Of a DNA stretch of 64,000 nucleotides, positions 1 through 64,000 are shown one piece after another. The stretch is from Arcticibacterium luteifluviistationis (GTDB lineage Bacteria > Bacteroidota > Bacteroidia > Cytophagales > Spirosomataceae), in the NCBI RefSeq assembly GCF_003258705.1, contig NZ_CP029480.1, forward strand, positions 744,001-808,000, in the 5' to 3' direction. Position numbers and translations under genes: made by a program. The stretch's first letter is position 1, and every line of letters starts with the position of its first letter. The notes under the pieces were generated by a model. That model was not told where the DNA came from. It did not search any database and saw nothing but the letters and a program-made list of their open reading frames with translations.

Positions 1-1206
1 GCTTTCTCCTTCTCTGGATATATGCGTTGATATAGGTCCTTTATTGTTTTTCTCTTCTAGGTAATAGATTTGTCCTATGCTCACCACATCGGCTTCTTGC
101 ATATCATTATACTCCAGAAAGCTCTTCTCAGAAATCTTAGCCTTATAGGCCAAATCCACATAAGAGTCGCAAAAATCAGCTTTTACACCTCTTTTCCCAT
201 TAATTCTAAAGAACTGTCCACCCCTTTCTTTGGCCAAACTTGGCTCTTCAGTCAGGATAGGAAAACCTTTCTCTTCTTTATGAAAATCTCTATTGCTTGA
301 TATCTCCGCTAAAACCCGAATATCATTGTAACGTTCAGCATCTACAATGATTAGGACTGGTAAAGCATCTTCACCCATCCTTTCTTCTTTAAGCCAGCTA
401 TTTTGCTCTATAACCTCCGTAGGTTCTAATCTTAAATCTGCCGCAATGGAGCTTAAAGTTTTCCCATTTCCATAAGGATAGCTATAAATAACTTTATCTT
501 CTGAAGGTTTGAAAGATGCCATTGCCTCTTCTACTACCATCTTAAAAGCTAGAAACTGAATCACTGCACTGTAAGCAGGACCATCTAAAGGCAAATACTT
601 CTTATTGTTCCAATCTTTATTAACACCCAACAGATTTACTAAATCTCGCTGAGCAAGTGCTGCAAATAAAGTGGTACCCCAATTATTGTAAAGAACATTA
701 TTCCTACGAAGCCCTATTACAGCGGCGTCCGTAGCGACAAAAAAGTTTTTACGCTCATCTATCTTATTATTGACATGCAAATCTAAATCTGCAGCTAAAT
801 CTTCTGTTAAACACCAAAATACTCCGTGGTCTAAAAGACTACTTTGATTCGTCTCACTTTGGTATTTATTGTAAATTACCAAATATCTAAAATCTTCTGG
901 TACACCAGCATTTTTCAATACAGGACTTACTTCTGGAAGAAATAAGGAAAGCAATTCAAATTGCCTTTTCATTTCTACTTTGTCATTTTTCAGTTTTTCC
1001 ACCTCTTTCTCTAAAAGAAATTTGGTGGCATCATTCACTTGAAAGACAACATCCGCAAAATTAACTTCATACGAAATTTGAGATAATTGAACTTGCCTGT
1101 TTGATTTGAATGAGGAAAACGACACACAAAATACAAACAGGCAAATAAAGACCTTAAGGGGTTTTAGGGGTTCAATTTGGTTTATCAAAAAAGCACGTAA
1201 GTCCAT
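1..1206 (-). CDS. LysM / MltD-like lytic transglycosylase homologue, partial
   Basis: An open frame of 402 codons runs from an ATG at 1206 off the left edge, so the C-terminus is missing. A hydrophobic segment at residues 17-31 (VFICLFVFCVSFSSF) looks like a signal peptide. The region around residues 90-240 resembles the transglycosylase-like half of MltD proteins (LFLPEVSPVLKNAGVPEDF, then YNKYQSE). A LysM-like repeat follows (YSYPYGNGKTLSSIAADL). In active family 1 transglycosylases the corresponding place carries a catalytic Glu in an ES motif followed by Gly/Phe-rich sequence. I do not see a convincing copy here, so the enzyme may be inactive and act as a peptidoglycan-binding protein. 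The family call is an inference from pattern and domain order. Confidence 0.6.
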   Translation of the reverse strand, partial: MDLRAFLINQIEPLKPLKVFICLFVFCVSFSSFKSNRQVQLSQISYEVNFADVVFQVNDATKFLLEKEVEKLKNDKVEMKRQFELLSLFLPEVSPVLKNAGVPEDFRYLVIYNKYQSETNQSSLLDHGVFWCLTEDLAADLDLHVNNKIDERKNFFVATDAAVIGLRRNNVLYNNWGTTLFAALAQRDLVNLLGVNKDWNNKKYLPLDGPAYSAVIQFLAFKMVVEEAMASFKPSEDKVIYSYPYGNGKTLSSIAADLRLEPTEVIEQNSWLKEERMGEDALPVLIIVDAERYNDIRVLAEISSNRDFHKEEKGFPILTEEPSLAKERGGQFFRINGKRGVKADFCDSYVDLAYKAKISEKSFLEYNDMQEADVVSIGQIYYLEEKNNKGPISTHISREGES

Positions 1207-1364
1207 TAGTTTTTAAACCATCTCGTCTAAAGCGGAGACTTATTTCCTCTTTGACGATTTGATGTTTCAAACTTAATTTATTGAATTTATACTTCCAAAT
1301 AAAAAGACAATAAATATTAAAAATATAGTCTTTTCAATAAATATTGAAAATATAGTCCAAAAAT

Positions 1365-1386
1365 AAATGCCGTTTTACAGGCATTT
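1365..1386 (-). terminator. Short hairpin downstream of pgi
   Basis: Arms AAATGCC (1365-1371) and GGCATTT (1380-1386) form a perfect 7-bp inverted repeat with an 8-nt loop just past the pgi stop. It is weak and lacks a clear U-run. An 11-bp direct repeat (AAAATATAGTC) lies beside it at 1319-1356. Confidence 0.4.
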
Positions 1387-1400
1387 AAGATTGATTTCTC

Positions 1401-3062
<1,662 letters not shown>

Positions 3063-3102
3063 TTAACTTAGGTTTAAAACAAAGATGTTTCAAAATGCAG
3101 AA

Positions 3103-3900
3103 CTAGCGAAGAGTAAGCCTGTCAATCTCAAAATCATCTCGCATAAATACATTAAAATCTACGGATGATTCTATTCCTTCTAACTTGCCTTTCATGCTAT
3201 GTTGCCAGAAATACACTTGAGAAAGGTCATATCCTTCTAGCTCTGGCACTTCGTATTGAGAAATCCATAAAGGATAATCTGGAAAATTATCTCTTACATA
3301 ACGGAGGTAAATATGCTTGTTGGTATATATGATAGGCTTTATGCCATAGTGCTTTTCTATAATTTCTAACCAAGCACTCACATTCTTAACTATCTGCCTC
3401 CTATTTCTTCCATAGCCCAAAGTTTCCCAATCTAGCACTGGTGCTAAATCTCCTTTGTCTAGGTCTACATTAAGTATATAGTTAAGAGCTTGAAGTCGCG
3501 GGTCGGTTTGTGGATTGAAAAAATGATAGGCTCCTCTTCTTATCTTTCTTTCGCCTAAAGCAAGCCAATTCGTTTGAAAACGCTTGTCTATAAGATCTGT
3601 TCCTTCTGTGGCTTTCACAAAGCAAAATCTCACAGACGAACGATGCTTACTAAAAGAACTTACTTTATCCCAGTCAATGTCGCCATTATGATGAGATACA
3701 TCAATGCCGTGCGTTTTATATTTTAGGGGTATTCTAACTTTAACTTCTTCTTGCTGGTCAGAACTTCTCATTCCGTCGATAACCGACGAGGGATACCAAA
3801 CCAGCAAAAACAGTAATGTTAATGCGTAAAGCGTTTTTAGACGCCAAAGTTTATTAAGCAAGCGGTCAAAGACCGTTGAATTATTTTTTCTTTTTTTCAC
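3103..3900 (-). CDS. GH25 family lysozyme (N-acetylmuramidase)
   Basis: Predicted membrane-anchored or secreted muramidase that cleaves the MurNAc-GlcNAc bond of peptidoglycan. Residues 22-42 form one hydrophobic segment (LYALTLLFLLVWYPSSVIDG). The catalytic domain starts at GIDVSHHNGDIDW, the usual GH25 opening with its conserved Asp. VKATEGTD and APVLDWETLGY supply the other acidic active-site residues, and the domain closes with LWISQYEVP and WQHS. Length (265 aa) suits a single catalytic domain with an anchor. It lies between pgi and the peroxiredoxin, with no operon signature. Confidence 0.9.
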   Translation of the reverse strand: MKKRKNNSTVFDRLLNKLWRLKTLYALTLLFLLVWYPSSVIDGMRSSDQQEEVKVRIPLKYKTHGIDVSHHNGDIDWDKVSSFSKHRSSVRFCFVKATEGTDLIDKRFQTNWLALGERKIRRGAYHFFNPQTDPRLQALNYILNVDLDKGDLAPVLDWETLGYGRNRRQIVKNVSAWLEIIEKHYGIKPIIYTNKHIYLRYVRDNFPDYPLWISQYEVPELEGYDLSQVYFWQHSMKGKLEGIESSVDFNVFMRDDFEIDRLTLR

Positions 3901-3972
3901 TCTTCCACAAAACTAGAACTATTCGTTTTTAGAATCAATAGCATAGCCTTTAAAAGTTTGTCTTTCAACTAA

Positions 3973-4005
3973 AAAGGAGCTATTCATAGAATGAATAACT
4001 CCTTT
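3973..4005 (-). terminator. Terminator hairpin of the peroxiredoxin gene
   Basis: Fifteen-bp arms at 3973-3987 (AAAGGAGCTATTCAT) and 3991-4005 (ATGAATAACTCCTTT) pair with one mismatch around a 3-nt loop. It sits just past the stop of the minus-strand peroxiredoxin. Confidence 0.7.
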
Positions 4006-4025
4006 AAAATATTGCCTTGTAAAGA

Positions 4026-4661
4026 CTATTTATTTGGCTGAGGTGTATATCTCAAATATGGCTTAACCTCTCTTACTCCTTTAGGGAATTTCTTAATTGC
4101 ATCTTCTGTAGAAATACTAGGAACTACAATGGCGTCATCTCCGTCTTTCCAATCGGCTGGTGTAGCTACGCTATAATCAGCAGTAAGTTGCAAACTGTCT
4201 ATTACTCTTAATAACTCTGTAAAATTTCTTCCTGTAGAAGCAGGGTATGTAAGTGTAAGTTTTATTTTCTTATCAGGTCCGATGATAAATACCGAACGCA
4301 CGGTAGCACTTGCTGAAGCGTTAGGATGAATCATATCATACAATTCAGCTACTTTTCTGTTTTCGTCAGCAATAATCGGAAAGTTCATTTTAACATTACT
4401 TACCTCTTCAATATCTGGAATCCATTTGTTATGCGAATCTAAACCGTCAACAGAAACTGCTAACACTTTAACGTTTCTCTTTTCAAACTCACCGCTCAAA
4501 AGGGCTGTTTTACCTAACTCGGTAGTACATACTGGCGTAAAATCTGCAGGGTGCGAAAAAAGCATTCCCCAAGAGTCGCCTAACCATTCGTGAAAACTGA
4601 TTTTTCCTTGTGTTGTTTCAGAAGTAAAATCTGGTGCTATATCTCCTAATCTTAGTGACAT
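4026..4661 (-). CDS. 1-Cys peroxiredoxin (Prx6 type)
   Basis: Reduces hydrogen and organic peroxides in the cytoplasm. The active-site motif PADFTPVCTTE places the peroxidatic Cys at residue 45, with the supporting Arg in SATVRSVFIIGP. No second cysteine occurs in the 211 residues, and the extended C-terminal domain (from about residue 165, TPADWKDGDDAIVVPSIS) is typical of the Prx6 subfamily. It must therefore use an external reductant, and bacillithiol or thioredoxin are candidates because bshB1 and trxB lie further along this window. Confidence 0.95.
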   Translation of the reverse strand: MSLRLGDIAPDFTSETTQGKISFHEWLGDSWGMLFSHPADFTPVCTTELGKTALLSGEFEKRNVKVLAVSVDGLDSHNKWIPDIEEVSNVKMNFPIIADENRKVAELYDMIHPNASASATVRSVFIIGPDKKIKLTLTYPASTGRNFTELLRVIDSLQLTADYSVATPADWKDGDDAIVVPSISTEDAIKKFPKGVREVKPYLRYTPQPNK

Positions 4662-4775
4662 GGTATTGTTGTTTTATTTTAAATTAACTGTTCAATTATT
4701 AAACAAGAGTAGTCGGCTAATAAATCCCGATTGCCGATATTTCTGACATTTTATTTATTCGCTGTCCCTATTGAC

Positions 4776-4783
4776 TATTTTTG
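4776..4783 (+). promoter_or_regulatory. TAnnTTTG promoter box, possibly giving a leaderless mRNA
   Basis: TATTTTTG matches the Bacteroidota -7 consensus TAnnTTTG. It ends only 7 nt before the ATG at 4791, so transcription from it would start at or next to the start codon. No clear -33 TTTG is seen. Confidence 0.4.
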
Positions 4784-4790
4784 CAGTCAA

Positions 4791-5423
4791 ATGGCTATAC
4801 TTCAAACGAAAAACCTTCAGCACTCGTATACCAAAGGCATTGACTTTGTGTATCCTGATTTGCACTGTGATGCAAATCAGCAACTCCTTATACTGGGAGA
4901 AAGCGGAAAAGGAAAATCAACCCTATTACATCTTTTGGGCCTTATTCTCCCTATTCAGCAAGGTTCAGTCAGTATTAATGGTATAGAAACCAGTGAATTG
5001 AATTCCTCCAAGGCTGCTGCTTTTAGAGCAAACAATATTGGAATTATTTTCCAGCAGCACCAGTTTGTCAAATCCTTAACTGTACTAGACAATATCCTTT
5101 TGGCAAATTATTACGCCAAGAAAAGCCTTGATAAAGCCAAAGTAAAGCAAACCGCTGACCGTTTAGAGATTAGTGACTTGCTGCACAAAAAAGTTTACGA
5201 GTTAAGCGGTGGCGAAATGCAAAGAATAGGTATTGCGAGAGCTTTACAAAATGAGCCAAAACTACTATTAGCAGATGAGCCAACATCTAACTTAGATGAT
5301 GTAAACTGCGAGCGTGTATATCAACTTTTAGCAGATACGGCAACAGAACAGAAGGCAGCATTGGTGATAGTAACACACGACCAGCGTTTAAAAAATAAAA
5401 TTGCTAACCAAATCCATTTATAA
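4791..5423 (+). CDS. ABC transporter ATP-binding protein (LolD/MacB type)
   Basis: ATPase subunit for the permease that begins 1 nt after its stop codon. Walker A is GESGKGKST, the Q-loop region is GIIFQQHQF, the signature is LSGGEMQRIGIARAL, Walker B is LLLADEPTSNLDD, and the switch His is in IVTHD. I chose the ATG at 4791 (MAILQTKNLQH), not an upstream TTG at 4731, because homologous ATPases start at this point. Together with the following permease and a DUF3299 protein it forms a set like P. aeruginosa PA4064-PA4066, which is controlled by zinc there. Transport direction and substrate are not shown by the sequence. Confidence 0.9.
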   Translation: MAILQTKNLQHSYTKGIDFVYPDLHCDANQQLLILGESGKGKSTLLHLLGLILPIQQGSVSINGIETSELNSSKAAAFRANNIGIIFQQHQFVKSLTVLDNILLANYYAKKSLDKAKVKQTADRLEISDLLHKKVYELSGGEMQRIGIARALQNEPKLLLADEPTSNLDDVNCERVYQLLADTATEQKAALVIVTHDQRLKNKIANQIHL

Positions 5424-5424
5424 T

Positions 5425-6600
5425 ATGCTTCTAAAACTGGTTTGGAATAAGATATGGCATAAGAGACTAAGCAGTTTTCTCTGTATTCTTTTGATGGGAA
5501 TTGGTGTGGCTATAATTTCATTGGTAGCAAACCTTTCAAAACAACTGGAGGGTAATTTCTCAAAATCCATATCTGGAATAGACATGGTAGTAGGAGCTAA
5601 AGGCTCTCCTTTGCAGTTAATCTTATCGTCTGTTTTTCATATTGATGCCCCTACGGGCAATATTCCACTTTCGGAGGTTAATAACTTAAAGCGTAATCGT
5701 CTTGTCAAAACATTGATTCCGCTCTCTTTTGGTGACAATTATAGAGGCTACAGAATAGTAGGTAGCGAGCTATCTCTTTTAACACACTATCAAGCCGAAT
5801 TAACAGAAGGCAAACTTTTCAAAGAAGACTTAGAAGTAGTGGTTGGCACTTATACCGCTAAAGTGCTTGACCTTAAAATTGGCGATAGCTTTGAAAGTTC
5901 TCATGGTTTAGATAGTGAGGGGGAAACACACGAAGAAAAAGCCTACACTGTAGTAGGGATTTTAAAACCCACAAATACGGTCTTAGATAAGCTCATCCTT
6001 TCTAACTTGGAAAGTATCTGGCATATTCATGAGCATGAAGGCGAAGAAGAACACGAACATGAGGTAACAGCGGCACTGGTGAAATTTAGGTCACCTATGG
6101 GTTTAATGACTATTCCTAGAATGGTGAATGAAAATACAAGCATGCAAGCCGCATTGCCCTCTATAGAAGTTAACCGACTTTTTCAGCTCTTTGGTACGGG
6201 CATTGAAATCATGAAGTACCTTGCTTATCTTATTGTGCTTATTTCTGGTATTAGTGTTTTTATATCGCTCTTCAATTCACTGAAAGACCAAAAGAATGAA
6301 AAGGCATTGATGCTAACATTAGGAGCTAGCCGCACTAAGGTTTTTACACAGCTCTTATTAGAAGGTTTGTTATTGAGCTTTATTGGCTACTTCTTAGGCA
6401 TTATTTTGTCAAAGCTTGCCCTATTCTCAATCTCAAAACTATTGAGCGAAACCAACTTCACCGAAATTAATATTTGGCAATTCGGTACCGTGGAAATTTA
6501 TTTGCTAGTCATGGCGTTACTTATAGGTATAGTTTCGGCAGCACTTCCGGCTTTGGGCATTTATAAAGTCAACATTTCCGAAACCTTATCACGAGAATAG
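5425..6600 (+). CDS. FtsX/MacB-like ABC permease with His/Glu-rich loop
   Basis: Membrane subunit partnered with the preceding ATPase. The topology is that of the MacB/FtsX superfamily: one N-terminal membrane segment (residues 14-36), a large extracytoplasmic domain, then three C-terminal segments near residues 270-390. The extracytoplasmic domain holds a His/Glu-rich run (HIHEHEGEEEHEHEV, about residues 200-214), a likely divalent-metal binding strip. The ATG at 5425 is preferred over 5401, since it follows the ATPase stop directly and begins with the usual amphipathic MLLKLVWNKIWHKR. Context suggests metal (zinc) homeostasis, by analogy only. Confidence 0.85.
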   Translation: MLLKLVWNKIWHKRLSSFLCILLMGIGVAIISLVANLSKQLEGNFSKSISGIDMVVGAKGSPLQLILSSVFHIDAPTGNIPLSEVNNLKRNRLVKTLIPLSFGDNYRGYRIVGSELSLLTHYQAELTEGKLFKEDLEVVVGTYTAKVLDLKIGDSFESSHGLDSEGETHEEKAYTVVGILKPTNTVLDKLILSNLESIWHIHEHEGEEEHEHEVTAALVKFRSPMGLMTIPRMVNENTSMQAALPSIEVNRLFQLFGTGIEIMKYLAYLIVLISGISVFISLFNSLKDQKNEKALMLTLGASRTKVFTQLLLEGLLLSFIGYFLGIILSKLALFSISKLLSETNFTEINIWQFGTVEIYLLVMALLIGIVSAALPALGIYKVNISETLSRE

Positions 6601-6646
6601 TAGTTTTTATCTCTACATTTTAATTGATTCCAAAATCAAATAGACA

Positions 6647-7096
6647 ATGACGTTCAAATCAATACTTCTTTTATCAACACTCTTCTGGGGTACATCATTT
6701 ACGCTGGATAAACCTACGGTTATTACCTGGAAAACTTTAACCGATGTAAGTTTTGATAAGAAATGGAATAAGGAAGAAGGAATGTTTATCCTCATCCCTA
6801 AGTTTGGGACATCAGTTACACCACTGAAAGACAAACAAGTACAAATTACGGGTTACATGATTCCTATTGATATTGAAACTAGCTATTACGTACTTTCGGC
6901 AAATCCTTATGCATCTTGCTTTTTTTGTGGCGGAGCCGGACCGGAATCAGTCATGTCAATAAAATTTAAAGGCCCTGTTAAACGTTTTGATACCGATGAC
7001 AGAGTAACACTTTCTGGAAAACTAACGTTGAACAAAGACAACCTAGAGGAGCTAAACTACATCTTAAGTGAAGCTACACTAGTAGAAAAAAAATAA
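6647..7096 (+). CDS. DUF3299 family exported protein
   Basis: Small exported protein of unknown activity. A short hydrophobic N-terminus (ILLLSTLFWGTSFT) is a plausible signal peptide. The family core is clear: GYMIPIDIE, then NPYASCFFCGGAGPES, where two cysteines (CFFC) could bind metal, and a C-terminal OB-fold-like strand pattern ending DRVTLSGKLTLN. DUF3299 genes recur beside MacB-like ABC pairs such as the two genes upstream. The 46-nt gap supports one operon. The metal link is inference from that context. Confidence 0.8.
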   Translation: MTFKSILLLSTLFWGTSFTLDKPTVITWKTLTDVSFDKKWNKEEGMFILIPKFGTSVTPLKDKQVQITGYMIPIDIETSYYVLSANPYASCFFCGGAGPESVMSIKFKGPVKRFDTDDRVTLSGKLTLNKDNLEELNYILSEATLVEKK

Positions 7097-7120
7097 CATA
7101 AACTCTTTTATTTAGATAGA

Positions 7121-7708
7121 ATGAAAAAATCGTTTTTCCTGGGCATAATTGCAATGCTCTTAATTAGTTTAGATTCGACTGCACAATACAATAATAATAT
7201 TGCCGTCGGTTTAAAAATTGGTGAGCCTATTGGTTTAAATATTAGAAAATACTTTCAATATGGTGACAAAACCTTTGATATAAACATTGGTTCATATGGT
7301 CTTCTATATGGTCAACACAGAAAATACAGAGATGGCCCGTATCACCTTAAAAACTCAAATGGCAAGTATACCTCTTCTCAGCCGGCTGGAATGATGTTTC
7401 AAGGTATATATTCTTGGCATAGACCTGTAGGAAAGGGAGATGCTATAAAAGTTTACTATGGTTTTGGTGGACAGGTAAATTACAGAACCTACGTTTCTAA
7501 GGATAACCTTATAGGCACCAACCAAAATGGAGAAAAACATGTTTCCATGGGACCTACGGGTAACGCTGGTATAGAGTATAACCTTCCTGGAAATGATGTT
7601 GGTATCTTTTTAGATGCTGGAGGATACGTTGAAATAGTACCCGATTTACTTTTTATGCACCCACAACTTAGTGCAGGTGTAAGAGTAAATATTGTCAGAG
7701 GAAAATAA
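7121..7708 (+). CDS. Small outer-membrane beta-barrel-like protein
   Basis: Signal peptide of about 21 residues ending in DSTAQ, then alternating hydrophobic strands rich in Gly and aromatic residues (NIAVGLKIGEPIGLNIRKYF, IKVYYGFGGQVNYRTY, GNAGIEYNLP) and a last strand LSAGVRVNIV. This fits an eight-stranded barrel. The family is not recognised. It follows the DUF3299 gene by 24 nt and precedes a terminator, so it may be the last gene of the metal-linked operon. Confidence 0.65.
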   Translation: MKKSFFLGIIAMLLISLDSTAQYNNNIAVGLKIGEPIGLNIRKYFQYGDKTFDINIGSYGLLYGQHRKYRDGPYHLKNSNGKYTSSQPAGMMFQGIYSWHRPVGKGDAIKVYYGFGGQVNYRTYVSKDNLIGTNQNGEKHVSMGPTGNAGIEYNLPGNDVGIFLDAGGYVEIVPDLLFMHPQLSAGVRVNIVRGK

Positions 7709-7732
7709 AGTATCAAAGAAATAGTATTTTGG

Positions 7733-7760
7733 ACGGAGTAATTCTTTTGAGTTACTCCGT
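7733..7760 (+). terminator. Intrinsic terminator after 7121-7708
   Basis: Perfect 9-bp arms ACGGAGTAA (7733-7741) and TTACTCCGT (7752-7760), followed by TTCTATTTTT. It ends the operon that starts at 4791. Confidence 0.8.
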
Positions 7761-7790
7761 TTCTATTTTTAATAGTCATAGCTTAACAGA

Positions 7791-8837
7791 ATGAAAGTTT
7801 ATAATTGCGACAACTGCCAAAATCACCTCTACTTTGAAAACGGGCGATGTTTAAAATGTAGACATAAAGTAGGTTTTGACCCTCAAAAACTACGATTCAT
7901 TTCGCTTATACGCCAAGCTGATAATGAGTATTTAAATCATCAAAATCGAGACGAGAAATTTAAGTTTTGCAAAAACGCAGACCACAGTACTTGCAACTGG
8001 ATACTTCCTATATCGTCATCCCATACCTTTTGCAGAGCCTGTGCACTAAACAGAACCATCCCTAACTTAGCTACAGAAAAGAACGTAAAGCGATGGAATT
8101 TGATAGAAAATGCAAAGCATAGGCTTGTTTACTCCTTACTGAGAATGAACCTGCCAGTTAAACCAAAAATTGGCAATGAAATAGAAGGCATAGCTTTCAA
8201 ATTTGTAGAAACACTATCTCCTGAAAATAGAATATACACGGGACATAGCAGTGGTACTATCACCATTAATATAGAAGAAGCCGACGAAAAACTGAGAATT
8301 AGTAATAAGGCTGACTTAGGTGAAAAATACAGAACCTTACTTGGGCATTTCAGGCATGAAATAGGTCATTACTACTGGGATGTTTTAATTAAAAACACCC
8401 CAAGAGTAGATGATTTCAGATGGAACTTTGGAAACCATAGAGAAGACTATGGAAAGGCCATGGAAGCCTATTACGCCAATGGTGCACCAGAAAACTGGCA
8501 AAAGCACTTCATTAGCCCTTACGCTACTGCCCATCCATGGGAAGACTGGGCAGAAACCTGGGCACACTACCTCCACATGATGGATACGCTAGAAACTGCC
8601 TTTTCTTTTGGCTTAGGCCTCACAGGAGGAAAACGAAATGTAAACATAGATAGCGACCCGTATTCAGTAGCTTCTTTCGACAGAATCATGGAGCTTTGGC
8701 TGCCGCTTACTTACGCCTCCAATAGCCTTGCCCGTAGCATGGGACATACCGATTTTTACCCTTTTATAATTTCTACTCCGGTAAAAAAGAAATTGGCTTT
8801 CATTCACAAATTGTGTTACTCATTTAGAAACTATTAA
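7791..8837 (+). CDS. Putative zinc metallopeptidase with N-terminal zinc ribbon
   Basis: N-terminal zinc-ribbon (CDNCQNHLYFENGRCLKC, residues 5-22) with further Cys pairs near 62-83, then a metallopeptidase domain with HEIGH at 189-193. A later acidic stretch (EDWAETWAHYLHMMDTL) is the usual place of the third metal ligand. This is the arrangement of the COG4307 family (putative zinc-binding peptidase). No signal peptide, so it is probably cytoplasmic. Substrate unknown. It stands alone, after a terminator and before the molybdate operator. Confidence 0.85.
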   Translation: MKVYNCDNCQNHLYFENGRCLKCRHKVGFDPQKLRFISLIRQADNEYLNHQNRDEKFKFCKNADHSTCNWILPISSSHTFCRACALNRTIPNLATEKNVKRWNLIENAKHRLVYSLLRMNLPVKPKIGNEIEGIAFKFVETLSPENRIYTGHSSGTITINIEEADEKLRISNKADLGEKYRTLLGHFRHEIGHYYWDVLIKNTPRVDDFRWNFGNHREDYGKAMEAYYANGAPENWQKHFISPYATAHPWEDWAETWAHYLHMMDTLETAFSFGLGLTGGKRNVNIDSDPYSVASFDRIMELWLPLTYASNSLARSMGHTDFYPFIISTPVKKKLAFIHKLCYSFRNY

Positions 8838-8873
8838 AATCAATATTTTAGTTAGGTCAAAATGAATCTAGTT

Positions 8874-8903
8874 TTTCGTTATGTTTGTAAAGGAATAACG
8901 AAA
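8874..8903 (+). promoter_or_regulatory. ModE-type operator overlapping a TAnnTTTG promoter
   Basis: Nine-bp arms TTTCGTTAT (8874-8882) and ATAACGAAA (8895-8903) form a perfect palindrome. The inner half-sites CGTTAT and ATAACG are 12 bp apart, the geometry known for E. coli ModE operators. The box TATGTTTG (8880-8887) matches the Bacteroidota -7 element and lies inside the palindrome, so bound regulator would block transcription. The first gene downstream encodes a ModE-like DNA-binding domain. Confidence 0.75.
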
Positions 8904-8914
8904 TTTCATAAAGG

Positions 8915-9250
8915 ATGGAGCTAAGCATCAAAAACAGATTTTGGATAGAGTCAAAAAACATAAAGTTTTTAGGTTCTGGCAGAATAGAGCTTTTAGAAAA
9001 AATTGACAGACTAGGTTCTATTAGTAAAGCTGCCGCTGAAATGAAAATGGCCTACAGAAAAGCTTGGGGATTAATAAAAGACATGAACGAAATTTCTGAC
9101 AAACCTTTGGTAATAAAACAAACAGGCGGCAAGCATGGTGGTGGTACTTACGTAACTCCTGAGGGGAAAAAAGCTATTGCGGTTTATAAAGAACTAGAGA
9201 GTCAGCTTGAAGTATTTCTAAACAAAGCTCTTAAAAATATTACGCTGTAA
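8915..9250 (+). CDS. ModE-like winged-helix regulator (DNA-binding domain only)
   Basis: Predicted molybdate-responsive repressor of the operon it heads. It has the LysR/ModE-type winged helix: LGSGRIELLEKIDRLGSISK, AAAEMKMAYRKAWGLIKDM, then the wing KQTGGKHGGGTYVTPEGK. At 111 residues it lacks the C-terminal Mop/TOBE domains that sense molybdate in full-length ModE. A separate Mop/TOBE protein is encoded four genes on (10727-11128), and it could supply sensing in trans. The operator-like palindrome 12 nt upstream supports autoregulation. Confidence 0.88.
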   Translation: MELSIKNRFWIESKNIKFLGSGRIELLEKIDRLGSISKAAAEMKMAYRKAWGLIKDMNEISDKPLVIKQTGGKHGGGTYVTPEGKKAIAVYKELESQLEVFLNKALKNITL

Positions 9251-9253
9251 ATC

Positions 9254-10000
9254 ATGAAAAAGTCGCTATTTTATGGTTTACTTTTACTTCAGTTATTTGT
9301 AATTCAAGACTTATTTGGGCAGGAAAAAAACATCCGAAAAACCAACCAACAGTGGGTTCAATATTATAATACCACGCAGCTAAATCAGAAATACACACTA
9401 CTAATAGACGGCGGATTCAGATGGAAAGATGCTCTCTCTCAAAACTCACAATACATCTTAAGAGCGGCATTAAAGCGAAGCATTGGCACTAGCTCTGGCA
9501 TAGCCGCTGGTCTGGCGTATTCTGGCTTTTACAATAATGGGCTGGTCAACAAAACAGAGATAAGACCCTACCAAGAGCTAAACCTGATAAGCTCTTTTGG
9601 CAAATTAGCTCTCAGTCATCGTTATAGAGTGGAAGAACGTTTTTTTGAAACAATAGTAACGAATGATATTCCAAGTATAAATAGTTTCAATTTCAGATTT
9701 AGGTACGCCATCAATGCTAGTATTCCATTGCTTAAAGTATCTCAAAAAGAGCCTGACAGAAAAGTTACTCTTAATATTGGCGATGAAGTCTTTCTTAATG
9801 CCGGTGGGCAAATCGAAAATAGATTCTTTGACCAAAACCGTCTGCTTTTAGGCACCTCCGTTCCGGCTGGGAAAGACCTTACATTTACGCTTACTTATAA
9901 TAGTCAATTTGGGAGTACTTCTTTACCTTATGAGTATAACCATTCCAACATTATTTGGTTAGGTGTCAAACATAATTTAGACCTAAATAAGAAGTCATGA
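9254..10000 (+). CDS. DUF2490 family outer-membrane protein
   Basis: Signal peptide (YGLLLLQLFVIQDLFGQ), then an opening typical of DUF2490 (QQWVQYYNTTQLNQKYTL) and regularly spaced amphipathic strands with aromatic ends, finishing SNIIWLGVKHNLDL. Probably a beta-barrel. Its position between the ModE-like gene (4 nt) and modA (4-nt overlap) makes it part of the molybdate operon. An outer-membrane route for molybdate is a guess from that context. Confidence 0.75.
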   Translation: MKKSLFYGLLLLQLFVIQDLFGQEKNIRKTNQQWVQYYNTTQLNQKYTLLIDGGFRWKDALSQNSQYILRAALKRSIGTSSGIAAGLAYSGFYNNGLVNKTEIRPYQELNLISSFGKLALSHRYRVEERFFETIVTNDIPSINSFNFRFRYAINASIPLLKVSQKEPDRKVTLNIGDEVFLNAGGQIENRFFDQNRLLLGTSVPAGKDLTFTLTYNSQFGSTSLPYEYNHSNIIWLGVKHNLDLNKKS

Positions 10001-10734
10001 GAAGAATGCTTTATATGTTTCTAGGGTCTTTTCTGCTATTCACTTCGTGCAAAAAAGAGGAACAAAAACTAACTATAGCCACGGCCGCAAATATGCAATT
10101 CGCTATGGATTCTCTGGTCAAAAACTTTGAATTAAAAACGGGCATTCCTTGTCAAACGGTGATTGGCTCCTCAGGTAAACTTACCGCTCAAATTACCGCT
10201 GGAGCACCGTATGACATTTTTGTGGCAGCAAATATGAAATACCCAAACGCACTTTTCGAAAAAGGTCTTACCGCCAACAAACCAAAAATATATGCCCATG
10301 GGAAATTAGTCTTATGGACGCTTGACGCTAATATCAAGCCGAGTATTGATATTTTAAATAGCCAAGAAATCAATCATATTGCCTTAGCAAATCCTGATAC
10401 AGCCCCTTATGGTACTGCCGCCATGGAGGTGCTAAGTTTTTATAAGCTTAATGAGACGTTAAAAAATAAGCTGGTTTTTGGCGAAAGCATAGCTCAAACC
10501 AACTCCTTCATTCACTCCCAGTCTGCCGAAATTGGTTTTACTTCATTATCTACCATTAAAGCTCCTAAACTTGTCAATAAAGGAGCTTGGATAGAAATTG
10601 ACACCAAGTTTTACAAACCCATAGAACAGGGTATTGTGCTTTTAAAAAAACATAATAAAGACGCCCAACAATTTTACGACTTCCTTTTTACAGAAGAGGC
10701 TAGGCAAATTTTAACACATTTCGGCTATGAATAG
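9997..10734 (+). CDS. modA: Molybdate ABC transporter substrate-binding protein
   Basis: Binds molybdate (or tungstate) outside the inner membrane and hands it to ModB. The N-terminus is a lipoprotein signal (FLLFTSC), so it is tethered. The mature part opens with LTIATAANMQFAMDSLV, and has IGSSGKLTAQITAGAPYDIFVAA with the conserved anion-binding Ser pair, then ALANPDTAPYGTAA. Overlaps the gene before it by 4 nt and the Mop protein after it by 8 nt. Confidence 0.93.
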   Translation: MRRMLYMFLGSFLLFTSCKKEEQKLTIATAANMQFAMDSLVKNFELKTGIPCQTVIGSSGKLTAQITAGAPYDIFVAANMKYPNALFEKGLTANKPKIYAHGKLVLWTLDANIKPSIDILNSQEINHIALANPDTAPYGTAAMEVLSFYKLNETLKNKLVFGESIAQTNSFIHSQSAEIGFTSLSTIKAPKLVNKGAWIEIDTKFYKPIEQGIVLLKKHNKDAQQFYDFLFTEEARQILTHFGYE

Positions 10735-11128
10735 CTTTTCAGGACATATTGCCCAAATAGAAAGCAGCGGAAACATATCCATTGTCAGTGTAGCTATTGA
10801 TGAAAAACTGACTTTAAAGTCGGTCATTATAGACACCCAAGAAACTGCTCCTTATTTAGTAGAAGGTGCCGCTGTCAAAACGCTTTTTAAAGAGACCGAA
10901 GTCATAATTTCTTTAGAGCAAGATTTAGCCATAAGCCTTCAAAACAGAATAGCGGGAACTGTATCAGAAATAGAAAAAGGAGCCTTATTGAGCCGTATAG
11001 TAATTGACACTGATAATGGCAGCTTGGTCTCCATAATCAGTACGCAAGCTGCAAAAAACTTAAAACTCACAAAGGGCTTACACATAACTGCCATGATAAA
11101 ACTAAATGAAATAATTTTAGCTCCATGA
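10727..11128 (+). CDS. Molybdate-binding Mop/TOBE domain protein
   Basis: Two Mop/TOBE-like repeats are visible: residues 1-65 (FSGHIAQIESSGNISIVSVAI) and residues 68-133 (NRIAGTVSEIEKGALLSRIV, then ITAMIKLNEIILAP). Molbindins of this kind bind molybdate as oligomers. Here it may store molybdate, or act as the sensor domain that the short ModE-like protein at 8915 lacks. Overlaps modA by 8 nt and modB by 4 nt. Confidence 0.8.
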   Translation: MNSFSGHIAQIESSGNISIVSVAIDEKLTLKSVIIDTQETAPYLVEGAAVKTLFKETEVIISLEQDLAISLQNRIAGTVSEIEKGALLSRIVIDTDNGSLVSIISTQAAKNLKLTKGLHITAMIKLNEIILAP

Positions 11129-11799
11129 TAGACTGGCAACCCATCATATTGACACTCAAATTAGCAGGATTGACCAGTTTAATCCTCTTTGTGATTGCCA
11201 TTCCTTTGGCCTACTGGCTCTCTTTTACCAAATCAAAATGGAAACCAGTTTTTGAGACCTTGATTAGTATGCCATTGGTGCTCCCCCCTACTGTTCTTGG
11301 CTTTTACCTTTTGGTGGCTTTTAGCCCTTCTAATGCTTTTGGCAACTGGCTAAACGACTGGTTTGGCATCAAATTCATTTTCTCTTTTGCTGGCTTAGTC
11401 ATTGCCTCCATCATCTATAGTTTGCCATTTATGGTGCAGCCCATTCAGGCTGGACTTTCTGCACTTCCAGCATCATTAAGAGAAGCTTCTTATACTTTAG
11501 GTAAAAGTAGATTTGAAACATTGACAAAGGTACTCTTGCCTAATATCAAACCCGCTATTTTGACAGGTATAGTATTAAGCTTTGCCCACACCGTGGGAGA
11601 GTTTGGTGTGGTTTTGATGATTGGCGGTAATATTCCTGGTAAAACAAAAGTAGCGTCCATAGCCATTTATGATGAAGTAGAAGCTCTAAATTATGGTGCT
11701 GCCAATCAGCATTCGTTGATACTTTTTGCCATTACATTTTCCATATTGCTAACCGTTTATTTGGTAAACGGCGGTTATTTAAAACGTATGAAGGCATGA
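11125..11799 (+). CDS. modB: Molybdate ABC transporter permease
   Basis: Inner-membrane channel subunit, about five membrane helices in 224 residues. The ModB pattern PLVLPPTVLGFYLLVAF and the coupling EAA loop (LREASYTLGKSRFETLTKVLLP) are both present, followed by GEFGVVLMIGGNIPGKTKVA. ModA lies two genes upstream. Its ATPase ModC is not next to it: 1.4 kb with two lipoprotein genes intervenes. Confidence 0.95.
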   Translation: MIDWQPIILTLKLAGLTSLILFVIAIPLAYWLSFTKSKWKPVFETLISMPLVLPPTVLGFYLLVAFSPSNAFGNWLNDWFGIKFIFSFAGLVIASIIYSLPFMVQPIQAGLSALPASLREASYTLGKSRFETLTKVLLPNIKPAILTGIVLSFAHTVGEFGVVLMIGGNIPGKTKVASIAIYDEVEALNYGAANQHSLILFAITFSILLTVYLVNGGYLKRMKA

Positions 11800-11992
11800 A
11801 TCCTTATGATTCATTTATAGAACTAAAACCTAGATACTAAAAAAGAGTATTGACTACATTTCAAAAATCAAAGACAGTTTCAATCATTACACACATTACA
11901 CATACCATCTCGAATCACACTCAACTACCTAACCGTATGAATATTAACTTAAATTTAATATAAGCTTCTTCTGAAAAAAACATAAATCATTT

Positions 11993-12000
11993 TAACTTTG
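11993..12000 (+). promoter_or_regulatory. TAnnTTTG promoter box before the first lipoprotein gene
   Basis: TAACTTTG matches the Bacteroidota -7 consensus and lies 82 nt before the start of the gene at 12082, inside the 282-nt modB-to-lipoprotein gap. It suggests the lipoprotein pair has its own promoter. No clear -33 element. Confidence 0.45.
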
Positions 12001-12034
12001 AACCTAAAGAAGTTCACAAAAAAGGAACCAAAGA

Positions 12035-12120
12035 GAATCCAATCAAACTGACACTCATAGAATTCTTAAAATCCAATAATTATGAAAAAGAGAGCACTAA
12101 TTTATCTTATCTTTTTTAAT
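12035..12120 (+). repeat. 5' end of a 543-bp tandem duplication, copy 1
   Basis: The 47 bp before the ATG at 12082 are repeated exactly before the ATG at 12625 (copy starts 12035 and 12578, offset 543). Similarity continues into both coding regions. The untranslated leader is therefore part of the duplicated unit. Confidence 0.9.
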
Positions 12121-12528
12121 ATCTTTTTACTAAGCAGTTGTAAAGAAGAAGTTAACAGGGAAATAACCTTAGAAGAGCAAGTTCTTACTAGAATTCAAAA
12201 CGATTGCGGCTTCTATCATGACTTTGAGCCGGAGGATGTTGGTCATATTTCAGAATTCAAGAATTCTGTTTTTACCGTTTCACCTTTCATTGAGGGGAAT
12301 AGTGTTGACCACTTTGGTTTGTATCTAAAACTTCTAGGAGAAGGTGGCATTTCTGTGGCATTCTCTGCTTCTGTAGCAAGCTGTTATCTAAAAGAAATCA
12401 CATTTGCACTAAACGAAAAATACCTTATTTCGGGCTATGGAATACCCTATATCTATAAACCCAGTGAAGGGTCTCCTGAAACCGGGTCTGGTCTCCTGAT
12501 AGTAAACAGTATAGAAAAAATAGAGTGA
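12082..12528 (+). CDS. Small lipoprotein, duplicated copy 1
   Basis: Lipoprotein signal with LLSSC, so a lipid-anchored protein of about 130 mature residues. Shares with the next gene the opening KKRALIYLIFFN, the block EEQVLTRIQNDCGFY and the tail block KYLISGYGIP. Cysteines in NDCGFY and SCYLKE are conserved in both copies and could form a disulfide. Family not recognised. It has its own likely promoter and splits the molybdate operon. Confidence 0.8.
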   Translation: MKKRALIYLIFFNIFLLSSCKEEVNREITLEEQVLTRIQNDCGFYHDFEPEDVGHISEFKNSVFTVSPFIEGNSVDHFGLYLKLLGEGGISVAFSASVASCYLKEITFALNEKYLISGYGIPYIYKPSEGSPETGSGLLIVNSIEKIE

Positions 12529-12577
12529 TATTAACAGAACACATCCCATAACCTTAATTAGATGTAGTAGCAGACAG

Positions 12578-12664
12578 GAATCCAATCAAACTGACACTCA
12601 TAGAATTCTTAAAATCCAATAATTATGAAAAAGAGAATACTAATTTACCTTATCCTTTTTAATA
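12578..12664 (+). repeat. 5' end of the tandem duplication, copy 2
   Basis: Begins GAATCCAATCAAACTGACAC as in copy 1 at 12035 and is identical through the start codon. No TAnnTTTG box precedes this copy, so it is probably read through from copy 1. Confidence 0.9.
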
Positions 12665-13080
12665 CATTACTCCTAAGCAGCTGTAAAGAGGAAGTTGTAC
12701 GGAAAATAACCATAGAAGAGCAAGTTCTTACTAGAATTCAAAACGATTGCGGCTTCTATCAAGAATATGGTCCAGAGAATGTAGGGCCTGTTAGGGAATT
12801 TAAAAATGCCGAGTTTAAAGTATCGTCTTGGTTTGAGAGTACTATTCCAGAAGAGGATGATTGGGGTGGTTTATATCTAAAATTTTCAGGAGAAGATGGC
12901 ATTTCTGGGGCATTCACTGTTTCTTTAACTAGCTGTTATTTAAAAGATTCCACCTTTGCTTTGAATGAAAAATATCTCATTTCGGGCTATGGAATACAGC
13001 ATATACAAGAGCCCAATTCAGGAATCAAAGAATACAGGTCTGGAATACTTATCTTAGACAGTATTGAAAAAATAGAATAA
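12625..13080 (+). CDS. Small lipoprotein, duplicated copy 2
   Basis: Paralogue of the gene 543 bp upstream: same LLSSC lipobox, same EEQVLTRIQNDCGFY block, the same two mature cysteines, and the same KYLISGYGI tail. The middle (residues about 45-75) has diverged and is 3 residues longer with an acidic run PEEDDWGG. This pattern of conserved ends with a variable centre suggests binding-site divergence after duplication. Function unknown. Confidence 0.8.
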   Translation: MKKRILIYLILFNTLLLSSCKEEVVRKITIEEQVLTRIQNDCGFYQEYGPENVGPVREFKNAEFKVSSWFESTIPEEDDWGGLYLKFSGEDGISGAFTVSLTSCYLKDSTFALNEKYLISGYGIQHIQEPNSGIKEYRSGILILDSIEKIE

Positions 13081-13133
13081 TACTTAACACTGTATCTCAT
13101 TAATCCAGTCAGCATAGCTATATTAGTTCTTTT

Positions 13134-13160
13134 CAAACAGAAGCCATTGGCTTCTGTTTG
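13134..13160 (+). terminator. Strong hairpin between the lipoprotein pair and modC
   Basis: Perfect 13-bp arms CAAACAGAAGCCA (13134-13146) and TGGCTTCTGTTTG (13148-13160). If it terminates, modC at 13225 needs its own promoter in the 64 nt that follow. Confidence 0.65.
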
Positions 13161-13224
13161 GCTTTATAACCATCCCAACAATTCCTCAAAGCGTTACTTA
13201 TTAAATTAAGCTTACTTTAAAAGC

Positions 13225-14094
13225 ATGGTAGAAATAAACATAAAGAAAAGCTTCCCCTCAGACCTGAAACTTGATATAGCTTTACGAATTAACAAAGGAG
13301 ACTTTGTTACGCTTTTTGGTACGTCTGGAGCTGGTAAAACTACTACTTTGAAAATAATCAGCGGTCTTTTAAAACCTGATGCTGGATATATTTCTGTCAA
13401 TGACAATACTTGGTTTGATTCTGAAAAGAAGGTAAATCTAAGTACGCAGAAACGCAGTATTGGCTATGTTTTCCAAGATTTTGCTTTGTTTCCAAACATG
13501 ACGGTTAGGCAAAATTTAGAGTTTGCCCTTTCAAAAAAACAGGACAACTGTCTTATTGATGAATTGATAGCATTAACGGAGTTAGAATCGCTAGAACATC
13601 GAAAACCAGAAACACTTTCTGGTGGGCAAAAACAAAGAGTGGCATTGGCTAGGGCATTGGTACAGCAACCTGAAATACTCCTTTTAGATGAACCTCTTTC
13701 TGCCTTAGACAATCAAATGAGGCAGAAGCTTCAAGCCTACATTTTAAAACTGCATAAAAAGTATAAGTTGACCACTATCTTGGTCAGTCATGACATAGGT
13801 GAAATAGTAAAACTCTCCGACCAGATATTTGAAATAGAAGATGGTAAAATATCCAAAAAAGGAAATGTAAAAGAGTTTTTTGGACTGAATAAAACAAGTG
13901 CCAAATTCAGGTTTAGCGGTGAAGTCATTGACATTATAAAAGAAGATGTCATTTACATTGTGTCTATTTTAATAGGCAACGATATTGTCAAAATAGTAGC
14001 TGACCAAAACGAAGTAGAAAACTTAGAAAAAGGCGATAAAGTTTTTGTGGCGTCTAAGGCCTTTAATCCAATTATTCAGAAGGTGGCACACTAA
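13225..14094 (+). CDS. modC: Molybdate ABC transporter ATP-binding protein
   Basis: ATPase of the ModABC importer. Walker A GTSGAGKTT (32-40), Q-loop IGYVFQDFALFP, signature LSGGQKQRVALARAL, Walker B ILLLDEPLSALD, switch LVSHD. A C-terminal extension from about residue 225 (KFRFSGEVIDIIKEDVIYIV) is TOBE/Mop-like, as in other ModC proteins. Separated from modB by a duplicated lipoprotein locus and a hairpin. Its stop overlaps the stop of the convergent anti-sigma gene by 3 nt. Confidence 0.92.
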   Translation: MVEINIKKSFPSDLKLDIALRINKGDFVTLFGTSGAGKTTTLKIISGLLKPDAGYISVNDNTWFDSEKKVNLSTQKRSIGYVFQDFALFPNMTVRQNLEFALSKKQDNCLIDELIALTELESLEHRKPETLSGGQKQRVALARALVQQPEILLLDEPLSALDNQMRQKLQAYILKLHKKYKLTTILVSHDIGEIVKLSDQIFEIEDGKISKKGNVKEFFGLNKTSAKFRFSGEVIDIIKEDVIYIVSILIGNDIVKIVADQNEVENLEKGDKVFVASKAFNPIIQKVAH

Positions 14095-14483
14095 ATCATA
14101 CCCTCTTTTTTAACGAGAATTCTATCAAGCGTTTGTATACAAAAATAGCCAACCGCCGCAATCAGCCCATAAGTCAAATAACTAGATAACTCTTGAATGT
14201 TATAATTGGTATTTTGACTAGCATCCAAACCAATAATAAGAGCACACACTCCTATTAAAGCGATAAACAATGTAGCATAAAAGGCATATAATTTTATGTC
14301 TCGCCAAAATGTGTCCTTTCTAACTTGTTTGGCCACAACCTTGTTTGCGAAATTGTCTGAAATAGAAATTTCGTCTATATTTCCCAATTCATTGAAAAGT
14401 AATTCAAAAAGATCTTTGTCTTCTTTTGACAATGAATCATCAGAAAAATCCGCTTGCTCTTTCATCCAGTTTTCTCTTTTCAT
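14091..14483 (-). CDS. Probable anti-sigma factor-like membrane protein
   Basis: A cytoplasmic N-terminus of about 60 residues with acidic helices (DDSLSKEDKDLFELLFNEL), then two membrane segments near residues 65-85 and 100-120. It overlaps the ECF sigma gene by 4 nt, the normal place for a cognate anti-sigma factor. The sequence itself has no zinc-binding HxxxCxxC motif, so the role rests on context. Confidence 0.6.
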   Translation of the reverse strand: MKRENWMKEQADFSDDSLSKEDKDLFELLFNELGNIDEISISDNFANKVVAKQVRKDTFWRDIKLYAFYATLFIALIGVCALIIGLDASQNTNYNIQELSSYLTYGLIAAVGYFCIQTLDRILVKKEGMI

Positions 14484-15055
14484 AATTGCTCTCTTTTTAC
14501 ATAAGGCTCCAAGTATTCCTTTAATAGCTTCCTTGCTCTAAAAATATAATTTTTCACCGTTCCTTCAGGCATTCCTGTTATCTCCCCTATTTCAGGATAA
14601 GAAAACTCCTTTAAATGATAAAGTACTAATACCTCTCTATAATGCTCAGGAAGTTTCTTTATGGCTTCGTTTACTAAAGTACTTAAATCCTTCGATACAT
14701 TTATTTGCTCAGGGTTTGGTGCCGAATCAGCCAATGAATAAACTTGGTCAATATCAACTTTATTATCAGAATATCGCTTCGTTTTCTTTAGATAATTTAT
14801 GGCATCTCTATAGGCTATTTGAACAATCCAAGTAGAAAGTTTTGACTGAAATTTAAATCCAGAAAGGTTTTTAAATACTTTCATAAATACCTCTTGAGCC
14901 AAATCTTCTACATCTTCCTCACGGTCAATCAGCTTTACAATAACATGAAAAACCAACCTTTCGTATTGTTTCACGAAACGCTTATAAGCATACTCATTAC
15001 CTTCTAGTACACTTTGTACTAATTCGTTTTCATCAAACATTGGCTCATTTGACAA
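14480..15055 (-). CDS. ECF RNA polymerase sigma factor
   Basis: 191-residue sigma-70 family protein with region 2 (ERLVFHVIVKLIDREEDVED, LAQEVFMKVFKNL, KFQSKLSTWIVQIAYRDAIN) and region 4 (LPEHYREVLVLYHLKEFSY, then GEITGMPEGTVKNYIFRARK). It directs polymerase to a specific regulon, probably under control of the overlapping membrane protein gene downstream. The small membrane protein genes at 15190 and 15765 are divergent neighbours and possible targets. Confidence 0.94.
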   Translation of the reverse strand: MSNEPMFDENELVQSVLEGNEYAYKRFVKQYERLVFHVIVKLIDREEDVEDLAQEVFMKVFKNLSGFKFQSKLSTWIVQIAYRDAINYLKKTKRYSDNKVDIDQVYSLADSAPNPEQINVSKDLSTLVNEAIKKLPEHYREVLVLYHLKEFSYPEIGEITGMPEGTVKNYIFRARKLLKEYLEPYVKREQL

Positions 15056-15189
15056 TGGCTAGCTTAAATAGGTTGCAGTCAAGTTAGAATAATGAAAGAT
15101 TAATTTGATGTGCTTACAAGTTTTTTTGAAAGAACTGCAACCTTCTTCATGCTTATCATATCAAATGCGGCAAACAAAACAAACAAATT

Positions 15190-15528
15190 ATGAAAAGCAT
15201 TGTTCCTATTATTGCCATTATCATGACGTTCGGTACTATATCCTTTATAGTGGCGGCCATCACAAACTACCTTTTAAAGAAAAAACTAATTCAATCTGGA
15301 AACTTAGATGCAGAGAGTCAAAAGATAATCTCGCAGAATTTCTCTGGAATGAAATTCGACAATCTTAAATGGGGATTAGTCTTATTATTTGCAGGAGTGG
15401 GTCTTGTCATAATTGATTTATTACCAATCTCCGACATTCAAAACATGCATCTTCCTTTAGGTATAGAACTAATTTCTATTGCTATCGGCTTCTTGACCTA
15501 TTTCTTCTACATGAAGAATAAGGCGTAA
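15190..15528 (+). CDS. Small three-helix membrane protein (DUF6249-like)
   Basis: 112 residues with hydrophobic segments at about 4-27, 60-77 and 88-106 and a conserved-looking soluble loop (KKLIQSGNLDAESQKIISQN). The pattern resembles DUF6249 proteins, often found next to ECF sigma genes in Bacteroidota. It lies 134 nt from the sigma gene, divergently. A regulatory or envelope-stress role is inference. Confidence 0.65.
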   Translation: MKSIVPIIAIIMTFGTISFIVAAITNYLLKKKLIQSGNLDAESQKIISQNFSGMKFDNLKWGLVLLFAGVGLVIIDLLPISDIQNMHLPLGIELISIAIGFLTYFFYMKNKA

Positions 15529-15546
15529 TAATTAGGTTGTATTTAA

Positions 15547-15605
15547 GGAGGTTCAAAATGAACAATTGTTATTTTCACTCAAAAGAAACTACATTTTGAG
15601 CCTCC
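15547..15605 (+). repeat. 14-bp inverted repeat with 31-nt loop
   Basis: GGAGGTTCAAAATG (15547-15560) pairs with CATTTTGAGCCTCC (15592-15605). The only mismatch would be a G-U pair in RNA. It starts 19 nt past the stop of 15190-15528. No U-run follows, so it is not a standard terminator. It could be an RNA element or an mRNA-stabilising hairpin. Confidence 0.55.
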
Positions 15606-15764
15606 AATGCCTTTAATTCTATCGTTCAAAAGGCGATTATAAATTGACACCGCTTTTTCTCAGAATTGATACTTCAAATAAGCTCTTTGATATTTTATCA
15701 ACCACCTGCACTTTCAAAATTCAATATTTTTGGTTAAATTACTTACAATTAACCTTTTAAAAAT

Positions 15765-15935
15765 ATGGAATCTAACATAAACGTAGGAATTGTCTTGGCA
15801 GTTATTGGCTGCATTTGTGCCGTTTTAGGCTTTATTATTTTTACCGAAAATGAAGTTATTAAATACTCCATCTTAGGAATTGGGGCTATAATCGCTTTGT
15901 TCGGTTTTCTTCTTAGTAAAAGCAAAAAGAGGTAA
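15765..15935 (+). CDS. 56-residue two-helix membrane protein
   Basis: Reads MESNINVGIVLAVIGCICAV, a short turn (FTENEVIKY), a second hydrophobic helix and a basic tail KSKKR. Two membrane helices with a positive C-terminus form a convincing small membrane protein despite the length. It sits 236 nt past the DUF6249-like gene. Function unknown. Confidence 0.55.
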   Translation: MESNINVGIVLAVIGCICAVLGFIIFTENEVIKYSILGIGAIIALFGFLLSKSKKR

Positions 15936-16079
15936 GTCCTGAGCACTTATAAAAAGCAGTTGACGCAGCATATGAAAATTATTCTGAAAGGAAACTTATG
16001 CTTTAGTAGGAACTGAAGCAAAAAAAAATGACTCTGAAAAACAAAGCCACTTTAAAGCTAAACATATTAACTCAAACAA

Positions 16080-17093
16080 TTACTTCTTATATAAATATAC
16101 TGAAGATGCTGCCGCTAAGCTTTGATTCATACTTGGAGTCAAATTTCCACCTGAGCCAATGTTTGAGAAAGCTAAGATTCTACCTCCGCCGTTTCCAGCT
16201 TCAGCTATATATAACACACCTGCTTGGCCATCATAAGCCACATCTACAGGGTTTCCTAATTTCGTATTACTTCCACTAATTCTAATTTGGTCTGAAAGAG
16301 CAATAGTTCCTCCTGAAGCTACACCGTTAAACTTACTCATGAAATCATTTATAATATGAATTCCACCATCGTTTTCTGGGTCAGAAGCAGCTGCAATATC
16401 CGTCAATACCATAGTACCTGTCATGCTATCATAAGTTAAACCGTGTGTTCTTACCAACCCTTCAATAGCTACAGTTTTAGAAGCACTTAATGAAGTTGAA
16501 CTCATATTTGACAAAAAGTTAGTGTAAACAGCAAGTTTGTTTTCCGTGTCTACCACCGCATAAAGGTCGTTACCTATGAAAGTTATACCCCAAAGTTTAA
16601 TATCAGTTGTGATAGTATTTCTTAGTGTAAAATTGTTTCCAGATTTTTGATAAACAAATAATCTCCCGTCTTTGGTATCGGCGTTGCCATCAGCATCTGC
16701 ATTATCTGCCACTACATACATGTCACCGTTCACTGCTAATTCTCTTGGGCTAGTCATGTCGCTAGTACTCGTTAAAGAAGCACTCACATCTAAAACTCCA
16801 CCTAATGACGCATCAGCTGTTACCGCAAAACCTTCAATACTGTTTTTAGACCGAGAGACCTGATAAACAGAAGTACCATCAAAATAAGCTCCATCTGCCG
16901 CTGTAGAAGAGGTGGTTAATGTAGTCATGGTCATAGAAGAACCACTTATATAAATATTGATGTTGCCATCAGAATTATTAGTAGTATACACACTTACCAT
17001 GCTTGGTGTGGCATCTTTGTCATCGTCGTCACAGGAAGTAAGGAAAACCGCTGTTCCCAAAATCATTCCTAAAGTCATTTTTAAGTTTTTCAT
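16080..17093 (-). CDS. Surface-type lipoprotein with beta-propeller-like repeats
   Basis: Lipobox FLTSC followed at once by DDDDKD. An acidic run directly after the lipid Cys is a known surface-export signal for Bacteroidota lipoproteins, so exposure on the cell surface is likely. The body shows repeated strand units of the type DGTSVYQVSRSKNSIEGF, GDMYVVADN, NDLYAVVDTENKLAVY and GVLYIAEAGNGGGRILAF, as in lactonase-like or NHL-like propellers. Substrate unknown. Confidence 0.7.
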   Translation of the reverse strand: MKNLKMTLGMILGTAVFLTSCDDDDKDATPSMVSVYTTNNSDGNINIYISGSSMTMTTLTTSSTAADGAYFDGTSVYQVSRSKNSIEGFAVTADASLGGVLDVSASLTSTSDMTSPRELAVNGDMYVVADNADADGNADTKDGRLFVYQKSGNNFTLRNTITTDIKLWGITFIGNDLYAVVDTENKLAVYTNFLSNMSSTSLSASKTVAIEGLVRTHGLTYDSMTGTMVLTDIAAASDPENDGGIHIINDFMSKFNGVASGGTIALSDQIRISGSNTKLGNPVDVAYDGQAGVLYIAEAGNGGGRILAFSNIGSGGNLTPSMNQSLAAASSVYLYKK

Positions 17094-17231
17094 AATTTTA
17101 TAAAATTTGAGTTTTATGGGGCATGTACGGCTAGTCTAAAAACATAGATCAGCGTACTAACACAAATTATTATGAATACTTAAATTCTATCGATAAGAAG
17201 CAATTGTTCTTCTATCAGACATCTGAAAACA

Positions 17232-18131
17232 CTACATAAAACAACTTTTAAGTGCTGCTAGCCCTTCTTGATGAGCAGAAATAGCATTATAGTCTTCTGT
17301 ACTACCATTTTCAATGCTTTGCTCTAAAACAATATGAGGATTCATATTATGCTCTTTTAAAAAGGCCGCCACTCTATTATAATCTATATCACCCTGAGCA
17401 GTAAAAGCCTCTTTCCATACACCATTTTCAGACTGACGAATGTGTAGCTCTGCAATTCTATTACTATATATTTTCAAAATATCAAAAACAGCAATTTCAG
17501 AATCATGCGAACCTCTGAATATCCAGTGTAGGTCAAAACAAAAACTGACATTTTCTGGAGAAGTATTTTGAAGCATGTGATGAATTTCTTTTGCTCCTGC
17601 CAGCATTTCAGTGCTATGCGTATGATAAGCCAGCTTTATACCCATTTTTCTCAATTCAGATCCTAACCTATCCAAAGCCTTCACCTGATGCTTTAACTCT
17701 TCGTCAGATTTAAACAATTCCTTATTCCAATCAATAGGATTTGGATTAGTCACTATTATTTTAGTCCCATATTTCTTAGCTGCTTTCGCAATTTCTAAAA
17801 TCGAATTAATTGATTTCTCGGTTTCCCCTTCCACATGTAAAATACTATTCACATAAATAGAAGGCATTTTTATGTTATGACTTTTCAATACAGGTATTAG
17901 ATTTCTCACCTCATCTGAACTGGTAAAACTGTATTCAATATGCTTAAAGCCCGATTTAGCGAATTGGCTAATATCAAAAGCCATGTCTTCTCGCCAAACT
18001 TTACCTTCTCTTTTAAAAAAGGTTCTCCAATTATATGAACTGCATGAAAATGATTGTCCTTTATTTTCAAATTGAAACTTATTTACCACAGCCACAGCAG
18101 GTACTGAGGCCAAGAATGTCCTTCTTTTCAT
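17232..18131 (-). CDS. Exported sugar-phosphate isomerase/epimerase-like TIM barrel
   Basis: Xylose isomerase-like (AP endonuclease family 2) barrel. N-terminus MKRRTFLASVPAVAVV resembles a Tat-type signal (RR) though short. Landmarks: FKHIEYSFTS, IIVTNPNPIDW, GIKLAYHTHSTEM, CFDLHWIFRGSH and LHIRQSENG, containing the His/Glu/Asp positions that bind metal in the family. Substrate not predictable. Divergent from the NHL-propeller gene 129 nt away, also with a twin-arginine-like signal, so the two may share a promoter region. Confidence 0.8.
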   Translation of the reverse strand: MKRRTFLASVPAVAVVNKFQFENKGQSFSCSSYNWRTFFKREGKVWREDMAFDISQFAKSGFKHIEYSFTSSDEVRNLIPVLKSHNIKMPSIYVNSILHVEGETEKSINSILEIAKAAKKYGTKIIVTNPNPIDWNKELFKSDEELKHQVKALDRLGSELRKMGIKLAYHTHSTEMLAGAKEIHHMLQNTSPENVSFCFDLHWIFRGSHDSEIAVFDILKIYSNRIAELHIRQSENGVWKEAFTAQGDIDYNRVAAFLKEHNMNPHIVLEQSIENGSTEDYNAISAHQEGLAALKSCFM

Positions 18132-18260
18132 TATTGATTTGGGTTGAATGTTAAATACAAACTAATATTCCTTCTTAAATTCTACGAAAACAAAAGATAA
18201 ACAAAGTGAAAACAAATTACCGTCTGACCTAAAATTATTAATTTTAAAGCAAATCAACCT

Positions 18261-19313
18261 ATGAATATGACATACCTCAGCAGAAGAAACGCCTTAAAAC
18301 TTACAGGAACTGCCCTACTTGGTTTAGGTGCTACCAATATTAGTTTTGGAAAAGAAGATGAAATTTTAATTGGCCATGGCGACTTTAAATACAAAGTCAA
18401 CATGGGTTGGGGAATGCTAGACGCTGGAAAAAATCCTGTAAACGACTGCCACGAAATGGTAGAAGATAGCTCAGGAAGGCTATTCATGCTTACAAATGAG
18501 ACCAAAAACAATGTTTTAATTTATAGTAAAAATGGTAAGCTTCTAGACTCTTGGGGACACACTTACCCTGGTGCTCACGGATTAACAATAGCTGGTGAAG
18601 GCTCAGACCAATTCTTACTTATTTGCGATAATAACCGCCATCAAGTCATCAAAACAGACTTAAAAGGAAATGAAATTTTCAAAATAGAATACCCTAAAGA
18701 AACTGGCGAGTATGAGTATCCAACCCAATTTGTACCTACTGAAACAGCTGTTGATAGCCAAACTGGTGAAATATATGTGGTAGATGGTTACGGATTAAAC
18801 TTTGTGACAGTCTACGACCAAAACGGCAAATACCTAAGACACTGGGGAGGAAGAGGTGAAGGAAACTATCAATACAAGTGTAACCACGGTGTAATGATAG
18901 ACGAAAGAAAAGGTAGAGAAAGAAGTCTAGTTATAACCTCACGTCAAGAGAACTGCTGGAAAAGATACACCATGGATGGCAAGTTTATAGAAAGAATAGA
19001 AATGCCGGGTAGTTTTATATGCAGACCCGTGCAGCGAGGAGAAAACCTTTACGGTGCAGTATTCCGTTCGGGATTAGAATCGAACGAAAACTCTGGATAT
19101 GTACAAATTATTGACAAAAATAATAAAGTAGTAAGTACACCAGGAGGAAGTAAACCCGTCTACCAAAACGGTAAACTAAATGCTCAGAAAAAAGAAGACC
19201 CTGCCAATGTGTTCATGCATCCGCATGATGTCTATGTAGATTCTGATGAGAATATTTATATAGCACAATGGGCTTCTAAGAAGACCTATCCTATAAAATT
19301 GGAAAGGGTTTAG
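18261..19313 (+). CDS. Exported NHL-repeat propeller (peptidylamidoglycolate lyase-like)
   Basis: Signal SRRNALKLTGTALLGLGATN has the twin-arginine pattern, so folding before export is likely. The body is a six-bladed NHL-type propeller: repeated motifs such as GKLLDSWGHTYPGAHGLTIA, GEIYVVDGYGLNFVTVYDQ and HPHDVYVDSDENIYIAQW, with His residues (HPHDV, NHGVM) where PAL-type lyases bind metal. Start could also be the ATG at 18267. Reaction unknown. A partner role with the isomerase-like gene is inference. Confidence 0.78.
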   Translation: MNMTYLSRRNALKLTGTALLGLGATNISFGKEDEILIGHGDFKYKVNMGWGMLDAGKNPVNDCHEMVEDSSGRLFMLTNETKNNVLIYSKNGKLLDSWGHTYPGAHGLTIAGEGSDQFLLICDNNRHQVIKTDLKGNEIFKIEYPKETGEYEYPTQFVPTETAVDSQTGEIYVVDGYGLNFVTVYDQNGKYLRHWGGRGEGNYQYKCNHGVMIDERKGRERSLVITSRQENCWKRYTMDGKFIERIEMPGSFICRPVQRGENLYGAVFRSGLESNENSGYVQIIDKNNKVVSTPGGSKPVYQNGKLNAQKKEDPANVFMHPHDVYVDSDENIYIAQWASKKTYPIKLERV

Positions 19314-19373
19314 GAATAAACGAAATTATGGTTTCGGGACGAGAGGGTTTCGCCCTTTCGTCTACCAATGTTT

Positions 19374-19456
19374 AGCCCCTTAGGGGCGATACATCGGTAA
19401 ACATACTACTTAACTATAAACGTTTTGGCGTGTCTTTTTGCCCTCAAGCAAAAAGC
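19374..19456 (+). repeat. Intergenic repeat copy 1 (degenerate hairpin)
   Basis: Begins with the palindrome GCCCCTTAGGGGC, then CGATACATCGGTAAA, ACATACTACTTAACTATAAA and the left arm of a hairpin (TTTTGGCGTGTCTTTTTGC). The right arm is decayed (GCAAAAAGCATGACAAAA), so the hairpin no longer pairs fully. Confidence 0.85.
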
Positions 19457-19536
19457 ATGACAAAATATATTCTCCAAACTTAGTGAATTTCATAGAACCA
19501 ATTCCGGATATTTCTACTGAAAGCCTTTGCTCAAAC

Positions 19537-19634
19537 AGCCCCTTAGGGGCGATACATCGGTAAAAGCGACATACTACTTAACTATAAACATTTTGGCGTG
19601 TCTTTTTGCCCTCAAGCAAAAAGACACGCCAAAA
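19537..19634 (+). repeat. Intergenic repeat copy 2 (intact hairpin)
   Basis: Same unit as at 19374, with an insertion (AGCG) after CGGTAAA. Here the hairpin arms are perfect. Confidence 0.85.
19591..19634. terminator. Perfect 19-bp hairpin between convergent genes
   Basis: TTTTGGCGTGTCTTTTTGC (19591-19609) and GCAAAAAGACACGCCAAAA (19616-19634) pair exactly around a 6-nt loop. Placed 18 nt from the end of the minus-strand SDR gene, it could terminate either strand. Confidence 0.65.
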
Positions 19635-19652
19635 CATCTCTTCAGAAAAGTC

Positions 19653-20396
19653 TTACTTCCTATAAATTGTAGTAGGTGCAGCTTGAGCTTTAGCGTAAAT
19701 AGTCATATCGGCTATGGTAACGTGGTCTGGTACAGAAACCGCATAGGCTATCGCATCTGCAATGTCTTCTGCCACTAAGGGCTCAAAACCCGCATAAACA
19801 CTCTTCGCTTTTTCTTTATCACCTTTAAAACGAACCTCAGAAAACTCGGTTTCTACCGCTCCTGGGGCAATGTTTGTTACTTTAATCCCGTCCTGAGTAT
19901 GGTCAAGACGTATTCCTTCTGAAATGGCTTCCACTGCTTTTTTGGTAGCACAGTAAACGGCTCCATTGGCATAAGTTTGCTTTCCAGCTACCGAACTCAG
20001 GTTTACCACATGTCCGCTACCTCTTTCTACCATACCTGGCAAAACAGCTTTAGTCACATATAAAAGACCCGTCACATTGCTATCCATCATTGCATCCCAG
20101 TCTGCCAGTGCTCCTTCTGCTATGGAGCCATGACCATGAGCATTTCCAGCATTATTAACCAATATATCAATCTTTTGAAAACTGGTAGGTAAAGAACCAA
20201 TTGCCGCTAATACAGCGTCTTTGTCTTTGACATCAAATGTTAAAATGGTGCTTTCTACCGATAAAGAATGCTGAAGTTCTTCCAGTTTCTCTTTTCTTCT
20301 TCCACAAAGAATCAGACGAATATTTGATTTAGCTAGTGCTTTGGCGGTCGCTTTTCCTATGCCCGAAGAGGCTCCTGTAATTAAGGCGGTTTTCAT
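19653..20396 (-). CDS. SDR family NAD(P)-dependent oxidoreductase
   Basis: Classical short-chain dehydrogenase of 247 residues. Nucleotide motif TGASSGIG (8-15), structural NNAG (81-84), catalytic Ser in NLSSVAG, and YxxxK as Y148-CAT-K152. Arg-rich CGRRKEKLEE after the second strand suggests NADP preference. It resembles the YdfG/serine dehydrogenase branch (IAPGAVETEF). Substrate not determined. Confidence 0.92.
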   Translation of the reverse strand: MKTALITGASSGIGKATAKALAKSNIRLILCGRRKEKLEELQHSLSVESTILTFDVKDKDAVLAAIGSLPTSFQKIDILVNNAGNAHGHGSIAEGALADWDAMMDSNVTGLLYVTKAVLPGMVERGSGHVVNLSSVAGKQTYANGAVYCATKKAVEAISEGIRLDHTQDGIKVTNIAPGAVETEFSEVRFKGDKEKAKSVYAGFEPLVAEDIADAIAYAVSVPDHVTIADMTIYAKAQAAPTTIYRK

Positions 20397-20424
20397 GATA
20401 GAATAGTTTTGATTGAGTTAAAAC

Positions 20425-20461
20425 AAAAATCCCAAGATTCTGTGAGAAACTTGGGATTTTT
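20425..20461 (-). terminator. Terminator of gldC
   Basis: Perfect 12-bp arms AAAAATCCCAAG (20425-20436) and CTTGGGATTTTT (20450-20461) with U/A tracts on both sides. It lies just past the stop of gldC and before the start of the SDR gene. Confidence 0.85.
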
Positions 20462-20467
20462 AAGGAT

Positions 20468-20824
20468 TTATTGTTGCTGCTGTTGCTGCTCTTTTTTCGC
20501 TTGCTCTTCCAGATGTTTTGTTATCTCCTTTCCAGCATTATTCAGAAGCTCAATAACCTTAGGGTCATTCGTGCTATCTTTTATCATTTGAGCCAAATTA
20601 CCTATTAAGTCTACCGTAAAATGATTCATTTCATCCACTGGCATGTCTTTGGTCCAAAGGTTTATACCTAAAAGACCTTTATGGTATTGGTCCCAAACAC
20701 CTACACAAATGGCTTTGGTCTCATTAATACCCTCATTCGGGTTTTCGGTAGCATCCCAAAATATTTTTTCTGGAATTCTATTATCGTCTAACTCTACGGT
20801 TATATTAATTTCTGATTTGTTCAT
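20468..20824 (-). CDS. gldC: Gliding motility protein GldC
   Basis: Cytoplasmic GldC homologue. Family stretch visible: SEINITVELDDNRIPEKIFW, KAICVGVWDQYHKGLLGINL and WTKDMPVDEMNHF. In flavobacteria GldC supports gliding and Type IX secretion efficiency. No other gld or spr gene lies in the window. The C-terminus ends in seven Gln (after KKEQ), coded by CAA/CAG repeats, an unusual low-complexity tail likely to vary in length. Confidence 0.92.
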   Translation of the reverse strand: MNKSEINITVELDDNRIPEKIFWDATENPNEGINETKAICVGVWDQYHKGLLGINLWTKDMPVDEMNHFTVDLIGNLAQMIKDSTNDPKVIELLNNAGKEITKHLEEQAKKEQQQQQQ

Positions 20825-20889
20825 TCAGCTTGCTTTTTTTTACAAAGGTAATTTTTTTGCCGCAAAATAAACCAGAATTAAGGCAACGA

Positions 20890-21396
20890 TTAATCTCGAA
20901 ACTGATTCTCAAAATATTCGAAAAGAATACTTTCCTCGTTTGTTAAAATTGTTCGAATACTCGATTTTTCTAAAATCTTCCATTCAGCACCGTATGTTCC
21001 CGCTCCATCAGAAAAATATGCTAACAGTTTGAATCCTTTAATTCCATAGGGTTTCAGTATGAAGTGTTCCCCATTGAAATAATCTAAAAACCATGGATTA
21101 AACATTCCTTTCGTTTCTAATTCATAGCTTTCTTTCCCTATAAACAATTTTACAGAAGTTAGTTTGCTTGAAGGTAAATCTCCATCTGTACCGTAAATAA
21201 TTTCGCCATCAATGGCATACGGAAACCTTCCTTCATAAGATTCAACCTTTTGGCTACCACTGTCCCATAAAGTTCTCTCTAGAATAACTTTTGATGAATC
21301 ATTCAATGAAACCGTTACGGTATCAATTTGCCCTAAAACAGAATTGTGATAGACGAATGATATCAAAAGAAAAACTGTAATTCCTTTAAACGGCAT
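20890..21396 (-). CDS. Hypothetical exported protein
   Basis: Signal peptide about 22 residues (ITVFLLISFVYHNSVLGQ), then a strand-rich 145-residue domain with no family I recognise (TVTVSLNDSSKVILERTLWD, LKPYGIKGFKLLAYFSDGAG). Stop is 5 nt-spaced from the next gene on the same strand (21402), so it follows the DUF4197 gene in one operon. Confidence 0.6.
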   Translation of the reverse strand: MPFKGITVFLLISFVYHNSVLGQIDTVTVSLNDSSKVILERTLWDSGSQKVESYEGRFPYAIDGEIIYGTDGDLPSSKLTSVKLFIGKESYELETKGMFNPWFLDYFNGEHFILKPYGIKGFKLLAYFSDGAGTYGAEWKILEKSSIRTILTNEESILFEYFENQFRD

Positions 21397-21401
21397 ATTA
21401 C

Positions 21402-22124
21402 CTAAAGATTACTACCAAAAACCTTCTTCAATAAGTCAGAAGTTCTGGCCAAAGGGTCTTTTCTTATTTCAGCTTCTTGCTCTGCAATCATAATAAACAA
21501 ACCGTCAATGGCTTTTTGCGTAGCATATCCTACTAAATCTGGATCTACCTTCTTAGTAAAAGGTATCTGATTATAAGTAGTTGCTAGGTCTGTATAGTTT
21601 TTAGTTGCCCCAGTTTTTGACAATGCCTTTTCTACTACTGGAGAAAATAAACTAATTAATTCAGGTGTAGTAGTTCTAGTCAAATATTGTGTAGCGGCAT
21701 CTTGCTCTCCTTTTAAAATACTAAGAGCATCTGTAATGGTCATTTGTTTAATGGCACTTACAAAAATTGGCTTGGCTTCTTTGGCTGCCTCTTCAGCACC
21801 ATGATTAAGTGCCAGTACAAATTTGTCAACCTCACTTCCCAATCCAATCTTACGTAAAGCCGTTTCTACACGTTGTACATCTTCTGGAAAAGGAATTTTT
21901 ATTTTAGCATTTCCTAGGTAGCCATTTTCTTTAGAAACTAAATCTGCTCCTACTGAGGCACCTTTTACCAATGCTTCTTTCAATCCTGCTGCAATGTCAT
22001 CACTACTTAATGCACCTCCACTGCTGCCCAAAACTGCCTCAGCCATTTTGCCTAAATTAATGCCCTGAGCACAAGAGTTGAGAAAAAAAGAAGATAATAG
22101 AAGTGCGATAAATACTTTTTTCAT
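21402..22124 (-). CDS. DUF4197 family lipoprotein
   Basis: Lipobox LNSCAQ, then the full DUF4197 domain: GLKEALVKGASVGADLVSKE, AKIKIPFPEDVQRVETALRK and IGLGSEVDKFVLALNHGAEE. The C-terminus has DLVGYATQKAIDGLFIMIAE. All-helical envelope protein of unknown role. Divergent from cinA with a 131-nt gap. Confidence 0.9.
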   Translation of the reverse strand: MKKVFIALLLSSFFLNSCAQGINLGKMAEAVLGSSGGALSSDDIAAGLKEALVKGASVGADLVSKENGYLGNAKIKIPFPEDVQRVETALRKIGLGSEVDKFVLALNHGAEEAAKEAKPIFVSAIKQMTITDALSILKGEQDAATQYLTRTTTPELISLFSPVVEKALSKTGATKNYTDLATTYNQIPFTKKVDPDLVGYATQKAIDGLFIMIAEQEAEIRKDPLARTSDLLKKVFGSNL

Positions 22125-22255
22125 TTTTGAAATGTTGGTTTATAAGAAGTGTTAATTGGAAAATTGACCGATTTTCGGGAAATTTGACCCAATTTAGTAA
22201 CGCAAAAATAGTTAGGGTATTCTTTTGACCAAGCCCTATTAATATTAAAAAATCT

Positions 22256-23509
22256 ATGAAGCATATCAATGCTGAAGTAATTACCATTGGAGATGAAATT
22301 TTATACGGTCAAATTACAGATACCAATAGCCAATGGATAAGTGCCGAATTAGACAAAATTGGGGTAAAAACCATTCGTAAAACCAGTATTGGTGACGATA
22401 AAAAAGAAATCCTTGATATTCTCACCGAAGCTCAAAAAAGAGCAGACATCTTAATATTCACAGGTGGCTTAGGCCCCACCAAAGATGATATCACAAAGAA
22501 AACCATCGCTGAGTTTTTTAATGACACCTTAGAAATAAATCAAGATGCTCTAGAAAATGTTAGAGAGCTTTTTGAAAGTAGGGGTTTTGAACTAACTGAA
22601 ATCAATAGGCAGCAAGCCGCTATTCCTACCAAAGCGACGTATTTAAATAACGCAGTAGGAACCGCTCCTGGAATGTGGTTTGATGAAAATGGCAAGATTA
22701 TAATATCTATGCCTGGTGTACCTTTTGAAATGAAATACTTGATGGAAAATGAAGTATTGCCACGATTAAGAAAGCATTTCAAAACACCTTTCATTATTCA
22801 TAAAATAATTAGAACGATAGGCATAGGCGAATCATTTTTAGCAAGCAAGATAGAAAGTTGGGAAGATGCTTTACCGCCACATATCAAACTTGCTTATTTA
22901 CCAAGTTTAGGTCAGGTTAAATTAAGATTGACTGGCTTTGGCGATGATAAAGAAAAACTAAAAGCGGAGATTGAAGCGGAAGCTGAAAAAGTATACCCTA
23001 CATTAGGTCAAAACCTATTCAGTAAGGATAATGAGGAATTAGAATTAGTTTTGGCTGATTTACTCCTGAAAGAAAATGCAACTTTGGCCACGGCCGAAAG
23101 CTGTACCGGAGGATATTTAGCACATACCATTACCGCAAATCCAGGCAGTTCGGCATATTATTTGGGTTCTGTTATTTCTTATTCCAATGAAGCCAAGATG
23201 AATTTACTTGGTGTTAAGAAAGAAACATTAGATGCTCATGGAGCAGTTTCTGAAGAAACGGTGATTCAAATGGCAGAAGGAGCTAAAAAAGCCTTAAATA
23301 GCACGTATGCTTTAGCCACTAGTGGTATAGCAGGACCTGGAGGCGGTACAGAAGAAAAACCAGTAGGCACCATTTGGTTAGCATGTGCAGGACCAGATAA
23401 AACGGTGACAAAAAAGATATTGTCTACAAAGACACGTTTAGTAAATATTCAATACGGCAGCAAGTCGGCTTTGGGTTTACTTAGAAAAATGATTTTAAAG
23501 GAAATTTGA
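22256..23509 (+). CDS. cinA: CinA-like nicotinamide mononucleotide deamidase
   Basis: Two-domain CinA. The N-terminal MoaB-like domain shows ITIGDEILYGQITDTNSQWI and TGGLGPTKDD (ADP-ribose pyrophosphatase type). The C-terminal amidase domain starts near residue 260 with ATAESCTGGYLAH and ATSGIAGPGGGTEEKPVGTI, which converts NMN to NaMN in pyridine nucleotide recycling. The length, 417 residues, is typical. Followed after 14 nt by an E2 gene. Confidence 0.96.
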   Translation: MKHINAEVITIGDEILYGQITDTNSQWISAELDKIGVKTIRKTSIGDDKKEILDILTEAQKRADILIFTGGLGPTKDDITKKTIAEFFNDTLEINQDALENVRELFESRGFELTEINRQQAAIPTKATYLNNAVGTAPGMWFDENGKIIISMPGVPFEMKYLMENEVLPRLRKHFKTPFIIHKIIRTIGIGESFLASKIESWEDALPPHIKLAYLPSLGQVKLRLTGFGDDKEKLKAEIEAEAEKVYPTLGQNLFSKDNEELELVLADLLLKENATLATAESCTGGYLAHTITANPGSSAYYLGSVISYSNEAKMNLLGVKKETLDAHGAVSEETVIQMAEGAKKALNSTYALATSGIAGPGGGTEEKPVGTIWLACAGPDKTVTKKILSTKTRLVNIQYGSKSALGLLRKMILKEI

Positions 23510-23523
23510 TTTAATACACTTCA

Positions 23524-24756
23524 ATGGCAGAAATAAAAATGAATTTGCCTTCAATGGGCGAAAGTATCTTCGAATGTACTATCCTTAATTGGTTGGTAAA
23601 AGAAGGAGATACCGTGGCGGTGGACGATATGGTTTTGGAAGTAGCTACTGACAAAATTGACACCGAAATAGGTTCTTCACACGCAGGTAAAATTGTCAAG
23701 TTTTTGATTAAACCCGGCGAAGTAGCAGCTATAGGGAAACCATATTGCATTATTGAAAGTGATGGTGAAGCTATTCATGAAGAAACAGCAGCCGAAGAAC
23801 TGGAAGAGAATATTTCAGAAATAGAAGCACAAATATCGAAGCCTAAAGGAAAAACCGCTTCTGATAAGTTCTTTTCCCCATTGGTGTTAAGCATTGCAAA
23901 AAAAGAAGGCATCAGTAAAAGTGCCCTAGGGCAAATAGACGGCTCAGGAATGCATGGGAGAGTTACCAAAGATGATATACTGGCCTACGTCAAAAAAGGT
24001 AATAAAGGCAACACCTTTAAACTTCAAAAAGAAGAATTTACTGCTGGAGAAGATACTGTAATAGAGATGGACAGGCTTAGAATGATGATTTCTGACCGAA
24101 TGATTAGTTCTAAAAGAACAGCCGCCCATGTAGCTTCTTTTCATGAAACTGACATGACTCCAATAGTAAGATGGCGTGAAAATAACAAAGACGCTTTCTT
24201 TAAAAAGTATGGCGAAAAAATCACCTTCACTCCTATTCTGATTGAAGCGGTAGCTAAAGCTATAAGACACTTCCCAATGATAAATATTCAGGTGGATGTA
24301 CCTAGAATCATTAAAAAAGGAGATATCAATATTGGAATGGCCGTGGCACTGCCAGATGGCAACCTTATAGTGCCCGTAATTCATCATGCAGACCAATACG
24401 ATTTAGCCGACCTAGCCAAAAAAGTAAATGATTTAGCTTCAAGAGCCAGAAACAACAAATTAAGACCTGATGAACTTATGGGTGGTACTTACACCATTAG
24501 TAACATTGGTATGTTTGGTAATTTGGCGGGTACACCTATCATTATGCAGCCTCAGGTAGCTATAATGGCCTTTGGCAAAATAGCTAAAAGAGCATCTGTA
24601 ATAGAAACCCCAGAAGGTGACACCATTGGAATCCGTCAGAAAATGGTCATCTCTCACTCTTATGACCACAGAGTAGTCGATGGCTCTTTGGGTGGTTTAT
24701 TTGTAAAGCAGGTTTCTGATAATCTAGAACACTTTGACACCCACAGAGTAATTTAA
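23524..24756 (+). CDS. 2-oxoacid dehydrogenase E2 (dihydrolipoamide acyltransferase)
   Basis: Acyltransferase core of a pyruvate, 2-oxoglutarate or branched-chain dehydrogenase complex. Lipoyl domain with DKI (Lys44), a Glu-rich linker (about 85-105), a peripheral subunit-binding domain (SPLVLSIAKKEGI, GMHGRVTKDDI), and the catalytic domain ending SYDHRVVDG (His382, Asp386). E1 and E3 genes are not in the window, so which complex it serves is open. Close spacing to cinA and to the MBOAT gene (3 nt) suggests cotranscription. Confidence 0.93.
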   Translation: MAEIKMNLPSMGESIFECTILNWLVKEGDTVAVDDMVLEVATDKIDTEIGSSHAGKIVKFLIKPGEVAAIGKPYCIIESDGEAIHEETAAEELEENISEIEAQISKPKGKTASDKFFSPLVLSIAKKEGISKSALGQIDGSGMHGRVTKDDILAYVKKGNKGNTFKLQKEEFTAGEDTVIEMDRLRMMISDRMISSKRTAAHVASFHETDMTPIVRWRENNKDAFFKKYGEKITFTPILIEAVAKAIRHFPMINIQVDVPRIIKKGDINIGMAVALPDGNLIVPVIHHADQYDLADLAKKVNDLASRARNNKLRPDELMGGTYTISNIGMFGNLAGTPIIMQPQVAIMAFGKIAKRASVIETPEGDTIGIRQKMVISHSYDHRVVDGSLGGLFVKQVSDNLEHFDTHRVI

Positions 24757-24759
24757 AGC

Positions 24760-26190
24760 ATGGTTTTTAACTCCTTCGCTTTTCTTATTTTCTTTCCATT
24801 AGTAACATTGCTTTACTTTTGGTTACCTCATAAATATAGGTGGTGGTTACTTTTGGCTTCCAGTTGCTTCTTTTATGCATGGTTTAAATTATCTTACCTA
24901 TTTATATTAGTCTTCACCATAATAGTGGACTATTTCGCTGGTTTATGGATAGAACGAGAAGAAGGTAAAAAGCGAAAATGGGCCTTAATTATTTCCATTA
25001 TCGCAAATGTGGGAGTACTTGCCGTTTTCAAATACGCCAATTTTATGATTGGTTCGGTCAATGCCGTACTGTTTAGAGTAGGTCAAGAAACCTTTGACCT
25101 TTGGGAAATTTTACTTCCAATTGGACTTAGCTTTCACACTTTTCAGGCCATGAGTTATACCATTGAGGTGTACCGTGGCAGAGTACCGGCAGAACATAAT
25201 ATCTTCAGATACGCCTTGTATGTGATGTTTTATCCACAGCTTGTGGCAGGACCTATCGAGCGTCCGCAAAATGTCATTTACCAGTTTTACGAAGAGCATA
25301 AATTTGATTTCCAACGGGTAGTAAGTGGACTTAGGCTCATGCTGTGGGGTATGTTCAAAAAAGTGGTGATAGCAGACAGGCTTGCCGTTTTTGTGGATTT
25401 GGTCTATGACAACCCGCACGAGTATACAGGTATGCCTATTATTATAGCCACGGTCTTTTTTGGTATTCAGATATTCTGTGATTTCTCTGGATATACAGAC
25501 ATAGGTTTAGGTGCCGCCAGAGTCATGGGTTTTGACCTCATGAAAAACTTTGACAGGCCATACTTTTCAAAGAGCATTTCTGAATTTTGGCGAAGATGGC
25601 ACATCTCGCTTTCCTCTTGGTTTAAAGACTACGTGTACATTCCTTTAGGAGGAAACAGGGTTTCTAGCTTCCGAAAGTACTTTAATCTTTTCTTCATATT
25701 TATGATTAGTGGGCTTTGGCATGGAGCCAGTTGGAATTTCGTAATCTGGGGCTCTTTACATGGCGTTTATCAAATAGTTGGCAGATTTACAGGAGAGTTT
25801 CAAAAGAAGGTAATTGGTCTTTTAAACAATCAAACCCTCGAAAAAATGATACACGCAGGTATTGTGTTTTTCTTGGTGAGTATAGCTTGGGTCTTTTTTA
25901 GAGCCCGTCAGTTTGGCGACTCTATTTACCTCTTGAAAAACATGGCTGCCAAATCAAGTCATTCCTTAACAGAAATAGTTGGTCTTATTGGTCAGCAAAA
26001 CCTCATAGTGGCGGTATTGGCGGTGGCCCTTATGGAAAGAGTTCATTGGATGCAAAGAAAGGTTAACATTGCAGAATGGTTTGATGCCAAACCAAAATGG
26101 CAAAGATGGAGCAGCTATTACCTCATACTAGGTGCCATCGTGTTTTTCGCGGTTTATTCTAACACACAGTTTATTTACTTTCAATTCTAA
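24760..26190 (+). CDS. MBOAT family O-acyltransferase (AlgI-like)
   Basis: Polytopic inner-membrane enzyme of 476 residues that moves acyl groups across the membrane onto an extracytoplasmic glycan or similar target. AlgI/DltB-family landmarks: YPQLVAGPIERP, GIQIFCDFSGYTDIGLGAAR, FWRRWHISLSSWFKDYVYIP (His281) and the catalytic SGLWHGASWNF with His321. The stop abuts the start of the SGNH-like partner at 26191. Confidence 0.94.
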   Translation: MVFNSFAFLIFFPLVTLLYFWLPHKYRWWLLLASSCFFYAWFKLSYLFILVFTIIVDYFAGLWIEREEGKKRKWALIISIIANVGVLAVFKYANFMIGSVNAVLFRVGQETFDLWEILLPIGLSFHTFQAMSYTIEVYRGRVPAEHNIFRYALYVMFYPQLVAGPIERPQNVIYQFYEEHKFDFQRVVSGLRLMLWGMFKKVVIADRLAVFVDLVYDNPHEYTGMPIIIATVFFGIQIFCDFSGYTDIGLGAARVMGFDLMKNFDRPYFSKSISEFWRRWHISLSSWFKDYVYIPLGGNRVSSFRKYFNLFFIFMISGLWHGASWNFVIWGSLHGVYQIVGRFTGEFQKKVIGLLNNQTLEKMIHAGIVFFLVSIAWVFFRARQFGDSIYLLKNMAAKSSHSLTEIVGLIGQQNLIVAVLAVALMERVHWMQRKVNIAEWFDAKPKWQRWSSYYLILGAIVFFAVYSNTQFIYFQF

Positions 26191-27195
26191 ATGGAGCAAA
26201 GAAAACAATTCATTCTTTTCTTAAAGAAACTACTAATTTTTGGTAGTCCGATGCTTCTTTTGGTGGCTTCCTATTTCGTTTTTGACCCCTTTCATGTGGT
26301 TCGAAATTATGAAGCCTACCCTGATAATTACCTAGAGAGTTATAACAGAAATAGAATCAGTACGCAGGTTTTCTTAAACAATAATGAGGAGCAGCATTAT
26401 AAATCCTTCGTTTTTGGAAGCTCTAAAAGCAGTGTTTTCTATACAGAAGATTGGTCAAAATACATTGGCGACCCTAATCCTTATCATTTTGATGCATCCA
26501 ATGAGATAATATCTGGAATAGCCAACAAAGTTGACTTTATAGACCAGCAAGGAAATGACCTCAAAAATGCCCTAGTGATTTTTGATGGTGAAACTTTTAA
26601 TTTCTCTGTAGACACTGCCAATTCCATCATCCATGTTCAGGATTATAAATGGAGTGGTCAAAATCAGTTTTTGTACCAATTGGTCTTTTTCAAAGCCTTT
26701 TTTAAAGATATGTACTTCGTCAAATTCTTTGACAAGCTTATTTTCAAAAAGTACCGAGCATACATGTATGGGGCATTTGAAAATAAACACATGCTTTATA
26801 CACCTGTCAATAATGACTTTATTTTCCAAGGTTATATTGACCAATTAAAAGAAGATTCACTGGCATATTATAACCGTGATTTGTTCTATAAAAGAAGTGC
26901 TGAGGAGCTTACGGCCGATGCAGGCATAAAACCTTATCAGGTCAATTACCTGAATGAAATGAAAGCTATTTTTGACAAGCATAATACCAAGTATAAGATA
27001 GTTTTTGGACCAAATTATGACCAAAAAAAGGTCAATCCTGAAGATTTAGCTATTGTCAATGAAATTTTTGGTGAAGCCAATGTCTATGACTTCACTGGTC
27101 AAAATGAATTAACAAATCCACTACCGAATTATTACGAAATCTATCATTATAAGCCTACAGTAGCGAGAAAGGTCTTGGAGGAGATTTATCGATAA
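26191..27195 (+). CDS. SGNH-hydrolase-like partner of the MBOAT protein
   Basis: One N-terminal membrane anchor (residues 10-31), then an extracytoplasmic domain. FVFGSSKSS (residues 73-81) supplies a candidate nucleophile Ser, and NYYEIYHYKP near the C-terminus gives a candidate catalytic His319, both as in DltD/AlgX-like SGNH partners. Such proteins complete acyl transfer from the MBOAT enzyme to the final acceptor. The genes touch without a gap. Acceptor unknown. Confidence 0.78.
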   Translation: MEQRKQFILFLKKLLIFGSPMLLLVASYFVFDPFHVVRNYEAYPDNYLESYNRNRISTQVFLNNNEEQHYKSFVFGSSKSSVFYTEDWSKYIGDPNPYHFDASNEIISGIANKVDFIDQQGNDLKNALVIFDGETFNFSVDTANSIIHVQDYKWSGQNQFLYQLVFFKAFFKDMYFVKFFDKLIFKKYRAYMYGAFENKHMLYTPVNNDFIFQGYIDQLKEDSLAYYNRDLFYKRSAEELTADAGIKPYQVNYLNEMKAIFDKHNTKYKIVFGPNYDQKKVNPEDLAIVNEIFGEANVYDFTGQNELTNPLPNYYEIYHYKPTVARKVLEEIYR

Positions 27196-27571
27196 GTCTT
27201 ACATCTTTGATAAGTGGCTTTGTTATCAAGTCAACCAAACCTGTTATTCATGTTTTATCCCATTCGGGCTAACTGAGCTATTTCTACCTTTAGTAGATTT
27301 AAAAAAACAGCAGGACGGCATACTAATAGCACTAAAATTAAAGATAAAGCTAGCCTCATTGGACCGACATGTCGGTAGAGCTTCAGACGTCCATCGATTA
27401 ACAAAATCGGTAAAAAGACATCTCTATCAAAAAGAAAAACCTGCAACAAAAGCTGTACCTTCCCCTAATACATAATTGCCAAAAGTAATTGATAGTCGTT
27501 GTTATGTGACAGCTCTCACTTTAGACAAGTTTAGTTATACTTAATTTTATAACTTCATAAAGTATCAGCAA
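27196..27571. other. Gene-free stretch before the sulfur island
   Basis: Contains a perfect 14-bp palindrome ACCGACATGTCGGT (27363-27376) and, at its right end, a Crp-like site and promoter for the cytochrome gene. A 64-codon minus-strand frame at 27255-27449 has no family resemblance and I do not accept it as a gene. Confidence 0.6.
27505..27520 (+). promoter_or_regulatory. Crp/Fnr-like site 1 (before the TsdA-like cytochrome)
   Basis: TGTGACAGCTCTCACT fits TGTGA-N6-TCACA with one mismatch. Its centre is 29.5 bp upstream of TAATTTTA (27542-27549), a -7 box with one mismatch. The start codon follows at 27572. The same spacing recurs at 29037 and 31531. Confidence 0.7.
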
Positions 27572-28612
27572 TTGAAACAAGACGAAAAATTATTCAAGGA
27601 GGCTAGAATAACCCTCACTATTCTCAAGCTCTTATTGTTGCTTTTAGTAGGACTTTTTCCTATTTCAAAATTCTACATATTCATTTCAGAAAACTGGCCA
27701 GAAAAAATAGAAAATTTGGAGAACATACCTCCTTACGAACCTATAAAGAAATTGGCTTCTGCCCCCTCATCAAAGAGAATGCACAGAGCAGACAATGAAG
27801 AATTGATAAAGTATGGCGAAGAGCTAATTAGGAATACCGCTTATTATATTGGATTTAAGGGAACAGAAAAGCAGATTACAAATGGGCTAAATTGCCAAAA
27901 CTGCCATTTAGACGGAGGACAAAAACCATGGGGAAACAACTACCTATCTGTAGCAGCCAACTACCCACAAATCAGAAAGCGTTCTGGTAAAGAAACCGAC
28001 GTTTATGGTAGAATTAATGGATGCCTTCAGCGAAGTTTGAACGGTTTACCAATGGACAGCACAGAAAAAGAAATGAAAGCTATGGCAGCGTATATATTAT
28101 GGCTTGGCCAAGATGTTACAAAAGGGAAAAAGGCTGCCGGTTCCAAAGTCTATCCAATTGAGTTTTTAGACAGAGCTGCAGACCCAATTGCTGGAAAATC
28201 AATTTATGAAAGTAAATGTACCAGCTGCCACCAAAGTAATGGAAAAGGTTTTTTAGCTGCTGATGGTAGAAGCTTCGTATACCCTCCACTGTGGGGTTCA
28301 CTTTCATATAATGACGGAGCTGGACTATATAGGTTATCCAAATTTGCAGGCTATGTAAAAATGAATATGCCCTTTGGTGTTAGTCACGAAAATCCACAGT
28401 TGACCGACGAGGAAGCTTGGGATTTAGCTGCTTATGTAGACTCCATGCCTAGGCCTGAAAAAGACAAAACTAACGATTGGCCAAATTTAGCCGACAAGCC
28501 TATAGACCATCCTTTCGGCCCTTTTGCTGACCCTTTTTCTGAAAATCAGCATAAATATGGCCCATTTAAACCCATCAAATACTGGTACGAAAATCAAAAA
28601 ACAATACAATGA
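27572..28612 (+). CDS. TsdA-like dihaem cytochrome c (thiosulfate dehydrogenase family)
   Basis: Predicted periplasmic or membrane-anchored enzyme that joins two thiosulfates to tetrathionate or does the reverse. Start is TTG at 27572, preferred because it includes the membrane helix (residues 11-36). Haem 1 site CQNCH is at 108-112, and haem 2 site CTSCH at 216-220. Cys151 in RINGCLQRSLNG lies 39 residues past haem 1 His, where TsdA has its rare Cys haem ligand. Overlaps the DsrE-like gene by 4 nt. A Crp-like site precedes it. Confidence 0.85.
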   Translation: MKQDEKLFKEARITLTILKLLLLLLVGLFPISKFYIFISENWPEKIENLENIPPYEPIKKLASAPSSKRMHRADNEELIKYGEELIRNTAYYIGFKGTEKQITNGLNCQNCHLDGGQKPWGNNYLSVAANYPQIRKRSGKETDVYGRINGCLQRSLNGLPMDSTEKEMKAMAAYILWLGQDVTKGKKAAGSKVYPIEFLDRAADPIAGKSIYESKCTSCHQSNGKGFLAADGRSFVYPPLWGSLSYNDGAGLYRLSKFAGYVKMNMPFGVSHENPQLTDEEAWDLAAYVDSMPRPEKDKTNDWPNLADKPIDHPFGPFADPFSENQHKYGPFKPIKYWYENQKTIQ

Positions 28613-29016
28613 AAAAAGTAATCGTTCTTGCCCTTATCTTCTTTACATCTATCGGAGTCCAAGCTCAGGATAAGCACAAAATAGTAATACAATTGGCCAC
28701 AGGAAATGAGAAAGAACAACGCTCCCTTACCAGGCAATTAAATAATGTACTGAACTACTGGCCTGAGGCAGAAATTGAGGTTGTGGTTCATAGTGGGGCT
28801 TTATCGTTCATGATGAAAGAAAAGAGTGTTGCCAAAGAAGCCATACTGAAAAGTATGGAACGTGGGGTAGTTTTTGCAGTTTGTCAAAATACCATGAAGG
28901 GTAATAATGTGACTGAAAAAGAGATTATTCCAGGTGCCATTTTTGTACCCAATGGTGTAGCCGAAATAGTACTAAAACAAGAAAACGGCTTCTCCTATCT
29001 AAAAGCTGGATATTAG
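28609..29016 (+). CDS. Exported DsrE/DsrF-like protein
   Basis: Signal peptide ending VQAQ, then a single DsrE-like domain of about 115 residues (KIVIQLATGNEKEQRSLTRQ, IEVVVHSGALSFM). FAVCQNTMKGN carries the single Cys where DsrE-family proteins carry the persulfide-accepting Cys. It probably binds or transfers sulfane sulfur outside the inner membrane. It overlaps the TsdA-like gene by 4 nt, so the two products are made together. Confidence 0.82.
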   Translation: MKKVIVLALIFFTSIGVQAQDKHKIVIQLATGNEKEQRSLTRQLNNVLNYWPEAEIEVVVHSGALSFMMKEKSVAKEAILKSMERGVVFAVCQNTMKGNNVTEKEIIPGAIFVPNGVAEIVLKQENGFSYLKAGY

Positions 29017-29036
29017 GCTGCTCTTAAAACAAGACG

Positions 29037-29052
29037 TGTGACAAAAGTTACA
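29037..29052 (+). promoter_or_regulatory. Crp/Fnr-like site 2 (before the porin-like gene)
   Basis: TGTGACAAAAGTTACA fits TGTGA-N6-TCACA with one mismatch, and flanking bases extend the palindrome (ACGTG...CACGT). The centre lies 29.5 bp upstream of TAGCTTTG (29074-29081), an exact -7 box. A T-run follows (GTTTTTG), so it could also act as a weak terminator for the DsrE-like gene. Confidence 0.72.
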
Positions 29053-29113
29053 CGTTTTTGCTTTTCACCGCTTTAGCTTTGTAAATCGGGAAAAAGCAAT
29101 CTTTAATATTTTT

Positions 29114-30451
29114 GTGAAAACATTATTACACTTCATCATTACATTTTTATTGGTCTTTCATGTTTCTGCTCAGCAGGTAAAACATGAAAGCCTTGCCCAG
29201 TTTTTAGCCAAAGGCAAAGTAAGTGGTAAAACCCGTTTCTACTTTATGGCCACAGATAATGAAAGTCCATTAACAGATTATCATGCTTTGGGAATAGGTG
29301 CAGGAATTGGCTACACCACTCCTACTTATAAAGGTTTTTCTGCTGGAATAAGTGGCTTTTACATGATGAACGTATTTTCTTCAGACCTATCTATTTTAGA
29401 CCCAATTACTCAAAACCCTAATAGGTATGAGCTAGGTTTATTTGACGTAACGGAGCCTGAAAACAAAAAGAATTTATCTCGATTAGAAAATTTTTACATC
29501 CAATTCGAGAAGAAAAAAATAAAACTAAAATACGGTCAATACACGCCTAAATACCTTTTCATAAACCCACAAGACGGTAGAATGAGCCCAACCATGACAA
29601 GAGGTTTGGAAGTAAACTGGAAGAACGAACAATCGAATTTAATGGTAGCCTATATTCATGGCATATCTCCACGGTCTACAGTTAGTTGGTATAAAGTCTC
29701 AGACACATTTGGCATTTATCCAAGCGGGAGAGCCACAGATGGCACCGCAGGTAACTATCAAGGAAATATTGAAACACCCGGAATTGTCTTAGCTGAATGG
29801 AATCAAAAAATAGAAAAAGGAATTCAACTAAAAATGGGTTCTATGTCTGTTTTAAATATTTTTCAAACATGGTATACCAATGTGGGCATTGCTAAAAATG
29901 GTTGGAAAGTAAATGCCATGGGCATATACCAGCACCCATTAAATCCAGAAAGCAATCAATCTTACCTAGACGAAGACGAGAAATCATTAGTTTTTAGCGG
30001 CCAAATAGCCAAAGAAATAAATAAGTGGCATACAAGTATTAATTATACCAGAATAGCCGATAAAGGCAGATTTTTGATGCCGAGAGAATGGGGACGAGAG
30101 CCATTTTATACCTTCCTTCCTAGAGAGAGAAACGAAGGTGCTTCAGATGTTCATGCCGCTAGCCTCAAGATACAAAACACATTATCAAAAGAACTTTCCC
30201 TCAACCTTGGTATAGGAAAATACTGGCTTCCAGATGCTTCTGATGCTAGTAAAAATAAATATGCCATGCCTTCTTACAATCAAATAAATGTGGAGGCAAA
30301 TTACGTATTCAACGGTTGGTTAGAAGGAGGCTCTATTAAAACATTATTTGTCAGGAAAATAGGAACAGAAGATACTTATCAAAATCCAAAAGTAGTCTTC
30401 AACAAAGTGAATATGAACACTTTAAATATCATTTTTAATTACACTTTTTAA
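29114..30451 (+). CDS. Outer-membrane porin-like protein of the sulfur island
   Basis: GTG start at 29114, then a signal peptide ending in VSAQQ. The mature 425 residues alternate hydrophobic strands with Gly/aromatic content and end with a classic barrel strand NTLNIIFNYTF, Phe last. It resembles Opr-type channels (KLKYGQYTPKYLFINPQDGR, MTRGLEVNWKN). It could admit sulfur anions for the YeeE-type transporters encoded next. The family is not certain. Confidence 0.7.
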   Translation: MKTLLHFIITFLLVFHVSAQQVKHESLAQFLAKGKVSGKTRFYFMATDNESPLTDYHALGIGAGIGYTTPTYKGFSAGISGFYMMNVFSSDLSILDPITQNPNRYELGLFDVTEPENKKNLSRLENFYIQFEKKKIKLKYGQYTPKYLFINPQDGRMSPTMTRGLEVNWKNEQSNLMVAYIHGISPRSTVSWYKVSDTFGIYPSGRATDGTAGNYQGNIETPGIVLAEWNQKIEKGIQLKMGSMSVLNIFQTWYTNVGIAKNGWKVNAMGIYQHPLNPESNQSYLDEDEKSLVFSGQIAKEINKWHTSINYTRIADKGRFLMPREWGREPFYTFLPRERNEGASDVHAASLKIQNTLSKELSLNLGIGKYWLPDASDASKNKYAMPSYNQINVEANYVFNGWLEGGSIKTLFVRKIGTEDTYQNPKVVFNKVNMNTLNIIFNYTF

Positions 30452-30465
30452 TCAATTTCTTTAGT

Positions 30466-31032
30466 ATGCTTGAATTATTAAAACAACCATGGCCATGGTA
30501 TGTGGCTGGACCATTAATTGGCCTTACCGTACCTTTATTATTGCTTTTAGGTAATAAATCACTCGGAATTTCTTCTTCGCTTAGGCATGTATGTGCTATG
30601 TGCGTTCCTGCCGGAATAAAGTTCTTTGATTACAACTGGCGTAAAGAAGTTTGGAATTTATTCTTTGTTGTTGGAATTGCTGGCGGGGCCTTTGTTGCCA
30701 CTTATTTTTTGACCAATCCTAATCCAATAGAAATAGGAGAGCGAACCCATCAATTACTACTTTCTTACGGACTGACTGATTTTTCAGGATTGATTCCAAA
30801 TGAATTATTTGGTACTGCTCAAATCTTATCTCTGAAAGGACTTATCTTTTTTGTTATCGGTGGATTCATGGTAGGTTTTGGTACCAGATACGCGGGCGGA
30901 TGTACTAGTGGACACACCATTATGGGTTTGTCAAATTTACAATGGCCATCTTTAGTAGCCACATGCTGCTTCATGGTGGGCGGTGTTATCATGACACACT
31001 TCATTCTTCCTCAAATTTTTAAACTTTTTTAA
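30466..31032 (+). CDS. YeeE/YedE-type sulfur transporter, half 1
   Basis: Inner-membrane protein of 188 residues with about five helices. Hallmark GTRYAGGCTSGHTIMG places the Cys that carries thiosulfate or sulfide through the pore in YeeE/TsuA proteins. A second Cys pair is in HVCAMCVP. Full-length YeeE has two such halves. Here the other half is the next gene, 4 nt away. Confidence 0.88.
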   Translation: MLELLKQPWPWYVAGPLIGLTVPLLLLLGNKSLGISSSLRHVCAMCVPAGIKFFDYNWRKEVWNLFFVVGIAGGAFVATYFLTNPNPIEIGERTHQLLLSYGLTDFSGLIPNELFGTAQILSLKGLIFFVIGGFMVGFGTRYAGGCTSGHTIMGLSNLQWPSLVATCCFMVGGVIMTHFILPQIFKLF

Positions 31033-31036
31033 GGCT

Positions 31037-31519
31037 ATGACTAATATAAAAGACAAACTACCGGAAGCTTGCGAAGCTCCAAATTCCTCAAAAGAAAGTG
31101 AAAGCTTTTTATCTAACCTCAAATACCTTTTCATCGGAGCCATGTTTGGTTTGGTTTTCATCAAAGGAGAAATAGTTTCTTGGTTCAGAATTCAAGAGAT
31201 GTTCCTATTTGACAGCTTTCATATGTATGGCGTAATTGGCTCGGCAGTCATTACAGGAATAATATCCGTTTGGCTCATTAAGAAGTTTAATATCAAAACC
31301 ATGAACGGAGAAAAAGTGGTTATCAATCCTAAGAAATTCAACAAAGGCCAAATTTATGGTGGACTCATCTTTGGGCTTGGCTGGGCACTTACAGGAGCTT
31401 GCCCAGGGCCACTTTATGCCCAATTAGGTGCTGGTTACTTGGCTATTGGCGTAACAGTTCTTTCGGCTATTGCGGGTGTATGGATTTTCGGAAAATTCAG
31501 AGATAAATTACCGATGTAA
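31037..31519 (+). CDS. YeeE/YedE-type sulfur transporter, half 2 (DUF6691-like)
   Basis: 160-residue inner-membrane protein, about four helices after a hydrophilic N-terminus. GWALTGACPGPLYAQLGAG is the C-terminal-half hallmark with its conserved Cys. It is translated right after half 1, so the two probably form one transporter. Confidence 0.88.
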   Translation: MTNIKDKLPEACEAPNSSKESESFLSNLKYLFIGAMFGLVFIKGEIVSWFRIQEMFLFDSFHMYGVIGSAVITGIISVWLIKKFNIKTMNGEKVVINPKKFNKGQIYGGLIFGLGWALTGACPGPLYAQLGAGYLAIGVTVLSAIAGVWIFGKFRDKLPM

Positions 31520-31530
31520 ACAATCGGCTT

Positions 31531-31546
31531 TGTGACATGCGTCACA
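31531..31546 (+). promoter_or_regulatory. Crp/Fnr-like site 3 (before tauE-like gene)
   Basis: TGTGACATGCGTCACA is an exact TGTGA-N6-TCACA palindrome. Its centre lies 29.5 bp upstream of TAAGTTTG (31568-31575), an exact -7 box. The start codon is at 31602. This placement, near -41 relative to the likely start of transcription, is that of class II activation. Confidence 0.8.
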
Positions 31547-31601
31547 GCATTCCAATAATGGAGTAAGTAAGTTTGTATTAGATAATCACAAAGACTAAAA
31601 G

Positions 31602-32396
31602 ATGACAGAAATAATAGGATATGCATTGGCCACAGTAATAGGAATAAGTTTAGGGCTTATTGGCGGTGGCGGTAGCATATTAACACTTCCAATACTCGTT
31701 TACCTTTTGGCTATCAATCCAGTTTTGAGTACGGCGTATTCGCTCTTCATTGTAGGTTCTACCTCTTTAGTAGGTTCATTTAGCTACATGAAAAAAGGTT
31801 TAGTCAACTATAAAACAGCTGTCATATTTGCGATACCGTCGTTCATTGCAGTTTTTCTTACCAGAAAATATTTGATGCCCGCTGTACCTGATGAGTTATT
31901 TAGTATTGGTGATTTCATGGTCAACAAAGATTTAGGCATCATGGTACTCTTTGCATTGGTCATGCTTATGGCTTCGTATTCTATGATTACTGATAATAAG
32001 CCAGAGGCAGAGGAAAACGTAGAATTGAACTATAATTATCCTTTAATAGCGGCAGAAGGATTAGTGGTTGGAACATTAACAGGTGTGGTAGGTGCTGGTG
32101 GTGGTTTTTTGATTATTCCAGCATTGGTACTCTTAGTTAGATTGCCCATGAAAATGGCTGTAGGAACCTCCCTACTTATCATAGCCGCAAAATCGCTTAT
32201 CGGCTTTATGGGAGACCTTGGAAACCAAGCTATTGACTGGAAGTTCCTATTAATATTCACAGGACTTTCCATACTAGGCATATTCGTTGGTACCTATTTA
32301 ACCAAGTTTATTCCAGGGGAGAAATTGAAAAAATCGTTTGGCTGGTTTGTGCTGCTTATGGCGGTTTACATATTGGTCAAAGAAATTATACTATAA
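31602..32396 (+). CDS. TauE/SafE family sulfite/organosulfonate exporter
   Basis: Eight-helix membrane protein made of two repeats, each starting with a Gly-rich motif: GLIGGGGSILTLPILVYLL near the start and GVVGAGGGFLIIPALVLL in the second half. The family exports sulfite, thiosulfate or sulfoacetate-type anions, or imports some of them. It starts the third transcription unit of the sulfur island and is followed after 47 nt by the MBL-rhodanese gene. Confidence 0.92.
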   Translation: MTEIIGYALATVIGISLGLIGGGGSILTLPILVYLLAINPVLSTAYSLFIVGSTSLVGSFSYMKKGLVNYKTAVIFAIPSFIAVFLTRKYLMPAVPDELFSIGDFMVNKDLGIMVLFALVMLMASYSMITDNKPEAEENVELNYNYPLIAAEGLVVGTLTGVVGAGGGFLIIPALVLLVRLPMKMAVGTSLLIIAAKSLIGFMGDLGNQAIDWKFLLIFTGLSILGIFVGTYLTKFIPGEKLKKSFGWFVLLMAVYILVKEIIL

Positions 32397-32443
32397 ACTT
32401 AATACAGATTTAAAGAGTTATTAAACTAATAAATATTACTACT

Positions 32444-33850
32444 ATGAAAATAGAACAGATATATACGGGATGTTTGGCACAAGGAGCTTATTACATAGAA
32501 AGCGAAGGTGAAGTGGCCATTATAGACCCATTACGTGAAGTAGAGCCTTACTTAAAGAAAGCTGAAAAAGAAGGTCAAAAAATAAAATACGTTTTTGAAA
32601 CGCATTTTCATGCAGATTTTGTTTCTGGCCATTTAGATTTATCTAAGAAATCAGGAGCTCCAATAATTTATGGACCAAATGCCGTAACAGGTTTTGACTC
32701 CATCATAGCTACCGACGGACAGACCTTAAAACTAGGTGCTGTTACCATCAAAGTTTTACACACACCAGGGCACACCATGGAGTCTACATCTTATTTACTT
32801 ATAGATGAGAATGGTAAAGAAACTGCTCTTTTTAGTGGAGACACGCTTTTTATAGGTGATGTGGGAAGACCAGATTTAGCTCAAAAATCAGATTTGACCA
32901 TTGAAGATTTAGCTGGTCATTTGTATGATTCGCTTAGAAACAAAATCATGGTACTTCCTGATGATGTTATAGTTTACCCTGCTCACGGTGCGGGTTCTGC
33001 TTGTGGTAAAAACATGAGTAAAGAAACCACTGATACGCTGGGTAATCAAAAAAGTGTCAACTATGCTTTAAGAGCAAATATGACAAAGGCGGAATTTATC
33101 AAAGAAGTGACAGACGGGCTTGCTCCACCTCCTCAGTATTTCCCTGAAAATGTAAAAATGAATAAGGAAGGATACGAATCAATAGACACGGTAATGAACA
33201 GAGGAGCTCAAGCTCTAAGTCCTGCTGCTTTTGAAGCTGCCGCCAATGAAACTGGTGCTGTAGTTTTAGACACTAGAGATGCTGCCGACTTTGCTGCTGG
33301 CTTTGTGCCAAACTCTATCAATATTGGTTTAAATGGTCAATTTGCCCCATGGGTAGGTGCATTAATTCCTGACTTAAGACATGAGATACTTTTAATTACA
33401 GAACCAGGCAAAGAGGAAGAAACAGTCATCAGACTAGCCAGAGTGGGTTATGATAACACCATAGGCTACTTGAAAGACGGCATACCTGCTTGGAAAGCAA
33501 GCGGTGCCGAAGTAGACAGCATAGAGTCTATAGATGCTGCTGAACTAGCCAAAAGAATGGAAGGCGACATCAATGTAATAGATGTAAGAAGACCAGGCGA
33601 ATATGAAGCAGAACACGTAGAAGGCGTGCCTAGTTTCCCTTTAGATTTCATCAATGATAACATGGCAGAACTAGACCGTGACAAAAAATACACCATTCAC
33701 TGTGCAGGTGGCTACCGCTCTATGATGGCTGCCAGTATCTTAAAGGCAAGAGGCTTTGAGGTGGTGGATGTAAAAGGCGGCTTTGGAGCTATCAATAATT
33801 CAGGTCTTTTTAAGACAACTGCTTATGTTTGCCCAAGTACCTTGAAGTAA
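32444..33850 (+). CDS. MBL-fold persulfide dioxygenase-like protein with two rhodanese domains
   Basis: N-terminal metallo-beta-lactamase domain with THFHADFVSGH, LHTPGHT, FSGDTLFIGDVGR and PAHGAG, as in ETHE1/Blh-type persulfide dioxygenases. The first rhodanese domain (about 265-350) has ITEPGKEEE at the active loop and no Cys, so it is inactive. The second (about 370-455) has HCAGGYRSM with Cys420, active. Cytoplasmic. It would oxidise persulfide to sulfite, which the exporter gene upstream could remove. Confidence 0.92.
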   Translation: MKIEQIYTGCLAQGAYYIESEGEVAIIDPLREVEPYLKKAEKEGQKIKYVFETHFHADFVSGHLDLSKKSGAPIIYGPNAVTGFDSIIATDGQTLKLGAVTIKVLHTPGHTMESTSYLLIDENGKETALFSGDTLFIGDVGRPDLAQKSDLTIEDLAGHLYDSLRNKIMVLPDDVIVYPAHGAGSACGKNMSKETTDTLGNQKSVNYALRANMTKAEFIKEVTDGLAPPPQYFPENVKMNKEGYESIDTVMNRGAQALSPAAFEAAANETGAVVLDTRDAADFAAGFVPNSINIGLNGQFAPWVGALIPDLRHEILLITEPGKEEETVIRLARVGYDNTIGYLKDGIPAWKASGAEVDSIESIDAAELAKRMEGDINVIDVRRPGEYEAEHVEGVPSFPLDFINDNMAELDRDKKYTIHCAGGYRSMMAASILKARGFEVVDVKGGFGAINNSGLFKTTAYVCPSTLK

Positions 33851-33867
33851 AACCCCTTCTTTAATAT

Positions 33868-33900
33868 AACTCCCCTGATATATTTCGGGGGAGTTTTTTT
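33868..33900 (+). terminator. Intrinsic terminator after the MBL-rhodanese gene
   Basis: Arms AACTCCCC (33868-33875) and GGGGAGTT (33888-33895) followed by a T8 run. Strong and textbook in form. Confidence 0.92.
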
Positions 33901-33971
33901 TATACACATTGGCTATGATAGCCTCAAAAAAAACTTCCCTCAAAAGCCTAAAAATCGATAAACCGAAGTCT

Positions 33972-34607
33972 ATGGAAAGTATAAATCGTAAAAATCATTG
34001 GGAGAATATCTACAAAACTAAGAAACTAAAAGACGTTAGTTGGTTTGAACCAACACCAGAAACATCACTGGGTTTCTTTCAACAGTTTAGCATACCACAC
34101 GCTGCAAAAATCATAGATATTGGTGGTGGCGACAGCCTTTTAGTGGACCATTTACTAAAGCTAGGTTACCTAGATATTTCAGTACTTGATATTTCGGAAG
34201 CGGCACTGGAAAGAGCAAAACAGCGACTGGGTGACCAAGCCAATGAAGTAAAATGGATTGTATCAGACGCAGCGACATTTAAACCCACTGAGAAATATGA
34301 TTTTTGGCATGATAGAGCTGCATTTCATTTCCTGACTGAGAAGCGAGACATTTCAAATTATTTAGAAACGGCCCAAAACTATATTAATCCAAAAGGTATA
34401 TTGGTTATTGGGACATTTTCTAAAAATGGTCCAGAAAAATGTAGCGGAATACAAATCAAACAATATTCAGAAACAAGTATGACAGAGCGGCTAAAGGCAT
34501 TTTTCGAAAAAATAAAGTGCATTACCATTGACCATAAAACACCATTTAACACTATTCAAAACTTTGTTTTCTGTAGTTTCAGGAAAGCACAGTTGGCTTC
34601 AAAATAG
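33972..34607 (+). CDS. Class I SAM-dependent methyltransferase
   Basis: Motif I is IIDIGGGDSLLVDHLL, then ISVLDISEAAL and WIVSDAATFKP, a Rossmann methyltransferase of about 211 residues. The start at ATG 33972 (MESINRKNHWENIYKTK) matches how such proteins begin. Earlier possible starts at 33909 (TTG) and 33915 (ATG) would add a basic tail. Relatives occur next to sulfur and tellurite genes, and thiol S-methylation is a guess. It follows a strong terminator, so it needs its own promoter or readthrough. Confidence 0.82.
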   Translation: MESINRKNHWENIYKTKKLKDVSWFEPTPETSLGFFQQFSIPHAAKIIDIGGGDSLLVDHLLKLGYLDISVLDISEAALERAKQRLGDQANEVKWIVSDAATFKPTEKYDFWHDRAAFHFLTEKRDISNYLETAQNYINPKGILVIGTFSKNGPEKCSGIQIKQYSETSMTERLKAFFEKIKCITIDHKTPFNTIQNFVFCSFRKAQLASK

Positions 34608-34761
34608 TTTTATACTACCCTCAATAATTCTTCTTGATACGTTTTCAAGCAAAACGTTTACTTTATATTATGACTCTCTCCATTGATTTCAGGGGGCTTC
34701 TTGTTCTTTCTTTGGTCAATACAAAGGTGTAGTCATAAACTATACATTGAAATATACTATG

Positions 34762-34840
34762 ACCTAACGCTCAAATGAACCACAGCCTGTCCTGAGCTTA
34801 TTCGAAGGGCCTTAATCGCTGTATTCGAGCCTAATTGTTA
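34762..34840 (-). repeat. 72-bp repeat copy 1, attC-like
   Basis: Repeat body 34769-34840 matches 39184-39255 at 68 of 72 positions and contains the stop codon of the gene at 34838. Read on the minus strand it starts TAACAATTAGGCTCGAAT and ends ATTTGAGC followed by GTTAGGT, which fits the integron core GTTRRRY. The arms GCTCGAAT and ATTTGAGC pair in 7 of 8 positions. Confidence 0.65.
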
Positions 34841-35734
34841 CCCACCATATTTATTTTTCAAATCCTTTATCAGGTTACTGAAAACATATTCGTGTTCTTG
34901 TTCAATTCCAATTTCCTCCAATGGTTTCCAATAAAATCTCGGATACAGCTCAGAAGTATAAGTCGTTATTCTTGTCATTTTCGTTTGTCCGTTATCTAAC
35001 TCGTCAAAAAGATAAATTGCTTCTTTAAAACCGAGCCATTTTCTACCAGTTAGTTGATAGTCGATTACGTCCATTTTTAAAATTTTGCCTTTTTCAAGCT
35101 CGGTTATCTTTTCAACAATTTGTCCGCCTTGAAAGTAGCATGTCCTTATTCCGCCTACTTTTTCTTCTTCAAGCACACACTTCTGTGGGATTGGTAAGTC
35201 AAGTTTCATCAAGAAAGGTTTTTCAGCATCCAGTGTGTCAACTGACTTTATTGTCTCATAAACTTGAATGGGAGAGTATGGAAGAATTATCTCTGATTTA
35301 ACTTCAATTACAAATTGCTCATTCTTTGTCAGTTCAGTTTCTATGAAGGCAAAAGTCAGGAAGAGGCAGAGTGGTAAAATAGAGCTTTTAATCAAGTTGT
35401 CTTGCTTATCTGTCTTTCGGTACATCTTAATCAGATCCTTTACAAATGCTCCAAGAGCAATTGCAATCATTATCAAAGGCATTGCCATTAACACACACAC
35501 CATTCCTTCAAGTCCTCCAGCTAAAAGTAAAATGAAGAAAATGGCAAGGGAAATAATCAGTCCCCACAAGCTGATTGCCTTAATTGTAGATTTCCCTAAA
35601 ATGTATCCGAGTGCAAATGGCAAGAACACAAAGAATGACAATCCATACCCAATTAGTTCGTAGTGAAGCAATGCGAAACCTAAAGACAAAAATGTCAGAC
35701 TTATTATTATTGATATAACGAATTCTCTTTTCAT
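34838..35734 (-). CDS. Membrane protein with C-terminal SRPBCC-like domain
   Basis: About four membrane helices in residues 5-115 (MKREFVISIIISLTFLSLGF start), a fifth near 130, then a SRPBCC/START-like domain (LPYSPIQVYETIKSVDTLDA, CYFQGGQIVEKITELEKGKI, MTRITTYTSELYPRFYW). I chose ATG 35734, not 35782, because the extra residues are hydrophilic and overlap the palindrome at 35752-35789. Typical of single-gene cassette cargo. Function unknown. Confidence 0.7.
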   Translation of the reverse strand: MKREFVISIIISLTFLSLGFALLHYELIGYGLSFFVFLPFALGYILGKSTIKAISLWGLIISLAIFFILLLAGGLEGMVCVLMAMPLIMIAIALGAFVKDLIKMYRKTDKQDNLIKSSILPLCLFLTFAFIETELTKNEQFVIEVKSEIILPYSPIQVYETIKSVDTLDAEKPFLMKLDLPIPQKCVLEEEKVGGIRTCYFQGGQIVEKITELEKGKILKMDVIDYQLTGRKWLGFKEAIYLFDELDNGQTKMTRITTYTSELYPRFYWKPLEEIGIEQEHEYVFSNLIKDLKNKYGG

Positions 35735-35751
35735 ATGATGGGTAACGGTCT

Positions 35752-35789
35752 GTGTATTGTGCGTATCCCGCAGGATATGCACAATACAC
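35752..35789 (-). repeat. Long hairpin upstream of 34838-35734, attC-like
   Basis: GTGTATTGTGCGTATCC (35752-35768) and GGATATGCACAATACAC (35773-35789) pair at 16 of 17 positions around a 4-nt loop. The element lies between two minus-strand genes. Outside it is CGTTACC on the minus strand, near but not matching GTTRRRY. Confidence 0.7.
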
Positions 35790-35806
35790 TTTTTTGCCAG
35801 TAGTCA

Positions 35807-36727
35807 TTAATTATCCGTTCCAAATTGAAGTTGTCGCTGGTATTCTTTTTCATCAAAATAGCGGTTTGATTCTTGGATTAATCCATCATCATTTAAGGTC
35901 CAATCCTCAAATCCACTAATTTTAACTTTCTTACCAGTTCCATTTGGGACGTCATTTGTTCCAGTCAGTGTCCAATAGAATCGTGTTTTCTCCGATTTAG
36001 TAATTAGACTATCCATTGAAACAACCATATCCGGAAAGACTTCCATAAATCCTTTTGCAACATTTGTTATTGTTGCTGTACCTTCTGCTCGTTCCCCTTC
36101 ATTTATCTGTAGAACTCCATCTTCAGCGAAAAAATAGGAAACAAAATTAGGTCTTTGGCTACACCATACTTGTGCATAACTCTTGGCAAAAGCGGCTATA
36201 TCAAATTTTTGAAGTTCTTCTGGTAAGGCTGTATTAGTGAATGAGATATTAATGAATTTCCATTCACCATCTTCCTTCATTAAAGTGAAATTGTCTATGT
36301 TATTTGTCCGAGGGACACCATATTTATGTAGTGTAGCATCAGCCCAAACAAAAGCAATTTGGCCCTTATTTATAAGGATTTTGTATTCCTTCACGGGTTC
36401 GTAAAAGGGCTTGCGTTCTTGGCCTCGTTTTTTTTGTGTTTCAAAGTATTCGTCAATTGGGATAACGGAATTTTTCGAAACTCCATCGCGTATTATTGCA
36501 CTTGCCAAGTTTGCTTTGTCTGAAACTATGGAATCCAAGGTCTTAAAGTCAGAATTACCCACTGCAAACAAGAGCTTTTCTACAAGGGCTATTAATTCTA
36601 GCTCCTCTGGATTCCAGGTGTGACCTTCTACCACCTTTTCGGTCTTATTTGATTTGGATTGACAACTAAAAAATAAGCTAGAAACCACTACAAGAGTTAA
36701 TATTACAATACTCCATGTCTTTTTCAT
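35807..36727 (-). CDS. Lipoprotein with two NTF2/SnoaL-like domains
   Basis: Lipobox LFFSC, then domain 1 (about 40-155: LIALVEKLLFAVGNSDFKTL, FTLMKEDGEWKFINIS) and domain 2 (about 175-300: SYAQVWCSQRPNFVSYFFAE, WTLTGTNDVPNGTGK, NDDGLIQESNRYF). Both have the cone-shaped NTF2 pattern of an N-terminal helix and closing strands. It likely binds a small ligand in the periplasm. The gene is a lone minus-strand unit with palindromes at both ends. Confidence 0.75.
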   Translation of the reverse strand: MKKTWSIVILTLVVVSSLFFSCQSKSNKTEKVVEGHTWNPEELELIALVEKLLFAVGNSDFKTLDSIVSDKANLASAIIRDGVSKNSVIPIDEYFETQKKRGQERKPFYEPVKEYKILINKGQIAFVWADATLHKYGVPRTNNIDNFTLMKEDGEWKFINISFTNTALPEELQKFDIAAFAKSYAQVWCSQRPNFVSYFFAEDGVLQINEGERAEGTATITNVAKGFMEVFPDMVVSMDSLITKSEKTRFYWTLTGTNDVPNGTGKKVKISGFEDWTLNDDGLIQESNRYFDEKEYQRQLQFGTDN

Positions 36728-36747
36728 AATCAGTTTCTTTTAAGTTC

Positions 36748-36872
36748 TGCCAACGGTTTAGTGCATGATTTCGTAAGGGATTGTGAGCTTCAAACCTGTC
36801 AATTTACCGCACAAAATTGATGCGGATAAGAACGCTTGAAAATCCATGAAACCCTTATGAGTTATACACATT
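36748..36872 (-). repeat. Large imperfect palindrome next to the group II intron
   Basis: Starts TGCCAACG (36748-36755) and ends TTATACACATTGT. Outer arms such as CGTAAGGG and CCCTTATG pair with a wobble, and inner arms CCGCA and TGCGG also pair. Elements of this form separate accessory genes in many Bacteroidota genomes and resemble integron attC sites. The intron begins directly at its right end. Confidence 0.6.
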
Positions 36873-36874
36873 GT

Positions 36875-38720
36875 GTGTGCCTTGAATGACGAATTTAGTT
36901 CTTTAAAAGAACAATCCAAAGGGTGAAAGTCCCGTAGGCAAGGGAGTCGTTACCCTAAGCTAAGTAGGTGGCAAGGGTGGGTCAGGTGACTGGCCATCTG
37001 AAGTAAGCCAAACCACGTTGTCTGTACTGACGAACAGGAACTACATACTGAGGCTATTAGGTCGGATGAGGTAACACATGCTGCCGAAGTCCAAAGCTCT
37101 GAAAAGAGACAGTACCGAAATAGTAGATGTAGCAGCGATAGACAAAAGGATATTCGCCTTACCAAGGGAGCTCTCGAACCATACGCGTATGGATTGAGAA
37201 GTCAGCAGAGGTCATATTAGGTAAAAGAAATGAGCGAGGATTGCTAAGACCATACCCTCGAGGACTCACAAATTACTGAAGGACTAAACATTGAGTCGTG
37301 TCTGGATTTAGCTAAGAATCAAGCATAGCTTAGCTTTAGAAAAGACAGAAAGTAAACTATGATAGAGCAAATTTTACAAGCTAAAAACCTCACTAAGGCT
37401 CGCCGAAAGGTTGAGTTGAACGGAGGTTCGGCAGGCGTCGACGGGATGCAAACAACCGAACTGAAATCGTACATCGAACAGCACGGAGAATGCATACTGA
37501 CCTCGATTGTCAATTGCAAGTATTTACCAAGCCCTATCTTGGCGGTAGAAATACCAAAAGCGAGTGGTGGAACCCGAATACTGGGTATACCCACCGTAAC
37601 CGACCGATGGTTACAACAAGCTGTAAGTCAGCAACTGGCTATGAAGTTTGAGCTCGACTTTGAGGACGAAAGCTACGGTTTTCGCCCAAAGAGGAATTTG
37701 CACCAAGCAGTTTTACAAGCCCAAAAGTTCATCAATGATGGCTTTCAGGATATTGTAGATATTGATTTGAGTAAGTTTTTCGACGAAGTAGAGCATTACA
37801 AACTTCTGCAACTCATCTACAACAAGGTAAAATGCCCCATCACTCTGCGTTTAATACGCAAGTGGCTTCGTGCACCAATCATGAAAAATGGTAAACTTCA
37901 CAAACGCCGCAAAGGAGTACCACAAGGCAGTCCATTGAGTCCATTATTGTCAAACATTATGCTTGACCAACTGGATAAAGAACTCAAAAGTAAAGGCTTA
38001 AAGTTTATCCGCTACGCCGATGATTTTAGCATCTATTGCAAGTCAAAAGCAGAAGCCAAACGGATAGGTAACTATGTTTATCTCTTTCTAAGAGACAAGC
38101 TAGAACTACCCATCAACAAGGCAAAAAGCGGCATACGCAGACCTTCTAATTTTGAGCTTTTGGGTCATGGCTTTGTGCCTACTTACAAAAAAGGTGAGAA
38201 AGGCAAATACCAACTTGTAGTAAAAGAAAGTAGCTGGCAATCGTTAAAACGCAAGCTAAAGGCAGCCACCAAAAAGACCAAACCATACAGTTTTGACCTG
38301 CGACTAGCCAAAATCAAAGAAGTTTATAGAGGATGGGTGAACAACTACCGCTTAGCTAGTATTCACGGCAAACTCAAAGCTCTTGACGAATGGTTAAGGA
38401 ATAGGTTGAGATACTGTATTTGGACTGACTGGAAAAAGCCGGAACGCAAGCGAAAGAACCTGATTAGGCTTGGCGTAAACCATATTCAAGCGTACCGATG
38501 GAGCAGAACTAGAATGGGAGGATGGGCAACTGCTCAAAGCCCTATTTTAAAGACTACCATCACGCTTGAGAAGTTAAGGTTACGAGGTTACGAAAGTATG
38601 TTGGATTATTATCAACGCTTACAACCAGAGATTCAATGAACCGCCGTATACGAGACCCGTACGTACGGTGGTGTGAGAGGTGTACCGTAGGCTTCATGGC
38701 CTACGGCCATCTACTCGATT
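36875..38720 (+). mobile_element. Group II intron with reverse transcriptase
   Basis: A GTGTG start (36875-36879, or 36873-36877) opens the ribozyme, followed by the conserved GGGTGAAAGTCCCGTAGGC of domain I. The 37359-38639 gene fills domain IV. Its stop is followed at once by a domain V-like hairpin (ACCGCCGTA paired with TACGGTGGT) and a domain VI stem (CCGTAGGC and GCCTACGG). The end CTACTCGATT (38711-38720) is a usual 3' terminus. It looks intact. About 480 nt of ribozyme precede the gene. Exact ends are uncertain by a few bases. Confidence 0.88.
37359..38639 (+). CDS. ltrA: Group II intron reverse transcriptase/maturase
   Basis: 426 residues. RT motifs: GTRILGIPTVTDRWLQQA, SYGFRPKRNLHQAV, DIDLSKFFDEVEH, QGSPLSPLLSNI (189-200) and YADD at 219-222, the catalytic Asp pair. 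A maturase X domain follows (GWVNNYRLASI and RNRLRYCIWTDWKKPERKRK). It ends EKLRLRGYESMLDYY without an HNH endonuclease domain, so mobility would rely on other priming. The maturase helps the intron RNA splice. Confidence 0.95.
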   Translation: MIEQILQAKNLTKARRKVELNGGSAGVDGMQTTELKSYIEQHGECILTSIVNCKYLPSPILAVEIPKASGGTRILGIPTVTDRWLQQAVSQQLAMKFELDFEDESYGFRPKRNLHQAVLQAQKFINDGFQDIVDIDLSKFFDEVEHYKLLQLIYNKVKCPITLRLIRKWLRAPIMKNGKLHKRRKGVPQGSPLSPLLSNIMLDQLDKELKSKGLKFIRYADDFSIYCKSKAEAKRIGNYVYLFLRDKLELPINKAKSGIRRPSNFELLGHGFVPTYKKGEKGKYQLVVKESSWQSLKRKLKAATKKTKPYSFDLRLAKIKEVYRGWVNNYRLASIHGKLKALDEWLRNRLRYCIWTDWKKPERKRKNLIRLGVNHIQAYRWSRTRMGGWATAQSPILKTTITLEKLRLRGYESMLDYYQRLQPEIQ

Positions 38721-38793
38721 GAACTTAACCCAAGGTAGCTAAAGCCAAAACTCAGACTATCCTAATTTAAGCTCATAATCAAAATATATTGTT

Positions 38794-39170
38794 ATGAGTA
38801 AAAATAAGGAAAATTATGGATGGTAAAATACCAAGAGTAATAGTGCTAAAACTTTAACAGAACTAGCCAAACGAGAGGTTCCCGGCTTTGGAGGAACACA
38901 TCAAGAAGTTTGAGCATCAGATAACTATTAAAAGCTATGTGTAGACTTACGATATTTTAAGACAGTTTAAAATGGCTCAAAAAAGTACTCAGCTGGGAGA
39001 GGTCTGTTTTTGCTTTACATTTAAAACGCAGGAATAGTCGGAAACTTAGGCGAAATCAAGAGAGCAAAATTGAAATTATGGTTACAGAACCTCCTTTATA
39101 AAACACAAATAACAAACGAGTTCCATTGAATCCGTCCCGATAGTTATCGGGAGCAAATATCTGGGTGCTT
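38794..39170 (+). pseudogene. Possible decayed tyrosine recombinase fragment
   Basis: Between the intron and the acetyltransferase gene no frame is open for long, but fragments in shifting frames look familiar. PALEEHIKKFEHQITIKSYV (38882 onward) resembles the N-terminal SAM-like domain of XerC/IntI recombinases, which have a conserved TIKxY, and KRAKLKLWLQNLLYKTQITN (39060 onward) resembles the next helix. MSKNKENYGW at 38794 ends in a stop. The reading is weak and based on a few residues. Confidence 0.25.
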
Positions 39171-39172
39171 GA

Positions 39173-39255
39173 GCTCAACAGAGGCTCAAATAAACCAGAG
39201 CCTGTCCTGAGCTTATTCGAAGGGCCTTAATTGCTGCATTCGAGCCTAATTGTTA
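39173..39255 (-). repeat. 72-bp repeat copy 2, attC-like
   Basis: Body 39184-39255 matches 34769-34840 at 68 of 72 positions. It ends 11 nt from the acetyltransferase stop codon at 39267. On the minus strand GTTGAGC (39173-39179) fits GTTRRRY, here 4 nt further out than in copy 1. Confidence 0.65.
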
Positions 39256-39266
39256 GCATTTCGTTT

Positions 39267-40013
39267 TTATTCAATCAGTTTATCTAAATGTCTTTCAACT
39301 TTCATTTCTAAACTCACTAACTCTCCTTTGTAAAAAACACTATTGATAATCCACGGAATTGGCATTTTCTGACCATCCTCTTGTGATTTAATGTGGTTTA
39401 TTTCTAACGGAATATTTTTCTTTTTTGCGTAATCTCTCAATAATTCATTCGTGTAAAATTCCGTAAATGGACAAGTATTCGAATAGTATGCTGTAATTCC
39501 ATTCTTATTCGAGCAATTTCCAGATTTGGCACTTTCCATAAATTTTGGAAATTCAGCTTTAGGATTTGTTTTTAATCCCCAAAGTTTAAAATAAGGTTTT
39601 GCTTCATCAATTATTTCGAATCCTTGATGTTTTAGAAATTTGGGGTCAGTCATAAAAGGTCTTTTCTTATCACTTGAGATAGCAATAATTCCATCCATTC
39701 CTTTAGAGTCGGCTAAACATTGTTCCAACAACTTTTTCCCGTTACCTTTTCCCTTGAATTGTCCAGAAACCCAAAAACAATTTATGACCATAAAATTCTT
39801 TCCGATTAAAGGAAGCCAAGAATTTTCTATTGGTACATATTCGATAAATACTTTTCCTCGAACGTCTACTTTTTGAAAATTGTAGCCATTTTTAAATTCT
39901 TTTTTTAACCACTCTTTTTTCTTTTCGTATCCATCTCGACATTTTTTATCACTTATCGCACAGCAAATATGTTCGTCTTGAATGTTTTTGTCTGTAAGTT
40001 TTAAAATTTCCAT
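39267..40013 (-). CDS. GNAT acetyltransferase with C-terminal YoaP-like domain
   Basis: Residues 1-150 are a GNAT fold (FMVINCFWVSGQFKGKGNGK for acetyl-CoA binding, then KFLKHQGFEIIDEA). The rest is a YoaP-like thioredoxin-fold extension: AYYSNTCPFTEFYTNELL with one Cys, then WIINSVFYKGELVSLEM. YoaP-type proteins are predicted to acetylate small molecules. This is common cargo of resistance-type cassettes. It stands alone with the attC-like repeat behind it and TGCCAACG (40048-40055) in front. Confidence 0.85.
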   Translation of the reverse strand: MEILKLTDKNIQDEHICCAISDKKCRDGYEKKKEWLKKEFKNGYNFQKVDVRGKVFIEYVPIENSWLPLIGKNFMVINCFWVSGQFKGKGNGKKLLEQCLADSKGMDGIIAISSDKKRPFMTDPKFLKHQGFEIIDEAKPYFKLWGLKTNPKAEFPKFMESAKSGNCSNKNGITAYYSNTCPFTEFYTNELLRDYAKKKNIPLEINHIKSQEDGQKMPIPWIINSVFYKGELVSLEMKVERHLDKLIE

Positions 40014-40467
40014 TTTCCTTTTAAGTTCGAGTGTTTTTTTTGATGAATGCCAACGATTGTATATCCGAACAAAAGGTGCAGATACTATTCTTAAATCTAT
40101 ACTAATCTAATAGGTTTTTAATAGATGTCAAATCTTTTGTGGCTACGTAGTATTTACTTCTAGGGAGTGCCAGCTTGTTCTTCAGACCGATATTAGAAAC
40201 CTCATTCAAAACATAAACAGACTTAGTCTCAGACCTAAACTTATTTCAATTAAACTGCAACCTGAAAAATGAAGATTAATAAACTTAAGGATTTGCAAGT
40301 AAATATAGAGTTCCTCCCCTATTTTCATATTCAAGGCCTGTCTCACCAGAATAGACAGGCCCACATCTTGATTTCAAGACAACAAAAAATACATTAGCTT
40401 AGATTCTATCAAACTGAAACTAACACTACGTTCCTTATATTGGTTAATATTAACCTATCAGATTACC
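40014..40467. other. Gene-free stretch upstream of the sialidase
   Basis: Contains TGCCAACG at 40048-40055, the same core as at 36748, and a hairpin with perfect 9-bp arms GGCCTGTCT (40335-40343) and AGACAGGCC (40353-40361). CTTTTAAGTTC before the acetyltransferase also occurs before the 35807-36727 gene. I see no coding region. Confidence 0.55.
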
Positions 40468-41574
40468 ATGAAAACTTACCTTTTACTACTCTTTTCAGCC
40501 ATCTCATTAATAGCTTATCCTCAAAATGAAGAAGCAAAACCTGGTTTTAAGAATCTGTTTTATTCCAATATGCAGCAGGGAGTGTCTTGCTATAGAATCC
40601 CAGCATTAGTTACTGCCCCAAATGGAGACTTACTGGCAGCCATAGACCAAAGAGTGCCATCATGTGGTGACTTAAAATGGAGTAAAGACATCAATATAAT
40701 TTTACGCCGTAGTGCTGATAATGGCGACTCTTGGTCCGAAATTGAAATGATAGTAGACTATCCCTTAGGGAAATCAGCTTCAGACCCATCTATGATAGTT
40801 GACAAAACCACTGGAGCCATTTTCTTATTCTTTAACTATATGGATTTGGACAAAGAAAAAGACGTTTACTATTTGAGAGTAATTAAGAGTATTGATAATG
40901 GAAAAACGTGGAGTTCGCCCCGTGACATCACTTCACAAATCACTAAGCCTGAATGGCATAACGATTTTAAGTTTATTACTTCAGGACGTGGAATTCAGAC
41001 CAGTAGTGGCAAATTAATCCATACCATGGTCAATTTAGAAAAGGGTCTTTACCTTTTTGGAAGTGATGACCGTGGTGAAAATTGGTACTTTATTGATACC
41101 CCAATTAAACCAGCCGACGAATCAAAAATTGTAGAACTAAGTGATGGCACTTGGATGATAAATAGTCGCGTGCCAGACAAAGGGTTTAGGTATGTGCATA
41201 CATCCACTAATCAGGGTAAAACGTGGCTTTCTAAACCAGATACCTCTCTTATAGACCCCGCCTGCAATGCCAGTTTCATTAGATATACGTCCATTAAAAA
41301 TGGTGATGATAAAAACAGACTCCTGTTTGCTAACGCAAACAGGAAAGACGACCGTAAAAACATGACCATTAAAATAAGCTATGATGAAGGTAAAACCTGG
41401 ACTTCAGGAAAAACTATTTATACGGAGAGTGCTGCCTATTCTTCCATGACTGTTCTTTCAAACGGAGACATTGGTTTGTTTTTTGAAAAAGACGATTATC
41501 AGAATAATGTATTTACCCGTCTTAGTTTGGAATGGCTAACCGATGGGAAAGACAAATACATTGCCACTCCATAA
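40468..41574 (+). CDS. Exo-alpha-sialidase (BNR repeats, GH33-like)
   Basis: Signal peptide ending IAYPQ. YRIPALVTAPNGDLLAAID holds the RIP motif whose Arg binds the sialic acid carboxylate. Five Asp-box blocks follow: SADNGDSWS, SIDNGKTWS, SDDRGENW, STNQGKTW and SYDEGKTW. The length of 368 residues gives one six-bladed propeller. It would release terminal sialic acids outside the cell. Other sialate catabolism genes are not nearby. Confidence 0.9.
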   Translation: MKTYLLLLFSAISLIAYPQNEEAKPGFKNLFYSNMQQGVSCYRIPALVTAPNGDLLAAIDQRVPSCGDLKWSKDINIILRRSADNGDSWSEIEMIVDYPLGKSASDPSMIVDKTTGAIFLFFNYMDLDKEKDVYYLRVIKSIDNGKTWSSPRDITSQITKPEWHNDFKFITSGRGIQTSSGKLIHTMVNLEKGLYLFGSDDRGENWYFIDTPIKPADESKIVELSDGTWMINSRVPDKGFRYVHTSTNQGKTWLSKPDTSLIDPACNASFIRYTSIKNGDDKNRLLFANANRKDDRKNMTIKISYDEGKTWTSGKTIYTESAAYSSMTVLSNGDIGLFFEKDDYQNNVFTRLSLEWLTDGKDKYIATP

Positions 41575-41820
41575 ACCTTAGGTATCACCTGCATCAAACA
41601 TAAGTTTTAGAACCATAACATAAACTGGTTTACGAAAAGGAGAGAACAATATGTCAATCCTATCTAAGGAAATCACACCATGAAAAAAATGACTTGGATT
41701 CCAAGAACCCGTTTAACAAATTAGCAAAGGACTAGGAAGACAATTAGGGCGGCAAGTCTTCTCACTATTTGTAAACTAAAACTAAACACCTGCGTAGCTT
41801 AAGTATAAGAGAATCATAAA

Positions 41821-42567
41821 ATGATACGAAATATGAAAAAGCCAGATTTTAGTCACTTAAGTGTAGTTTATGTCAATTGTACTCTAAAAAAGTCTCCAGG
41901 AAAAAGTCATACAGCATCTTTGATGGACATTTCTAAGTCCATTATGATGAAGGAAAAAGTGAAGATTGATGAGATACGTTTAATAGACCATGACGTGGCC
42001 AGTGGCGTATATCCTGACATGACGGAGCATGGCTGGGATAAAGACGAGTGGCCCAGCCTATTTAAGAGAATTATAAATGCTGATATACTCATTGTAGGAA
42101 CGCCAATTTGGCTTGGTGAGAAATCTTCTGAAGCTCAAAAACTCATTGAAAGGCTTTACGGCATGAGTGGCCAAACCAATGACAAAGGCCAATACACTTT
42201 TTATGGCAAAGCAGGTGGCTGCATAATTACAGGAAATGAAGACGGCGTAAAGCACTGTGCTATGGGCATTTTATATTCACTGCAGCATGTAGGATACTCC
42301 ATTTCTCCACAAGCAGACGCTGGCTGGATAGGCGAAGTGGGCCCAGGAGCTAGTTATGGTGATAAAGAATGGAACGGTAAAAAGTTAGACAATCCAGTTG
42401 GTTTTGATAGTGATTTCACCAACAGAAACACAACATTTATGACCTACAATTTGCTCCACTTGGCAGCTATGCTAAAGGCTAATAATGGTTACCCAAATTA
42501 TGGAAACTCACGAAAAGATTGGGAAAAAGGAGAACGTTGGGAATTTGAAAACCCTGAATACAGGTAA
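41821..42567 (+). CDS. Flavodoxin-fold NAD(P)H-dependent reductase
   Basis: NADPH-dependent FMN reductase-like fold: opening strand LSVVYVNCTLKKSPGKSHTA and FMN-phosphate loop, then ADILIVGTPIWLGEKSSEAQ and AGGCIITGNEDGVKH. Length 248. ATG 41833 is an equally possible start. Cytoplasmic. The electron acceptor is unknown. No clear operon partner. Confidence 0.82.
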   Translation: MIRNMKKPDFSHLSVVYVNCTLKKSPGKSHTASLMDISKSIMMKEKVKIDEIRLIDHDVASGVYPDMTEHGWDKDEWPSLFKRIINADILIVGTPIWLGEKSSEAQKLIERLYGMSGQTNDKGQYTFYGKAGGCIITGNEDGVKHCAMGILYSLQHVGYSISPQADAGWIGEVGPGASYGDKEWNGKKLDNPVGFDSDFTNRNTTFMTYNLLHLAAMLKANNGYPNYGNSRKDWEKGERWEFENPEYR

Positions 42568-43078
42568 TAGTAAAATTGGCTAAGACATTAATTAAATTAT
42601 ATATGATTGTTCAACATCAAAAGCATCTTTTGATTGCCATTATAATGCCATCTACAAATGAATTTTGGAAATCACATAGAGTATAATCTACTGCATAATA
42701 GTGGACCTTATTAAATGGTAACAATTAGATTTATAAATGTGGTAGGCTTAGTAAGATACACAATGCTTTAAGAGTCTAATCATTGGAGTAAAATCGATAA
42801 TACTGCCGGTGAAGGAGAATACCGGAACGGATCCACTAGCTAATGTGCTACCATTAAAGCCATTCCCTATTGAAAAAGAGCTGCTAGATATTTTCACAAA
42901 ATCTGGAATAAACGCAATCTCAAGAAATAGGCTTTGGTCTCAACAAATAAACCATGGTAAATGATTCTTAGCCCTTACCTAACTCTAATTATTCCTAAAA
43001 TTTAGCGTCTTTTGTAGAACAGAATTCCCTAATTAAATCATATACTAAAGAACTGGAACAGCGTCTTGAAAACATAAA
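42568..43078. other. Gene-free stretch with a possible gene remnant
   Basis: Contains a start-less open frame at 42764-42964 and nothing else I can identify. No hairpin with a U-run is seen. Confidence 0.5.
42764..42964 (+). pseudogene. Start-less open frame, possible gene remnant
   Basis: A frame without a normal start reads KSIILPVKENTGTDPLANVL, then FPIEKELLDIFTKSGINAIS and ends at TGA 42962. The amino-acid mix is protein-like (helical EKELLDIFTKSG). It may be the end of a decayed gene. I do not recognise the family. Confidence 0.3.
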
Positions 43079-43657
43079 ATGTCAGAAGAAACAGTAAGTC
43101 ACGAAAGCAAACAGTTTGAGAATATAAACTACAGCGGAAAAACCTTAAGAAACAGAGAGTTTTATAAATGTAAGTTTGTACAGTGTAACTTCACCAAAAG
43201 CGACTTGAGAGGAAATAGTTTTGAAAACTGTACTTTTCAGGACTGCAATTTTTCTATGACAGAACTGGAAGGTGCAGGATTTAGAGGAATAAGTTTTGTT
43301 GGCTGTAAAATTCTAGGAATTGATTTCTCATTGTGTAATAAACTTATGTTTTCCTTTAGGTTTGAAAACTGCATAATGGATTATTGTACATTTTATGCAT
43401 CCCGGTTAAAAAACACAAATTTCATAAACTGTTCCCTTAAAGAAGCCGATTTTTCGGAGGCAGATTTATCTGCAGCAGTATTTATAAATACAGACTTAAC
43501 AGAAGCTAAATTTTCAAATACCACACTTGAAAAGGCAGACTTTAGAACTGCAAAAAACTTTGTAATAGACCCTGAATTTAACAAACTCAAAAGAGCAAAA
43601 TTCTCTTCACTACAGCTCGAAGGTTTACTACATAAATATCAACTGGATATTCAGTAA
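43079..43657 (+). CDS. Pentapeptide-repeat protein (Qnr-like length)
   Basis: 192 residues of A(D/N)LxX-type repeats that wind into a right-handed quadrilateral beta helix: FYKCKFVQCNFTKSDLRGNS, FENCTFQDCNFS, KEADFSEADLSAAVFINTDL. A short C-terminal helix follows (SSLQLEGLLHKYQLDIQ). Length and the break in repeats near residue 105 resemble Qnr-type proteins that mimic DNA and shield gyrase. Fluoroquinolone protection is not shown. Confidence 0.85.
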   Translation: MSEETVSHESKQFENINYSGKTLRNREFYKCKFVQCNFTKSDLRGNSFENCTFQDCNFSMTELEGAGFRGISFVGCKILGIDFSLCNKLMFSFRFENCIMDYCTFYASRLKNTNFINCSLKEADFSEADLSAAVFINTDLTEAKFSNTTLEKADFRTAKNFVIDPEFNKLKRAKFSSLQLEGLLHKYQLDIQ

Positions 43658-43920
43658 TATTACAGCTATCATCTCTTATTAAGTATAAATTCATACTACA
43701 TTCCACGAAACTTTATAGGAGAATAAGGCCTGCTATAGTGGGATACACATTCCTATTGAAATTGAATAATTGAGTCTTAAGGCTCAATCCTAAGAGTGAC
43801 GATAGCTAAAATAGATCTACCAATGTTTTTAAGAATTTCGATATTTTCGAGAAACATGGACTATCTTAGGTTCACGTTCTTACACCAAGCCCTACGGGGG
43901 CAAATTGGCAAACCCTATTC

Positions 43921-44889
43921 ATGAAAAAAAACTTAATAATTACCTTATTAATATTTCTAAGCACTTTTAGCCGTCAAGCATTAGCTCAAACCAACCTTCT
44001 TAATTCGCTAGAATCTCCCATTATTTTTAAAGGGAATGATACCACGGCATATCGCGACCCCGCAGTATTATACCATAACAATGTGTTTTATCTGTTTTTC
44101 ACCCTTGTAAAATCGGAAGATGGTAAAATCTATTCCTATACAGCAGAGAGTCATTCTTCAGATTTGAAAAACTGGAGTCCTAAAAAGATTCTTACACCTA
44201 AAGACCAAACCTTAGACTTTTCCAGCCCTGGAAATATCATCAAATACAAAGACGAATGGATATTATGTCTGCAAACATACCCTCGTCCTGATCACACCAC
44301 CGAGCAAGGGGTAAGATATGGCTCCAGAGATGCTAGGTTATTTACCATGCGTAGCAAAGACCTAATAAACTGGGGAGAACCTGAAATAATCAAGGTAAAA
44401 GGCCCTGACGTAAAAGTTACCGATATGGGAAGAATGATAGACCCTTACTTACTGGAAGATAAAGATGAAAAAGGGAAATACTGGTGTTTTTATAAGCAAA
44501 ACGGAGTAAGTATGTCATACAGCTATGACCTAAAAAACTGGAAATTTCATGGTAATACAGCATCAGGCGAAAATGTGTGCGTACTGAATGAAAACGATGC
44601 TTATATCTTATTTCACTCTCCTAAAAACGGCATAGCCATTAAACGTTCTTCAGATTTATATAACTGGAACAACTGGGGTAATATAATTACCTTAGGTCAA
44701 AACGAATGGGACTGGGCTAAAGGAAGAATTACAGCAGGAACCGTGCTTAAACTGAATAAGTATATCATGTTTTTTCATGGTTCCGGTCCTAAAAAGGAGA
44801 CCGAAGGCGATTTTGATAAAAACGCATCCATTGGAATTGCTTGGAGTAGCGACCTTCTAAATTGGGACTGGCCTACTAAAAGGAAATGA
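43921..44889 (+). CDS. Exported GH43/GH32-like five-bladed glycosidase
   Basis: Signal peptide ending ALAQ. AYRDPAVLYHNNVFYLFFT is the opening with the catalytic-type Asp. DLKNWSPKKIL, RMIDPYLLEDKDEKGKYWCF and GRITAGTVLKLNKYIMFFHG follow, with SDLLNW repeats of the blades. 322 residues gives one propeller without an accessory domain. Likely acts on an arabino-, xylo- or fructo-oligosaccharide; which is open. Confidence 0.75.
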   Translation: MKKNLIITLLIFLSTFSRQALAQTNLLNSLESPIIFKGNDTTAYRDPAVLYHNNVFYLFFTLVKSEDGKIYSYTAESHSSDLKNWSPKKILTPKDQTLDFSSPGNIIKYKDEWILCLQTYPRPDHTTEQGVRYGSRDARLFTMRSKDLINWGEPEIIKVKGPDVKVTDMGRMIDPYLLEDKDEKGKYWCFYKQNGVSMSYSYDLKNWKFHGNTASGENVCVLNENDAYILFHSPKNGIAIKRSSDLYNWNNWGNIITLGQNEWDWAKGRITAGTVLKLNKYIMFFHGSGPKKETEGDFDKNASIGIAWSSDLLNWDWPTKRK

Positions 44890-44914
44890 TAAGGGATATA
44901 AATGCCCTTATCAT
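44886..44914. terminator. Hairpin between convergent genes
   Basis: Perfect 10-bp arms ATGATAAGGG (44886-44895) and CCCTTATCAT (44905-44914), the left arm overlapping the stop of the glycosidase gene. TTT follows. It could serve both genes. Confidence 0.7.
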
Positions 44915-44930
44915 TTCTCACCTACCTATC

Positions 44931-45557
44931 TTATTCCGCAAACACTTGAAAAATAACGAAGGCATATATAATAAAGCGTAAATACCTAAAAAGTGCCCAT
45001 AGCAAATATTGCTTGAAACTGTATTTAATCAAGCCACACGCTAAACTTACTATGGAGTGTGGAATTGGTGATATGGCCCCTAAAACAACAAAAATACTTC
45101 CCCATTTACGCAGATTCACAATATGAACAGCAATCTTATTCTCTATGTGATTCTTAACGCTGGTGATTAAAAATAGACGACTTCCAATTAAGTATGAAAT
45201 GATTCCACCGATATAGGAAAGTGTAGCCAGTATAAATAAGAATAACCAAGGCGTAGGCGATTTTGATGCCCAAGCAATAAATATTTCGGGTGGTACAATA
45301 CCTAAAATCGTTTCTGAAATCAGAAAAAACGTAAATATCACTTGTGGTGAATATGTTTCCACCAAACTATTAAGCAGTGAGTTTATGTCTAAAACAAAAT
45401 ATTCAAGACCCAGTAAAAGCAAAACGAAAACAATCACAACCATACCCGCTTTAAAAGCCGTGTCTTTTAAGAAGGTATAGAAACGTGTTATTTTGTAATA
45501 GCGATTTAGTAATCCTAATCGTTTAAGTAAGTTATTATAATATGTGTTTCCTGTCAT
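44931..45557 (-). CDS. DedA/VTT-domain membrane protein
   Basis: Four to five membrane helices in 208 residues with the VTT core: ISETILGIVPPEIFIAWASK, ATLSYIGGIISYLIGSRLF, GAISPIPHSIVSLACGL. Members move lipids or maintain membrane potential. Divergent from the malic enzyme, with a 465-nt gap. Confidence 0.82.
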   Translation of the reverse strand: MTGNTYYNNLLKRLGLLNRYYKITRFYTFLKDTAFKAGMVVIVFVLLLLGLEYFVLDINSLLNSLVETYSPQVIFTFFLISETILGIVPPEIFIAWASKSPTPWLFLFILATLSYIGGIISYLIGSRLFLITSVKNHIENKIAVHIVNLRKWGSIFVVLGAISPIPHSIVSLACGLIKYSFKQYLLWALFRYLRFIIYAFVIFQVFAE

Positions 45558-46022
45558 CCTCTAATTCTTTATCATTGTGCTCTTAAAACAATTAAACCGC
45601 CACTAGTAAAATACTTTATGTAGTGTTTTATTTTATCTAGTTGCCAAGCAATTCTGCCAATTCCATTGAAATTTTAAGCAAGCCACAAAGCTAAAACTAA
45701 TATGTCTTTTTAACCTTTAAAGGCTTTAATTAATTTTAATAAAATGGCAAGCTTATTCATCAAGCTTCCGACTTTTTATTACCCAGAAAATAACGATAAA
45801 GTCAAAATGCTATTGTTATGATTGTCTTTTTGTGAAACGAGGCTTTAAGACCAAACTTTACGAATTAAATAAGCTTTGGATCGACCAATTGCCTGTTAGG
45901 CCATAAATATCTAACATCATAAGAATCAATCTCTTATAATTTCAATTGAATCATTTTTTGATACACTATTAAGAAAAGGAGATTTGAATGTCTAAATTGC
46001 TGCCAAATTCATCTTTTAAAAA
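45558..46022. other. Gene-free stretch upstream of malic enzyme
   Basis: AT-rich. It must carry the promoters of two divergent genes but I see no recognised element beyond a short AAGCTT repeat pair around 45749-45765. Confidence 0.5.
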
Positions 46023-48302
46023 ATGGACAAAAATCAGAACCTAAATAAAGAAGCACTTTTATATCACTCAAAAGGCAGACCGGGAAAAATTGAAGTAATC
46101 CCAACCAAAGAATACGCTAATCAGAGAGACCTTTCTCTCGCCTACTCTCCAGGGGTTGCGGTTCCATGTCTCGCTATTGCAGAAAATAAAGACGACGTTT
46201 ATAAATATACTGCCAAAGGAAACTTGGTGGCGGTAATAAGTAACGGAACAGCCGTTTTAGGCTTAGGCGATATTGGCCCAGAAGCCAGTAAACCTGTAAT
46301 GGAAGGTAAAGGCCTCCTATTTAAAATTTACGCTGATATCGATGTTTTTGACATTGAATTAAACACTACTGATGTTGACGAGTTTGTCAGAACCGTCAAA
46401 ATAATGGAACCCACTTTTGGAGGTGTCAATTTAGAAGACATTTCTGCTCCAGCCTGTTTCGAAATAGAAGAAAGACTTAAAAAGGAATTAAATATTCCTG
46501 TAATGCATGACGATCAGCATGGAACCGCCATTATATCTGCTGCTGCTTTGATAAATGCCTTAGATATAGTTGGTAAAGACATTTCAAAAATAAAAATCAT
46601 TGTAAACGGAGCTGGTGCTTCTGCCATTTCATGTAGTAAACTATACGTCTCTTTGGGAGCTAAAAAAGAGAATGTATTTATGTTTGACAGCAAAGGACTT
46701 ATTCACCCAGACAGAGATAACTTATCTGGAAAAAAGGCCGACTTCACTAACGGCCATCTGCCTGCAGAAACAACCTTAAGTCAAGCTATAAATGGTGCCG
46801 ACGTATTTATCGGACTATCTAAAGGCGGTACATTAAAAAAGGAAATGGTTAAAAGTATGGCAAAGGATTGCATCGTTTTTGCCTTGGCAAACCCTGACCC
46901 TGAAATCACCTATGAAGATGCCACTAGTGTTAGAGAAGACATCATTATGGCCACAGGAAGGTCAGATTATCCTAACCAAGTTAATAACGTTTTAGGCTTC
47001 CCATATATCTTTAGAGGAGCTTTAGACGTGAAAGCAAGCGAAATAAATGAGGCCATGAAACTGGCTGCGGTACACGCTTTGGCAGATTTGGCAAAGAAGC
47101 AAGTGCCTGAAATGGTAAATTTAGCCTACGGGACAGACAACCTTACTTTTGGAAAAAATTACATTATTCCAAAACCAGTAGACCCGCGTTTACTTACTTC
47201 GGTAGCTCCTGCAGTAGCAAAAGCTGCCATGGATTCTGGTGTGGCCAGAAGTAACATTACAGACTGGAATGCTTATGAGTTAGAACTTTCTAAAAGACTT
47301 GGTCAAGACAACAGTCTTTTAAAAATCATTCATAATAAAGCAAAACAGAATCCGAAAAGAGTAGTTTTTGCAGATGCTGAAAACCTTAATGTATTAAAAG
47401 CCGCTCAAGAAGTCTTAAACGAAAGACTAGCTATTCCAATTCTTCTTGGAAACAAAAATACCATTAACGAAATCATAGAAAGCAATAGCTTAGATTTAGA
47501 AGGTGTTAAAATATTAGACCCTTCTCAAGCTGATCCTGAAACATTAAATGAATACGGAAACCAGTTTTACGAGCTAAGAAAAAGAAAAGGTTTCACACAT
47601 GACGAAGCTCACGGAATCATGAAACGTCGTAGCTATTTTGGAGCTATGATGGTAAAAAATGGTGCTGCAGATGCTATGATAGGTGGTCAAACTAGAAATT
47701 ATCCTGAAACTATCAGACCGGCCATTCAAATAATTGGGAAGCGTGCAGGTCTTAGAAAAGTTTCTGGTATGTATATTTTAATGAGTCGTTTTGGCCCATT
47801 ATTCTTAGCAGACACCACCATCAATTTTGACCCATCGGTAGAAGAATTGGTAGAAATAGCAGAATTAGCTGCCGAAGAGGTACGCAAATTTAATATTATA
47901 CCAAGAATAGCCTTCTTAACTTATTCTAACTTCGGTTCAGTGGCAGAAGGTCCTGCTCCAATGCGAATGAGAGCTGCTGTAGCAGAGCTTAAGAAAAAAT
48001 ATCCTGACTGGATAGTAGATGGTGAAATGCAAGCTCACTTGGCTTTCGATAACGAACTACTTAAAACCAATCACCCATTCAGTGATTTGGCGGATGGCAG
48101 AGCCAATACCTTTATATTCCCCAACCTTTCTGCTGCCAATATTGCCTACAATATGGTAAAAGAAATTGCGGATATTGAGAAAATAGGGCCGATAGTCATG
48201 GGACTAAAAAAACCAGTTAAAATATTACAAATGGGTGCAAGCGTAAGAGAAATTGTAAATATGGTTTCTTTAGCTGTGGTAGACGCTCAAAGAGGTGAAT
48301 AA
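46023..48302 (+). CDS. maeB: NADP-dependent malic enzyme (malic-PTA fusion)
   Basis: Oxidatively decarboxylates malate to pyruvate, giving NADPH. Residues 1-410 are the malic enzyme ([71 protein letters not shown]). Residues 430-759 form a phosphotransacetylase-like domain ([35 protein letters not shown]) that is regulatory, not catalytic, in MaeB proteins. 759 residues is normal. Its stop overlaps the start of the next gene by 1 nt. Confidence 0.97.
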
Positions 48303-49060
48303 TGGCAAAGGTTTCCATCATTACTATTACTTATAATGCAGAAAAGGTATTAGAACGAACCATCAAAAGTGTGGTGAGTCAAGCCTTTCGAGATTTTGAG
48401 TACATCATAGTAGATGGCGACTCTAAAGACGGAACCAAAGCTATTTGCGAGCAATACTCGCAGCACATTGACATATTCTCTTCAGAAAAAGATGATGGCA
48501 TTTATGATGCTATGAACAAAGGCCTCCGTTTAGCCAACGGAGACTTTGTTTGGTTTATGAACGCTGGTGATGAAATAGCTACCAGTAAAACTTTGTCAAA
48601 TATCTTTTCAAAAGTCTCTGCCAAAACAGACTTAGTCTATGGAGATGCTCTTTTTGTAAATGACGATGGTGTAGCAAGAGGTTTACGCTCAGTACTTACG
48701 CCACATAAACTAAAAGCTGATATAAACTGGAGAGATTTACGTTTTGGTATGTTAGTGTGCCATCAGTCATTGTTGGTGCACAGGAGCATTGCTCCTACCT
48801 ACATTATAGATAATTTCAGTGCCGATGTGGATTGGGAAATCAAAAGCTTTAAGGCTTCTACAAATCAAGTGTTTTTAGAAGAGCCTTTGGCAAATTTCTT
48901 AGAAGGCGGTGTTTCAAATCAACAACTTGAGAAATCTTTAAAAGACAGATTTATCGTACTGAAAAATCATTTCGGGTTAATTCCTACCCTATTTAATCAC
49001 TTAATAATTCTGGTAAGAGGTCTTAAGAAAATATGGACCAGTAAGGGCAAGTATTGGTAA
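48302..49060 (+). CDS. Family 2 glycosyltransferase
   Basis: GT-A fold: VSIITITYNAEKVLERTIKS, YIIVDGDSKDGT and the DxD-like stretch near YGDALFVNDDG. Closest in shape to the WcaA-type transferases (MNKGLRLANGDFVWFMNAGD). Probably cytoplasmic and used for a surface polysaccharide. Overlaps maeB by 1 nt, and its stop abuts the stop of bshB1 (TAATTA), with no room for a terminator. Confidence 0.9.
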   Translation: MAKVSIITITYNAEKVLERTIKSVVSQAFRDFEYIIVDGDSKDGTKAICEQYSQHIDIFSSEKDDGIYDAMNKGLRLANGDFVWFMNAGDEIATSKTLSNIFSKVSAKTDLVYGDALFVNDDGVARGLRSVLTPHKLKADINWRDLRFGMLVCHQSLLVHRSIAPTYIIDNFSADVDWEIKSFKASTNQVFLEEPLANFLEGGVSNQQLEKSLKDRFIVLKNHFGLIPTLFNHLIILVRGLKKIWTSKGKYW

Positions 49061-49786
49061 TTAAGACAACTTCATCAGGTCAGAAACACCTTGCGTTTGA
49101 TACGAAGTAAAACCTTCTCCATACTTCACTCCTATTTTGTGCCCCATTTCTCTATTTCGTGCTTCTATGAAATCTAAAAAATCAGGAGAAGATATATAGC
49201 TTTGTGGGTCAGCACTATTTGGGTCAAAAAATTGACTTCCAAAAGCTCTAATTGCCTTATCTTTTATGTCCCAAAAGTCTGTAATGTCAATCACAAAATC
49301 AGGTTCAATATACTTATCTTGTATGTAATGGTAAAGATGCTTTGGACGCCATTCCTTTTGTGCAGAGCCATCTTCATTATAAGTCGGCACCATTCTTAGT
49401 CCTGCATAAAAACAAGCATCTACTGCCAAAGCAGAAGACCTACCATGGTCTGGGTGCCTGTCTGTAATGCCATTTGCCAATACTATTTCTGGTTGATACT
49501 TACGAATAACTTGCATCAGTTTCATTTGATGCTCTTCGTCATTCTTAAAGAAACCATCTCTAAAGCGTAAGTTTTCTCTGGCTGAAAGCCCCATCACTTT
49601 GGCTGATGCCGCAGCTTCTTCATCCCTAATTTCAGCAGAACCTCTAGTACCAAGTTCGCCACGAGTAAAATCAACAATACCGACTTTGTAGCCCATAGAA
49701 ATGTGCTTCGCGATGGTGCCACTACAGCCTAATTCAGCATCATCTGGGTGAACGGCCATCACCAAAATATCTAATTTCACAGCCAT
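49061..49786 (-). CDS. bshB1: Bacillithiol biosynthesis deacetylase BshB1
   Basis: Zinc LmbE-type deacetylase that removes acetate from GlcNAc-malate in bacillithiol synthesis. Motif AVHPDDAELGCSGT (His13, Asp15, Asp16) binds zinc, and DRHPDHGRSSALAVDACF supplies the third ligand. RFRDGFF and IQDKYIEPDFVIDITDFWDI match the family. It is 2 nt from the M23 peptidase gene, and trxB lies one gene further, a thiol-redox cluster. Confidence 0.95.
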   Translation of the reverse strand: MAVKLDILVMAVHPDDAELGCSGTIAKHISMGYKVGIVDFTRGELGTRGSAEIRDEEAAASAKVMGLSARENLRFRDGFFKNDEEHQMKLMQVIRKYQPEIVLANGITDRHPDHGRSSALAVDACFYAGLRMVPTYNEDGSAQKEWRPKHLYHYIQDKYIEPDFVIDITDFWDIKDKAIRAFGSQFFDPNSADPQSYISSPDFLDFIEARNREMGHKIGVKYGEGFTSYQTQGVSDLMKLS

Positions 49787-49788
49787 AA

Positions 49789-51057
49789 TTATTTTACTCT
49801 TAACCTAATACCTACATATAGTTTTTTGTAGGAGCTTATTTTATTCAAACTGCAAATTTCTGAAACTGTTACACCAAAGTTACGTGCAATTTTTGTCAAG
49901 TTATCGCCTGGTTTTACTCTGTACCATACTTTTTGAACCACCTCCGCAGGAATTTCTTCCTCAAAATCATCTTCAAAATCGTCTGCAGCAGCATCACCTT
50001 CTACCTCCATAGTTGGATTTAAATCGTCTTCATGCTGCGATGCATCCACATCACCCAAAGCTACTCTTGGAGAACCTCCTCTCAAATAATTATACATTTT
50101 TGAAGTCATCAAAAACTCCTGCATTCTTATCTGTGTGTCGTCTCTTTTAAAGTCAAAAATATTACCTGCATCAAAAGGCGTACCTTCATAGCGTGTTTCA
50201 AAGTGTAGGTGAGAACCTGAGCTTCTTCCTGTATTACCTCCTCTCCCTATTTCATCACCTGCTTTTACCACAGTGTTAACAGGGAAATTCAGTTTGGACA
50301 TGTGACCATAAACTGTCTCAAGTCCATTATAATGACGAATCACCACAGCCCTACCTAAAGCACCTCTATAAGAGGAGATTCTTATCACACCATCAAATGC
50401 GGCATAAACGGGGTCTCCTGTTTCTAGGTCAATATCTGTTCCTCTATGCCATCTACCCCATCTGTACTTAAAATGAGAGGTTACAGGGCATTTATCTAGC
50501 GGTGGAGCCCAATACCTTCCTTTCGTTAAATCGTATAGTTTGATAGGAATTACGTCACTAAAATCTTTTGGATTTATGCCGTAAGGATTAACATAGGTAT
50601 TATCCCAAATGGAAAAATAACTGGCTATTTTAACCATTTCATCTGTCCCTGGAAACCTAGCTCCATCTTCAATCTCCACAATCATCAGTTCACCTTCATC
50701 AATAGAACTGGTGTCTTCGTGAATATTACTATTAAGCTTTTTTAGTGGTTCAATTTCCACCATGCCAGCCCCTAAGCTTTCTGAGCCAGGATAATTAGAA
50801 GGGGCTTTATATTCGGTTGTTTTTTTCTCAAAAGAATTTGAGAATCTTAGTTTTGGTTCTTCTTCAAATTGAAAATCTACCTCGTCCTGAAAAGTATTAT
50901 TCAGGTTCTGGCTATCAGGTTCATTTGATGGAGTTTCGGTTGTCTCCGTTTTCTTCTGAAATATTTTGGGTGCTTTTATTACTTTTCCACGCTCTCGCTG
51001 AGCAAAAGATGCTTGCACAGAAAACAGAAGAACCAAAACTAAAAAACTTCTAAACAT
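49789..51057 (-). CDS. M23 peptidase with C-terminal LysM domain
   Basis: Signal peptide ending ASFAQ, then an acidic linker, and a LytM/M23 core: HRGTDIDLETGDPVYAAFDG (zinc His and Asp), GLETVYGHMS and SGSHLHFETRY. The C-terminus has LysM (YRVKPGDNLTKIARNFGV, SEICSLNKISSYKKLYVG). It cuts peptide crosslinks of the cell wall. The start lies 6 nt from the end of trxB on the same strand. Confidence 0.93.
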   Translation of the reverse strand: MFRSFLVLVLLFSVQASFAQRERGKVIKAPKIFQKKTETTETPSNEPDSQNLNNTFQDEVDFQFEEEPKLRFSNSFEKKTTEYKAPSNYPGSESLGAGMVEIEPLKKLNSNIHEDTSSIDEGELMIVEIEDGARFPGTDEMVKIASYFSIWDNTYVNPYGINPKDFSDVIPIKLYDLTKGRYWAPPLDKCPVTSHFKYRWGRWHRGTDIDLETGDPVYAAFDGVIRISSYRGALGRAVVIRHYNGLETVYGHMSKLNFPVNTVVKAGDEIGRGGNTGRSSGSHLHFETRYEGTPFDAGNIFDFKRDDTQIRMQEFLMTSKMYNYLRGGSPRVALGDVDASQHEDDLNPTMEVEGDAAADDFEDDFEEEIPAEVVQKVWYRVKPGDNLTKIARNFGVTVSEICSLNKISSYKKLYVGIRLRVK

Positions 51058-51063
51058 AGTATT

Positions 51064-51999
51064 TTATTCGTGAGCGGATAAATATCTTTCAGCATCCAAT
51101 GCGGCCATACAACCAGTACCTGCAGCCGTTACAGCTTGACGATATATCTTATCCATAGCATCTCCAGAGGCAAAAACCCCTTCAATGTTTGTTTTAGCTG
51201 TACCTTTCTCAGCATTAATATAACCAGTTTCATCCAGATTTAACCAACCTTTGAAAATATCAGTGTTTGGCTTATGACCAATGGCCACAAAAAATCCTGT
51301 TGCAGTTATAACAGATTCTTCCTTAGTAATAGTATTAATTACCTTAACTCCTTCTACCTCTTTTTCTCCAAGAACCTCAACCGTAGACGTATTGAACATT
51401 ACTTCAATGTTTGCCGTGTTTTCAACTCTCTTCTGCATGATAGTAGACGCTCTAAATTCATCACGTCTTACCAGCATAGTTACTTTCTTACAAAGCTTAG
51501 ATAGATAATGAGCTTCTTCACAGGCTGTATCTCCTGCTCCTACTACTACCACTTCATGTCCTCTATAAAAGAAACCATCACAAACAGCACAGGCAGAAAC
51601 GCCACTTCCGTTCAATCTGTCCTCAGATTCTAAACCTAACCATTTGGCAGAAGCACCCGTAGCTATAATCACAGCCTTAGCTATAATTACTTTATTTTCA
51701 TCAATAATCACTTTATGAGCCAATGGCGTAGTGAAATCAACTGATGTAGCCATACCGTAACGGTTATCCAAACCAAACCTTTCTGCTTGTTTTCTAAACT
51801 CCTCCATCATGGCAGGACCTTGAACACCATCAGGATAGCCTGGATAATTCTCTACATCGTTAGTAATGGTAAGTTGCCCACCAGGCTGCCCTCCCTGATA
51901 CATTACAGGCTTAAGTCCAGCTCTTCCAGCATAAATAGCAGCGGTATATCCAGCAGGGCCCGAGCCCAATATCAAAACTTCTACGTTCTCTTCAGTCAT
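51064..51999 (-). CDS. trxB: Thioredoxin reductase
   Basis: FAD/NADPH enzyme of 311 residues. FAD motif LGSGPAGYTAAIYAGRAGL, redox pair CAVC (Cys137, Cys140), NADPH motif VVVGAGDTACEEAHYLS, then GVFASGDAMDKIYRQAVTAA. A frame extends to 52101, but ATG 51999 is the usual first residue of the family and the extra 34 residues look like leader. Likely reduces thioredoxin, hence the peroxiredoxin at 4026. Confidence 0.95.
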   Translation of the reverse strand: MTEENVEVLILGSGPAGYTAAIYAGRAGLKPVMYQGGQPGGQLTITNDVENYPGYPDGVQGPAMMEEFRKQAERFGLDNRYGMATSVDFTTPLAHKVIIDENKVIIAKAVIIATGASAKWLGLESEDRLNGSGVSACAVCDGFFYRGHEVVVVGAGDTACEEAHYLSKLCKKVTMLVRRDEFRASTIMQKRVENTANIEVMFNTSTVEVLGEKEVEGVKVINTITKEESVITATGFFVAIGHKPNTDIFKGWLNLDETGYINAEKGTAKTNIEGVFASGDAMDKIYRQAVTAAGTGCMAALDAERYLSAHE

Positions 52000-52063
52000 T
52001 TTCTTATTTTTAGTAATTGACAGTTTACTATTTCTCAACAGTCCATTTGGCCGCAAAGTTCGC

Positions 52064-52071
52064 CAAATATA
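52064..52071 (-). promoter_or_regulatory. TAnnTTTG promoter box before trxB
   Basis: On the minus strand the bases read TATATTTG, an exact -7 consensus, about 65 nt upstream of the trxB ATG. Chance hits are possible in AT-rich sequence. Confidence 0.4.
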
Positions 52072-52489
52072 TAAGGAATACCAAGCCAATTTTGGATACA
52101 AAAGTAGCTCTAAAAGACTTCTTATAATTTACTAAGAATGTTAATAATTATTAATAGAAATAGGCATATAACTTCTATTTAAGAAAAGCCTTTTTGCCAG
52201 CTATACCTGAGAGCCAAACTATTAAAAGAAAAAACTTTTAATAGTTATCTCGAATTGACAAAACCTGAGGTACTAAAATAAAGTAGCCAATGTCAGGTCT
52301 AGCGATAGACGAATACCTCCTATCTATACCGACCGAAGGTTCTCTATCAGTTTGAGTTAAATGGAAAACACTTGCTCATTCTCAAGGTATCAAACAGCAA
52401 TTCCCCAAGCGATAAAGCGGTCAAAGTCACTTAATTTTATAGACTTTTTTGCTTTTTAAAACCTTTTCTGCTTTTTGGGGCCTAGTCTT
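52072..52489. other. Gene-free stretch between trxB and the decarboxylase
   Basis: Contains a perfect 12-bp hairpin AACTATTAAAAG (52217-52228) and CTTTTAATAGTT (52235-52246) with an A6 loop. It has no U-run after it. Nothing else is recognised. Confidence 0.55.
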
Positions 52490-53737
52490 TCAAGAAACTA
52501 ATTCGACCTGAGACTTTTTAATGGCATCTAATAATAACATCAGTTTTTCAATGGTAACATGCTCCATCACAACTATTTTCAACCACTTAGGGTTTTTATG
52601 ATTGTCTGGCACTAGACCAAAACGTTTGGCTACCTCACTGTCAATACTGTGATTTTTGATGGTCACAATATTCGACATTGGGTGTCGGTAATACTCAATT
52701 CCTAAATCCGCCAAATGTCCACAAAGCCATTGCGTTCTTCGCTGAAGGATATATACTTTTTCCGACCAACCATAAGGCCCATGTTTGCTTAGTATCATCC
52801 AGGTGGCTATTACATTTGCTCCAGAACGGCTGCCTATAAGTGTAAAGTCTTCTCCTTCTACGTAACTGGCTTCTTGGGTATTGGCATACTTCATAAATCC
52901 TTTACGAATCATAAAAACTCCAGTGCCATATGGTGCCTGAGCCATCTTATGAGCATCTAATGAGAACGAGGTAATTTTCTCGTTTTTAAAAGTCAGTTGG
53001 CTATTCTCATCCGAAAAAGGATAATAGAAGCCGCCATATGCTCCATCTACGTGCAGTTTATAGGTGCAGTCTAAAGCTTCTAAAGGTTTAACAAAATCGT
53101 TTACTTCGTCTACCGATCCAAACATTGTTGTCATCATATTGCAGACTACGATGAAATATTTCTTACCATCCTGCTTGGCTTGTAGTAATACTTTGGTCAA
53201 ACCTTCTTCCGAAATTTGACGGTTGTTTTCACCTACAGGTACCTTATAAACTGGAATTGACAAAAGGTTCCCTGCTTTATACATGGAATAATGGCTGTCT
53301 TCACTACAAATAAGACAGATTTCGTCTCTATCAGCATTTTCTACTTCCATAAAGTAATTGCGATAAATCCAGATGGCTTGAATATTACCTTCTGTGCCAC
53401 CAGAGGCTATATAGCCATCATTCTGTAGAGGTTCTCCCTTGAGAATATCTACAGAACACATTTCTATCAATTCCTTTTCTATTTCATGTGTACCAGAAAA
53501 AGCCGATTCTGATTTACCCAAGGTATGGCAGCCTATGTGATTGGGGTTTTGTACTAAACTAGTTATGAAGGGAGCATCCTTAAGAAATGAAGCGTCTTGA
53601 TTAAAGACTTTTTCATCAAGATGTGTAGCAGGAATCCCTAAAAGGTTTTCCTCTTTGTAATTGACGTTTTGTGCTAAAGCATCAAATACCCTTGTTTTAA
53701 TTTCCTCTTGAGATTTTTTCTTCCAATAAGTGTTCAT
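52490..53737 (-). CDS. PLP-dependent decarboxylase (histidine/tyrosine/glutamate type)
   Basis: Group II decarboxylase fold of 415 residues. The PLP lysine is Lys264 in SLDAHKMAQAP, preceded by LHVDGAYGG (Asp231) and SEDSHYSMYKAG (His149). GGTEGNIQAIWI binds the phosphate. The order resembles histidine decarboxylase and related aromatic/acidic decarboxylases. The substrate cannot be read from these motifs. Isolated gene with no transporter partner. Confidence 0.88.
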   Translation of the reverse strand: MNTYWKKKSQEEIKTRVFDALAQNVNYKEENLLGIPATHLDEKVFNQDASFLKDAPFITSLVQNPNHIGCHTLGKSESAFSGTHEIEKELIEMCSVDILKGEPLQNDGYIASGGTEGNIQAIWIYRNYFMEVENADRDEICLICSEDSHYSMYKAGNLLSIPVYKVPVGENNRQISEEGLTKVLLQAKQDGKKYFIVVCNMMTTMFGSVDEVNDFVKPLEALDCTYKLHVDGAYGGFYYPFSDENSQLTFKNEKITSFSLDAHKMAQAPYGTGVFMIRKGFMKYANTQEASYVEGEDFTLIGSRSGANVIATWMILSKHGPYGWSEKVYILQRRTQWLCGHLADLGIEYYRHPMSNIVTIKNHSIDSEVAKRFGLVPDNHKNPKWLKIVVMEHVTIEKLMLLLDAIKKSQVELVS

Positions 53738-54394
53738 TATTTTAGTTTCAAATGAATATCCGGTAATGTGATATCGGAGGCTTCAAAGGTACGCCTTTTT
53801 CTTAAGTGGTAAGAAGCGAAAGAGAACATAAGAGGGCTTTAAAATACTCAATATTAGCCTTTTCTAATAAACCCACTATTATACAAGAGCAATCTATTGG
53901 CCCTATTGCCATCATTACAAGACTTTTGTGATATCTAATATTAAGTGTATTGACTTAAGCAAAAGTGCTATGATAATCAGAATAGGCTGCTGCCATAATT
54001 CTATCAATAAAAGTCTTAAAACATAATACCATTAATTCCACCCAAGAAACAGCCATCAAGACAAACAAAAAATAATGCTCAGAAGATTTATCAGTCAACT
54101 TGCTCCAGCCCCATTTATACTTATCCATACTTCCAATTAATTGTCTAAAATTAAGGGTATACTTCCTTTTGAAACTACTGACTGTCTGCCTCTTGGGAAT
54201 AGCTAGCTCGTGAAGATATTAGTATGCCGCCCAAACGAATACTTAATTCACTTAAACAAAATTGATTCCAGCAAGAAACTTCAGTTTGATTGAACTCGAC
54301 AATTAAATCTTAGTATATACTTATCCGTATAAAAAAGGTATATATTAGTAATTCATTTGAAAACTTCGTTTTCTTCATCCTTAGCGTTATCAAA
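53738..54394. other. Gene-free stretch of 657 bases
   Basis: AT-rich sequence between two divergent genes. Imperfect palindromic bases occur near 54313-54343 (TATATAC and GTATATA). I find no coding frame with family resemblance, no tRNA and no strong terminator. Confidence 0.55.
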
Positions 54395-55237
54395 ATGAAA
54401 TCACAACATAGAATTGCCTTCTGTACGGATTTCTCTCCCAACGCCTCAACAGCTTTAGATAGTTTACTATTCAGTATTTGGAATTACAATTTGGGAATAG
54501 ACATTATTCATCTAATAGAAGATAATGAAAAAGAAACTCTGCGAAAAATAGACGAATTACGTGAAAGCTTAAAACACCATGAGGATCATATTGGACTTAT
54601 AGAATTTTTCACTTTCAAAGCTGATGAAAAACACAACTTATTAGACCATTTGAATTCTGATAAATATATCTATGTAGAGTTAGGGTTGAAAGGGAAAAAT
54701 CAGAAGAAAGGTTTGGGAGATTTCATTAAATCAGTTTATACAAAAGTCAAAGAGGACATAGTTGTGGTTCCCCCTAGGCGTACCCAAAGCATTGACAATC
54801 GCATTGTCTTATTTTTAGAAAAAGAGCACATTAATTACCTCTACCTGATAAGAAGATATTCAAACTTTTTACAATTTAACTTTTGCAGGCTAACCATGAT
54901 ATTCATGTCTTCAGAAGTCTCTAACCAGAGTGAACTTGAAGCCTATGAAAAACAAGTGAAGGAAATCATTCCTGGGCTAAGTAATAAAGTCCATATTCTT
55001 AATAAGGAGAAATGCGGTAGTTTACTTTTAAACATGGTTAAAGAAAAGAAACAGGATATTTATGTTTTCTTTTCTAATGATTACTTCAATGACTTAATTT
55101 TTAAGTTTCTAGAGGATAGTTTAACCAGTAATGAATTTGATACACCTTTTATGAGACTTTCCACTAGCCCTGAAAGAGTAGAACTATACAAGACTCCCTC
55201 AGGAAATGAGGACAGAGTTCGCTTAAAAGATTTCTAA
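54395..55237 (+). CDS. Divergent universal stress protein-like
   Basis: Two Rossmann-like halves. The first opens HRIAFCTDFSPNASTALDSL and has IIHLIEDNEKETL, then DIVVVPP, where USPs have GS motifs for ATP. The second half (about 135-255) starts IVLFLEKEHINYLYLI. The usual GxxGxxxxG-S ATP-binding motif is not visible, so the second half may be non-binding. The role is unclear, possibly stress response. Confidence 0.55.
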   Translation: MKSQHRIAFCTDFSPNASTALDSLLFSIWNYNLGIDIIHLIEDNEKETLRKIDELRESLKHHEDHIGLIEFFTFKADEKHNLLDHLNSDKYIYVELGLKGKNQKKGLGDFIKSVYTKVKEDIVVVPPRRTQSIDNRIVLFLEKEHINYLYLIRRYSNFLQFNFCRLTMIFMSSEVSNQSELEAYEKQVKEIIPGLSNKVHILNKEKCGSLLLNMVKEKKQDIYVFFSNDYFNDLIFKFLEDSLTSNEFDTPFMRLSTSPERVELYKTPSGNEDRVRLKDF

Positions 55238-55441
55238 GGCTGGTTTCTCTTTTATAGCTCTTGGCCACAAGTGGGCTCAATACCTTCACCATTATTTCTT
55301 AATCCAATCTCAGTCACTCTGCGTTTCTCTCAAGGTTATTAGAGCAACAGTTTATCTCACAGTCTATTAGCCTACCACCTTCTCTTTTCTTCTCGCATCA
55401 CTTTTTTAGCTATATTTAAATTTCAGACCAAACCCTATAAA

Positions 55442-57286
55442 ATGAAAAAATCACTTTTTGCCCTTTGTTTACTCATAGCTCCATTTATTGCTATTCAAGC
55501 CCAGACTTTTAATGCTCCCGAAGGAAGCCATATTAATGTGGATGGCGAACTTAAGAAGTGGCATAAGGTTACCTTAATTTTTGATGGACCTGAGACTTCT
55601 GAAACAAATGATTATAATCCGTTCTTGAATTATAGACTTAATGTGACTTTTACCCATCCTGCTTCTGGGAAGTCTTATAAGGTTCCAGGTTATTTTGCGG
55701 CAGATGGAAATGCAGGTATGAGTTCTGCTACTTCTGGTAATAAATGGAAAGTTCATTTTGCACCAGATGAAATTGGAGCATGGAAATATGCCGTAGAGTT
55801 CAAAAAAGGAAAATGGGCCGCCATTCGCACCAGAACTACAAATGTACCGAGTGCTGAATTTATGGATAATGCAGAGGGAGATTTTACCATTGCCAAATCA
55901 GATAAAATAGGAAGAGACTTCAGAGCTCATGGCAGACTCCAATATGTGGGTGAAGGCTATTTGAAATTTGCGGAAACAGGTAAATACTTTTATAAAGCAG
56001 GTCCAGATGCTCCTGAAAATTTCCTTGCATATACAGGTTTTGATGGAGATTTTGGTACAGATGGGCATAAAGACAATTTGGTTAAAAGTTGGTCTGCCCA
56101 CCTAAAAGACTGGAAAGAAGGAGACCCTACATGGACAGGAGGTAGAGGAAAGGAAATGATAGGAGCTTTAAATTATTTGGCTTCTAAGGGCATGAATGCC
56201 GTTTCATTTTTGACAAACAATATAAAAGGCGACGATCAAAATGTTTTCCCTTACGTTGATTATGACACCTATGACCGGTTTGATTGCTCTAAATTAGACC
56301 AATGGGAAATGGTGTTTACGTATGCTCAAATGCAAGGAATATTTTTGCACTTTAAAACCTTTGAAGCCGAAAACCAAGGTTTGCTAGATAACGGTGGTGT
56401 AGGTGCATTGACAAAACTTTATTACCGTGAATTGGTAGCTCGTTTTGGACATCATTTGGCTCTTAATTGGAATTTATGTGAAGAAACAGGCGACTGGGGT
56501 AATTTTGATAGTTCACCCACAATGCCGCTTTATGAAACAGAAAGACGTGCTTTGGCACAATGTGTTTATGATATTGACCCTTATCATCATCATTTAGTTA
56601 TACATAACGGAAATTGGTTTACGCCTATGTATGGAGAGCAGTCTAAACTAACAGGGGCTTCTCTACAAACAAACCGTGAAGATTTCGCCAATGTAAACCC
56701 ACAAGTTAAAAGAGTGAAAGACGAAGCTAAGGCCGCAGGTAAAATTTGGGCGGTGGCTGTTGATGAACCTGGTGACGCACAGCACGCCTTAATAACTGAC
56801 CAAGAAAACCCAGACCATTTTAATGCCAGAACAAATGCCTTATGGGGAGCTATGCTTGCCGGAGCTTGGGGTACCGAATGGTATTTTGGATATAAACATC
56901 CACACTCCGATCTATCTTGTGAAGACTATAGAAGTAGAGACTTATTCTGGGACATGGCGAATATTTGCATTCGTTTTTTTGAGGAACATGATTTCCCTGT
57001 GAATGAAATGAGTTCTCAGAACAATCTGATTTCGTCGGAGGGTGATTTTTGCTTTGCTAAAGCAGGAGATACCTATATTGTTTTATTAAAAAAAGGAGAA
57101 AAAAGTAATTTGAATCTAGAGGGCCAGAAAGGAGAGTACGCCGTGCATTGGTTTAATCCAAGAACTGGAGGAGTGCTCCAAAACGGCTCTTTGAAAACCA
57201 TAAGGGGAGGCACACAGGTCGCCCTTGGCTTACCTCCATCTGATAGCGGTAAAGATTGGATTGTGGTAGTGAAGAAAAAGTTATAG
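55442..57286 (+). CDS. Exported DUF5060 glycoside-hydrolase-like protein
   Basis: Signal peptide ending IQAQ. N-terminal DUF5060 beta-sandwich (VTLIFDGPETSETNDYNPFL, then KVHFAPDEIGAWKYAVEF), a central TIM barrel (GMNAVSFLTNNIKGDD, LNWNLCEETGDWGNF) and a C-terminal sandwich like the putative collagen-binding domain (YIVLLKKGEK, VHWFNPRTGG). This trio is typical of exported Bacteroidota glycosidases. Glu in LCEETG is a candidate acid. Target unknown. Confidence 0.85.
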   Translation: MKKSLFALCLLIAPFIAIQAQTFNAPEGSHINVDGELKKWHKVTLIFDGPETSETNDYNPFLNYRLNVTFTHPASGKSYKVPGYFAADGNAGMSSATSGNKWKVHFAPDEIGAWKYAVEFKKGKWAAIRTRTTNVPSAEFMDNAEGDFTIAKSDKIGRDFRAHGRLQYVGEGYLKFAETGKYFYKAGPDAPENFLAYTGFDGDFGTDGHKDNLVKSWSAHLKDWKEGDPTWTGGRGKEMIGALNYLASKGMNAVSFLTNNIKGDDQNVFPYVDYDTYDRFDCSKLDQWEMVFTYAQMQGIFLHFKTFEAENQGLLDNGGVGALTKLYYRELVARFGHHLALNWNLCEETGDWGNFDSSPTMPLYETERRALAQCVYDIDPYHHHLVIHNGNWFTPMYGEQSKLTGASLQTNREDFANVNPQVKRVKDEAKAAGKIWAVAVDEPGDAQHALITDQENPDHFNARTNALWGAMLAGAWGTEWYFGYKHPHSDLSCEDYRSRDLFWDMANICIRFFEEHDFPVNEMSSQNNLISSEGDFCFAKAGDTYIVLLKKGEKSNLNLEGQKGEYAVHWFNPRTGGVLQNGSLKTIRGGTQVALGLPPSDSGKDWIVVVKKKL

Positions 57287-57439
57287 TTCGTTTTCCAGAG
57301 CTTTCTACACCTAAGAATGCTCTGCAAAATATAAAACAGATGCTCCATCATGGGGGCATCAAGCTCTAAAGTTGTCTTAAAGAAGTATAGATTTTGATGA
57401 CCTATATTTATTCCAAAGAGAACAAAAAAATAGCAGTTC

Positions 57440-58894
57440 GTGCAGAAAGTAAAATCATTCCTTATTCTATTCTTTTTTAGCTTATCCACCTGTTTTTCTC
57501 AGTCGGAGATTAGTGCAGAGCTTTTGAAGGAAGACTTAAGTATTTTGAAGTTTAATTTGGAGCATATTCATGCTGGTTTTTACACTTATACCAATAAGCC
57601 AATCATGGATGAAGAGTTTGACAGGTTGCGGTATTCCCTCACTCAGCCCATGTCTTCCATTGCGTTTTATAGAAAGTTAATTGACCTCAATAAATTCATT
57701 AGAAATGGGCATACTAATATTATGCCCAATGCGGCCTATGAAAAAGCCATTAAACAGTCCTTTACCTTATTGCCCCTGGAGGTCTATTTTGACAAAAACA
57801 CACTATATATTTTAAAGAATAACTCTGCCGATAGCTCGATAAAAGAGGGAAGCCAGATTATAACAATTAATGGCGAAAATGCAGTAGAGCTATTTAAAGA
57901 AATATCGGAGAAAATGCCACGCGATGGTTACAACACTACTTTCCCTGAAAAGATTACCAACCTTTCTTTTAATGAATTATATGCCTCCATTAAAGGTGTT
58001 AGTGCTATGTATAAACTGGAGTTGATTTCACCTAATGGGGAGATTGTAAGTTTGGACTTAAAAGGACTTACTAAGGAGCTTATCAAAAAGAACAAATGGG
58101 AAAGGTATCAGGATGACGGCTCTTGGTGGGGCATGCGAGAGCAACCTGTCTTAAAGCTTAATATTGACAAAGAAGCGGCAGTTATGGGCGTTCAAACTTT
58201 CTCCATTTATTATGCTAAAAAAGTGAAGCAAAACTTCAAAAAGTTCTTTGACGAGTCATTTGCTCAGCTAGAAAAAGCGAAGGTTAAACATCTTATTATA
58301 GACCTCAGAGACAATGGAGGAGGCGACGAACAACCGACCTTAGAACTGTTCTCTCATTTGACCGAGCAGCCTTTTACCTTTTACGAGGATATGTATACCA
58401 TCACAAACAAAATCCCTAACCCTAAGTTTTACAATCTTAATGGTTTTTATATGAATGCTTTGTATCCTATTTTCAAATTAAAAAAGAACGAAGACAGATA
58501 TTCCATAAAAGGGATTCCTGGAATGAAGACTTTCAAACCTGCCGATTCTGTTTTTAAAGGAAAAGTTTACGTACTGACCAATGGTCATTCATTTTCAGCG
58601 ACTGGCGAAATAACTTCTTTTATAAAAAATGCCAACAGAGCTACTTTCATTGGTGAAGAAGTAGGCGGAAATACCAATCAAAACGTAAGTGGAACTACCG
58701 GAACCCTCACTTTACCAAATTCTAAAGTCAGAGTAAGAATTCCGATAGAATTATTTAAGCTGAATGTAAACCACCTCGATTCAATGCATGGTGTAATACC
58801 AGATTATACTGTCAGAAACTCTATTCAAGACGAACTGGAAGGAAATGACAGTGTTATGAATTTTGCTTTAAAACTTATTGCCAAGCAAAAATAA
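57440..58894 (+). CDS. S41 family C-terminal processing peptidase
   Basis: GTG start. Signal peptide ending FSQ. The N-terminal PDZ-like half is followed by the catalytic core: LIIDLRDNGGG, then VLTNGHSFSATGEITSFI, where the Ser of FSATGE is the nucleophile, and FIGEEVGGNTNQNVSG with the partner residues. Probably cleaves periplasmic or outer-membrane proteins. The gene follows the DUF5060 gene by 153 nt. Confidence 0.86.
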   Translation: MQKVKSFLILFFFSLSTCFSQSEISAELLKEDLSILKFNLEHIHAGFYTYTNKPIMDEEFDRLRYSLTQPMSSIAFYRKLIDLNKFIRNGHTNIMPNAAYEKAIKQSFTLLPLEVYFDKNTLYILKNNSADSSIKEGSQIITINGENAVELFKEISEKMPRDGYNTTFPEKITNLSFNELYASIKGVSAMYKLELISPNGEIVSLDLKGLTKELIKKNKWERYQDDGSWWGMREQPVLKLNIDKEAAVMGVQTFSIYYAKKVKQNFKKFFDESFAQLEKAKVKHLIIDLRDNGGGDEQPTLELFSHLTEQPFTFYEDMYTITNKIPNPKFYNLNGFYMNALYPIFKLKKNEDRYSIKGIPGMKTFKPADSVFKGKVYVLTNGHSFSATGEITSFIKNANRATFIGEEVGGNTNQNVSGTTGTLTLPNSKVRVRIPIELFKLNVNHLDSMHGVIPDYTVRNSIQDELEGNDSVMNFALKLIAKQK

Positions 58895-59152
58895 GTATCT
58901 GAATTTATAGATTCTATCACTATCTCAAAGCCAGAATATGGACAACACAATCAAGGATATTAACTACTAAAGAGGATATACGTAAAAGCAGCTTTCTTTT
59001 TGTTTCAAAGATAACTTGTACTAGATTTGAGAAGCACCGCATCATCCCACAGAGGGAAGAAAAGAGTGCAAAATCTCAAATGCCTGCCAATTGACAGACC
59101 GAGAGATTTCAAACATCGAATACAACACCCTAACAAATAATACCTTTCTAAA

Positions 59153-60049
59153 ATGAAGCGACATACCTATAAGAAATTAGCCTTCCTAGTATCCTTTATA
59201 TTTTTAAGCGGCATAGCCATTTCGCAAGACTCACAAAAACCCTTTAAAGTTATCACGTATAACATTTGGAATGGATTTGATTGGGGAAAAGATAATGACA
59301 GGAAAGAGAAACTAACAACTTGGGTCAAATCTCAACAGCCTGATGTATTGGCACTTCAAGAACTGTGCGGCTATACGCAAGAAATGCTTTTAGAAGATGC
59401 TAAAAAATGGGGGCACAACTATGCTGAAATTTTAAAAACTTCTGGATATCCGGTTGGTATAACATCCAATCAACCCATCGAGGTAAAAGAAAAATTGCTT
59501 GAAAATATGCATCATGGTGCATTGCACTGCAGCGTGGCTGATATAGACTTTTTCATTATTCATTTTTCACCTTTTAGCTTTCTTAAAAGACATGAAGAGT
59601 CTAAAATTATTTTAGATAAACTATCTAAACTGCCTATAAAACAGGAGAAATACTTAGTCTTAGGCGACTTTAATGCTTTCTCCCCTCATGACGCAGATTT
59701 ATACAAAAACAGCAATACGTTGCTTGAATCCATGCAAGCTGCAGAAAAAGAGCATGATCATATTAGGAATTTAATAAATGGCAAAATGGAGTATGGGGTA
59801 ATTGGCTCTCTTTTGGGTTATCCCTTAATCGATATAACTCAAAGGTATACCTCAGGCATGAACGAAAGGTTTAGCTGCCCAACTCAAGTTTTTGAAACAG
59901 AAAAAAGAAGTGAAAAAACAAAACGTATAGACTATATTTTAGTATCTCCCTCACTGGCTGAGAAATGCATAAATGCCAAAGTATTTAATCAAAACGAAAC
60001 CTATTATTTGTCAGACCATTATCCAGTAATGGCTGAGTTTAGTTTTTAA
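59153..60049 (+). CDS. Exported endonuclease/exonuclease/phosphatase family protein, copy 1
   Basis: Signal peptide ending AISQ. The EEP fold shows FKVITYNIWNGFD, QQPDVLALQELCG, LVLGDFNAFSPHD and RIDYILVSPSL, then YYLSDHYPVMAEF, the Asn/Glu/Asp/His metal and catalytic set. Likely a secreted phosphodiesterase or nuclease. A second EEP gene follows after 53 nt. Confidence 0.88.
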   Translation: MKRHTYKKLAFLVSFIFLSGIAISQDSQKPFKVITYNIWNGFDWGKDNDRKEKLTTWVKSQQPDVLALQELCGYTQEMLLEDAKKWGHNYAEILKTSGYPVGITSNQPIEVKEKLLENMHHGALHCSVADIDFFIIHFSPFSFLKRHEESKIILDKLSKLPIKQEKYLVLGDFNAFSPHDADLYKNSNTLLESMQAAEKEHDHIRNLINGKMEYGVIGSLLGYPLIDITQRYTSGMNERFSCPTQVFETEKRSEKTKRIDYILVSPSLAEKCINAKVFNQNETYYLSDHYPVMAEFSF

Positions 60050-60102
60050 CACCAACTTACAAAACCTACCTTTTAGGCTTTTTTATCAACAGTATCATCA
60101 AA

Positions 60103-61017
60103 ATGAGATTATTTAAAATATGCGGTCTGTTATTCTTCTGTCTAATAGCAGAAACGCAAGCACAAAATAATACCTTCAAAGTAATGTCTTGGAACATCTT
60201 GCATGGAGCCAATGACATTGAAAATGGGCAGGAAAATGCTATTAAAATCATAAGAGAAATCAACCCTGATGTCCTTTTGATGGTCGAGACCTATGGCTCG
60301 GGCAAATTGATTGCTCAAACTTTAGGCTATAACTTTCATCTTATTGCCGCCGAAGGCACTCCTTTAGATGACAAGCGTGTAAACTTATCCATCTATTCCA
60401 AATACCCTTTTGGGAATAGAATTGACACAAAACATCCATTCTATTTGGGCGGTATTGAGATTGTAATTGCCAATAAAAAGATACGTTTTTTTTCTAATTG
60501 GTTTCACTATTTGCCTTGGAGTGATGAACCTGAAAAAATGGGCAAATCAGCGGAAGAATTATTAACATGGGAACAAACTGGTTCTAGGTATGAAATGATT
60601 CAAAAGGTACTTCCTTATTTGGAAAAATATACGCAGGAAACAGATTCTATTCCAATGGTTTTTGGTGGAGACATGAATTCTCCATCCCATAAGGACTGGG
60701 GAAATGAAACAAAAGAGCTACATAATGGTTTGGTAGTGCCGTGGTATGCCACAAAGGTCTTGGAAAAATTAGGACTTATTGACTCCTACAGGGAAGTTAA
60801 TCCTAACCCTATTAAATTCCCTGGAATTACGTGGGATACTAAAGGCAAAAATGACGCACATAGGATAGACTATATTTTTCATAAAGGAAAATCAATTCGA
60901 CCTATAAAATCAGATTCTTATAATGCTTTTCTGAACGAACCATTCTCTATAAATAACAAAGAAATAAGGTATCCCTCAGACCATGGGATTGTAGTTACTA
61001 CGTATGAGATTCTTTAG
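60103..61017 (+). CDS. Exported endonuclease/exonuclease/phosphatase family protein, copy 2
   Basis: Signal peptide ending AQAQ. EEP landmarks: FKVMSWNILHGAND, INPDVLLMVETYG, MVFGGDMNSPSH, GITWDTKGKNDAHRIDYIF and YPSDHGIVVT. Although tandem with copy 1, the two differ widely, so this is an old duplication or a joined pair. It may use a different substrate. Confidence 0.88.
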   Translation: MRLFKICGLLFFCLIAETQAQNNTFKVMSWNILHGANDIENGQENAIKIIREINPDVLLMVETYGSGKLIAQTLGYNFHLIAAEGTPLDDKRVNLSIYSKYPFGNRIDTKHPFYLGGIEIVIANKKIRFFSNWFHYLPWSDEPEKMGKSAEELLTWEQTGSRYEMIQKVLPYLEKYTQETDSIPMVFGGDMNSPSHKDWGNETKELHNGLVVPWYATKVLEKLGLIDSYREVNPNPIKFPGITWDTKGKNDAHRIDYIFHKGKSIRPIKSDSYNAFLNEPFSINNKEIRYPSDHGIVVTTYEIL

Positions 61018-61233
61018 TCTACTAGTTATGCTGCTATTCCGAAGTAGGCTTCAAAAGCACAATTAGAATTTAATCAGAATTTTTGAGTATAGTTTTTTTT
61101 GAGAAATGAATGGTTTAAGATAAAGATTAGCTGAAATTACCCAGAGTCCTCAATGACACCTGCTAGAGGAAATTATTTGAGATAGTATGCTTAGTTCTCT
61201 CAAATGGAACTATTCTCTTTTTTGAAGATGACG

Positions 61234-61989
61234 TTAAGATTTTAATATCGCCCATTCTAAGAACTCTTTCCCTTTTTGAGTCAGCACAACATACTGATTA
61301 CTATGTTCATACAATTCTAAAAAACCTAGAGCTATCGCAATATGAACATTAGGAATTCTATCTTTCTTAATTTCATTATTCATTAATAAATCTTTACCTC
61401 TATCTATAAAGTCATTTAACTTTCCAGAATGCCATAAATCTTCAAAAGTAGGTGTTCTAGAAGGAGTATTCTTAATAACATTATCCTCTTCATTTACTTC
61501 TTTAATTTCTTTTTTATTATCCATTTCGATATAAAGAGCCTTTATTTCCTCCTCTAACTCCTTAATTTGAAGCTTACTTTTAGTTTCGTAGTTTTCAAAT
61601 TCGGCATCTTTACTTCTTAATTCTCTTTTTAATTCTCTTGATTGCTCAGAGGTTAACAACTGCCTATCTTCAAAATAGTTCTTATCATTAGTTCTAGTCT
61701 TTTGAAACTTCAATCCAAGCCTATAAGCAGCATTGGCCAAAAAAGGTACTAAAATAAGTAGAACAGCAGTTGAGGCAATTGGATAGAAAGCAAGAAAATC
61801 CCATGTCAAATATTCCCTTTCTATATACTTAACCTTATTCTGTCCTAAAATTCTCTCATCTACAAAAAAAGTCAAATACCATATTCTCCAATTCCATATT
61901 AACCACGACAAAATAAAGGTTCCATAAAGAGGACTAATAGCTCTCTCATATAAAATGGCACTAATCGATTTTCTTAACTCAGAGATCAT
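61234..61989 (-). CDS. Two-helix membrane protein with a coiled coil
   Basis: Two membrane segments near residues 18-38 (GTFILSWLIWNWRIWYLTFF) and 67-90 (FLAFYPIASTAVLLILVPF). A long coiled coil follows (about 105-165, many Lys/Glu heptads such as KRELRSKDAEFENYETKSKL). The C-terminal 65 residues look like a winged-helix (IPNVHIAIALGFLELYEHSN). Family unknown; a sensing or membrane-bound DNA-linked role is only suggested by shape. Confidence 0.6.
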   Translation of the reverse strand: MISELRKSISAILYERAISPLYGTFILSWLIWNWRIWYLTFFVDERILGQNKVKYIEREYLTWDFLAFYPIASTAVLLILVPFLANAAYRLGLKFQKTRTNDKNYFEDRQLLTSEQSRELKRELRSKDAEFENYETKSKLQIKELEEEIKALYIEMDNKKEIKEVNEEDNVIKNTPSRTPTFEDLWHSGKLNDFIDRGKDLLMNNEIKKDRIPNVHIAIALGFLELYEHSNQYVVLTQKGKEFLEWAILKS

Positions 61990-62287
61990 GGATTCAGTAA
62001 TAATATTTGGTAATAAAACTACTAAATTACTTTAATTAACTCTAAAAAGTAAGGGTGAAAATATCTAGTCATATCGCCCCCTAAATCAAAGAGAAAATTT
62101 CCCTCAGCCGAGTCACGCTTGCGGACTCTGCTGTACTTCTAGGTTAAATACGGTAGCTTTACCTCATGGCTATAAATGTAAAAATGAATGTACAACACTT
62201 TTAAGCAGTTATAGAGTAATACCCCAGAGTCCGATCTGGCGAGCCCCCGCAAGGGGAAAAAACAATCTCAATATTGTTGACAGGTTT

Positions 62288-62632
62288 TTATCCATTCAAA
62301 TCCAAAGCATCTATTTCACGGGCCAAAACATGTGATAAACCATTAATAATAGCTTCTATGTTTCGTCTCCCATGAAGAATCGTGGCGATAACAATACCGT
62401 TTTCGCCAGTTTTGTAAATAGCAAAATGTTTTCCGACAGGTGCCATACAGAAGGGAAATGACCTATTTTTTCTTAGTATTCCAATTTCAGGATTTTGAGC
62501 AATTTTTCCGAAAGCATCGTACAACTCAGACATATAGTTGTCTGTTTGACCTTCACCCCATTTTTCAATAGAATACTTTTCAATTTCTAAAAGGTCTAAT
62601 ATGGCTCTCTTAGTTAGGAAGAACTCAGCCAT
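62288..62632 (-). CDS. ParE/RelE-type toxin
   Basis: A plasmid-stabilisation toxin fold of 114 residues: AEFFLTKRAILDLLEIEKYS, then GILRKNRSFPFCMAPVGKHF, and AIYKTGENGIVIATILHGRR with the closing Arg residues. ParE toxins inhibit gyrase, RelE toxins cut mRNA; the tail (GENGIVIATILHGRRN) is more ParE-like. 3 nt separate it from the antitoxin gene upstream. Confidence 0.9.
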   Translation of the reverse strand: MAEFFLTKRAILDLLEIEKYSIEKWGEGQTDNYMSELYDAFGKIAQNPEIGILRKNRSFPFCMAPVGKHFAIYKTGENGIVIATILHGRRNIEAIINGLSHVLAREIDALDLNG

Positions 62633-62635
62633 AAT

Positions 62636-62902
62636 TTATTCCCAATTTTGAAATTGCTTCTGCTTAAAAAGCTCCTTATCTTTTTTCCAGCTTCCACTAG
62701 ATTTAATAGTACGACTTTCTTTAATATCCGTAAAACCTTCCATTATACTAGAATAAACCTGAGACAGTTCACCTTCCATATCACGACGAATTAATGAACG
62801 GATGTATTCACTTGGAGTTTCGTATAAGGCATCCGAGCCAACCATTGAATTTACATGATCAGCCAAAGGCTTTGATAATCTGGCGTTAATTCTGTCTGAC
62901 AT
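62636..62902 (-). CDS. Ribbon-helix-helix antitoxin (ParD type)
   Basis: ATG at 62902 gives MSDRINARLSKPLADHVNSM, then PSEYIRSLIRRDME, a ribbon-helix-helix DNA-binding domain. The C-terminus (SGSWKKDKELFKQKQFQNWE) would bind the toxin. The earlier ATG at 62935 adds 11 residues and is less likely. Precedes the toxin by 3 nt, the normal order with the repressor first. Confidence 0.88.
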   Translation of the reverse strand: MSDRINARLSKPLADHVNSMVGSDALYETPSEYIRSLIRRDMEGELSQVYSSIMEGFTDIKESRTIKSSGSWKKDKELFKQKQFQNWE

Positions 62903-62995
62903 ATTTTTCTTTGTTAAGTAATCTAAATGTCGCAATAAATGCTCAATTTGTCACCACCTCTGGATGGATTCTTTATTCACAAACGCTGCTACCCA

Positions 62996-64000
62996 TTAAT
63001 AAAACCTCAACTCAATCCTTCTGTTTTGACTTCTGCCAGCTTCGTCATTATTGCTCTCTCGTGGTTTAGTTTCTCCGTAGCCTTTGGCTGTTACATTATC
63101 TTTGCTAAGGCCTTCTTTTATAAGGTAATCTACTACAGACTGTGCTCTTTTTTGAGAAAGTGCTTGATTACTTTCCGCGGTGCCGACATCATCTGTATGG
63201 CCAGATATTTCTACTTTCAGTTTTGGGTTTCGCCAGATGAGTTCAGAGAGTTTGCTTAACTCCACCAGCGACTCTGGTTTTAAATCCCACTTGGCTTCGT
63301 CAAAGTAGATGTTGCTAAGCACTTCTATTTTTTCTTTGTCTATTTTGTCTAGACCAATCTCCAATTCCTTGTTATCCTTTTTAGCTTCCGATTTAAAGCT
63401 AAAAGCCAAGCTTTTGAAGAAATAAGATGGGTGCTCTACATAAAGCCCAAAGTTTCCAGAAAATGGAAGCACCGCTAAATACTCACCAGTTTTGGCATCA
63501 GCCGCAAATTCAGACACCACTTCTTTGGTATTTAAATTTATCAATTTGATAGACGCCCCTAAGGCCACATTGCTTTCAGCATCAAAAACATGCCCTTTTA
63601 AGTAAAATGTAGGGTCAAACTTCTCTTTTAACTCTTTAGGCAAATCAAACTGATACATATTGACCTTCTCCCCTTCTTGCTTCGTATAAAAAGCCTGTTT
63701 ACCATCGGCCGAAATCACCAAGGCAAATTGGTCTGAACCATCATTAATAGGATAGCCCAGATTTAAAGGCTCTGTCATGGTTTTCTCCGTTTTGTTTGAC
63801 AAAAACAAATCAAAACCACCTAAACCTGAATGCCCTTCAGACGCAAAGAAAAGACTCTTTCCATTGGCATGTAAAAACGGAGAGATTTCATCTTTTGAAG
63901 TGTTTATCACCTTCCCTAAATTTCTCGCCAGATTCCACTCATTCATCTCACCCAGTGTACTTACATAAAGGTCTTTTTTACCTTGCCCGCCATACCTGTC
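62996..64000 (-). CDS. OmpA-family lipoprotein with PD40 repeats, partial
   Basis: Open from the right edge, so the N-terminus is missing. The first residues (GGQGKKDLYVSTLGEMNEW) and HANGKSLFFASEGHSG, GGFDLFLSNKT are PD40-type propeller repeats. A carboxypeptidase-like sandwich follows (LKGHVFDAESNVALGASIKL). The C-terminus is an OmpA peptidoglycan-binding domain (LKVEISGHTDDVGTAESNQA, LSQKRAQSVVDYLIKEGL). It tethers the outer membrane to the wall. An ATG at 63946 is internal. Confidence 0.9.
   Translation of the reverse strand, partial: DRYGGQGKKDLYVSTLGEMNEWNLARNLGKVINTSKDEISPFLHANGKSLFFASEGHSGLGGFDLFLSNKTEKTMTEPLNLGYPINDGSDQFALVISADGKQAFYTKQEGEKVNMYQFDLPKELKEKFDPTFYLKGHVFDAESNVALGASIKLINLNTKEVVSEFAADAKTGEYLAVLPFSGNFGLYVEHPSYFFKSLAFSFKSEAKKDNKELEIGLDKIDKEKIEVLSNIYFDEAKWDLKPESLVELSKLSELIWRNPKLKVEISGHTDDVGTAESNQALSQKRAQSVVDYLIKEGLSKDNVTAKGYGETKPRESNNDEAGRSQNRRIELRFY

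Follow-up and report, generated by a model that had tools for sequence, protein, structure and literature searches.

Three matching predicted promoter elements in front of sulfur-detoxification genes of Arcticibacterium luteifluviistationis recur before the same genes in related Bacteroidota

The promoter arrangement described here has its best-known likeness in the class II promoters of E. coli CRP, with which it has in common the TGTGA-N6-TCACA operator, the centre at -41.5 and a recognition helix of the R-E-x-x-x-R type. Unlike the E. coli system, however, its basal element is the TAnnTTTG box of Bacteroidota, its targets are sulfur genes, and its candidate regulator, a Crp/Fnr protein that we call REG, lacks the cAMP signature. 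FNR and related oxygen sensors share with REG the Crp/Fnr fold, the E-x-x-S-R residues and, as predicted for REG, class II action at -41.5, whereas REG has no N-terminal Fe-S cysteines and the half-site is TGTGA/TGTAA instead of TTGAT. HcpR, PgRsp and CrpPg of Porphyromonas gingivalis belong to the same phylum and superfamily as REG, and the HcpR structure 9day is a fold match of the REG model. Nitrosative stress is the cue for HcpR and redox that for PgRsp, and each of the two binds haem; the accessible portions of these two papers describe no sulfur regulon for the three proteins (PMC12040651, PMC6955866).

With respect to targets, the closest systems are SqrR/BigR, CstR and FisR, which control similar genes (persulfide dioxygenase, TauE, rhodanese and YeeE-type). 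Their folds are of the ArsR, CsoR and sigma-54 Fis types, respectively, and thus differ from the Crp/Fnr fold of REG; furthermore, SqrR/BigR and CstR are repressors, unlike the activator proposed here, while FisR is an activator working through three cysteines (PMC9774590). The best PDB sequence match of REG (1.3e-17) is 3dv8, an uncharacterised Crp/Fnr protein of Eubacterium rectale from structural genomics, whose cysteines line up with REG's Cys81 and Cys87/88 region; its source belongs to a different phylum. Among the transcription factors of aerobic Bacteroidota, there are few for which the operator, the promoter geometry and the regulon are known. A literature search that took in few subscription papers, and whose silence is not proof, returned no report of sulfur genes being controlled by a Crp/Fnr protein in Bacteroidetes.

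A composite element repeated three times

The window, a 64,000-nucleotide stretch of A. luteifluviistationis DNA, contains three pairs of palindrome and box, all on the same strand.

27505..27520, + strand: Crp/Fnr-type operator 1, TGTGACAGCTCTCACT; 1 mismatch; predicted centre -41.5; 15.2 bits
27542..27549, + strand: -7 box 1, TAATTTTA; 1 mismatch to TAnnTTTG; predicted +1 at 27554
29037..29052, + strand: Crp/Fnr-type operator 2, TGTGACAAAAGTTACA; 1 mismatch; predicted centre -41.5; 25.0 bits
29074..29081, + strand: -7 box 2, TAGCTTTG; exact TAnnTTTG; predicted +1 at 29086
31531..31546, + strand: Crp/Fnr-type operator 3, TGTGACATGCGTCACA; exact palindrome; predicted centre -41.5; 25.3 bits
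31568..31575, + strand: -7 box 3, TAAGTTTG; exact TAnnTTTG; predicted +1 at 31580

Direct reading reproduced exactly the palindromes at 27505, 29037 and 31531 reported by an earlier, sequence-only reading, including their mismatches and the 29.5 bp between palindrome centre and the T of the box. Mapped flavobacterial promoters have the first T of this box at -12 (PMC6847099), from which the predicted +1 positions derive, and the box spans -12 to -5 (PMC9723704). With the box T at -12, all three palindrome centres come to lie at -41.5, where class II activators bind, in keeping with the previously suggested Crp/Fnr-type activator near -41. Relative to the box-predicted start, the operators are hence centred as in a class II promoter, and their half-sites form the Crp/Fnr inverted repeat. 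A point against this reading is that both exact window boxes have G at -10 or -9, a choice that F. johnsoniae promoters disfavour (PMC6847099).

The sites stand before the following genes.

27572-28612, + strand: unit 1 (27572..29016), SoxA/TsdA-type dihaem cytochrome c; TTG start; Pfam SoxA-TsdA_cyt-c, Cytochrom_C
28609-29016, + strand: unit 1, DsrE-like protein; Pfam DsrE
29114-30451, + strand: unit 2 (29114..31519), outer-membrane porin-like protein; no Pfam match
30466-31032, + strand: unit 2, YeeE-type half; Pfam Sulf_transp, DUF6691 (for both halves)
31037-31519, + strand: unit 2, YeeE/DUF6691 half; Pfam as for the other half
31602-32396, + strand: unit 3 (31602..34607), TauE sulfite exporter; Pfam TauE
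32444-33850, + strand: unit 3, persulfide-dioxygenase-like protein, metallo-beta-lactamase plus two rhodanese domains; Pfam Lactamase_B, Rhodanese
33909-34607, + strand: unit 3, methyltransferase; Pfam Methyltransf_12

The assignment of the sites to a cytochrome, a porin and a TauE unit agrees with the Pfam matches, and homologues of the same genes have sites in relatives. The methyltransferase was counted in unit 3 because of where it lies and because a homologue stands between dioxygenase and YeeE at locus L133.

Palindromes with up to two mismatches were not enriched in the window (21 against 27 expected), and palindrome enrichment by itself was discarded as evidence; it is the composite of palindrome and box that carries the weight. 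The earlier reading did not see the motif elsewhere in the window; the palindrome does occur there with one mismatch, at 17018 and 49280, but without a convincing box or a high score. These two palindromes were dropped as sites, and the one at 17018 additionally lies within an ORF. Allowing one mismatch over the 16 fixed positions of the composite, the 5.38 Mb genome holds seven matches against none for the reversed pattern, and 151 genomes of the family hold 154 against 10 control matches. The match at 2842413 falls within an ORF and was dropped. The 27505 site is a two-mismatch match in the genome scan, a level at which background starts showing.

A scoring matrix trained on 64 sites of relatives only, with the organism's own genome left out, ranks the three sites first to third in the window, the next candidate reaching 10.1 bits; the site at 31531 is the window's best and that at 27505, with its imperfect box, the weakest of the three. 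In 300 simulated windows, sites scoring at least 15.2 bits occurred at 0.037 per window, and none reached 24.9. Matrix ranks, simulations and the conserved spacer described below uphold the view that such repeated geometry is unlikely to arise by chance. A profile model (R1) scored 150 of 4105 candidates in the organism's own genome, which is no census; one multihaem site and two window sites took the top ranks among those 150. The widened consensus TGTRA...RTYACA, allowed up to two mismatches, discriminates poorly (20 real and 13 control matches) and was applied solely in support of the site at 1023648.

Conserved geometry and target genes

In 60 REG neighbourhoods of relatives, where the spacer was left free and not imposed, 53 of 164 palindromes have a box with at most one mismatch at spacer 21, and every other spacer accounts for four or fewer. 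Restricting the count to exact boxes leaves 31 at spacer 21, two at spacer 6 and none elsewhere, and permuted half-sites gave a mean of 0.1 in the same neighbourhoods. Some of the 60 were picked knowing of nearby sites, a selection bias answered by sets of loci picked by protein alone, because these give spacer 21 too: 15 of 50 palindromes at loci of the family and 21 of 93 at 64 loci of other Bacteroidota. The relatives' sites have G as second base in 64/64 and T as third in 63/64, giving the half-site TGTRA, and do not conform to the FNR site TTGAT-N4-ATCAA.

The genes found behind sites in the neighbourhoods examined encode TauE (18), dioxygenase-rhodanese (17), rhodanese (7), REG (6), YeeE (5), cytochrome (3) and porin (2), and homologues of the porin-like protein in relatives retain the same site. 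Outside the island, the motif recurs in the same genome before functionally related genes, namely, two rhodaneses, a DUF2892-like protein, a multihaem cytochrome, Dps and a rhodanese oxidoreductase, with Dps and the cytochrome retaining their sites in the nearest relatives. The motif is therefore not confined to the island. Considering these comparisons of sequence, we regard the three matching predicted promoter elements before sulfur-detoxification genes, and the same element before the same genes in relatives, as real. A peroxiredoxin-like gene and genes for SQR-like and OsmC-like proteins are also among the site-bearing genes. The wider regulon, like the identity of the candidate regulator, goes beyond what the sequence-only reading had offered.

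REG, the candidate regulator, and its signal

REG is a Crp/Fnr protein of 221 aa encoded outside the window (C1:447189-447854), about 300 kb from the island. Its gene matches cNMP_binding (just under the cut-off) and HTH_Crp_2, and the protein has the effector beta-roll, long dimer helix and C-terminal winged HTH of the superfamily; the predicted model of the Lacihabitans ortholog and its fold matches likewise indicate a Crp/Fnr fold. The recognition helix is CRP-like, TSREVxSR, and TSREVxSRLLKQLE is invariant in 51 of 51 close orthologs. An HTH_Crp_2 match at 3443038 was dropped as a regulator, being Lrp/AsnC-type by sequence and not Crp/Fnr. In many relatives, REG adjoins tauE, the persulfide dioxygenase-rhodanese gene and yeeE/DUF6691, all with sites in front. 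In this genome, neither the REG gene nor the second yeeE/DUF6691 pair adjoining it has a recognisable site, which makes autoregulation of REG unlikely here; in some relatives, REG does seem to control its own gene. REG is the best candidate for, and most likely is, the reader of the operators, and the linkage, the conserved geometry and the shared target genes support the suggestion that a Crp/Fnr-type activator coordinates the island.

We consider it highly probable that each of the three sites serves as the operator of an activator-dependent promoter of class II, bound by REG, and that all belong to one regulon for sulfane-sulfur handling. In the scheme that we infer for binding, activation and transcription start, a REG homodimer would bind TGTgA-N6-TCACA centred at -41.5, stand in for the weak -33 contact and recruit the sigma-A RNA polymerase of Bacteroidota, itself bound at TAnnTTTG, with transcription predicted to start about 18-28 nt 5' of the start codons. 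The three units (cytochrome/DsrE, porin/YeeE and TauE/dioxygenase-rhodanese) would then make and move sulfur intermediates, and together with the rhodaneses, DUF2892-like protein, multihaem cytochrome, Dps and rhodanese oxidoreductase would constitute the regulon.

As to the signal, Cys81 is invariant (65/65) and Cys87 and Cys88 are present in 49/51 close orthologs (numbering of the 214-aa query). These cysteines are conserved phylum-wide, and REG therefore has the two or more conserved cysteines of the persulfide sensors SqrR, CstR and FisR. It scores 38.4 bits against a CRP equivalog cut-off of 266, and DSCAMSLTCC...TSE takes the place of the arginine/serine of the CRP cAMP cassette. Persulfide sensing by REG is plausible on these grounds, and that its trigger is a reactive sulfur species modifying Cys81/Cys87/Cys88, in a short helix of the effector pocket, is a proposal that we put just short of an even chance. 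With somewhat more reserve, REG may represent a Crp/Fnr subfamily, spread across Bacteroidota, whose members sense reactive sulfur through thiols and directly switch on sulfane-sulfur oxidation and detoxification at promoters with the operator at -41.5. That the activator instead senses oxygen, haem/NO or the general redox state is a serious possibility, if somewhat below even, as the superfamily members Fnr, HcpR and PgRsp use Fe-S or haem to detect O2, NO or redox, and Dps and the peroxiredoxin-like gene carry sites. Yet REG has no Cys before Cys81, nor is one conserved there in orthologs, implying that it has no FNR-type N-terminal cluster, and the targets, mostly rhodanese, dioxygenase, TauE, YeeE, SQR-like and OsmC-like, are typical of persulfide regulons.

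That these class II promoters answer mainly to a Crp/Fnr paralogue other than REG is unlikely. The genome does encode some 13 others, and the island and REG are far apart in it; among the paralogues compared, however, only REG has R-E-x-x-S-R (the rest have xxLSR or similar), and many relatives carry the REG ortholog inside the same gene cluster. Sites occur in 51/64 genomes that have a close REG ortholog, in 16/43 whose only ortholog is distant and in 7/44 that have none (close ortholog versus none, P = 6e-11), and within mixed genera, they track REG (P = 3e-5). Against this, some genomes without REG hold strong sites, among them the single-contig assembly G088, with a 33.6-bit site before tauE; there, either a different protein is able to read it or the loss of REG is recent.

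Still less probable is a repressor, or a protein of dual action, at -41.5, which might for instance block polymerase until sulfur is present. CstR and SqrR/BigR set such a precedent (PMC9774590), and the operator covers the -33 region; one fixed 21-bp spacer throughout the phylum, however, is expected of an activator that touches polymerase and is unneeded by a repressor. The aligned sites also have no TTTG at -33, with CA/GA there instead, though this element is weak in flavobacteria anyway (PMC6847099). That short motifs merely coincide by chance, the genome being AT-rich, has a negligible probability: palindromes alone are no commoner than expected, but the independent matrix ranking, the simulations and the reversed and permuted controls all speak against it, and the conservation of geometry and target genes contradicts it.

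In conclusion, an operator, a promoter geometry and a regulon can be stated here to the base pair, with a named candidate regulator and a short list of targets, and the matrix can be used to annotate such promoters in other genomes. Should the signal be persulfide, this would account for the way in which many Bacteroidota tune sulfane-sulfur oxidation through a regulator whose fold is unlike that of SqrR, CstR or FisR. REG would then correspond, in this phylum, to SqrR/BigR, CstR and FisR, as a persulfide sensor from a superfamily not listed among them.

Three composite sites and their predicted promoters

Our analysis confirmed the three TGTGA-N6-TCACA palindromes that the sequence-only reading had described at 27505, 29037 and 31531, with one, one and no mismatches, as well as their shared geometry, a spacer of 21 bp separating each palindrome from its TAnnTTTG box. 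Each composite site lies immediately upstream of one transcription unit of the sulfur-gene island, with gene content assigned by Pfam:

27505-27520, one mismatch; box TAATTTTA at 27542; dihaem cytochrome c and DsrE, start TTG 27572
29037-29052, one mismatch; box TAGCTTTG at 29074; porin and two YeeE/DUF6691 halves, start GTG 29114
31531-31546, no mismatches; box TAAGTTTG at 31568; TauE, metallo-beta-lactamase/double rhodanese and methyltransferase, start ATG 31602

The textbook class II position, that of E. coli CRP/FNR, is -41.5. The -7 element of Flavobacterium johnsoniae is T-12 A-11 ... T-8 T-7 T-6 G-5 (PMC6847099), and that of F. psychrophilum covers -12 to -5 (PMC9723704). Counting from the box T at -12 would place the centres of all three palindromes at -41.5, in agreement with the activator position near -41 proposed earlier. 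Transcription is predicted to start at 27554, 29086 and 31580, leaving leaders of 18, 28 and 22 nt up to TTG 27572, GTG 29114 and ATG 31602, respectively; this TTG is apparently the first codon of the cytochrome unit. Both exact boxes (29074-29081 and 31568-31575) carry a G at -10 or -9, which almost never occurs in F. johnsoniae promoters (PMC6847099) and is perhaps a mark of activator dependence.

Chance expectation, spacing and operator extent

The palindrome alone is not enriched in the window (21 versus 27 expected, at most two mismatches). The composite is unlikely to arise by chance, as had been argued: the genome scan with palindrome, spacing and box that the sequence-only reading called for found seven places in the 5.38-Mb single contig, at most one mismatch being allowed over 16 fixed positions, and the reversed pattern gave no matches. 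A count over 151 genomes from the same family gave 154 real and 10 control matches. In the window, a weight matrix built from 64 nonredundant sites of relatives, with the own genome left out, ranked the three sites first to third at 25.3, 25.0 and 15.2 bits, the next candidate scoring 10.1. Simulation of 300 windows gave 0.037 sites per window with at least 15.2 bits, the score of the weak cytochrome/DsrE site at 27505, and none with 24.9. A further match on the minus strand at 17018-17033 (one mismatch each in palindrome and box, spacer 21) lies within an open reading frame (16080-17093, minus), scores 8.3 bits and is probably due to chance.

The spacing was examined in 60 neighbourhoods (0.97 Mb) of genes for REG, a 221-aa Crp/Fnr-family protein and candidate regulator, by measuring the distance to any box from all 164 oriented palindromes with at most one mismatch. 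Exact boxes fell 31 times at spacer 21, twice at spacer 6 and at no other spacer; with one mismatch allowed, there were 53 at spacer 21 and at most 4 at any other, and permuted half-sites gave a mean of 0.1 at spacer 21. Since some neighbourhoods had been chosen with prior knowledge of a nearby site, the test was redone on loci picked by protein similarity alone, where spacer 21 was the peak both within the family (15 of 50 palindromes) and in 64 loci from other Bacteroidota families (21 of 93). Minor peaks in the latter loci (L191-L255) at spacers 14 (8 palindromes) and 22 (6) possibly represent a variant promoter geometry or box register.

Two bases outside the palindrome, conservation is symmetric in the relatives' sites (A downstream in 45/64, T upstream in 47/64), and a G follows immediately 3' in 42/64; the operator is therefore longer than TGTGA-N6-TCACA. 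This flank conservation occupies matrix columns 17-18 and -2.

REG and the predicted regulon

There are 16 matches to the cNMP domain in the own genome and three to HTH_Crp_2; one of these three is an Lrp-like protein. REG (L050:9190-9855, C1:447189-447854 on the own contig) alone has the recognition helix T-S-R-E-V-V-S-R, the other Crp/Fnr paralogues read having xxLSR-like helices; its R and E at the first helix positions fit TGTGA under the known CRP/FNR recognition code. Its gene adjoins a second yeeE/DUF6691 pair (L050:10382-11391, C1:448381-449390). No operator was recognisable at REG or this pair in the own genome; REG has one in some relatives. In relatives, tauE, dioxygenase-rhodanese, yeeE/DUF6691, cytochrome and dsrE genes lie beside REG, with sites upstream of them.

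Sites occur in 51/64 genomes with a close REG ortholog, 16/43 with only a distant one and 7/44 with none (close versus none, P = 6e-11; shuffled inside genera holding both kinds, P = 3e-5). Bacteroidota commonly carry REG-family proteins (183/297 sampled genomes at E <= 0.001, weak paralogues included). The link is not absolute: REG is missing from G014 and from the single-contig genome G088, and both have strong sites upstream of tauE. In such genomes the site may have passed to a different regulator. The strong sites of these two, at L301:9743-9788 (G088) and L303:2164-2209 and 7797-7842 (G014), lie upstream of tauE and porin genes.

Predicted regulon in the own genome (gene or unit; contig position; matrix bits)
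Multihaem cytochrome; 2927068; 28.5
TauE unit; 775531; 25.3
Porin/YeeE unit; 773037; 25.0
Rhodanese; 361667; 21.9
DUF2892-like membrane protein; 2983288; 20.4
FAD oxidoreductase-rhodanese; 1023648; 18.0
Dps; 994371; 16.0
Rhodanese; 3444225; 15.9
Cytochrome/DsrE unit; 771505; 15.2

For 62 of 82 distinct sites (own genome and relatives' neighbourhoods), the gene that follows is homologous to a member of the island or regulon: TauE (18), dioxygenase-rhodanese (17), rhodanese (7), REG (6), YeeE (5), cytochrome (3), porin (2) and others found singly. The sites before TauE, cytochrome and Dps are kept in the nearest relatives, and more distant relatives also have sites before SQR-like flavoprotein, OsmC-like and peroxiredoxin-like proteins (these names, like Dps, DUF2892 and multihaem cytochrome, come from reading the sequences). 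In the two nearest relatives (L273 and L277), the gene for an Rrf2-type regulator has a site upstream of it, which suggests a second-tier regulator.

Class II Crp/Fnr control is of an already known kind; the regulon, the operator matrix and the regulator appear to be new to the literature searched. The known Bacteroidota members HcpR, PgRsp and CrpPg are described in other roles.

A possible signal for REG

REG is not a cAMP receptor by the CRP equivalog test, since its score of 38 is far under the cut-off of 266, and, having no cysteine N-terminal of Cys81, it is not an FNR-type Fe-S protein. All 65 orthologs have Cys81, and 49 of the 51 close ones retain Cys87 and Cys88 (numbering of the 214-aa query). 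Conservation of the cysteines extends phylum-wide. A structural model of the ortholog from Lacihabitans (pLDDT 88) has a Crp/Fnr fold and places the equivalents, Cys80 and Cys86/87, at and in the short helix 81-89 of the effector pocket. Known persulfide regulators employ two or three cysteines, and FisR is a three-cysteine activator (PMC9774590). Reactive sulfur is therefore a reasonable guess for the signal of REG.
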